Below are positions 1 to 21,170 of a stretch of 21,170 nucleotides of DNA, piece by piece. Both the position numbers and the translations under genes were made by a program. How positions within the stretch are numbered: the stretch's first letter is position 1; each line of letters begins with the position of its first letter. Below the pieces are notes generated by a model. It was not told where the DNA came from. It worked only from the letters and a program-made list of their open reading frames with translations, and made no database searches. Source of the DNA: a virus; the IMG/VR virus record IMGVR_UViG_3300027759_000501, positions 1 through 21,170 of that record; one strand, written 5' to 3'.

Positions 1-11
1 TGCTCAGTCAT
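1..11 (-). CDS. Start of a further early gene, cut by the window edge
   Basis: An ATG at 11-9 overlaps the TGA stop (10-8) of the preceding gene in an ATGA junction, the same coupling seen at most junctions in this operon. Only about three codons (Met-Thr-Glu) lie inside the window, so nothing can be said about function. The call rests on the junction pattern alone. Confidence 0.35.
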
Positions 12-286
12 TTCAGCACCTCCTGCACCTCGATGCGTTCCCAGTTTGAATCACTATAGCTCTGGTGCGAGATTTGGTGGGTATATACATTTTGATATAT
101 TACCCATGTTCTAGGTTCTGGCTTGATACGGTAGTATTCTGGCGCGTCGTAAAAACCGATTTCTTGAGTTTCTCCAACATCTTCCCAGTGAGAATTACCA
201 AATACGCCGGATTTAAATTGTAAGTTTTTACCATCCACTAATGCTTGCAAGAGTGGCAGAAATTCGTGTGCGTTGTGTTTCGTCAT
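8..286 (-). CDS. Small phage protein of unknown function (92 aa)
   Basis: A 92-residue soluble protein with no signal peptide or membrane segment. It resembles, in layout only, small phage proteins that begin with a short helix and carry an aromatic-rich centre ending in a YYRIKPEPRTW-type stretch (around residues 51-61). The start ATG (286-284) overlaps the stop of the exonuclease gene in an ATGA junction, so it is probably translated by coupling and co-expressed with the recombination genes. Function is not recognised. Base composition is somewhat more AT-rich than the exonuclease gene. Confidence 0.75.
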   Translation of the reverse strand: MTKHNAHEFLPLLQALVDGKNLQFKSGVFGNSHWEDVGETQEIGFYDAPEYYRIKPEPRTWVIYQNVYTHQISHQSYSDSNWERIEVQEVLK

Positions 287-912
287 GATGCCGCGAGTGC
301 TTGAAGTTTTTCGGACGTTGTTTTGAGATATACATCGAATGCCTTGAGTCCTTCTAGCATCTGGGCGGTGTACTCATCGCGCTGTACATAGACATGGAAG
401 CTAGGCAAGCCACGGTGGTAGGCATAGAAGTGCCATCCTATCGCGCCGGTCACCGCAAGTGACCCGTGTACCTGGTCCCGATACTCATCTGGCAGTCCGC
501 CGATCTGGTGGTATGTCAGCAGCTTGCTCGCCCTCGGACATTTGATCTCAAGTCCTTCGCCTGTCTCTAGGATCAAACCGTCGGGAGAGCATCCGAACAG
601 GCCGTGTTTGCTCTTGGCGAAACCGATCGAGTCCACGAGTAGCCCGGTTAATTTGGAAAACTCTTGGATGGCCTCCGGCTCCTGCTCGATGCCGCGCTGG
701 ATGTCTGGCGTGACAAAAACCTTGGGGTCTGGATAACCAGCAATTTCCGCCAGCACCTGGCTAGTCGCCGTGATGCGCGCCTTGTGGCTCGTCTTGTCAG
801 ACTTTGTTAACCAGGCACCCATGCCGCTTGCCGTGAGGTGGCCGCGTCTGGCTTCAAACCATTCATCGCTGCGTTGGTCGCAGTCTACCAATGTGCATTC
901 TGGGTATTTCAT
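283..912 (-). CDS. YqaJ-family phage exonuclease (lambda-exo-like)
   Basis: A 209-residue nuclease of the YqaJ/lambda exonuclease family (PD-(D/E)XK fold). Such enzymes digest one strand of duplex DNA from an end, leaving a 3' single strand for the partner annealase. Visible motifs: RxxEW at residues 14-18 followed by an R-G...TAS loop, an RGIEQE segment near 73-78, GCSPDG with Asp111, and the metal-binding Glu122/Lys124 of LEIKCP. Length matches the family. An upstream in-frame extension to 1134 exists, but it is basic, low in plausible codons and lies wholly inside the annealase gene. The chosen ATG (912-910) overlaps the annealase stop as ATGA, so the two are translationally coupled, as expected for a two-component (SynExo) recombination pair. 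Confidence 0.92.
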   Translation of the reverse strand: MKYPECTLVDCDQRSDEWFEARRGHLTASGMGAWLTKSDKTSHKARITATSQVLAEIAGYPDPKVFVTPDIQRGIEQEPEAIQEFSKLTGLLVDSIGFAKSKHGLFGCSPDGLILETGEGLEIKCPRASKLLTYHQIGGLPDEYRDQVHGSLAVTGAIGWHFYAYHRGLPSFHVYVQRDEYTAQMLEGLKAFDVYLKTTSEKLQALAAS

Positions 913-1526
913 ACTGCTGCTCCGTTTAGAATTTCCTCGGCGTTTTTCGGCAGAGCGAACGACACCACCGCGGCCGGTGCGCTTGGGGTTACATCGCGCA
1001 TGCCAGAAATGGTGCGCGCTTCGTCGTCGTCGTGAATCCCCGAGAATCCAAATGCCACACGAGCGCACTGGATGAGCGCCTTGTGGCGCAGCATTCGCGT
1101 CTCCATTTTCCATGGGTCGGTGGCGCGCTTGCACTCAGCGAGGTACTCGGTGACCGAGGTAGGATGAGCGCGGTCCTTGCGGTGGATCGTGCAGGTCACA
1201 CTGACCAGCTTGCCCTCGTCGAATGACTCGACGAACTGAAGACCGTCCATGTGCGGATGGTCGTTGCACATCCGGATCCAACCATCCACCGACACCACTG
1301 GCACGATGCCGCCGCCTTTGTTTGGAAAAGCGTAGAGTTCTTTCAACAATGGGTTAAGCCCGTACTCGTTGGCGACCACCACCAGGCTGAGCAACTCCTC
1401 GTTGGTCGCGCCTTTGAAGACGGTATTTTTAAGAGTGGCCAGCAGCTTGTCTGGATCGACCGAGTACTTGTCGGCCATGATAGCCAGGGCAGACGTTTTT
1501 TGTGTTTTTTCAATTTCGTTTTTCAT
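909..1526 (-). CDS. bet: Bet-type single-strand annealing protein
   Basis: A 205-residue protein of the RecT/Red-beta superfamily, closest in motif to the Bet group. It coats the 3' overhang made by the neighbouring exonuclease and anneals it to complementary DNA. Diagnostic blocks: FKGATNEELLSLV near residues 37-49, YGLNPLLKELYAFP near 55-68, then GGGIVPVVSVDGWIRM, and a later CKRATDPWKMETRMLRHKALIQ helix. The far C-terminus (Ala/Pro-rich, after the GIHDDDEA acidic turn) is less conserved. The longer reading from 1583 is rejected because the ATG at 1526-1524 overlaps the stop of the preceding small gene in ATGA. No Shine-Dalgarno is seen; a stable hairpin lies about 12 nt upstream (1538-1559). 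Confidence 0.93.
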   Translation of the reverse strand: MKNEIEKTQKTSALAIMADKYSVDPDKLLATLKNTVFKGATNEELLSLVVVANEYGLNPLLKELYAFPNKGGGIVPVVSVDGWIRMCNDHPHMDGLQFVESFDEGKLVSVTCTIHRKDRAHPTSVTEYLAECKRATDPWKMETRMLRHKALIQCARVAFGFSGIHDDDEARTISGMRDVTPSAPAAVVSFALPKNAEEILNGAAV

Positions 1527-1651
1527 AAAAGTAAAAAGGTTATGGTTGCGACCATGGCCGCGAAGATTGCCAGCGACACCCACCCGAGGTGGTTCAGCCG
1601 TTGGCGGCGTTTCCGCCTGCGATAAAAAGTGATCATTTTTTGATGATTCAT
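1523..1651 (-). CDS. 42-residue membrane peptide
   Basis: A short ORF with a strongly basic N-terminal half (a YRRRKRRQR run around residues 10-18) followed by a single hydrophobic stretch of roughly 18 residues reaching the C-terminus, ending LLL. The charge pattern predicts the N-terminus inside and the anchor at the tail. The ATG at 1651 sits one nucleotide after the stop of the HTH gene, and its TGA overlaps the annealase ATG, so it fills exactly the space between two firm genes. That fit is the main reason to believe it is expressed. Function unknown. An internal ATG at 1636 is an alternative start. A longer reading to 1714 would overlap the HTH gene. Confidence 0.6.
   Translation of the reverse strand: MNHQKMITFYRRRKRRQRLNHLGWVSLAIFAAMVATITFLLL
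1538..1559 (-). promoter_or_regulatory. Hairpin just upstream of the annealase start
   Basis: The arms atggt (1542-1546) and accat (1551-1555) enclose four bases. In the leftward mRNA the stem is AUGGU/ACCAU with a CGCA loop, then a two-base mismatch and two G-C pairs below; read on the plus strand, four more pairs form with two G-T wobbles. It ends 11 nt before the annealase ATG (1526). The position resembles that of the leader hairpins in the late operon but the loop is not GNRA. It lies inside the membrane-peptide reading frame, so coding constraint could also explain it. Confidence 0.35.
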
Positions 1652-1652
1652 G

Positions 1653-1853
1653 TTAGTAGACCAAGAAGGATGGGTCGGCGGGTGGCAGCGTTGCATGCAG
1701 CGCCTCGATGACATCCTCGTAGACGAATCGAATGAAACGCTTAGTGTGGATCTTCGCTGGGATCCGACCGGCGCGGTGCCATCTCAGCACCACCGCCGTG
1801 TTCATCCCTAACAACTCGGCAAGTTGAGCGGCGGTCAGCAGTTTCATGCTCAT
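1653..1853 (-). CDS. Small helix-turn-helix DNA-binding protein (excisionase-like)
   Basis: A 66-residue protein with a winged-helix/MerR-type N-terminal helix-turn-helix. The segment LLTAAQLAELLGMNTAVVLRWHRAGRIPA (about residues 5-33) matches the AlpA/Xis HTH_17 pattern of two helices, an R-W-H turn and a G-x-I-P-A wing, followed by the RF(I/V)R strand. Proteins of this type act as excisionases or small transcription regulators. Its place in the early operon near attP and the integrase makes excisionase plausible, but that is inference. Start chosen at 1853, where ATG overlaps the stop of the 26-residue ORF (ATGA); an ATG two codons later (1847) also fits. The longer reading to 1967 is discarded. 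Confidence 0.8.
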   Translation of the reverse strand: MSMKLLTAAQLAELLGMNTAVVLRWHRAGRIPAKIHTKRFIRFVYEDVIEALHATLPPADPSFLVY

Positions 1854-1930
1854 GCCTGCTGGTACATGACAAAGACGATCATCCAGATCGTCATGTTGAT
1901 CCCCAAGAACGCGGCCATTACCATTTTCAT
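1850..1930 (-). CDS. 26-residue Met-rich membrane peptide
   Basis: A tiny ORF bridging the only gap between the RHH gene and the HTH gene. Its ATG (1930-1928) overlaps the RHH stop (TGA 1929-1927) and its own TGA (1852-1850) overlaps the HTH ATG (1853-1851), both as ATGA. The product is almost entirely hydrophobic, with one Lys near the start and a polar YQQA tail, and 6 of 26 residues are Met. One membrane span is predicted. Expression is inferred from the coupling at both ends. No family recognised. Confidence 0.5.
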   Translation of the reverse strand: MKMVMAAFLGINMTIWMIVFVMYQQA

Positions 1931-2118
1931 GGTTCCACCTCCACGGCGTTGGCGGCGTCGGCCGCACGTTCCAGGTAGTATCTGGCGAAGCTAGATTCGG
2001 TTCGATGCTCTGCCATGGCGGCGATTTTGATTCTGTTTCTCAGTCCTCTATCCATCTGGATGGCAAGGATTGTGTTTTCGTTTTCGATGTTGTCGTTGTC
2101 TAGCGTTGCGTCAGGCAT
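1927..2118 (-). CDS. Ribbon-helix-helix regulator, first gene of the early operon
   Basis: A 63-residue protein with an Arc/CopG-type fold: a short strand (TILAIQMDRGLRNRI, about residues 16-30), helix A (KIAAMAEHRTES) and helix B (SFARYYLERAADAAN). The N-terminus is acidic and Asn-rich and the C-terminus is Val-Glu rich. RHH proteins bind DNA as dimers through the strand and usually repress their own promoter. The start at 2118 follows the inverted-repeat operator region (2121-2147) directly; the longer frame to 2166 would run through that repeat and is unlikely. It stands divergent to a second RHH gene at 2254, suggesting a paired early switch. No CI-type repressor is visible in this window. 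Confidence 0.72.
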   Translation of the reverse strand: MPDATLDNDNIENENTILAIQMDRGLRNRIKIAAMAEHRTESSFARYYLERAADAANAVEVEP

Positions 2119-2253
2119 ATGTGCCGTTGTATGCCGTAAAACGGCACAGGCAAGAAAAATTATCAAATTGCTTTAAATACTTTTTAAAAACGTACCGTAA
2201 AAAAACTTTAAATTTTTTGTTGTTTTCTTGTGTGCAGATGTTATGGCGAACAA
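2119..2253. promoter_or_regulatory. AT-rich divergent control region between two RHH genes
   Basis: 135 bases separate the leftward ATG (2118) and the rightward ATG (2254). The middle is strongly AT-rich (about 2155-2225), unlike the flanking genes, as expected for back-to-back promoters. A leftward -10-like GATAAT (minus strand of about 2158-2163) is present, but neither strand has a convincing pair of -35 and -10 boxes, so exact promoters are not assigned. The motif NNCCGTAAAA occurs at 2132-2141 and again at 2193-2202, consistent with two binding sites for one regulator. Confidence 0.5.
2122..2147. promoter_or_regulatory. Operator-like inverted repeat TGCCGT-AAA-ACGGCA
   Basis: A perfect dyad TGCCGT (2132-2137), AAA, ACGGCA (2141-2146), preceded by a direct half-site TGCCGT at 2122-2127. 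It lies 3 to 28 bases upstream of the leftward RHH start, so a bound dimer would cover the ribosome-binding and promoter-proximal region. RHH proteins bind tandem or inverted short half-sites of this kind. Autoregulation by either flanking RHH protein is inference. Confidence 0.5.
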
Positions 2254-2442
2254 ATGAAAAGAAACAAAGCACGCGCCGCAGATAAGACAACTCTTGGAGT
2301 ATCAATGCCTAAGACTTTAAAATGCAAGATCTCAGAGGCCGCCGAGGCTGATCGTCGCAACATGGCATCATGGTGCTGCATTCAGTTGGAAAAAGCACTC
2401 AAAGAACTCGGGTTCATCGACAGCAAACCAGACAAAAAATAA
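2254..2442 (+). CDS. Second ribbon-helix-helix protein, divergent
   Basis: A 62-residue basic protein. TLGVSMPKTLKCKISEAA (about residues 12-29) forms the RHH strand and turn, and DRRNMASWCCIQLEKALKEL (about 32-51) the second helix. The ATG at 2254 is preferred over the GTG at 2230 because the extra residues lie in the AT-rich control region. A four-codon ORF (2243) ends overlapping this ATG as ATGA. The gene points toward the attachment site, with a 10-bp-armed inverted repeat immediately after its stop. It is probably a regulator (Arc-like) acting on the divergent early promoter; no partner or target is shown by sequence alone. Confidence 0.68.
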   Translation: MKRNKARAADKTTLGVSMPKTLKCKISEAAEADRRNMASWCCIQLEKALKELGFIDSKPDKK

Positions 2443-2445
2443 TAT

Positions 2446-2480
2446 TTTAGTGGCAACTATTTGGCAACTTTGCCACTAAA
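2446..2480 (+). repeat. P-arm repeats of the attachment site (also a 10-bp stem)
   Basis: Two direct copies of TGGCAACT (2451-2458 and 2462-2469) are followed by the inverted copy TTGCCA (2470-2475). The outer copies form a perfect 10-bp inverted repeat, 2446-2455 with 2471-2480, around a 15-base loop. The same TGGCAA word recurs as a tandem array on the other side of the tRNA fragment, so these are best read as arm-type integrase sites. As a terminator for the RHH gene the stem lacks a T-run and has a long loop. Confidence 0.6.
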
Positions 2481-2519
2481 TCAGAAACTTCCTAGTGTTC
2501 ATATAGGGTCGGTTAATTC

Positions 2520-2564
2520 TTCGTAATGAATAGGTCGTCGGTTCAATTCCGACCAGCGGCTCCA
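2520..2564 (+). other. attP core: 3' half of tRNA-Thr(CGT)
   Basis: From the anticodon loop (T-CGT-AA, 2521-2526) onward the bases match a tRNA: anticodon 3' stem TGAAT, variable region, T-arm with stem GTCGG/CCGAC around the loop TTCAATT (2537-2553), acceptor 3' strand CAGCGGC, discriminator T, and CCA (2562-2564). The 5' half is absent: no D-arm or matching GCCGCTG acceptor strand precedes it, and the anticodon 5' stem no longer pairs. A phage copy of the 3' end of a tRNA gene is the usual attP core for tRNA-targeting tyrosine integrases, because it restores the tRNA on insertion. Phage genes flank both sides, so this is not attL or attR. Confidence 0.8.
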
Positions 2565-2600
2565 AAATTCCTTGTACTTGCTAGGATTTGAAGTTACTCA

Positions 2601-2662
2601 AAAGCACTCGAAAGCACTCTTCAAATGGCAATAGTGGCAATTGTGGCAACCAATTCTGGCAC
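2601..2662 (+). repeat. P'-arm tandem repeats before the integrase
   Basis: TGGCAA occurs at 2626-2631, 2635-2640 and 2644-2649, an exact 9-bp period, with a degenerate TGGCAC at 2657-2662. Just before them AAAGCACTC is repeated at 2601-2609 and 2611-2619 (10-bp period). The TGGCAA copies match those left of the tRNA core. Evenly phased arm sites on the integrase side of attP are typical of the heterobivalent integrases. The AAAGCACTC pair may be sites for a second protein (excisionase or host factor), which is inference. Confidence 0.6.
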
Positions 2663-2665
2663 CAA

Positions 2666-3712
2666 ATGGGTAGGTTAAATACATTCAAACCGACGCTCAC
2701 CGAAGGAGGTTGGATGGTATCGATCGGGCCATCGATGACGGCATCGGCTAAGCGCGTAAGAAAATTTTTCACCACCGAGTCTGCGGCCAAGAAATTCGCG
2801 GCCGCAGTTAAATCTCAACATGCCGCTGGCATGCGTGGAAGTATGATCCCCGCCGCGCTCGCCATCGATGCGGTTCGCGCTGCGGCGCTGCTGGAAGGCA
2901 CCGGCATCACCATTTTTGAAGCGGCCTCGATGGCGGTGGCGAAGTTTAACTCCTCGAGCGCGGAGTTGTTTTGCGATCGATACCTGCGGACCATGAACGC
3001 GATGGAGAATGCCTGGTCAAATTCCTACCGACTGAGCATGACTGCGATCCCTCGTTGGTTGCCGCCCGAGTTTATGCAGCGTAGGTGCCATGGCATCGAC
3101 CGCGTCGCCATCGAGGCGGCGTTGCGTGTCGTCCAACCGGCGCTGAAACAGTCGTCGCTCGACATGAAATCCACTCGAATTCTGGCGGTGGTGAATTTCC
3201 GACCTCGCCATCGTAAAGCCTCCGCGATCGAGATCCTCAGCGTGGGCCAGTGCGCTCGTCTCCTGCGTGTCTGTGAGTGTGCTGCTGAGCGCCGGGTCGT
3301 TGCGCTGTTGCTCTTTGCCGGAATCCGACCCGACGCGCAGAACGGGGAGATTGGTCGCCTAGAGTGGTCGGCGATCACCGATCAGATTTACATCTCCGCC
3401 GAGATCAGTAAGACCAGCAGCGATCGCTACATCCCGGTGAGCGCCCGACTCGGTCGTCTGCTGCGCGGTCACCCGTTGTCTGGCCCAGTGTGTCCACCGA
3501 ACTGGCGGCGAGCATGGCAGCGCATTCGTCGCGATGCTGGCATCAGTGAAATGCATGATGTGCTGCGTCACACGTTCGCCTCAAACTACCTTGCGGCCCA
3601 CGGCGAGGAAGCCACAAAAAATGTCATGGGTCACACCCAAGGATCGGTGACTCTATTTAGGCACTACCGTCGTGCGATTTTGCCAGCCGACGGCATCAAG
3701 TTTTTTCACTGA
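2666..3712 (+). CDS. int: Tyrosine-family phage integrase
   Basis: A 348-residue tyrosine recombinase that would insert the phage at the tRNA-Thr target. An N-terminal arm-binding segment (GGWMV then KRVRKFFTTESAAKKFA, residues 14-45) is followed by a helical core-binding domain (about 85-185) and the catalytic domain. Visible catalytic residues: Arg221 (AGIRP), Lys249 (SKTSSDRYIPV), Arg301 (DVLRHTFAS), His323 (MGHT) and nucleophile Tyr334 (RHYRR). The box II His three residues before Arg301 is Asp298, with a His directly before it. The TTG start at 2588 is rejected because its extra residues encode the arm-site repeats. An ATG at 2714 with a strong AAGGAGGT three bases ahead is a serious alternative (332 aa), but would drop the conserved GGW segment. 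Its 3' end overlaps the endolysin by 7 bp, convergently. Confidence 0.92.
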   Translation: MGRLNTFKPTLTEGGWMVSIGPSMTASAKRVRKFFTTESAAKKFAAAVKSQHAAGMRGSMIPAALAIDAVRAAALLEGTGITIFEAASMAVAKFNSSSAELFCDRYLRTMNAMENAWSNSYRLSMTAIPRWLPPEFMQRRCHGIDRVAIEAALRVVQPALKQSSLDMKSTRILAVVNFRPRHRKASAIEILSVGQCARLLRVCECAAERRVVALLLFAGIRPDAQNGEIGRLEWSAITDQIYISAEISKTSSDRYIPVSARLGRLLRGHPLSGPVCPPNWRRAWQRIRRDAGISEMHDVLRHTFASNYLAAHGEEATKNVMGHTQGSVTLFRHYRRAILPADGIKFFH

Positions 3713-4281
3713 GTCGCCTGAAAATGCATCGCGTCGTACCCCCATTCGACCGCCGCAGAAATCCACCCTTGGCGGTAGAAGCATTCGATGATCTCAATGG
3801 GCATGTTCGACCTGACCGGCCACGCATCCTTGAATCCGTTGGTGCTGGGTGCCAAGTCGATCGCCGCGCCATACGCGTGAAGTGAGTAGGTGTTGCCGCC
3901 GCGCTTGTTTCTAAAATTGTACACGCCAGCATAGTCCGACGCGATCCGCATGATCGCCATGTTGTCGCCGTGCCGAGATTGGATGTCCTCGAGGACGCGC
4001 ATAAGTGAGTGAGCGCAATCTTCGTGTACCCGGGTCGATAGCACCTGCTTGCCATCGTAAAAAGTCGGATAAGGAAACGTAATTTTGTCCAAAACAGTTT
4101 CGTTACCAGGCGAACCGTAGAATGCTTGGAGCGCCGACTGAGACTGTAGCGGCCATGGCGATGGGTGTGGCATCAGAGCATGCAGGTGAGCGCGACACGC
4201 CGCGATCGACCGCGGTCCCCAGAATCCATCTGGCTCTGCTCCCACGCGCCTCTGTAACGCCATGATCTCGCTATGCACCAT
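3706..4281 (-). CDS. Endolysin: peptidoglycan-binding segment plus M15 peptidase
   Basis: A 191-residue lysis enzyme. Residues 7-30 (ALQRRVGAEPDGFWGPRS and on) look like a trimmed peptidoglycan-binding type 1 repeat. The rest is an M15/VanY-like zinc carboxypeptidase or endopeptidase that would cut peptide cross-links in murein. Zinc ligands are visible as His135 in SLHAYGAAIDL, Asp142, and His186 in GYDAMHF. No signal peptide is present, so release needs the upstream small membrane proteins, consistent with a holin-endolysin cassette. It is the last late gene and its stop overlaps the convergent integrase stop region. The start at 4281 lies two bases after the preceding stop. Confidence 0.88.
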   Translation of the reverse strand: MVHSEIMALQRRVGAEPDGFWGPRSIAACRAHLHALMPHPSPWPLQSQSALQAFYGSPGNETVLDKITFPYPTFYDGKQVLSTRVHEDCAHSLMRVLEDIQSRHGDNMAIMRIASDYAGVYNFRNKRGGNTYSLHAYGAAIDLAPSTNGFKDAWPVRSNMPIEIIECFYRQGWISAAVEWGYDAMHFQATQ

Positions 4282-4283
4282 GA

Positions 4284-4469
4284 CTATTTATTTGCGTGAT
4301 ATTCGACTTGGATCGCGCCTGTCACCGGCTCGTAACGGACGCGGCCGTACTTGTTGAGGAACTCAAATCCGTCTGTTGGAGCGCAGCTTGTGCAGAGCGT
4401 CATCAGCGCGACGATCGCCGCAAGCGCGATGAGGATCCAAATGCCGGGTAGTGCTGAGTCGGCGATCAT
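4284..4469 (-). CDS. Small membrane protein of the lysis cassette (61 aa)
   Basis: One hydrophobic segment (about residues 9-28, LPGIWILIALAAIVALMTL) ends in CTSCAP and is followed by a 30-residue polar tail. The second Cys (LCTSC) could be a weak lipobox, but the N-terminus lacks the usual basic residues, so either a single-span anchor or a lipoprotein is possible. Position between holin-like proteins and the endolysin suggests a spanin-type or accessory lysis role, which is inference. Its ATG overlaps the preceding stop in ATGA. Confidence 0.68.
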   Translation of the reverse strand: MIADSALPGIWILIALAAIVALMTLCTSCAPTDGFEFLNKYGRVRYEPVTGAIQVEYHANK

Positions 4470-4624
4470 TTTGCTTTTACGTTGATGATTCCCATCAGTG
4501 CTAATCCGACGACTAGGATGCTGTTTTGCAACTCCGGATCAAGGTGGATGCCGCATGCCATGGCGATGGCAATGAGACCTTTCCAAGTGGATTCTTCCTT
4601 CAGTTTTTCGATGATTGCGTTCAT
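4466..4624 (-). CDS. Holin-like small protein (52 aa)
   Basis: Starts MNAIIEKLKEES and continues with STWKGLIAIAMACGIHLDPEL, then a hydrophobic segment LVVGLALMGIINV and a basic tail. The layout (short amphipathic start, a TWKGL...PEL segment, then a second hydrophobic segment) is common in phage proteins beside endolysins that are often annotated as holins. The start at 4624 was chosen because it lies two bases after the preceding stop (4627-4629); the longer frame to 4711 has a His/Arg-rich implausible extension. Its TGA overlaps the next ATG (ATGA). Confidence 0.68.
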   Translation of the reverse strand: MNAIIEKLKEESTWKGLIAIAMACGIHLDPELQNSILVVGLALMGIINVKAK

Positions 4625-4626
4625 GG

Positions 4627-4815
4627 TTATTTTAGGTTTTTGGTGATGATTGAGATGGCGGATAAAGTCGAAACGATGATGGCGGTCAACAGCGCGATGG
4701 TCTGCAACCACGGGTTGATCTCAGCCGGGACAATATTGAGAAATAGCCCGGCAATGGGCGCACCGATGCCATAGAGAAATTTGGTTCCGAGGTCAGTTGA
4801 GTCGAATGGATTCAT
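4627..4815 (-). CDS. Two-span membrane protein, probable holin (62 aa)
   Basis: A 62-residue protein with two predicted membrane segments, about residues 14-30 (LYGIGAPIAGLFLNIV) and 37-57 (LQTIALLTAIIVSTLSAISII), separated by a short Pro/Glu/Asn turn and ending in a basic KNLK. This is the topology of small class II holins. Placed directly upstream of another holin-like protein, so one may be holin and the other antiholin; the sequence does not decide which. The ATG overlaps the stop of the FN3-like gene (ATGA). Confidence 0.72.
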   Translation of the reverse strand: MNPFDSTDLGTKFLYGIGAPIAGLFLNIVPAEINPWLQTIALLTAIIVSTLSAISIITKNLK

Positions 4816-5126
4816 TTGGGTGTAGCAGTGGTAGTGCGAACGATTTTTGAGATACGGAATCCTTTTGGGATCGTTGGTGCAGGTGGCACAATGAGCGTAG
4901 CAGACGGTTCGCTCTCCCCTGCAATGTTTACGCCTGTCACGTTCACCGCAGTCCGTGCGTCAGGTATCTGTACGGTTATCTGTGTTTCGGTAGTCGTGCC
5001 TATAGGCGCACCGTTGACGTATAGCGTGTATGAGTCTGCATTGAGCGTAGCGTCCCATGCAAACGTCACTGTTCGCTCGGCTAGTGCTAATGTGGCTAGT
5101 GCTAGTAGTAAAATTAATATATACAT
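4812..5126 (-). CDS. Secreted fibronectin-type-III-like protein (104 aa)
   Basis: Begins with a short signal peptide-like segment (MYILILLLALATLALA, residues 1-16, likely cut before Glu-Arg-Thr). A single beta-sandwich domain follows: VTFAWDATLNADSYTLYVNG, then an ITVQIPDARTAVNVTGVNIAGESEPS pattern typical of FN3 modules. A Pro-rich linker and basic tail end it. The start at 5126 is preferred to 5162, since it begins one base after the fibre stop and gives a clean signal sequence. The role may be surface decoration or a periplasmic lysis accessory; it sits between fibre and holin genes. Confidence 0.72.
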   Translation of the reverse strand: MYILILLLALATLALAERTVTFAWDATLNADSYTLYVNGAPIGTTTETQITVQIPDARTAVNVTGVNIAGESEPSATLIVPPAPTIPKGFRISKIVRTTTATPK

Positions 5127-5127
5127 A

Positions 5128-8019
5128 TTAAAATTTAGAAATAACATGCCAGTTTGTCCCATCGCTTATTATTGTTACAGTCGAATATTGAAGCGATAAT
5201 ACATATGTTATAGCTCCATCAATTGTTTCTGAATTTAATGGGTCTATTGTAACGGTATTGGCAGAATTATCTGTCTTTTTAAAAATATGAATCCGACCTG
5301 GGGTGTCATTTGCTGAATGACTAAGATTTGCAATAATAGCACCAGATGTTGCATTGCAAAGAATTGTTGTATCACCACGATAAACATACGCGTTTGCGGT
5401 TGTTGTTGCGTTTTTAAATGCGTTAACGCCAAATCCACCAGTAATGCTTACATACGATAAATTTGATACGCGAAGCAAACCAGTATTATTTGAAGACCCA
5501 AATTGTAATTCTGATGAGGCATTTGCATAACTGCTATTTCTTGTGTTTATTCTTGCAGCACTTGTAAAAGCTAATGGTGATGATTGATTCCAAAAAACCA
5601 TTCCTTGATCAGAACCATCTTTAATATGTAATGATCTTGGCACAAGTAGGCTTTTACTTGAGGGTATGTTTTGTTCTGGGCCTGCTAGCACAAGTGGTAA
5701 ATCCAAACTAGTACCTGATATACCTAATGGAAATTGTCCAATCGGAACAGTTGCCCACAAATGCCTAGACCTAAGTGCTTTCCCAGCACTATTTAAATGC
5801 AATGAGTCTTGCATTAGCCCTTTTGCATTAGCTTTTGCCCAACTCCTGAATAAATACCTCGCATCAAAAAATGTTTGATCTTTTTCTAATGCAAAATCAG
5901 TCATGGCTTGGCATTGCAAATCAACCGTTGCTTCACTTACGACTCCGGGCTGAGTAAAATCAACATAATGCGGCCCAACCATGATCCAATCTGTATTGGC
6001 AAATCCTGATGCTTTTGATTGATCGTAGATAGCCCTGAATCCCCCACCAGCGTCCCACTCTGTACGCCCAGTTTCCAAAAATGAACATTGCATTACATCT
6101 GGTGCTAGTCCTGACCAAATTGGATTGAATATATCATTTGGAATATTTATTTCACTTGGCGAGAATCCAGAAGGAGCCTCAAACGGTACATATATTACAC
6201 CTCCACCAAGAGAATTGTAAATGCCAGCAGTTACAATTTCTAATGCAGTTCCAGAAACAGTAATTCGAATTTTAAATGCCGGGGTATTACTAGTCGGCAA
6301 AGTGTATTCATTATAAACTCCAATTTGGGTTGCGTTTTGTGTACTTACAGAAGTACCAGAGGTCACAGCAGTCCAAGTTCCAACATTTAAACTTGATTCA
6401 TATTCAAGCGAATATGTCCCTGCAGTTGTGTTTGTAATAAATGCTATGGCAAATTTATTACCATAGCGGTGTGTTGTAACACCATTTAAATAGAACTGAT
6501 AAGGTGTTGCACTTACAGGTGCTGTAGCAGTCGTTTTATTGATCCATTTTGTAGTTGCTGTACCACTAGTGGTTACCGAACCACCAAATGGCATTAATCC
6601 AAATGTTCCAGATGGCGCGCCGTTAGCGATTTTTGGTTCTCCAGTAATAAAACTATCACCCCAAGTCATTATTCTGATTGGCGCACTAACTGATCCACTG
6701 TCAAAGGCTGATAGTCTTTTTGCAACATAAGGCTGAGAATTGATGCGATGCCCAAATGTTTGAGGCATTTCTAAATTCAAACTTCTTAGCGTAGCATTGA
6801 AATCTGTAGAAATAGCGGTATTTACCTGTGCATTGGTAGGTGCAGCACCTGCTACAACCTGCCATGTTGCCGCACCACTAGCATCGGTTGCTGTCAATAC
6901 TCGGCCTGTTACCGGAGTGTCGGTATACACAGGCAGCTTGCCAGTAGCATTTGGCAGAGTAATCGTTTTTGCAGATGTGGTAGCAGATTGGACGAGTGAT
7001 GTCCTGTTGTTTACCGATGAAACTCCACTCCCCCATGTCAGAGTGTTCCCGATAAATCTCGTCGTTGTCGTTGGTGATTCATTGCTAGCACCATCAAAAC
7101 CAATAACCGTAGAAGATGCCCCGTCTGAAGTACCTCCGATTGCTATCTGGCAACTCAATGTCCCATTTACTGCTCCGCGATTAATAAAAACATTGTCATT
7201 ACCAGTAGTTATTCCACCGCCAGCCCCATTACCCATTGCTGTATTTCTTACACCAGTAGTTAGTTCTGCCAGTGTATTATTACCAATGCCTAAATTGGCT
7301 GATCCAGTGGTCAACGAGTAAAGCGAGTAAGAACCACAAGCCACATTTCGATCGCCTGTTGTTATTGCTGAAAAATTGCCAGCACCAACAGAAACATTTA
7401 AAAATCCAGAAAATCCAACTGCAGAAAATGCCAATCCACCACTTGATCCCCCAACAGCAACATTGTTGTTTGGCGCTGAACCTGTCGTTGCATCCATGTA
7501 AATGCGACCACCACCAACGGTTAGTTTCCCATTATTGCCTGTGCCTGTGAAGATCAAGCCGCTGTCTGCTCCGAGCGCACCGGCATTGTTGATCTGCACC
7601 GAGCCGGTTGTGCCTGCTGGGGTGGCGGCATTGCCTGCTGCTGGATCCACCGTGTAGATTGGCACTGACGCAGTCGTTTGCCTGGTAATGTCGCGCACCA
7701 GGGTGAGCGTGCCTTTTGCAGCGGTGATCACTGCGGCCGTGCTGTTGTGCTGCGCTTGTATGTCCCAGTACAGCACCGGCTCGTCCTCGGTGGTCGTGTC
7801 GGTATACAGCACCGTGACGATCGCGTTGGTCGTGCTGGTGGTGATAGTACCTGTAGCTGACGATTTCTGGAAAACCGCAGCGGTGTCAGGATCTTTACTG
7901 GATCGTTTTGCTGTAAAAATTAACGAGTACGATCCACCTGGTGTAAATGCCGCAGCACCGTTGGTGAGCGGTATGGTGAAACTCATTGAGTCGCCCCTGT
8001 ATGCAGTGAGTTCGATCAT
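5128..8019 (-). CDS. Tail fibre / receptor-binding protein with SGNH esterase domain
   Basis: 963 residues, the largest gene in the window. Residues 1-115 are a BppU-like N-terminal attachment domain. Residues 180-290 carry YadA-head-like repeats (TTGDRNVACGSYSLYSLTTG, then GSANLGIGNNTL) that build trimeric shafts. An SGNH/GDSL hydrolase follows, with block I GDS at 454-456 (Ser456) and block V DSLH (Asp738, His741). A beta-rich insert (about 505-600) inside it resembles a carbohydrate-binding jelly roll. The C-terminal 80 residues (GDTTILCNATSG to ISDGTNWHVI) form a recurrent fibre tip domain. Probably removes acetyl or other esters from a surface polysaccharide during adsorption (inference). 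The DNA changes from GC-rich (first ~165 codons) to AT-rich, suggesting a swapped distal part. Confidence 0.88.
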   Translation of the reverse strand: MIELTAYRGDSMSFTIPLTNGAAAFTPGGSYSLIFTAKRSSKDPDTAAVFQKSSATGTITTSTTNAIVTVLYTDTTTEDEPVLYWDIQAQHNSTAAVITAAKGTLTLVRDITRQTTASVPIYTVDPAAGNAATPAGTTGSVQINNAGALGADSGLIFTGTGNNGKLTVGGGRIYMDATTGSAPNNNVAVGGSSGGLAFSAVGFSGFLNVSVGAGNFSAITTGDRNVACGSYSLYSLTTGSANLGIGNNTLAELTTGVRNTAMGNGAGGGITTGNDNVFINRGAVNGTLSCQIAIGGTSDGASSTVIGFDGASNESPTTTTRFIGNTLTWGSGVSSVNNRTSLVQSATTSAKTITLPNATGKLPVYTDTPVTGRVLTATDASGAATWQVVAGAAPTNAQVNTAISTDFNATLRSLNLEMPQTFGHRINSQPYVAKRLSAFDSGSVSAPIRIMTWGDSFITGEPKIANGAPSGTFGLMPFGGSVTTSGTATTKWINKTTATAPVSATPYQFYLNGVTTHRYGNKFAIAFITNTTAGTYSLEYESSLNVGTWTAVTSGTSVSTQNATQIGVYNEYTLPTSNTPAFKIRITVSGTALEIVTAGIYNSLGGGVIYVPFEAPSGFSPSEINIPNDIFNPIWSGLAPDVMQCSFLETGRTEWDAGGGFRAIYDQSKASGFANTDWIMVGPHYVDFTQPGVVSEATVDLQCQAMTDFALEKDQTFFDARYLFRSWAKANAKGLMQDSLHLNSAGKALRSRHLWATVPIGQFPLGISGTSLDLPLVLAGPEQNIPSSKSLLVPRSLHIKDGSDQGMVFWNQSSPLAFTSAARINTRNSSYANASSELQFGSSNNTGLLRVSNLSYVSITGGFGVNAFKNATTTANAYVYRGDTTILCNATSGAIIANLSHSANDTPGRIHIFKKTDNSANTVTIDPLNSETIDGAITYVLSLQYSTVTIISDGTNWHVISKF

Positions 8020-8034
8020 TGTTTTCTGGGTGGG

Positions 8035-8062
8035 ATAGTATTTATATTTTGTAAAAAGTCAA
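8035..8062 (-). promoter_or_regulatory. Possible promoter for the tail fibre gene
   Basis: The 48-base gap between the small CxxC gene and the fibre is unusual in this tightly packed operon. On the minus strand it holds TTGACT (8062-8057), a 16-base spacer and TACTAT (8040-8035), in AT-rich sequence ending 16 bases before the fibre ATG. The -35 is close to consensus; the -10 matches 4 of 6. Extra transcription of the fibre and lysis genes would be the effect. Not tested. Confidence 0.35.
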
Positions 8063-8067
8063 GCAAA

Positions 8068-8262
8068 TCAAGGTAGTGGTTGACCTATATTGTTGAGTGC
8101 CTCGCGGCGTTTGGCACATGCCTGGCATGATTGTACTTTGGTACCGAGGACGGCATCAATTACCTTGGCTATAGGTTGTGCCACCCTAGCGACAAGGTCA
8201 CCGAGTTTCACCTGGCGTTGAGTCGCCGGTGGTCCTTGCCATTGCTCGTCAGGATCGGTCAT
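8068..8262 (-). CDS. Small phage protein with CxxC motif (64 aa)
   Basis: A 64-residue soluble protein. The segment VAQPIAKVIDAVLGTKVQSCQACAKRREALN (about 28-58) has an amphipathic helix, a CQAC pair and a KRREALN helix. Short proteins with this C-x-x-C-x-K/R-R-R-E-x-L-N signature are frequent in phage tail regions, often next to the fibre; their function is not established. The start at 8262 overlaps the upstream stop in ATGA; the longer frame to 8394 is a shadow of the upstream gene. Confidence 0.72.
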   Translation of the reverse strand: MTDPDEQWQGPPATQRQVKLGDLVARVAQPIAKVIDAVLGTKVQSCQACAKRREALNNIGQPLP

Positions 8263-9095
8263 GCGGTTGATACTTGTGGGCCAGTTAATACTGGCAGTGA
8301 TCCAAAGCGGTTTGATGTGAAATGCGTATACTGCATGTTCGCGACTCGCGTCTCGGTGGCAACGGCCTGCGGTTCCAGCGGGATGTCGAACCAATCGCTA
8401 AACTGAGTCGACATGTTACCTCCCCATTGCCATGAATCTGGCGTGACTAGAATCACTCCACCTGCTGGTGCAGATCCTACTCGACCGCCGTCATGCCAGT
8501 TCCACCACGTTTTCAATGCTGCAATGTATTGCCATGTCAGTCCGTAAACCGTTTTTGGCAGTGGTGTCGTGCTGTAGTTGAGCGGAACACCGACGCGGAA
8601 TCTGGCTTTTGTCACCGTTGCATAATCCAATCCGTCACCCAAAATGCTTGAAACACATCCGCTTGTAGTTGCATCCGAACAAGTTGCTGGAAGTGTAATG
8701 TATGTTGCTGAATCTGCTGCTATGTCAGCAAAGAAAACTGATACGGTTGATTGGTTTGATCCAGAATCTTCAACCCATGTGAAATCATTTATAATAGCAT
8801 CATCATCAGATCTAGCTGGATCGTAGCCAGACGGCAACAGCGACCCGCAAGAATTATTAAAACGATCAAACCCTCTGAAATTTGATGTCCCTGTAACATA
8901 TTCGTCAGCAGCGTTGTATCCAAACCAATTAGCGGTTTTCCATTCACCTGTTATATTGTAACCAGATGCATATGCTCGACGATATTCTACCCAAGCGCTT
9001 TGGCATTCTGTGCGCGGCGCGGCACCCACTGGCATCGGACAACACCCGCAGGCGTTTAGTAATACGTTCGCCTCTGGTATGGTGGTAACAATCAT
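8259..9095 (-). CDS. Tail-associated protein, cysteine-rich N-terminus (278 aa)
   Basis: Not recognised as a known family. Residues 16-19 read CGCC and Cys31 follows, then an alternation of beta-rich and Trp-rich stretches (WKTANWFGYNAADE, TWWNWHDGG, WQWGGN). Further Cys residues near SCGS, ATCSD and SGCVSS could form disulfides or a metal site. No signal peptide or membrane span. Located in the tail-tip segment between the tape measure and fibre, so a baseplate or fibre-hub component is likely. The start at 9095 (ATGA with upstream stop) replaces a longer frame to 9389 that overlaps the upstream gene. Part of it (about 8640-8990) is more AT-rich than its ends. Confidence 0.75.
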   Translation of the reverse strand: MIVTTIPEANVLLNACGCCPMPVGAAPRTECQSAWVEYRRAYASGYNITGEWKTANWFGYNAADEYVTGTSNFRGFDRFNNSCGSLLPSGYDPARSDDDAIINDFTWVEDSGSNQSTVSVFFADIAADSATYITLPATCSDATTSGCVSSILGDGLDYATVTKARFRVGVPLNYSTTPLPKTVYGLTWQYIAALKTWWNWHDGGRVGSAPAGGVILVTPDSWQWGGNMSTQFSDWFDIPLEPQAVATETRVANMQYTHFTSNRFGSLPVLTGPQVSTA

Positions 9096-9703
9096 CCTCG
9101 GGTGTGGGTTAGAATGCCACCGCACTGGGTTGCCTCGATGGTGCCGCATGCCACAGGCGTGAGGGTAGCAGCGCCGGATGCGACGACGAGTATACCGATT
9201 GGGATGACGATCGTGCCAGTGCCACTCGGTGATGCTGGGTTGGTGTTGCTGGTGTAGCTCTCGGACCCGGTATAGGCGATAGTCCCCCAGGCGGGTGTGC
9301 CACTCGCGGTTACGATGCCGCTGAGAAATACCTGGTCGTCGTCGTCGGTCGCTGGGTCGATGCCAGTCAGCGTAAGTTTGACCAGCCAAGATCCAGTAGT
9401 CGCCAAGACAATGCCACGGTACGGGACGTTGAAATTCTTATCACCACACATAAACAACCCGCCGGAGATTGCTTTGGTGTATGTGCCGTCGTCGACCGTG
9501 ATGATCTCACCGAACGGACATGCGGTTGCTGTCGAGGTCGATGTAACACCCGGCTTCTGCACATTTATGATGGTGCCGTTCGGCGTCTCGCGCAGCACAC
9601 CACCGTTCACCGAGGTGACCGTGGTCGCCCGGATGTAGTTGATGATGTCGCGCACGGTCGTCTCTACCGATCCCCCGCGCTGTGGCATGCTTGGCAGTTT
9701 CAT
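9092..9703 (-). CDS. Tail-tip protein of unknown function (203 aa)
   Basis: A beta-rich, Thr/Gly/Ser-rich 203-residue protein. It starts MKLPSMPQRGGSVETTVRDIINYIRA and continues with a GTIINV strand, then repeated short beta segments and an ATLTPVACGTIEATQCGG end. Composition resembles small structural proteins of the phage tail tip. Four Cys lie in two groups. Start ATG shares one base with the previous stop (TAATG). No enzymatic motif seen. Likely part of the same tail-tip complex as its neighbours. Confidence 0.72.
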   Translation of the reverse strand: MKLPSMPQRGGSVETTVRDIINYIRATTVTSVNGGVLRETPNGTIINVQKPGVTSTSTATACPFGEIITVDDGTYTKAISGGLFMCGDKNFNVPYRGIVLATTGSWLVKLTLTGIDPATDDDDQVFLSGIVTASGTPAWGTIAYTGSESYTSNTNPASPSGTGTIVIPIGILVVASGAATLTPVACGTIEATQCGGILTHTRG

Positions 9704-10437
9704 TAGAAATATAGTGAGTTTTTATCGACCATGATTTTCTTTGCTCCCAGCCATTGCTCGGTTCGGTCCCATTTGTTTTTCTTTCCGGCCTTCACGGCGC
9801 GGTCGGCGCTCTTGATCCACTCGTAGCCAGATGGCGCGTTGGGAAATCCGGATGGGGTCGACCCTTCTTTTGCACCGGCGGTGGATGTTGACGGTGGCCC
9901 GTTGGTAAATGTTGTCGTCTTAGAAAGGATGGGCGCAAAGTCGTCGTAGGTGTCGATGCCCAGGTCGACGGCTTTTGCGTATTTCTCGGCTGCTGCGCTG
10001 AGTGCCGTCCTGTTTGCTGAGGTCTTGCTGTTTTGCCATGTGGCGATTTTCTCGCCGTCGGTGGCGCTCAGTGCGTAGCTGCCGCCGGTGCGGAATTCTG
10101 GATGTTCGAGTAGCGGCCGCGATACCACTGTCCACTCGACCTCGTAGGAAATCTCACCGGCGACGCCTGCTGTGGATCCACCTCCGTCGGCTTCAAACTC
10201 CCGGGTGACTGTCACCGTAAGCTCGCCCTGTAGTGGGTTGGTGCCGCTGATTGGTTCGATCTTTGCGGTGTCTACCTTGCCAATGTAGTCGCCCCATGAT
10301 GTACCCACCGCTGGTGCTGCTGCCAGCAATGTGGCGTAGGGTCCGATGTACAGGAGGTCGGATTGTTTTGCACTGGCCGTTACCCCAATCTGCGGGTAGT
10401 TCGGCTTGAGGTAGGTAATGATTGATTCTGCGGCCAT
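9703..10437 (-). CDS. Tail protein downstream of tape measure (244 aa)
   Basis: Comes directly after the tape measure gene, in the slot usually held by the distal tail protein or a tail-completion protein. The N-terminal ~110 residues are beta-rich (QGELTVTVTREFEADG, EISYEVEWTVVSRPLLEHPEF), the middle is helical (TSANRTALSAAAEKYAKAVDLGIDTYDDF), and the end is basic and aromatic (YEWIKSADRAVKAGKKNKWDRTEQWLGA). Distal tail protein is one candidate; I do not see a decisive motif. The start at 10437 is nine bases after the tape measure stop. Confidence 0.72.
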   Translation of the reverse strand: MAAESIITYLKPNYPQIGVTASAKQSDLLYIGPYATLLAAAPAVGTSWGDYIGKVDTAKIEPISGTNPLQGELTVTVTREFEADGGGSTAGVAGEISYEVEWTVVSRPLLEHPEFRTGGSYALSATDGEKIATWQNSKTSANRTALSAAAEKYAKAVDLGIDTYDDFAPILSKTTTFTNGPPSTSTAGAKEGSTPSGFPNAPSGYEWIKSADRAVKAGKKNKWDRTEQWLGAKKIMVDKNSLYF

Positions 10438-10446
10438 ATGTATATG

Positions 10447-11910
10447 TTACCAGCTAAGTGTGAAGCCGCCATTCTGCGCGGCCTTGAGTGTGTCCTTGAT
10501 CGATGCCAGCAATGGCATCATGCCGTCGCTAGTCTTTTTCATCGGCGTACCGTCGAGACTGAGGCCACGCGATTGGTATGAGTTCACCGCCCTCGATGGC
10601 GCGGTGCTTGGATCTTCACTGGCTTTGATCCGAGCGTCGACCATCGCGGCCGCTGCATTTTTGTTTGCCTCATCTTGGATGTTATACCCAGCCTCTGCCA
10701 TCTTGTTAAGTTCCTCGCGGATGTCGCGCTGGCGCTCGAGCGCTTTGACTGCTTCGTTGTCTCCCTTTAATTTAGCAGTGAGCATAGCAGACTCTTCGTT
10801 GTAGAGCGCCATGTATTCCTTTCGACTTGCCATCTTGTCACGCTCGGCTTGCATCTCTTTTGCTATCTCGCCCTTGTCGATGATCGCCTCGGTGCCTTTG
10901 AGTATCCCGTTAGGGTCCATGTTCACCGGCACATTGGGCGCCTGTGGCTTGTCTTGGGACAATACCCCGTTGGCATCAAAACTTAGGTTTGATGGCAATT
11001 CTGTACCTTTACTTGCCGTTTTATCTAATAGATCCAATGCTTTTGTTAAACCTAATACATAAGGTGTTTTATTAAGTATTGCTCCAAGAACTTTAAGTAT
11101 ATCTGTTAAAAACGCTAAACTGTTTCCAGTAATATCCCCTATATCTTTACCTAGAGAACTTAGGTCGGCGTTGTCAGAGGCCGTGGCTATATCTTCCAGA
11201 GCGGGTAGTAGCCCGACTGTAAATCCGACTGAAAGTTGAGAAAGTTTTGTTTGCATTCCAGACATCGAATCGCCCAGATGGTCAAGAGCAGCTGCGTTAT
11301 CTGCCAGAGTTTTACCTAGTCCACCAACTTGAGTGATAGCATTGGCAAACGCATTCGGATCGTTCAGCACGGCCAGCGCCTTGCCGCCTGATTTTCCAAA
11401 TACCTCCATTGCACGAGCGGTCCGAGTCGCTGGATCTTTTATGCCTGAGATTGCCCTGGCGATGGCTTCGAATGCTTTCGCTGGATCCATGGCCGTGAGT
11501 GCCTCGGCGCTAAGTCCGAGCTTGGCGAACACCCCGGCTGTCTGGTCTCCGTCCTCGTTGACGCCTGCCAGTGCTTTCTGCATTTTGTTGAGCGCATCTG
11601 GTACCGAGTCGGCGGCGAGTCCAGCATTCTCAAATGCTCGTTGCATCACCACCAGTCCCTCACCGGCGGCACCTGTTCTGGTCATCATGTCCTGTAGCGC
11701 ACCGCCCTGGTCGATGGCGCTCTTGATGGCGGCACCCATCGCGACGAATGGCGATGACAGTCCGGCCGCGGCAAGCCCCTTCTTGCCGAGAGACGCGATG
11801 GTCGAGTTGAATGACGACGCATCGGACCGTGCTTTTTTCAATCCCTTGCTGAAGTCTTTATCGCGGAGATAGAGACTGGCGTAGATGCTACCTATACTTC
11901 TCGAGGCCAT
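10447..11910 (-). CDS. Tape measure protein
   Basis: 487 residues, mostly helical, with the classical start SIGSIYASLYLRDKDFSKGLKKARSDASSF (residues 6-35), which is the conserved opening of siphovirus tape measures. Alternating hydrophobic helices follow (GLAAAGLSSPFVAMGAAIK; LSVGFTVGLLPALEDI; LAFLTDILKVLGAIL), then a charged coiled-coil part (EIAKEMQAERDKMASRKEYMALYNEESAMLTAKLKGDNEAV region, about 348-410). Length predicts a tail of about 70 nm by the 1.5 A per residue rule (inference). Its ATG directly follows the stop of the frameshift product (TAA-ATG). An internal patch at about 10980-11160 is markedly AT-rich relative to the rest of the gene. Confidence 0.9.
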   Translation of the reverse strand: MASRSIGSIYASLYLRDKDFSKGLKKARSDASSFNSTIASLGKKGLAAAGLSSPFVAMGAAIKSAIDQGGALQDMMTRTGAAGEGLVVMQRAFENAGLAADSVPDALNKMQKALAGVNEDGDQTAGVFAKLGLSAEALTAMDPAKAFEAIARAISGIKDPATRTARAMEVFGKSGGKALAVLNDPNAFANAITQVGGLGKTLADNAAALDHLGDSMSGMQTKLSQLSVGFTVGLLPALEDIATASDNADLSSLGKDIGDITGNSLAFLTDILKVLGAILNKTPYVLGLTKALDLLDKTASKGTELPSNLSFDANGVLSQDKPQAPNVPVNMDPNGILKGTEAIIDKGEIAKEMQAERDKMASRKEYMALYNEESAMLTAKLKGDNEAVKALERQRDIREELNKMAEAGYNIQDEANKNAAAAMVDARIKASEDPSTAPSRAVNSYQSRGLSLDGTPMKKTSDGMMPLLASIKDTLKAAQNGGFTLSW

Positions 11911-12518
11911 TTACTTGGTGATCTTTTGTTTGAGTAATGCGAGCTTCACTTCGTTTTCCATTGCAGTGATACTGCACCTTTTTTCTGGCTTTGCATATTC
12001 TGGCAGGAAATCTCGGAGTTCTAGATTGCGACCGTTTCGGAGTTTCATCCCTTGAGACTGTGCAATGGTGAGTTGCACACTGGCGACTCGGTATTCGTCG
12101 CGCTTTTGTTTTTCGGTCCAGACTTTGATATAGGCATTGCCACAGTCTGGGTGCATGTTTTCCCACTCGGCCTCGGTCAGTCCGAGTTCAATTCTTGCAA
12201 AGGCGATTTCTTCGTGGTGCTTTTTTTTTCAGCCGTGGTCGACATCGCTTTGAATATCTCACCCACCGCCGCGAACAGACTTTCGTCCTCCTTGTCGGTC
12301 ATGCTGGTGTACATGTCCTCGTGAGTTTTAAATTTCACAAAGTCGTCGTAGGGTAGCAATGCCCAGGCGATCTTGACCATGGCGGACGATAGTCGCTCGC
12401 CTTTGGTGTCTCGGTTCCAATCAAATCCAATGTCGGCCAAGCGCAGGCGCATGAGTCGCGCCGACGCATTGGTCCATTGGATGTCGAATGGCTCACCCGC
12501 TATGGTCATGGAGGCCAT
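11911..12518 (-). CDS. Tail assembly chaperone, -1 frameshift fusion (gpGT-like)
   Basis: A 202-residue product made if ribosomes slip back one base at A-AAA-AAA (minus strand of 12228-12222). Reading 99 codons in frame 0 from 12518, then re-reading one A, gives an open frame through KHHEEIAFARIELGLTEAEW into MHPDCGNAYIKVW and on to TAA at 11911. The T part has a basic C-terminus. In siphoviruses this G/GT pair binds the tape measure and recruits tail-tube subunits, and both products are required in a set ratio. The site lies between the major tail protein and tape measure, exactly where this arrangement is expected. The ATG at 12156 inside the T part could start a separate product but is not needed. 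Confidence 0.82.
12177..12518 (-). CDS. Tail assembly chaperone, unshifted product (gpG-like)
   Basis: The 113-residue frame-0 product. It is acidic and Met/Trp/Asp-containing (IQWTNASARLMRLRLADIGFDW; IAWALLPYDDF), as in the alpha-helical gpG chaperones, and ends with a Ser/Thr/Lys tail after the slippery run (STTAEKKSTTKKSPLQELNSD). It begins two bases after the major tail protein stop. It should be the more abundant product, with the fusion a minority. Structural role in the virion is not expected. Confidence 0.82.
   Translation of the reverse strand: MASMTIAGEPFDIQWTNASARLMRLRLADIGFDWNRDTKGERLSSAMVKIAWALLPYDDFVKFKTHEDMYTSMTDKEDESLFAAVGEIFKAMSTTAEKKSTTKKSPLQELNSD
12222..12228 (-). promoter_or_regulatory. 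Slippery heptamer A-AAA-AAA for -1 frameshifting
   Basis: A run of nine A in the mRNA (plus-strand T at 12221-12229) read GCT-GAA-AAA-AAA-AGC in frame 0. The seven bases fit X-XXY-YYZ. A -1 slip continues open for 103 codons to the tape measure junction, while the +1 alternative is not needed. No downstream pseudoknot was assigned. Confidence 0.8.
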
Positions 12519-12520
12519 GA

Positions 12521-12904
12521 TTAAACGGAGTAAGTTTTCGCACCGTCAATTTTGCAGGAGATCGAGAAGTCGACCGTGCCTTCAAATGAAATCGATTCAT
12601 TCATGGCACCGATCACTGCGTTGAAGCCGATGGTCGCGGCGCTTGGCAAAGTGATGATGAATGCTTTGCTTAACCCGGTGTTGGCTCGGAGGTAGTCCTG
12701 ACCCGTCGAGGCGTTGTCAAACTTACCTGTTAGTTCAAGTGTACCGTTGTCAATGAGTCCGGCCACAAATTCCTTCGCGGTGGAGTCGTTGGTGGTGATA
12801 TCGATGAATGGCACCTCGGCTCCAGAGAGCGTGATGTCATTGATCCCTGTGATAGCCACGGCGTTGACCGAGACTGTGGTGCCGAATGCTTTGCTTTTAG
12901 CCAT
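12521..12904 (-). CDS. Major tail tube protein
   Basis: 127 residues, matching the short tail-tube type of HK97-like siphoviruses. Beta-rich throughout: FGTTVSVNAVAITGINDITLSG, VPFIDITTNDSTAKEFVAGLIDNGTLELTGKF, GTVDFSISCKIDG. The segment FIDITTNDS...KEFVAGLIDNGTLE is the recurrent tail-tube signature. It stacks in rings along the tape measure. No separate Ig-like domain. A 44-base leader with a GUGA-loop hairpin precedes it (12913-12932), shared with the major capsid gene. Followed two bases later by the chaperone. Confidence 0.88.
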   Translation of the reverse strand: MAKSKAFGTTVSVNAVAITGINDITLSGAEVPFIDITTNDSTAKEFVAGLIDNGTLELTGKFDNASTGQDYLRANTGLSKAFIITLPSAATIGFNAVIGAMNESISFEGTVDFSISCKIDGAKTYSV

Positions 12905-12912
12905 GTTTTTGA

Positions 12913-12932
12913 TGTCTGCTTCACAGCAGTCA
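12913..12932 (-). promoter_or_regulatory. Leader hairpin (GUGA loop) before the major tail gene
   Basis: In the mRNA the stem CUGCU/AGCAG closes a GUGA tetraloop. Below it an A-A mismatch is followed by G-C and U-A pairs. The 18-mer GACTGCTGTGAAGCAGAC ends 9 bases before the ATG, with an A-rich tract upstream. The spacer ATCAAAAAC has no Shine-Dalgarno. The same 18-mer and spacing occur before the major capsid gene. Confidence 0.7.
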
Positions 12933-12948
12933 GTTTTTTATTGTTAGT

Positions 12949-13335
12949 TTAGTTGGTGAGTGAGTGACCTCGGTATTCCACGAGTTCGCCGTAGAGCTTC
13001 GTGTCGGTTTCGTAGGTGGAGTTGGACGATGAGAATGATAGTGAGGTGCTGCTTGAGCCGGGGAGTGTGATGCCCTCGATGTCGGTCTTGAGTGCCGCCG
13101 TGATTGCGATCACCGACACCTTGGTCTTCGCCCATATAGAAAACTGGATGAGCGGAAATGATAGTGACCTGTTGCCGTCGTTAGTATTTTCGGACAGAGT
13201 GCTGACCGTCTGCGCGACGATGTAGGGTGCCACCGCGTCACCGTCGGCGATGTCCCAGAAGAACCGATTGCCGATGAGCGGCGAGAGTGTGGCACCTGCT
13301 ACCACCGCATCATAGATGTCTGATTGGTAGCTCAT
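12949..13335 (-). CDS. Tail terminator / tail completion protein (DUF3168-like)
   Basis: 128 residues. The start SDIYDAVVAGATLSPLIGNRFFWDIADGDAVAPYIVAQTVS is typical of the DUF3168 family (gpU/gp17-like), which caps the tail tube and joins it to the head. Then a strand-rich body (LSFPLIQFSIWAKTKVSVIAI) and an end rich in Ser. The ATG overlaps the gp10-like gene stop as ATGA. Between its stop and the tail gene lies the 44-base leader carrying the hairpin. Confidence 0.83.
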   Translation of the reverse strand: MSYQSDIYDAVVAGATLSPLIGNRFFWDIADGDAVAPYIVAQTVSTLSENTNDGNRSLSFPLIQFSIWAKTKVSVIAITAALKTDIEGITLPGSSSTSLSFSSSNSTYETDTKLYGELVEYRGHSLTN

Positions 13336-13808
13336 GAGGATTTCGCCAGGATGCGGGTGAGGTAGAGGTCGAGCTGTGCCGCCATGGCACCAGCGACCTT
13401 CTCTTGCGTGGCATCGATCGCCGGGCGTATGTATGGTTGTGCAGGTGTCTTGCTTGTACCAAACTCAATTAGGTGAGAATAATTTGTTGGCACAGCTTCC
13501 ATGCTATACTTTTTGCCAGTCTTCTTGTTTGTCCTTTTGACTATTTTTCTATACCCTTTGAGCGGTCCGACTTTTGCTGTCTTGCTGCCAGTTTTACCCG
13601 TGATGATGAGCGTGATCGATTTAGTCAGTGCGCCTGAGTCTTTGCTTCTGGCCGCGAAACTCTTGGCAGATGTGCGAATGAGGATCGCGCCGGCGCGAAG
13701 CACTGATAGCTCGGCACCTTTGCGTAGCTTCTTGGGTAGTGCATCAATCTCCCGCAAGAGGTCGTTAAACTTCTTTTTCTCGATGGCGAGTGATTGTAGG
13801 GTAGCCAT
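13332..13808 (-). CDS. HK97 gp10-like connector/tail protein
   Basis: 158 residues, basic. The pattern LREIDALPKKLRKGAELSVLRAGAILIRTSAKSFAARS (about 18-55), later SHLIEFGTSKTPAQPYIRPAIDA (110-133) and a final helix is the HK97 gp10 family signature (EFGT...PAQPFLRPA). The family acts at the head-tail junction, often as a minor tail or neck protein. The ATG shares one base with the upstream stop. The middle (KTGSKTAKVGPLKGYRKIVKRTNKKTGKK) is Lys-rich, longer than in many relatives. Confidence 0.87.
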   Translation of the reverse strand: MATLQSLAIEKKKFNDLLREIDALPKKLRKGAELSVLRAGAILIRTSAKSFAARSKDSGALTKSITLIITGKTGSKTAKVGPLKGYRKIVKRTNKKTGKKYSMEAVPTNYSHLIEFGTSKTPAQPYIRPAIDATQEKVAGAMAAQLDLYLTRILAKSS

Positions 13809-14137
13809 TAGGAGAGCGATTGATAGGTCACGGTGTCGAGGAGGAGAGACGCCTGGCGGCCTTCCTCGGTGATGCCGGTGATGTTGAAAAATTTGCTGCG
13901 GTAGAGCAGTCGGTAGCCGGTGCTGGTGATGGTACGGTAGCGGATGCGAAATTGCTGGACCTCTGTGGCGCGGTCGGCGTCGGCGATGTCTACCTCGTTG
14001 GGTTTAGCTTTTGCGGTGACCAGCTCGGCCCACACCGTGGCGTGGTCAGACCATGTCTCGACTCTCGATCCGGTAGCGTCCTTGGAAAAGACGCGCACTT
14101 GGATGACGACGCGGCGGTCGAGCTTGCCCGGGTTCAT
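13808..14137 (-). CDS. Head closure protein (SPP1 gp16 / head-tail joining family)
   Basis: 109 residues from the ATG at 14137. MNPGKLDRRVVIQVRVFSKDATGSRVETWSDHATVWAELV is the standard opening of the phage head-tail joining family (beta barrel, head stopper). Then FRIRYRTITSTGYRLLYRSKFFNITGI, the equally typical middle, and a short end. A start three codons earlier (14146) is possible but the ATGA overlap at 14137-14134 decides the choice. Closes the connector after packaging. Fits between adaptor and gp10-like genes. Confidence 0.87.
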   Translation of the reverse strand: MNPGKLDRRVVIQVRVFSKDATGSRVETWSDHATVWAELVTAKAKPNEVDIADADRATEVQQFRIRYRTITSTGYRLLYRSKFFNITGITEEGRQASLLLDTVTYQSLS

Positions 14138-14769
14138 ACAAACCAACCTCCTATTTTCTGCTGCTCGATGAGTGCCTTGAGTGAGTAGGGTAGCTCGGCG
14201 GTGATGCTACCGATGACCACTGGCACACGGTTTTCGTATAGGTGAGCGGTGAGCAACTGGACCGCGTGGCGTTGTCCTGGCGTGACGGCCGACATGACTG
14301 TCTGGCCAGCGGTAAATGTGATCTGGATTGCGTCGACCCGGTCCTCGACCGTTGGCAGGTCGATGACAAACTGCACCATGCCTGGCAGCGAGCCGGTGAT
14401 GACGCGGTAGTCTGCCGATGAGATTGTCGTCAGTACATTGGATCCACTCGGGTAGTACTTGACGTGCGTCACCGAGGTCAGCGGCGACCTGTACAGGTTG
14501 ACGGTGTCGAGAAACTCTGGACCAGTCAGTCCGACCCATGAGTTAGCACTGACTCGGTGGTGACTGTGCATGGCCACACGGCCAGTGACGTTGTCGACGT
14601 ACTCACGGGCCACGCCGATGAGCGCCTCGATGTACGTTAAATCGTCCTCGGAATCCACCCGCAGATGCGCCGATGCCTGCTCGACAGAGATTGGCTCAGT
14701 GGTCGGCGGCGTGATCAGCGTATAGAACGGCCGCTGTGTGCGCGGCGGGGTATAGAACGGGTCAGACAT
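14134..14769 (-). CDS. Head-tail adaptor (gp6-like connector)
   Basis: 211 residues. After a Pro-rich start, PISVEQASAHLRVDSEDDLTYIEALIGVAREYVDNVTGR (about 27-64) is the gp6-like connector signature (four-helix adaptor bound under the portal). Then a beta-rich insert and ITFTAGQ, then GQRHAVQLLTAHLYENRVPV, the closing helix. Longer than the minimal HK97 gp6 family because of the beta part (DUF-type extension seen in many prophages). ATG overlaps the preceding stop by eight bases. The next gene begins at its stop. Confidence 0.86.
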   Translation of the reverse strand: MSDPFYTPPRTQRPFYTLITPPTTEPISVEQASAHLRVDSEDDLTYIEALIGVAREYVDNVTGRVAMHSHHRVSANSWVGLTGPEFLDTVNLYRSPLTSVTHVKYYPSGSNVLTTISSADYRVITGSLPGMVQFVIDLPTVEDRVDAIQITFTAGQTVMSAVTPGQRHAVQLLTAHLYENRVPVVIGSITAELPYSLKALIEQQKIGGWFV

Positions 14770-14959
14770 TTAGCGAGGCGTTTTCTGTTTTTGGCTTTGC
14801 CGCAGCGGTTTCGCGCTGTGCTTTCGCCGGGGTAATGAATGCAACAGCGTCGCCGTCTGCCACCGCGATTGCGGCGGCGAGGTGGTCCATGTCATGCACT
14901 GAGCCTTGCTCACGGTGGATGCCCTGGACACATACGGTTCTGACGAATTGCACTAGCAT
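14762..14959 (-). CDS. Small head-region protein (65 aa)
   Basis: A 65-residue protein between major capsid and adaptor. The start MLVQFVRTVCVQGIHREQGSVHDMDHLAAAIAVADGDAVAF follows a pattern common to small phage head-region proteins (a beta hairpin, then a loop, helix and a GDA-type turn). The C-terminus is Ala/Lys rich and probably disordered. No function established. The longer frame to 14998 would include the hairpin region; the ATG at 14959 fits better. Confidence 0.7.
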   Translation of the reverse strand: MLVQFVRTVCVQGIHREQGSVHDMDHLAAAIAVADGDAVAFITPAKAQRETAAAKPKTENASLNV

Positions 14960-14972
14960 ATAGGAAAGTGAA

Positions 14973-15000
14973 AGGTGGACCGGTGTTACCCGATCCACCT
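14973..15000 (-). terminator. Strong 11-bp hairpin after the major capsid gene
   Basis: In the mRNA the arms pair AGGUGGA with UCCACCU, continue with one U-G wobble and three G-C pairs, and close a six-base loop (GUAACA). It begins 12 bases after the capsid stop (15013-15015). The tract after it is UUUCACUUUCC rather than a clean U-run, so it is a weak or partial terminator, or a 3'-end stabiliser for capsid mRNA. It would form less well in plus-strand RNA, where the wobble becomes a C-A mismatch, which supports a leftward role. It ends 13 bases before the next ATG. Confidence 0.5.
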
Positions 15001-15012
15001 AGTAGGTGTTAA

Positions 15013-16314
15013 TTAAGCACCGAGCGCATCAAGTTGCGCCGCAAACGATTTCGGACGGACAACACCGCCGTCGTAGTAGGTCGAGGCGACGAGCGAATAG
15101 ATGCCGCTGATCGCGTTGGTCTTGTCGCGGACCATCTCGAGGGAAACACCACCCCAGTAACCTACGACATAGTCAGCGAAGTTGCCGAAGAAGATCGCCG
15201 ATGCGAGCGAGCTGGATCCTTTGGTAAGGGTCCGGCTGACGGCATTGGTGAACAATGGTGTGTAACCATTAAGCAATCCGCTGTCGCCCAGTATGAACCG
15301 GTCGCCATAGGTTGCATTGATGGCCGTGCTTTTGAGCTTACCGCGAATTTGTCCATTGGACACATAGTGCAAGTTGCCGAGCAATGCGTTTGCAGTGTCT
15401 ACCGCTGTCTCAAGCGCAACGAGTCCTGCGACCGTTGGTGCGAGTCCGTTAGTGCCACCTGCATAGGATCCAATGCCCGAGGTGCCAGCGATGCCATTGG
15501 CCTCGTTGGTGCCGGAGCCGTGGAAGAATGCCGCTTCTTGTGTGGCACCCATTTGCGTAGCGAGGTGACCGCGAAGGATCGTCTCAATGGCAACTGAGGA
15601 TTGCAGAAGCAAACGCTCGCTGATGTCGATGTAGGCTGGCAAACGCTTAGGCGTAAGCTGAAGCATAGAGGTCGTCGGAGATACTTCGTCGGAGGTTCCG
15701 TTTTCTGCTTTTCCTGCGGCGGCGGTACCAGCGATGAGGCGTGGCAAGTCGAGGTTGCCAGTGAGTCCCTCAAGCACCGTGGCACCTGCTAGACGCATAA
15801 CCGACGCGTTGAAGAAGTCGTCGAGCAATCCACGCTTTTCAACTTGGATCGTGTTGCCGCCTTCACCACCGGAGGATCCGGTCGCTGTCATGTCGCGGTT
15901 TTCACGGCGGACTAGGAGACGCGGCAGAAGGATGCCACCGGCGCTGATGCCTGCGGAACGAGCTTCTGTTTCGCCTTCGCGGATCATCTCGGCCTCGATG
16001 CCGTCGATGACTGTGGCACCGCCCTTTGCGGAGCGGTAGAGGTGGTTCAAGACCTTGTTAAAGTCGAACGTGTTGACATCGCGTTGTTCACCGGTATTCA
16101 ACACCGGAGTGCTGCGTGTTGCGCCTTCGCGTTGCATTTGGCGGACCTCTGCGTCGATCGATGCAGTGAGTCCGTCGATGTCACCTTCCATGGCGCGGAT
16201 CTTCGTTTCCTCGTCAGGTGTTAGTGAGCGGTTTTGAGTCCCGACGAAGTCGAGGATTTCGCGTACTTGCTTCATCAGCGAGCCGCGCTTTTCTTGCAGT
16301 TCTTTTAGTTTCAT
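15013..16314 (-). CDS. Major capsid protein (HK97 fold) with N-terminal scaffold domain
   Basis: 433 residues. Residues 1-70 are a charged coiled coil (LKELQEKRGSLMKQVREILDF; DEETKIRAMEGDIDGLTASIDAEVRQMQ), the delta domain that acts as internal scaffold and is removed by the protease encoded next door. The body then shows capsid hallmarks: EARSAGISAGGILLPRLL, LPRLIAGTAAAGKAENGTSDEVSPTTSMLQLTPKRLPAYIDISERLL, and GSGTNEANGIAG. The start at 16314 follows the hairpin leader; an upstream extension to 16383 is shadow. Several Lys and Asn could form HK97-type cross-links but that cannot be decided here. Confidence 0.93.
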   Translation of the reverse strand: MKLKELQEKRGSLMKQVREILDFVGTQNRSLTPDEETKIRAMEGDIDGLTASIDAEVRQMQREGATRSTPVLNTGEQRDVNTFDFNKVLNHLYRSAKGGATVIDGIEAEMIREGETEARSAGISAGGILLPRLLVRRENRDMTATGSSGGEGGNTIQVEKRGLLDDFFNASVMRLAGATVLEGLTGNLDLPRLIAGTAAAGKAENGTSDEVSPTTSMLQLTPKRLPAYIDISERLLLQSSVAIETILRGHLATQMGATQEAAFFHGSGTNEANGIAGTSGIGSYAGGTNGLAPTVAGLVALETAVDTANALLGNLHYVSNGQIRGKLKSTAINATYGDRFILGDSGLLNGYTPLFTNAVSRTLTKGSSSLASAIFFGNFADYVVGYWGGVSLEMVRDKTNAISGIYSLVASTYYDGGVVRPKSFAAQLDALGA

Positions 16315-16322
16315 GTGGTGGG

Positions 16323-16342
16323 CGTCTGCTTCACAGCAGTCG
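16323..16342 (-). promoter_or_regulatory. Leader hairpin (GUGA loop) before the major capsid gene
   Basis: mRNA stem CUGCU/AGCAG with GUGA loop, A-A mismatch, then G-C and C-G pairs below. Preceded by an A-rich tract just after the protease stop (CTAACAAAAC). The 18-mer is identical to that before the major tail gene and ends the same 9 bases before ATG. The spacer GCCCACCAC lacks any Shine-Dalgarno. The lower stem differs from the tail copy by a pair change (C-G for U-A). Confidence 0.7.
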
Positions 16343-16355
16343 TATTTTTGTTTTG

Positions 16356-17030
16356 TTAGACGGCAGGCTTGCTGATGCCCCACCGTCGCTGCCAGTGACT
16401 TAGGGAGTGGTTTTCAAGAGGTGCCGGGGTCGGCGTTTCCTCTAGTTGAAAATCTTTGATGAGAGTGGTGATCGAGCGGACATCGACCTCGGTGTCCTCG
16501 TAGGCCGGGTAGGTCACCGGCGAGACATCGTAGAGGCGCGATACCTTGGTGATGGTGCGCTCAAAGACCGTGACGCCGTTTTTGTCCATGGTTTCAACCC
16601 AGCTTTGTCCGTCCTTTGAGACGGTGAAACTGAACGAGCTTTGATCGATGTCACCGCGCCGAAGAGAGACGAGAAGGTCGCGACCGACTTGCGTGTCCGG
16701 TGCTTCAAACATGTAGCTCAGACCGATGTCATCGATGCCGAGCGTGAGAGTTCCTTCACCATTTTTTGACCGAGCCAGAATCAAATCTGCCTCATGGTTG
16801 AAGAGTGCGCGGACATCATCTAGCAGCACATCGTCGAATGCACCTGGTGCGATCGTTTCGTAGAATTGCCGCTCGGGATCTCCGAGGTTGCCTGAGCGAG
16901 AATTGAATTTCGCTGCGTAGCCGAAGATGATGTTGCTCTGCTCGCTGTCACCGATGGCGCGTAGCTCGATGGGTGCCGTGAGTCGGCGTGACTCGCGGCC
17001 TCCGAGAGTGATGGTTTGGAGAGTCTTCAT
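16356..17030 (-). CDS. Prohead maturation protease (HK97 U35 family)
   Basis: 224 residues. Serine protease with herpes-assemblin-like fold that trims the capsid scaffold domain. Visible: IIFGYAAKFNSRSGNL, then ETIAPGAFDDVL, then the catalytic His in RALFNHEADLILARS (His about 78), then DQSSFSFTVSKDGQSW (Ser about 132), all standard for the family. The start at 17030 overlaps the portal stop as ATGA; a longer frame to 17384 is Arg-rich shadow. The C-terminal ~40 residues are Pro/Glu rich and likely autocleaved. Ends 41 bases before the capsid start, leaving the leader hairpin. Confidence 0.9.
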   Translation of the reverse strand: MKTLQTITLGGRESRRLTAPIELRAIGDSEQSNIIFGYAAKFNSRSGNLGDPERQFYETIAPGAFDDVLLDDVRALFNHEADLILARSKNGEGTLTLGIDDIGLSYMFEAPDTQVGRDLLVSLRRGDIDQSSFSFTVSKDGQSWVETMDKNGVTVFERTITKVSRLYDVSPVTYPAYEDTEVDVRSITTLIKDFQLEETPTPAPLENHSLSHWQRRWGISKPAV

Positions 17031-18337
17031 GGTGCGGCGGGTGCGGGTTCGGTGGCCTTCGCTTGTGCGGCTCCACCGGTGTTGTTGAATGGCAGCGCGT
17101 AGTCGTCGCCGCCGTCTGTTGGTGCGATGCGGCGTTCGTCGATGCGCTCGCGGATGTCGTTGACCGAGTAGACGCCGATGCCGCGCATCGTCTGGAAGTA
17201 GGCCGCCTTGGATGCGAGGTCGGCATTCGCCAGGGCGTCGCGGTCGAAGCGGAAATAGAATCCCGACTGCTGCTCTTGAGTGGTAAGCAATGTCATGGCC
17301 ATCGACTGCTCCCACGCGACGAGGTGCGGATCCAAGCAGTTGTTCAAGAATCCGAGCGTCTGCTGCTCGATGCCGGTCCCCCATGTGGTCGAGGCCGTAG
17401 AGTCGCCGACCATGAAGGGCGGGATGCCGTAGAACCGTGCGATCTCCTGCAACTCGAAGCGGCGGGATCCGAGAAACTCGGCGTCCACCATGCTCATGCC
17501 GTTGGTCTGTTTGAAATCAAAACCACCGTGCATGATCGGGACGCGACCAGCATTTTTTGCACCGGCGGTGTTGCGGTCCCACTCGGTCCGAGCGTCTTCC
17601 ATCTGCTTTGATGAAAGCGCCTGTGGTGCGACTAGGTAGCCCGGGAAGTGGGTGCCTTCGCGCATGAGTTTGCCAGCGGCCTCGGTCTGTGCCAGGCAGG
17701 TGCCAATCGACTCGCGCAGCATGCGGATCGGTGAGACGCCCTCGATGCCGTCGCGGCTGATGCCTCGCACATGTAGGATGTCGTGGCGGGTGAGAATGTC
17801 CTTGGTGCCTTTGACCTCATAGGAAATATAGCACTCGCCATTTGGACGCATCACCTTGCGCGGTGTTACATCGTTGGGGTTGAGCCACTGGATCGCCCGT
17901 GGCTCACCGAACGGGTCACGGTAGACCCGAGCGTAGCCATTGCCGCCGAGGCCCTTCGATACTTCCATGAGTTGGCGTAGCTCGAATGTAGTGTGCAGCT
18001 CGGACGGGATGCCACCGATGCACCGAATGCCTGGGTGATCGGTGACTTCAAGCGGTCCGTCGGGTGTGTCGCGGTATAGATAAATCGGGAGCTTCGCGAT
18101 CATGTCGGCCAGCAGTCGGACGCAGGCCGTAACAGCGGCGACGTTCAGCGCAGTGTTCTCAGTAACAACTGCACCGGACGCCGCCGGAGTGCTGATAAGG
18201 TGCAGGATGCCGTTTTGTAAGTCATTGCTAGAACGCGACTCACGTTGGTTTTTGCCACGAAATGACAAGCCAGTCATCGCGCTGATATTCGCGAATGATA
18301 GTACTCCCCTGCTCTTATTAAGTATGTTTCGCAACAT
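17027..18337 (-). CDS. Portal protein (HK97 family)
   Basis: 436 residues. Recognisable blocks: NTALNVAAVTACVRLLADMIAKLPIYLYRD (about 60-90), QLMEVSKGLGGNGYARVYRD, IQWLNPNDVTPRK, ILHVRGISRDGIEGVSPIRMLRESIG, and the stem region FGIPPFMVG-like ARFYGIPPFMVGDSTASTTWGTGIEQQTLGFLNNCLDP. It forms the dodecameric portal where the head-to-tail connector and terminase dock. The C-terminus is Ala/Pro-rich. The first ATG coincides with a hairpin; Met21 (18277) is an alternative start. The gene's first 80 bases are AT-rich. The divergent lipoprotein gene starts 64 bases upstream. Confidence 0.91.
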   Translation of the reverse strand: MLRNILNKSRGVLSFANISAMTGLSFRGKNQRESRSSNDLQNGILHLISTPAASGAVVTENTALNVAAVTACVRLLADMIAKLPIYLYRDTPDGPLEVTDHPGIRCIGGIPSELHTTFELRQLMEVSKGLGGNGYARVYRDPFGEPRAIQWLNPNDVTPRKVMRPNGECYISYEVKGTKDILTRHDILHVRGISRDGIEGVSPIRMLRESIGTCLAQTEAAGKLMREGTHFPGYLVAPQALSSKQMEDARTEWDRNTAGAKNAGRVPIMHGGFDFKQTNGMSMVDAEFLGSRRFELQEIARFYGIPPFMVGDSTASTTWGTGIEQQTLGFLNNCLDPHLVAWEQSMAMTLLTTQEQQSGFYFRFDRDALANADLASKAAYFQTMRGIGVYSVNDIRERIDERRIAPTDGGDDYALPFNNTGGAAQAKATEPAPAAP

Positions 18338-18341
18338 TCTT
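18320..18341 (-). promoter_or_regulatory. Start-site hairpin (GCGA loop) at the portal gene
   Basis: mRNA stem AUGUU/AACAU with GCGA loop, an A-A mismatch and then three more pairs (AAG with CUU). The 5' arm begins with the portal AUG itself, so folding would hide the start. The core is nearly identical to that at terS (one base differs, in the loop, which stays GNRA). It resembles the capsid/tail leaders in layout. Confidence 0.6.
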
Positions 18342-18388
18342 GGACGCTATGCTGTATTAAAATTATAGACTTGTCAAGCTGATAGCAT

Positions 18389-18394
18389 TATAAT
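18389..18394 (+). promoter_or_regulatory. -10 box TATAAT for the lipoprotein gene
   Basis: A perfect TATAAT lies 7 bases before the ATG of the plus-strand gene in AT-rich DNA. The nearest TTGTCA (18371-18376) is only 12 bases away, too close for a standard -35; the 17-base position holds TAGACT. The spacing implies a start of transcription at or next to the ATG, so a leaderless mRNA is possible. Confidence 0.45.
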
Positions 18395-18401
18395 CACAGG
18401 T

Positions 18402-18788
18402 ATGAAAAAATTATTGGCACTATATTTCCTAGTGGTCGGGTGTTCGACAACTCCGAGAAACCCCGAGAAATATGTAGAATGGGAAAACAACTCGTGCTTG
18501 CCCACTGCGATCACCATGCGTTATGGGTTGAGAAACTCGACGAAGTGGTCCGAGGTGTTGCTGTACCAATACACATCGTTGAAGACTGGCGAAGTGAAAG
18601 GTCACGCCGTCTGTGCATACATTTACCCGGTCGGGTCCAATAAACTCTGGGTGTATGACTACGAAGGAAGCACCAGAATCAAAGCATACATCAATGACCC
18701 GATGATGATTGCCCAGCTTGCTGAGGTTGCCCGTGGTCGCCTACACCACCAAGTGTCTGAGGCTGAGTATTTAAAAGACAAAGAATGA
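18402..18788 (+). CDS. Lipoprotein with Cys-His-Asp papain-like motif (moron)
   Basis: 128 residues, the only plus-strand gene in the structural region, placed between portal and terminase. Residues 1-14 form a lipoprotein signal (MKKLLALYFLVVGC; lipobox VVGC, Cys14). The mature part has NNSCLPTAITMRYGLR (Cys32), GHAVCAYIYPVGS (His68) and VYDYEG (Asp86), the order and spacing of a papain-like (C39/transglutaminase-like) cysteine peptidase fold, here short. Surface lipoproteins in such spots are often lysogenic-conversion genes, for example superinfection exclusion or envelope modification; that role is inference. Its 3' end overlaps terL by 18 bases convergently, which suggests old rather than recent insertion. 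Confidence 0.8.
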   Translation: MKKLLALYFLVVGCSTTPRNPEKYVEWENNSCLPTAITMRYGLRNSTKWSEVLLYQYTSLKTGEVKGHAVCAYIYPVGSNKLWVYDYEGSTRIKAYINDPMMIAQLAEVARGRLHHQVSEAEYLKDKE

Positions 18789-20468
18789 TCCCGCGACATC
18801 TTCCGGTCTTGTCATTGCTCTACCTATAGCCATGAGCGCTGCGACAACTGGGTCAATTTTGTTTTGCGCGGTGTCCTTGTTTGGGTACACGTTGTCCTTG
18901 CAGTCGTAGCGGCCGGTGACGTTACCGATCGCCCAGGCTAGCACTGGGTCGCCATCGTGGATGATGCGGCCGCTGCGGATGAGTGCGTCGAGTTGCTTCA
19001 TCGGCTCGGACATGGTCAGCACCGTGTTCCTATACTCGACCACCGGAATGCCTTCGCGTTGTAGCGCTGGGAAAACTCCCCATGCTCGGTTTGGGTCGCT
19101 CGGCATTTCAAGTACCTGGTATTCGCGGCACAGGTCGATCGCGTCGTGTTTGAAATTCTCAAGGTCGGTGACGTCTTCACCGGCGGACTCGATGTGTCCT
19201 TTGATCTGCCAGTTCCGGTAGTGCTGGTTCTCGGGTAGATCGAGCGTGGTTGCTGGCAGGTAGTACTTGCCGAATAGTACATAGCGCTTATCTGGCAGGC
19301 AGAACAACTGCATGAGCGCCACAAGGTCGTGTTTGCTGGCTAGGTCACCGGCTAGGTAGCATGGGTATTCTTTGTAGTCCTCGCGGGTGCCAGCAATGCC
19401 GAGCTTGTTCCAGTCGGACACGTTGAAGAATCCATCCTTGGCGCTGACCCACTGGTTAAGGTATTTTGTTTTGAATGCTGATTGCTTGCTAGCATTTTGC
19501 TGTGCCACTTTCAGCTCGGCCATGATCCGGTCGGCGTTGATTGATATACCGAAATTTGGGTTGGCTTTGACCAGCGCCGCTTCGCAGTCCCACCTATCTC
19601 CGTCATCGATGGTCCAGATGATGGCAAAGCAGTTCTCATCCTCGAACCCGCCGGTGTTCTCTAGCAGTCGCTCGCAGGATTTCCAATCCTCGCGGCATGG
19701 TCCCGCAGTGTCGGCACCTGCGGTCGAGATCACCAGGCTGAGTGGTTGGTCACGAGCGCCCATGCCCGTCTCCATCGTGTCGACGAGATCGCTGGTTTTG
19801 TGTTCGTGATACTCGTCGATGATCGCGCAGTGCGGCGACGATCCATCACCCGGCTTACCGATCACCGGAATGAATTTTGAATTGTCTCGCTCGATGATCA
19901 GTGACTGCGCGTTGATCGTAATGCCTAGCCCGGGTGCAAGTTGCGGGTGACTGATCGCCATTTGCCTCGCCGGTCCGAATACCTCCCACGCCTGCTTCTC
20001 GGATGTAGCACCAGAGTATACTTCAGATCCATGCTCGCCGTCCTTGGCTAGCATGTACATGCCGATGCCAGCGCCGATGATCGACTTGCCATTTTTACGC
20101 GGCACATAGATGCGAGCTTTCTGATACCTGCGCTTGCCATTAGACTTCTTGACCCACCCGAATATAGAGCATAGCACAAACTGCTGCCACGGTTCTAGCT
20201 TGATCGTTTGAGGTAGCCGGGTGATCGGGTCCGGCTTTGCCCACTTACCTTTGACGTGTGGCAGTAGTTCGATAAACCTACAGACATGCTCCGCCTTGTC
20301 CTTATTGTAGATGTAGGGAAATGACTTGGTGATCGATGACGCGGTGTCGCGCACATGCCGCTCGCATGCTAGTCTCACCCATTTGCATGCGGTAACTTTT
20401 CCTTTCAGCACATCGGCGACGTACTTCGCCGCCGCCCGACTGTGCGGGTGCTTGACTACTGGTCGCAC
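18771..20468 (-). CDS. terL: Terminase large subunit
   Basis: 565 residues of the HK97-type terminase family (ATPase plus nuclease), which packages DNA through the portal. Walker A is PRKNGKS (123-129), Walker B with catalytic Glu is AIIDEYHEH (Asp218, Glu219), coupling segment STAG (248-251), and nuclease Asp in YLAGDLASKHD (Asp375), with a second in EMPSDPNRAWG (Asp458) and NKIDPVVAALMA (Asp539). All key residues are present. It starts with GTG at 20468, overlapping the small gene before it by 13 bases. Its last 18 bases overlap the convergent lipoprotein gene. Confidence 0.94.
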   Translation of the reverse strand: MRPVVKHPHSRAAAKYVADVLKGKVTACKWVRLACERHVRDTASSITKSFPYIYNKDKAEHVCRFIELLPHVKGKWAKPDPITRLPQTIKLEPWQQFVLCSIFGWVKKSNGKRRYQKARIYVPRKNGKSIIGAGIGMYMLAKDGEHGSEVYSGATSEKQAWEVFGPARQMAISHPQLAPGLGITINAQSLIIERDNSKFIPVIGKPGDGSSPHCAIIDEYHEHKTSDLVDTMETGMGARDQPLSLVISTAGADTAGPCREDWKSCERLLENTGGFEDENCFAIIWTIDDGDRWDCEAALVKANPNFGISINADRIMAELKVAQQNASKQSAFKTKYLNQWVSAKDGFFNVSDWNKLGIAGTREDYKEYPCYLAGDLASKHDLVALMQLFCLPDKRYVLFGKYYLPATTLDLPENQHYRNWQIKGHIESAGEDVTDLENFKHDAIDLCREYQVLEMPSDPNRAWGVFPALQREGIPVVEYRNTVLTMSEPMKQLDALIRSGRIIHDGDPVLAWAIGNVTGRYDCKDNVYPNKDTAQNKIDPVVAALMAIGRAMTRPEDVAGSFFVF

Positions 20469-20665
20469 TGGGGATCGGCACAGTCGCCGTGGTTCTCGGT
20501 TTGGAATCCACCGTCACCCAGGTACCGGTGACCGTCGACGATTTGTCCTGGTCGAATCGGCTCGGTAGGTTCGCCGGGTTTGACAACGCCGGCCGCGAAG
20601 ATGCGCTCGTAAGCTGAGCGGAATTTCTCGCCGTCGACCGCCCGAGGTTTCGACCCTTTGCTCAT
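20456..20665 (-). CDS. Small unknown protein between terminase subunits (69 aa)
   Basis: A 69-residue protein starting MSKGSKPRAVDGEKFRSAYERIF. The opening and the later GQIVDGHRYLGDGGF look like a small conserved phage protein, without a known function. The C-terminus has CADPQCDQ, a C-x(4)-C pair. The start overlaps the terS stop (ATGA) and its stop lies inside the terL start region (13-base overlap). A helper of terminase assembly is possible from position only. Confidence 0.7.
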   Translation of the reverse strand: MSKGSKPRAVDGEKFRSAYERIFAAGVVKPGEPTEPIRPGQIVDGHRYLGDGGFQTENHGDCADPQCDQ

Positions 20666-21057
20666 AAATCGGCAAATGGGTTGGTCGCGGCCTTCTGCAC
20701 CACCGTGACTTTGTTTCGACTCGCCGGGGTCAGTCCGTAGGCCGCGCTGATCCGCAGGTAGGTCAGCGCTGCGGTGGTCTGGATAGTGAAGCTACCGTTC
20801 TTTACTTCACCGCGCTCCGTTATGCTCTTCAGTCCGTTCTGCTCGATGTCGAGTTGAGCATCGTGGCCGTGCTGCGCGGCCATCGCCAGGTTGATCATGT
20901 TGCGCCGGTCGAGCTTGGTCAGCACCACACCAGCCGCAGTGAGTTCGCGGGTCACGTCGTTCCACGTCTCAAGCGCCACGCCGACCATGTCAGTCGGTGG
21001 CGGTCCCATGTCGCCCGAGTAAATAGGCGCGGTCGTTTTAATTTTCCTAACTCGCAT
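20662..21057 (-). CDS. terS: Terminase small subunit (P27-like)
   Basis: 131 residues. The segment MVGVALETWNDVTRELTAAGVVLTKLDRRNMINLAMAAQHGHDAQLDIEQNG (about 24-75), then LTYLRISAAYGLTPASRNKVTV, is the P27 terminase small-subunit pattern (helical, ending in the G-L-T-P-x-S-R loop). It recognises the packaging site and loads terL. It is the first gene of the visible late operon. Its ATG is at the 3' base of a GUGA hairpin. The C-terminal NPFADL is a common family ending. Confidence 0.88.
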   Translation of the reverse strand: MRVRKIKTTAPIYSGDMGPPPTDMVGVALETWNDVTRELTAAGVVLTKLDRRNMINLAMAAQHGHDAQLDIEQNGLKSITERGEVKNGSFTIQTTAALTYLRISAAYGLTPASRNKVTVVQKAATNPFADL

Positions 21058-21072
21058 GTTTCACAACATTCG
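21053..21072 (-). promoter_or_regulatory. Start-site hairpin (GUGA loop) at terS
   Basis: mRNA stem AUGUU/AACAU with GUGA loop, an A-G mismatch and a two-base CG/CG lower stem. The terS AUG uses the last two bases of the 3' arm and the mismatched G. Shares a 16-base core (GAATGTTGYGAAACAT) with the portal start. Confidence 0.6.
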
Positions 21073-21170
21073 TCAGGCACACCAATTGCAACAAAAGTGC
21101 ATTTGGTCAAGTTTTATGTTATGTTGGTCCTACGCGAAAATTTTTTTTTTGATCAAAACACGTTTCTGCG
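21058..21170 (-). promoter_or_regulatory. Gene-free leader upstream of terS
   Basis: 113 bases to the window edge without a gene. In the leftward sense it holds a palindromic TTTTGATCAAAA next to a run of ten A then TTTT (21137-21156), likely bent DNA, and later TTGACC (21110-21105) without a convincing -10 box. It probably carries the late promoter or packaging region, but no box is assigned. Confidence 0.4.

Follow-up and report, generated by a model that had tools for sequence, protein, structure and literature searches.

The attP of mycobacteriophage Pixie (subcluster K3) has a 47-bp core that matches a tRNA gene and lies 5′ of a tyrosine integrase gene, and its arms consist of a direct pair and one inverted site on the left and three sites on the right (PMC3203893). 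The relatives of Pixie have integrases with the same core and different arm sequences, and, in the K1 phages only, differences in the arms were associated with residues 17 and 19 of Int (PMC3203893). We analyzed a 21,170-bp linear virus record without end repeats (the window) in which, as in Pixie, a tRNA core precedes the integrase gene (int) and is flanked by a direct pair plus an inverted site on the left and three sites on the right, whereas the host phylum, the tRNA (Lys in Pixie) and the arm sequence are different. Because Pixie is arranged almost identically, the window attP is, judged by this analogy, a known arrangement in a new host group.

Other described systems share parts of this picture. 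Lambda has a heterobivalent integrase whose N-terminal domain binds the arms, arm sites on both sides of the core and a 7-bp overlap; the window resembles it in its two-sided arms, in the predicted N-terminal domain of Int and in a probable 7-bp overlap, but its target is a tRNA gene, its core is 45 bp, and no IHF or Xis sites were identified in it; moreover, the first His of HxxR, usual in lambda-type enzymes, is Asp in the window Int. Class A integrases centred on the anticodon of tRNA genes (Islander, PMC4383910; Williams 2002) cross over in the anticodon loop, as proposed for the window, the element restoring the 3′ half, and nothing of substance separates the window from them; the combination of target and host, tRNA-Thr(CGT) of Verrucomicrobiota, is new. 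The only matches in a phage database search with Int were those of Chantilly and Chambord, Akkermansia phages of the same host family, which also have tyrosine integrases but are distant (28-33% identity over half of Int) and belong to another integrase lineage.

Taken together, the data below indicate that 2446-2665 is very probably an attP in its complete form, belonging to a tailed, temperate phage whose hosts are Verrucomicrobiota of the Akkermansiaceae type, with arms bound by Int, strand exchange in the anticodon loop and the window DNA in an unintegrated state. We infer Int binding to the arms, the exact cut points and the free state of the window.

The tRNA core and the probable crossover point

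The original prediction had taken the core for the 3′ half of a tRNA-Thr without its 5′ half, and this was borne out. The core matches the host tRNA-Thr(CGT) sequence GCCGCTGTAGCTCAGGGGTAGAGCAATTCATTCGTAATGAATAGGTCGTCGGTTCAATTCCGACCAGCGGCTCCA at every position (Table 1), the identity reaches back to 2520, where the anticodon loop begins, and no further, and ARAGORN found no complete tRNA in the 21,170-bp window. A complete tRNA-Thr(CGT) with the same 3′ end, which it was proposed to seek in candidate hosts, was found in Verrucomicrobiota genomes only: the 3′-half pattern matched 30 stretches among 84,980 species genomes, all of them titled Akkermansiaceae, Akkermansia, Roseibacillus or other Verrucomicrobia.

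Table 1. Positions of features in the window, and arm motifs of the window and its relatives
Feature	Position	Strand	Remark
Candidate excisionase/regulator	1653..1850	−	HTH_17; PHROG excisionase-like
Left arm-type site 1, TGGCAA	2451..2456	+	left pair, 11-bp step, conserved in family
Left arm-type site 2, TGGCAA	2462..2467	+	
Inverted TGGCAA	2470..2475	−	clade-specific
attP core, tRNA-Thr(CGT) positions 32-76 with CCA	2520..2564	+	45/45 identity to host genes
Probable 7-bp overlap (strand-exchange) region TTCGTAA, anticodon loop positions 32-38	2520..2526	+	inferred
T arm of tRNA half, stem 2537-2541 with 2549-2553	2537..2553	+	covaries across phage-borne cores
AAAGCACTC repeat, 10-bp step	2601..2619	+	between core and right arm
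Right arm-type site 1, TGGCAA	2626..2631	+	
Right arm-type site 2, TGGCAA	2635..2640	+	
Right arm-type site 3, TGGCAA	2644..2649	+	
Possible degenerate right arm site TGGCAC	2657..2662	+	one mismatch
int, lambda-type tyrosine integrase, 348 aa	2666..3712	+	predicted N-terminal arm-binding sheet (residues 10-35), F34
Arm motif TGGCAA			window clade, L090, L095, L103
Arm motif GGCGAT			L005, L007, L008, L010
Arm motif GGCAAT			L009
Arm motif GGGCAG			L098-L100, L106, L059
Arm motif CGGCAG			L102
Arm motif GGTCC-like			L091-L094, L101, L105, L107

Across 11 distinct cores, including the attL of genome G272, all cells of the T stem (100%) were paired and four of its five pairs had changed on both sides, a covariation score that was reached by none of 500 shuffles. 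This pattern implies that the phage-borne 3′ half probably works as a tRNA in lysogens. Since the T-stem changes may come from the hosts, the covariation shows that functional tRNA halves are kept, and not where they originated.

In genome G373, 39 bp of the tRNA 5′ half, ending in TTCGTAATG, are repeated on the two sides of a distant relative, and this 9-bp stretch is the intersection of the two cores, that of the window and the 5′-half core of the relative. If the window clade and the G373 relative share the crossover point, the exchange would take place inside TTCGTAATG. An overlap and core-site geometry usual for tRNA targets has been described (PMC8371274, PMC4383910), and by analogy the stem-flanked 7-bp loop TTCGTAA appears to fit it. 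In the laboratory strain Roseibacillus persicicus KCTC 12988, the tRNA-Thr core departs from this overlap by a single base (CTCGTAA). The 39-bp 5′-half core is itself a rare type of tRNA insertion; on contig C36 of G373, a related integrase follows the tRNA-Thr(CGT) 5′ half at ~47,733 (L063), and a complete tRNA copy lies 8.3 kb downstream of it, at 56,087 (L074).

Arm-type sites and the integrase

All six exact TGGCAA copies around the core were found where they had been claimed, with an 11-bp step on the left and two 9-bp steps on the right; the right-hand steps were predicted to stand just before int, and by measurement the last exact copy ends 17 bp before the likely start codon, ATG 2666. 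The interval 2443-2665 is intergenic, except for a 5′ extension of the int reading frame. The inverted copy forms, with left site 1, an 11-bp perfect inverted repeat (2446-2456/2470-2480) in which no rho-independent terminator was found (2446-2480). Besides the window clade, only L095 has an inverted copy (as GCCACC), which is thus not general in the family.

The expectation of about 0.1 copies that accompanied the prediction was too low, although its conclusion still stands. Dinucleotide shuffles gave ~0.25 expected copies in the 223 bp of 2443-2665, and at least four copies appeared in none of 5,000 such shuffles. At least six copies of any hexamer were reached in 80 of 20,000 shuffles of the same 223 bp, mostly by low-complexity words, as judged by inspecting the method and not by a test. 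Over the whole window (1-21170), TGGCAA is 2.5-fold over-represented, with 37 copies seen and 14.5 expected (31 without the attP copies). Conservation of the layout among relatives is stronger evidence than the copy counts.

Two integrase searches of IMG/VR yielded 23 other viral loci with upstream DNA, whose Int proteins are 42-98% identical to that of the window. All 23 have the tRNA-Thr(CGT) 3′ half from TTCGTAATG without a 5′ half, and int lies 76-117 bp downstream of the core. The left repeat arrays usually have steps of 10-11 bp, and the right arrays, beside int, usually 9 bp and in some cases 11 bp. The attP form was thus present in 24 of 24 viral records, and attL in none; one phage-like MAG contig (G284 C38) also had the attP form. 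No more relatives of two distant integrases were found in viral contigs.

The arm motif varies among these relatives (Table 1). The right-arm hexamers are conserved within the window clade, where the spacer bases vary. Across 12 lineages, the left and right arms shared 4.58 7-mers when taken from the same phage and 1.07 when taken from different phages, a within-phage excess that was equalled by none of 50,000 permutations (P = 4e-5 for 6-mers; overall P ≤ 2e-4), whereas control segments next to the core showed no within-phage excess (P ~0.3). Arm-type sites that a single integrase reads should change jointly on the left and right in this way, and the original reading of TGGCAA as an arm site holds on this ground and on that of the layout kept in relatives.

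A second phased repeat, with steps of ~10 bp, lies between the core and the right arm (window 2593-2619) and in the same interval in L003-L010 and L062; the window clade has the words TTACTC/GCACTC there, and the GGCGAT clade TTTACT/TTTACC. Such repeats might serve Xis or a bending protein. A left copy of AAAGCACTC (2392-2409) was considered as a second arm repeat and rejected, being inside an ORF and absent from L006.

The window Int matches PF00589 and the PHROG integrase family, and R221, K249, R301, H323 and Y334 are invariant in sets of 12 and 17 aligned members. Residue 298 (~3557-3559), at the histidine position of HxxR, is Asp (DVLRH), invariant in the aligned family. Over residues 1-336, the structure model (pLDDT 78.6, pTM 0.49) matches full-length lambda Int (Z 11.9), and it also aligns with the catalytic domains of P2 and HP1 integrases. 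The predicted N-terminus is beta-beta-beta-alpha (strands 10-12, 15-20 and 31-35, helix 38-54); only the rows of full-length lambda Int align across this sheet, with few structural matches and a model of modest confidence. The structural alignment probes this region poorly, and the absence of the sheet from the other rows carries no weight.

We compared the Int residues with the arm motifs, which were called by a fixed rule, except that L061, with one site only, was labelled by eye; L063 and L064 (uncallable) were left out, as were L067 and L068, which were unlabelled. Residue 34 was Phe in 10 of 10 integrases with GGCA arms and Tyr in 8 of 8 with other arms, and it was the only Int column that separated the motif classes (18/18). 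It lies in the predicted strand 31-35, and the next-best columns, 19 and 17, lie in strand 15-20; in the K1 phages the residues are 17 and 19, whereas in the window family residue 34 is best and 17 and 19 come next. A tree from which residues 1-60 were excluded requires four or more changes in the state of residue 34, and the sisters L008 (GGCGAT, Tyr) and L009 (GGCAAT, Phe), whose Ints are 85-90% alike, differ in both arm motif and residue 34. The association was first noticed on 26 family members, and L058, L061, L065 and L066, added later, agree with it. Residue 34 tracks the arm motif perfectly in this set, as a correlation. It is possible, though on balance we doubt it, that residue 34 is the main switch of arm specificity, Phe reading GGCA and Tyr reading GGCG/GGYC, with all arms being rewritten in concert and the tRNA-Thr target left unchanged.

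Integrated and free forms

In the mechanism that we propose, the core-binding and catalytic domains of Int would act on the core, and its N-terminal three-stranded-sheet domain would bind the flanking TGGCAA copies, such that Int would bridge arms and core in an intasome. Strands would be exchanged in TTCGTAA of the host tRNA-Thr(CGT) gene. The left junction would then join the host 5′ half to the phage core and so restore a whole tRNA-Thr, with the right arm and int behind it, and the other junction would join the left arm to the displaced host 3′ half. An integrated form would join the window core to GCCGCTGTAGCTCAG or to host genes, and the window DNA is most likely unintegrated (circular or concatemeric).

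An integrated relative in G272, of the GGCGAT clade and with 54% Int identity to the window, shows the predicted attL and attR, and the claim of an intact attP gained support from it as well as from the layout shared by the 23 viral relatives. On contig C115 (attL), a complete tRNA-Thr(CGT) is followed by CGTGATGGGGCGATAAGGGCGAC and then by int; on contig C14 (attR), GGCGAT left arms are followed by the core, a tRNA 3′ half, and the left side is syntenic with phage L007. Such a pair of junctions, with the whole tRNA beside int and the 3′ fragment at the opposite end, is the class A integrated form. The T arms at the two junctions differ by paired changes (TGAG/CTCA vs TCGG/CCGA), as expected if the phage supplied one of the 3′ halves. 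A near-identical lysogen of the window clade was not found; the 28 genomes with the tRNA target and 387 genomes of the order held only relatives with 31-54% Int identity, and a class-level Int search of 384 genomes, which also gave only 31-54%, had no positive control and is therefore uninformative.

Several other integration sites were observed. Int genes follow tRNA-Thr(TGT) in G305 and G346 and tRNA-Asn in G268. On contig C45 of G284, a complete tRNA-Thr(CGT) and a 3′-half fragment (L075/L080, at 4,111 and 9,966) stand 5.9 kb apart, which looks like a small integrated element at a tRNA-Thr(CGT) hotspot. The DNA beyond the attR on G272 C14 (L076), TTAATATCAATGGGTTATGG, resembles the arm that follows tRNA-Thr in L030, L033, L043 and L080, a likeness that suggests tandem elements of another integrase family. 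L058 (G035:C85) combines a distant integrase and GGCGAT-type right arms with a core that resembles the 3′ half of a tRNA-Leu and lies on the other strand from int.

Phage genes had been claimed on both sides of the core, and we confirmed them: to the left of attP lie genes for an exonuclease, a RecT/Bet-like annealing protein and an excisionase-like HTH protein, and to the right those for the integrase and an endolysin, with tape measure, capsid, protease, portal and terminase genes further on. No tRNA 5′ half or host gene was found next to the window core. The closest long relative, G004 (37,949 bp), carries the attP twice, 30,174 bp apart (L056/L057), and was the only one of the other viral records with two copies of the core. 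Its positions 2479-7775 and 32653-37949 are 99.8% identical, a 5.3-kb overlap of the ends. Upstream of this overlap, head and tail are 94-95% identical, with an extra segment of ~1.75 kb (2,479 vs 30,902-32,653). The G004 contig is best read as extending past one full turn of a genome, circular or concatemeric, that varies between strains; two tandem related prophages would also fit. The proposed check for circularity or terminal redundancy thus succeeded in this relative, which wraps a 30.2-kb unit, but not in the window, which has no end repeats. Similarly, the claim of an unintegrated genome was supported for the clade. Because G004 duplicates the attP and no viral record has an attL, the window itself, a linear fragment, is probably free phage DNA as well.

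Alternative explanations and significance

The core might instead be the junction of tandem related prophages in one tRNA gene, in which case the attP sequence would belong to chromosomal DNA. tRNA-Thr(CGT) is indeed an integration hotspot, with attR-like fragments of other elements in MAGs (L019, L024, L026, L075), the G272 DNA beyond attR resembles the arm of a further element, and the ends of the G004 unit are not identical upstream of the overlap. Nonetheless, the last 5 kb of G004 match the first unit, and with the attP form in every one of the 24 viral records and attL in none, tandems in all of them are hard to credit; we consider this explanation improbable. A reading of the core as the remnant of a decayed tRNA, or as the degenerate attR of a defective prophage, would agree with the presence of the tRNA 3′ part only, but it is extremely unlikely given 45 bp at 100% identity, a T stem that compensatory changes have preserved throughout the family, and intact int and structural genes with phage DNA on both sides. 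We also considered tRNA-dependent lysogeny, in which a short core does not rebuild the tRNA and the phage encodes a tRNA of the same isotype (PMC10865867). It was rejected, because the core rebuilds the whole 3′ half and there is no tRNA gene within the 21-kb window, which is part of the genome.

The TGGCAA copies could also be operators or regulatory repeats, through which a repressor or Xis would control int, and not arm sites. In favor of this, 17 bp separate the right array from the start codon of int, the inverted pair at 2446-2480 is operator-like, and arm sites often double as control elements. However, the copies flank the core on both sides at conserved distances, those on the left and right change together across lineages, and the motif varies in step with a residue in the N-terminal domain of Int itself, leaving the operator reading only a slim chance.

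The core places an uncultured phage in the Verrucomicrobiota with certainty, and tRNA-Thr(CGT) is a common insertion gene for these poorly tractable bacteria. The attP-int cassette (2440-3712) is compact and a possible starting point for a site-specific integration vector. Two dozen related attP with concerted arm changes, including those of L008 and L009, constitute a natural experiment on the evolution of arm specificity, and if residue 34 is indeed the switch, phages that share one attB would be unable to use each other's attP.

Follow-up and report, generated by a model that had tools for sequence, protein, structure and literature searches.

Small RNA hairpins are known to control phage genes in several ways. 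The translational operator of the RNA phages MS2 and Qbeta is a short hairpin at a start codon with an unpaired A below a loop that is not GNGA, and a phage protein uses it to switch translation. The boxB element of the lambda nut site, the put sites of HK022 and ops are small promoter-proximal hairpins that occur in one orientation only. In boxB a GNRA-type loop closes a stem of 5 bp, and nut is further characterized by a purine pentaloop, an upstream boxA and an N-like protein. In T4/RB69 gp43 and T4 gp32, mRNA operators near the ribosome site are bound by protein and repress translation, the gp43 operator having conserved loop letters; both are autogenous, the proteins being a polymerase and a single-strand DNA binding protein (accessible part of PMC3014915). 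Phage-associated RNAs have also been found, as here, by covariation in comparative surveys (PMC8040213, PMC2864571), the accessible main texts of which do not contain the words capsid, terminase or portal (protein).

The window considered here is the whole stretch of 21,170 nucleotides of the IMG/VR virus record IMGVR_UViG_3300027759_000501. Its four hairpins resemble the MS2/Qbeta operator in lying at or over start codons, and differ from it in that the hairpin is found at several virion genes, in phages with dsDNA, and that the reader protein is putative. They are like the gp43 and gp32 operators in being dsDNA phage mRNA structures near the ribosome site, but here one motif is common to packaging, head and tail genes across two phage groups. 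With boxB, put and ops they share small size, a promoter-proximal position where a promoter is visible, and one orientation. They are distinguished from these by the A-mismatch with a lower stem, by an additional occurrence at gene starts inside the operon where no promoter is visible, and by a GNGA tetraloop nearly throughout (exceptions are GUGAU in L308, L311, L313 and L331, and L455, which also has no GNGA tetraloop). At the gathering score, Rfam gave no match in the window or in the related loci L176, L139, L249 and L105; when the tail site was searched by itself, four matches below threshold were obtained, each of them on the opposite strand. The sequence-only reading knew of no described phage element of this kind, and none was found in Rfam or in the literature searched, which covered few subscription journals. 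The position of a hairpin with fixed loop and exchangeable stem at the starts of shell and tail genes, in phages of two very different bacterial groups, suggests an undescribed switch controlling virus particle production.

Four hairpins at virion-gene starts

All four hairpins lie on the coding strand where the sequence-only reading had placed them, and the genes that it had named agree with Pfam and PHROGs matches. The family architecture is 2–3 bp, an A-mismatch, a 5-bp stem and a GNGA loop. The terS leader hairpin (21052..21073, minus strand; ACGA-AUGUU-GUGA-AACAU-GCGA) contains in its 3′ arm the start codon (21057) of the terminase small subunit gene (20662..21057, minus strand; Terminase_4, 5e-13, Pfam). 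It is enclosed by a predicted outer helix CCUGAC/GUUAGG and folds at −11.5 kcal/mol (z −3.4). In the portal leader hairpin (18320..18341, minus strand; AAGA-AUGUU-GCGA-AACAU-ACUU) the first triplet of the 5′ arm is the start codon (18337) of the portal gene (17027..18337, minus strand; Phage_portal, 4e-83, Pfam); its fold is −4.3 kcal/mol with a z of only −1.0. The capsid leader hairpin (16322..16343, minus strand; ACGA-CUGCU-GUGA-AGCAG-ACGC) has its stem 11 nt before the start codon (16314) of the major capsid protein gene (15013..16314, minus strand; Phage_capsid, 5e-24, Pfam) and folds at −8.3 kcal/mol (z −3.9; none of 200 shuffles equally good). The same distance of 11 nt separates the stem of the tail-tube leader hairpin (12912..12933, minus strand; CUGA-CUGCU-GUGA-AGCAG-ACAU; −7.2 kcal/mol, z −2.5) from the start codon (12904) of the tail tube gene (12521..12904, minus strand; phrog_158 major tail protein, 6e-14, PHROGs, with a Phage_TTP_12 match under its Pfam cut-off). 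Thus, each of the four hairpins covers a start codon or sits at most 11 nt from one. None is followed by the U-run of an intrinsic terminator. A minimal upstream ORF (AUG UUG UGA in the hairpin) was considered and rejected because several variants have no AUG.

Five Watson-Crick pairs around a GNRA loop occur at six places in the window, five on the coding strand and one on the other, and among these only the four noted hairpins have a GYGA loop. When the coding strand was shuffled 1000 times with its dinucleotides preserved, the GYGA version was found on average 0.22 times (maximum 2), and no shuffle reached four. The GNGA version had a mean of 0.38, with four or more in 2 of the 1000, and the GNRA version a mean of 0.77, with four or more in 11 (observed, 5). 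A strict descriptor with A-mismatch and lower pair matches just these four places in the window, as expected from the earlier claim that only four starts are marked. In 17 phage records (550,952 bases; several are near relatives) this descriptor finds 27 places, 26 of which precede terS, portal, capsid, tail-tube or one tail-region gene, versus 5 places in the reversed sequences of the same records. A chance origin of the hairpins is ruled out by the shuffles and the relatives. Judged by folding energy, z is below −2 in only 4 of 10 folded leaders.

Covariation and orientation

An alignment of 31 sites that we selected contains double-sided changes in 8 of 8 pairs. In it, 52 cells are changed on both sides as compared to 13.9 in shuffles, none of 500 shuffles being as high; the stem covariation proposed from the four sites alone is therefore borne out. 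Alignments slid as controls drop to 28–49% paired, and the flavobacterial rows alone (see below) show the same covariation, albeit weaker. Of the 31 chosen rows, 30 have a GNGA loop and 30 have an A as the 5′ mismatch base; the A is retained on the 5′ side only. A covariance model built from 17 flavobacterial leaders without the window's group (R1) ranks the window's four sites first to fourth (terS, E 8e-6; portal, E 1e-4; capsid and tail tube, E 0.41 each and over the inner 12 positions only), the next match having an E of 4.9. Elsewhere the model is weaker: CUGYU sites and the portal sites of L105, L007 and L008 are missed at E up to 1.

The dyad symmetry, and the promoter-proximal position in the terS, portal and flavobacterial portal leaders, would also fit an inverted repeat in DNA bound by a repressor or activator. 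However, behind the Bacteroidota −7 box 85 stretches were found in hairpin orientation and none flipped, which argues against an ordinary DNA operator. In addition, the loop is conserved and asymmetric, the mismatch A is on the 5′ side only, and the pairs change together on both sides, so that a DNA operator is very improbable. The sequence-only reading had preferred RNA over DNA and had named a palindrome kept in both orientations without loop bias as the pattern that would speak against RNA. Found instead were covarying pairs, a loop that is kept while the stems vary, and a single orientation. A conserved RNA-type hairpin structure is thus well supported by the aligned sequences.

Relatives of the window

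The portal hairpin is kept in L007, L087, L140, L166, L182, L202 and L290 and is found with other stems in L105 and L008. The capsid site reads CUGUU-GAGA-AACAG in L007, L140 and L166, as does the tail-tube site in L007 and L105; some relatives thus retain the hairpin through compensatory stem changes. L105 holds both stem/loop forms (capsid CUGCU-GUGA, tail CUGUU-GAGA), and a single reader could therefore accept both. Many TerL and capsid relatives are without hairpin. The earlier suggestion that homologous phages lacking the hairpin would point to chance or a DNA operator applies in part: the hairpin is absent in many and conserved elsewhere, which indicates patchy presence rather than chance. 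The element is wider than was seen from the window: it extends to a second phage group, to further portal families and to a coat gene of P22 type. Many of the listed matches to AATGTTGNGAAACAT lie inside long open frames; among at least 148 contexts listed, those outside long frames include 40 that precede a start in the sense direction and 7 that precede one in the antisense direction.

Hairpins at predicted mRNA 5′ ends

In the flavobacterial phages, which form a separate group, the hairpin precedes the portal gene and one tail-region gene. The stem starts 9–14 nt after the −7 box in 48 of 48 hairpin-bearing portal leaders, which, with the box at T-12 to G-5 as given in the accessible part of PMC6847099, puts the stem start at about +6 to +11. 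The distance to the start codon is looser (6–36 nt). In the window's group a TTGAC-like box starts 39–41 nt upstream of the stem in 8 of 11 terS/portal sites, the stems thus being placed at about +5 of the predicted transcript. The window's putative terS promoter (21072..21110, minus strand), recognized by sequence and spacing only, has TTGACC starting 41 nt upstream of the stem, and its putative portal promoter (18340..18377, minus strand) has TTGACA starting 40 nt upstream. The latter is located behind an antisense gene. Wherever a promoter is recognizable, the hairpin is therefore at the predicted mRNA 5′ end; a box at 39–41 nt was found at none of the 9 capsid, tail, P22-coat and L139 sites.

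These positions would be expected of a 5′-terminal stabilizer, a hairpin that, without a dedicated binding factor, protects the 5′ end of late transcripts against decay, these being primary at terS and portal and processed at capsid and tail. Such a function would, however, require neither a fixed GNGA loop nor an A-mismatch nor conserved stem letters, and stronger folds would be expected than the −2.7 to −5 kcal/mol of several sites; together with the missing boxes at the internal sites this makes a mere stabilizer unlikely. The folds of four flavobacterial leaders with perfect hairpin reach only −2.7 to −6.7 kcal/mol, and weak folds combined with conservation favour recognition over plain stability.

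Promoter-proximal position, one orientation and the boxB-like stem and loop also recall an antitermination or pause site (boxB of nut, put, ops type) at which a factor would join RNA polymerase near the late transcript start, and in a long operon the factor could conceivably be loaded at several points. Yet the capsid and tail sites are inside the operon directly before start codons, and a NusG-family protein was matched in none of 17 records (16 with perfect and 1 with degenerate hairpin; some are fragments), although a host protein or paralogue could serve. We regard such a co-transcriptional signal as quite unlikely.

Of the 48 flavobacterial leaders, 29 have a stem that ends 7 nt upstream of the start codon, and at the window's capsid and tail sites the distance is 11 nt. 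Since Bacteroidetes are without Shine-Dalgarno sites (accessible part of PMC6847099), the hairpin might position the 30S subunit or an initiation factor. But start codons lie within the 5′ arm in window-type portals and within the 3′ arm in terS, and AATGTTGNGAAACAT is found only 7 times (in 6 of 387 Verrucomicrobiota genomes), near our chance estimate of about 10; an initiation aid is hardly probable. General use of AATGTTGNGAAACAT by Verrucomicrobiota hosts is thus not seen, and a host-wide element was rejected; one of the 7 contexts (L304) may overlap a host ORF start.

The perfect hairpin is missing from 9 of 57 distinct flavobacterial portal leaders. Among the nine is the cultured Lillamyvirus, the degenerate copy of which does not fold into the motif; its metagenomic relatives have the perfect hairpin. 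In the portal leaders of the cultured Harreka, Arctus, JQ and phi19:1 the hairpin was not found. In L399, L406, L261, L403 and L206 it is 72–87 nt upstream of the gene start, too far for direct occlusion; the gene is portal by family search in the first three (weakly in L399) and without family match in L403 and L206.

Function and possible reader

The function proposed here for the hairpin is an inference from sequence comparison. We give about even chances to a cis-acting post-transcriptional control site of virion-gene mRNAs, a shared translational operator with a putative RNA-binding factor. The four window sites would be copies of one cis-acting RNA hairpin marking these mRNAs. The factor would recognize the GNGA loop and the mismatch, grip the hairpin at the mRNA 5′ end or the ribosome landing region, and thereby set the translation, and through it the stability, of several late mRNAs together. 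In favour of this, the hairpin occupies the vicinity of the start codon, a region that in Flavobacterium johnsoniae generally shows less pairing, especially in highly translated genes (PMC6847099, accessible part). Counted against a translational operator are the distant hairpins, the tighter spacing to the promoter box, the leaders without perfect hairpin, the few low z values and the many TerL/capsid relatives without hairpin. Also against it, no candidate trans-acting factor was found in the search for the NusG family (17 records) or in DUF3127. Comparison by blastp of the ORFs of seven window-group and six flavobacterial records gave about six kinds of shared protein. DUF3127, the one of these that was followed further, occurs in 6 records with the hairpin (in one of them degenerate) and is absent from other such records; it was also found in two cultured phages that lack the hairpin and in the genome of one host. 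It was rejected as shared regulator because its distribution does not track the hairpin.

The two hairpin-bearing phage groups appear to have hosts in different phyla. It is conceivable, but rather doubtful, that a common post-transcriptional regulon exists in dsDNA phages infecting Bacteroidota and Verrucomicrobiota. In it, a single RNA-binding factor, either carried by the phages or conserved in the two host phyla, would recognize the GNGA hairpin heading the mRNAs for portal, capsid, tail and packaging proteins, and would time or balance the assembly of virions through translation. A covarying hairpin on several virion mRNAs is a ready bait for finding its factor, and Flavobacterium offers a cultivable setting, with a degenerate copy in Lillamyvirus and a perfect one in its metagenomic relatives. 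The control of late genes in tailed phages is usually described as transcriptional (activators, antitermination); if the proposed function is true, translation of the assembly genes would become a regulated step.

Hairpins in the Window and Its Relatives

In the window, a 21,170-base virus record from IMG/VR, all four hairpins that the sequence-only reading had described are present as written, with 2–3 bp, an A mismatch, a 5-bp stem and a GNGA loop, and the genes downstream are indeed those it had named, terS, portal, major capsid and tail tube (PHROGs and Pfam profile matches). On both strands of the window a GNRA loop is closed by five Watson-Crick pairs at six places, four of which have GYGA loops and are exactly the reported sites; over 1000 shuffles of the window, the mean number of GYGA hairpins per strand is 0.22, and four are never reached. 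Between terL and portal lies an antisense 128-aa gene (18402–18788, plus strand), lipoprotein-like by eye at its N-terminus and without a match in PHROGs or Pfam, which may be the reason for portal having its own putative promoter.

Relatives of the window were gathered by TerL, portal and capsid searches and by a DNA pattern scan. In the locus L007 (same record as L104), portal is headed by AUGUU-GCGA-AACAU, and the capsid and tail-tube genes by CUGUU-GAGA-AACAG. The hairpins of L105 are AUGUC-GUGA-GACAU (portal), CUGCU-GUGA-AGCAG (capsid) and CUGUU-GAGA-AACAG (tail), and the portal hairpin of L008 is UUGCU-GGGA-AGCAA. The portal hairpin is retained in L087, L140, L166, L182, L202 and L290, with a capsid hairpin additionally in L140 and L166. 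Capsid and tail copies (window 16322–16343 and 12912–12933) match one another within the genome in the window and L007, unlike in L105, which points to either mosaic exchange or concerted change.

Homologous phages lacking the hairpin, which had been expected to point to a DNA operator or chance, do exist: it was not found in the capsid leaders inspected of nine capsid relatives (L093–L096, L098–L100, L102, L103; 63–67% identity, matches starting near the N-terminus), yet it is kept in the other relatives just named. A stringent descriptor that requires the A mismatch, the lower pair and a GNGA loop gave 0 matches on 38 capsid-relative loci (326,753 bases) versus 2 in the control. On 74 TerL-relative loci (L009–L082, 957,709 bases) it gave 8 versus 9, so the element is not general among such phages. 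In 17 phage records it found 27 places (reversed-sequence control, 5), 26 of them upstream of terS, portal, capsid, tail tube or the gp66-like gene discussed below; the remaining one, L445:12609, looks like chance. The five cultured phages within these records gave none, and the L007 portal site was missed on account of its C-U mismatch. When bacterial genomes were scanned with a capsid profile, two loci were confirmed, each in a Verrucomicrobia MAG and each without the hairpin, so the window's host can only be inferred.

Hairpins in Flavobacterial Phages

Among the AATGTTGNGAAACAT matches listed, many of which look like chance, is a set of AT-rich contigs with the motif immediately upstream of a 392-aa gene flanked by terL and the protease/capsid genes. 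Lillamyvirus and kindred Flavobacterium phages are their cultured relatives; in these the homologue is annotated as portal protein, and that of L348 matches Phage_portal (Pfam). The portal protein of L203, a phage that itself bears the hairpin, found 75 loci as query, 66 of which yielded 57 distinct leaders, some starts being extrapolated from partial matches. A perfect 5-bp hairpin with a 4- or 5-nt loop is present in 48 of the 57, the stems differing with pairing kept (AUGUU/AACAU, ACGCU/AGCGU, ACGAU/AUCGU, AUGCU/AGCGU, AUGCU/AGCAU, AUAUU/AAUAU). The other nine have no perfect hairpin (L310, L319, L348, L352, L355, L360, L362, L368, L369); in L348, L352 and L355 it is degenerate. In L319 (4760–4860) and L310 (2870–2960) it is missing, apparently through a short deletion, and the L319 start codon almost directly follows the −7 promoter box, as in leaderless mRNAs.

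A second flavobacterial gene with the hairpin encodes a distant relative (23–33% identity) of Lillamyvirus gp66, which is located downstream of the large tail genes. The hairpin precedes it in L389, L401, L413 and L429, and as ACGUU-GUGA-AACGU in G410 and G411. The gp66-like leader L455:6468–6497 has an ACGUA/UACGU stem and a GUGAU pentaloop near the start codon, with no clear −7 box. A degenerate form in Lillamyvirus (L375:20106–20127) and in the gp66-like leader of L447 (G409) is readable as CU-[AAC]-GUU...AACAG, and if so read is a CUGUU stem carrying a three-base bulge.

In L406, L261, L399, L403 and L206 the hairpin lies 72–87 nt upstream of a gene, which is portal in L406 and L261 (above the Pfam cut-off), matches portal below the cut-off in L399, and has no family match in L403 and L206. 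CUGUU stems also occur 26 nt upstream of the start codon of a P22-type coat gene (L176) and 18 nt upstream of that of a 438-aa gene with no family given (L139). An apparent short ORF, possibly a leader peptide, stands about 10 nt past the hairpin and ahead of the next long gene in L206:3461–3570, L406:6425–6530 and L217:6836–6964. In the related contigs L234 and L239, AATGTTGNGAAACAT immediately follows a tRNA-like 3′ end ahead of a small ORF, which may be chance.

Covariation and Folding

The covariation test used an ungapped alignment of 31 hand-chosen sites (29 distinct), retaining a Lillamyvirus row that breaks two pairs. Its cells are 90.5% paired, a value that leans upward because rows were selected as hairpins; out of register, pairing drops to 28–49%. 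All eight pairs show two-sided changes, and the covariation score was reached in 0 of 500 shuffles. On the 17 flavobacterial rows without Lillamyvirus, four pairs show double changes, a result equalled or exceeded in 5 of 500 shuffles; the covariation score is matched by no shuffle. In the window, a covariance model built from these 17 rows puts the four sites at ranks 1–4, capsid and tail with E 0.41 over the inner 12 positions only. On 32 further stretches it gave 21 matches with E up to 1. Sixteen are either flavobacterial or terS/portal sites from the window's group, with E up to 0.024; another is the Lillamyvirus copy (E 0.22), and the last four are chance-like. At E up to 1 it fails on CUGYU capsid/tail sites, the portals of L105, L007 and L008, and L176 and L139. 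Predicted folding is by itself not a striking signal: of the 10 leaders folded, 4 have z below −2. For the Lillamyvirus leader, the predicted fold does not give the motif.

Orientation, Position and Possible Function

A palindrome kept in both orientations with no loop bias had been proposed as the mark of a DNA operator or chance. Behind TATATTTG, viral contigs contain the hairpin pattern in 85 stretches versus 0 for its reverse complement; many of the 85 are close kin, the loci compared giving 71 distinct contexts, in two of which (L384, L395) the outer end of the stem is unpaired. In all 48 flavobacterial leaders whose hairpin is perfect, the stem starts 9–14 nt past the −7 box (TAnnTTTG), and thus at about +6 to +11, as the box is placed at −12 to −5 relative to the transcript start in passages of PMC6847099 and PMC9723704. 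In the window's group, TTGAC-like boxes, putative promoters, start 39–41 nt upstream of the stem at 8 of 11 terS/portal sites, and at none of the nine sites that belong to capsid, tail and coat genes and L139. These spacings put the hairpin at the predicted mRNA 5′ end wherever a promoter is visible, and over or just upstream of the start codon at most other sites. At the 5′ end it may be a stabiliser of the mRNA. It may also be a co-transcriptional site, which is weakened by the copies internal to the operon and by the lack of a NusG-family match in 17 records searched.

The placement in the initiation region and the weak folding of several copies favour a translational operator, as which the hairpin would act there; Flavobacterium mRNAs tend toward an unpaired initiation region, according to a passage in PMC6847099. 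Conservation of loop and mismatch alongside exchangeable stem letters points to a protein that would recognise the hairpin by the features it keeps.

Phage mRNA operators as a kind are already known; the literature consulted includes PMC3014915, PMC8040213, PMC2864571, PMC9723704 and PMC6847099. The sequence-only reading knew of no phage element with such a distribution, in agreement with Rfam, which gave nothing at gathering score (window, L176, L139, L249, L105), and with literature searches, which turned up no such element and whose coverage was thin for subscription journals; the main text of PMC7077304 on Baltic Flavobacterium phages lacks the words promoter, hairpin, terminator, transcription and intergenic. 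As far as these searches go, a motif common to head, tail and packaging genes of two phage groups is undescribed. Because several virion genes share it, the motif may serve to coordinate them.
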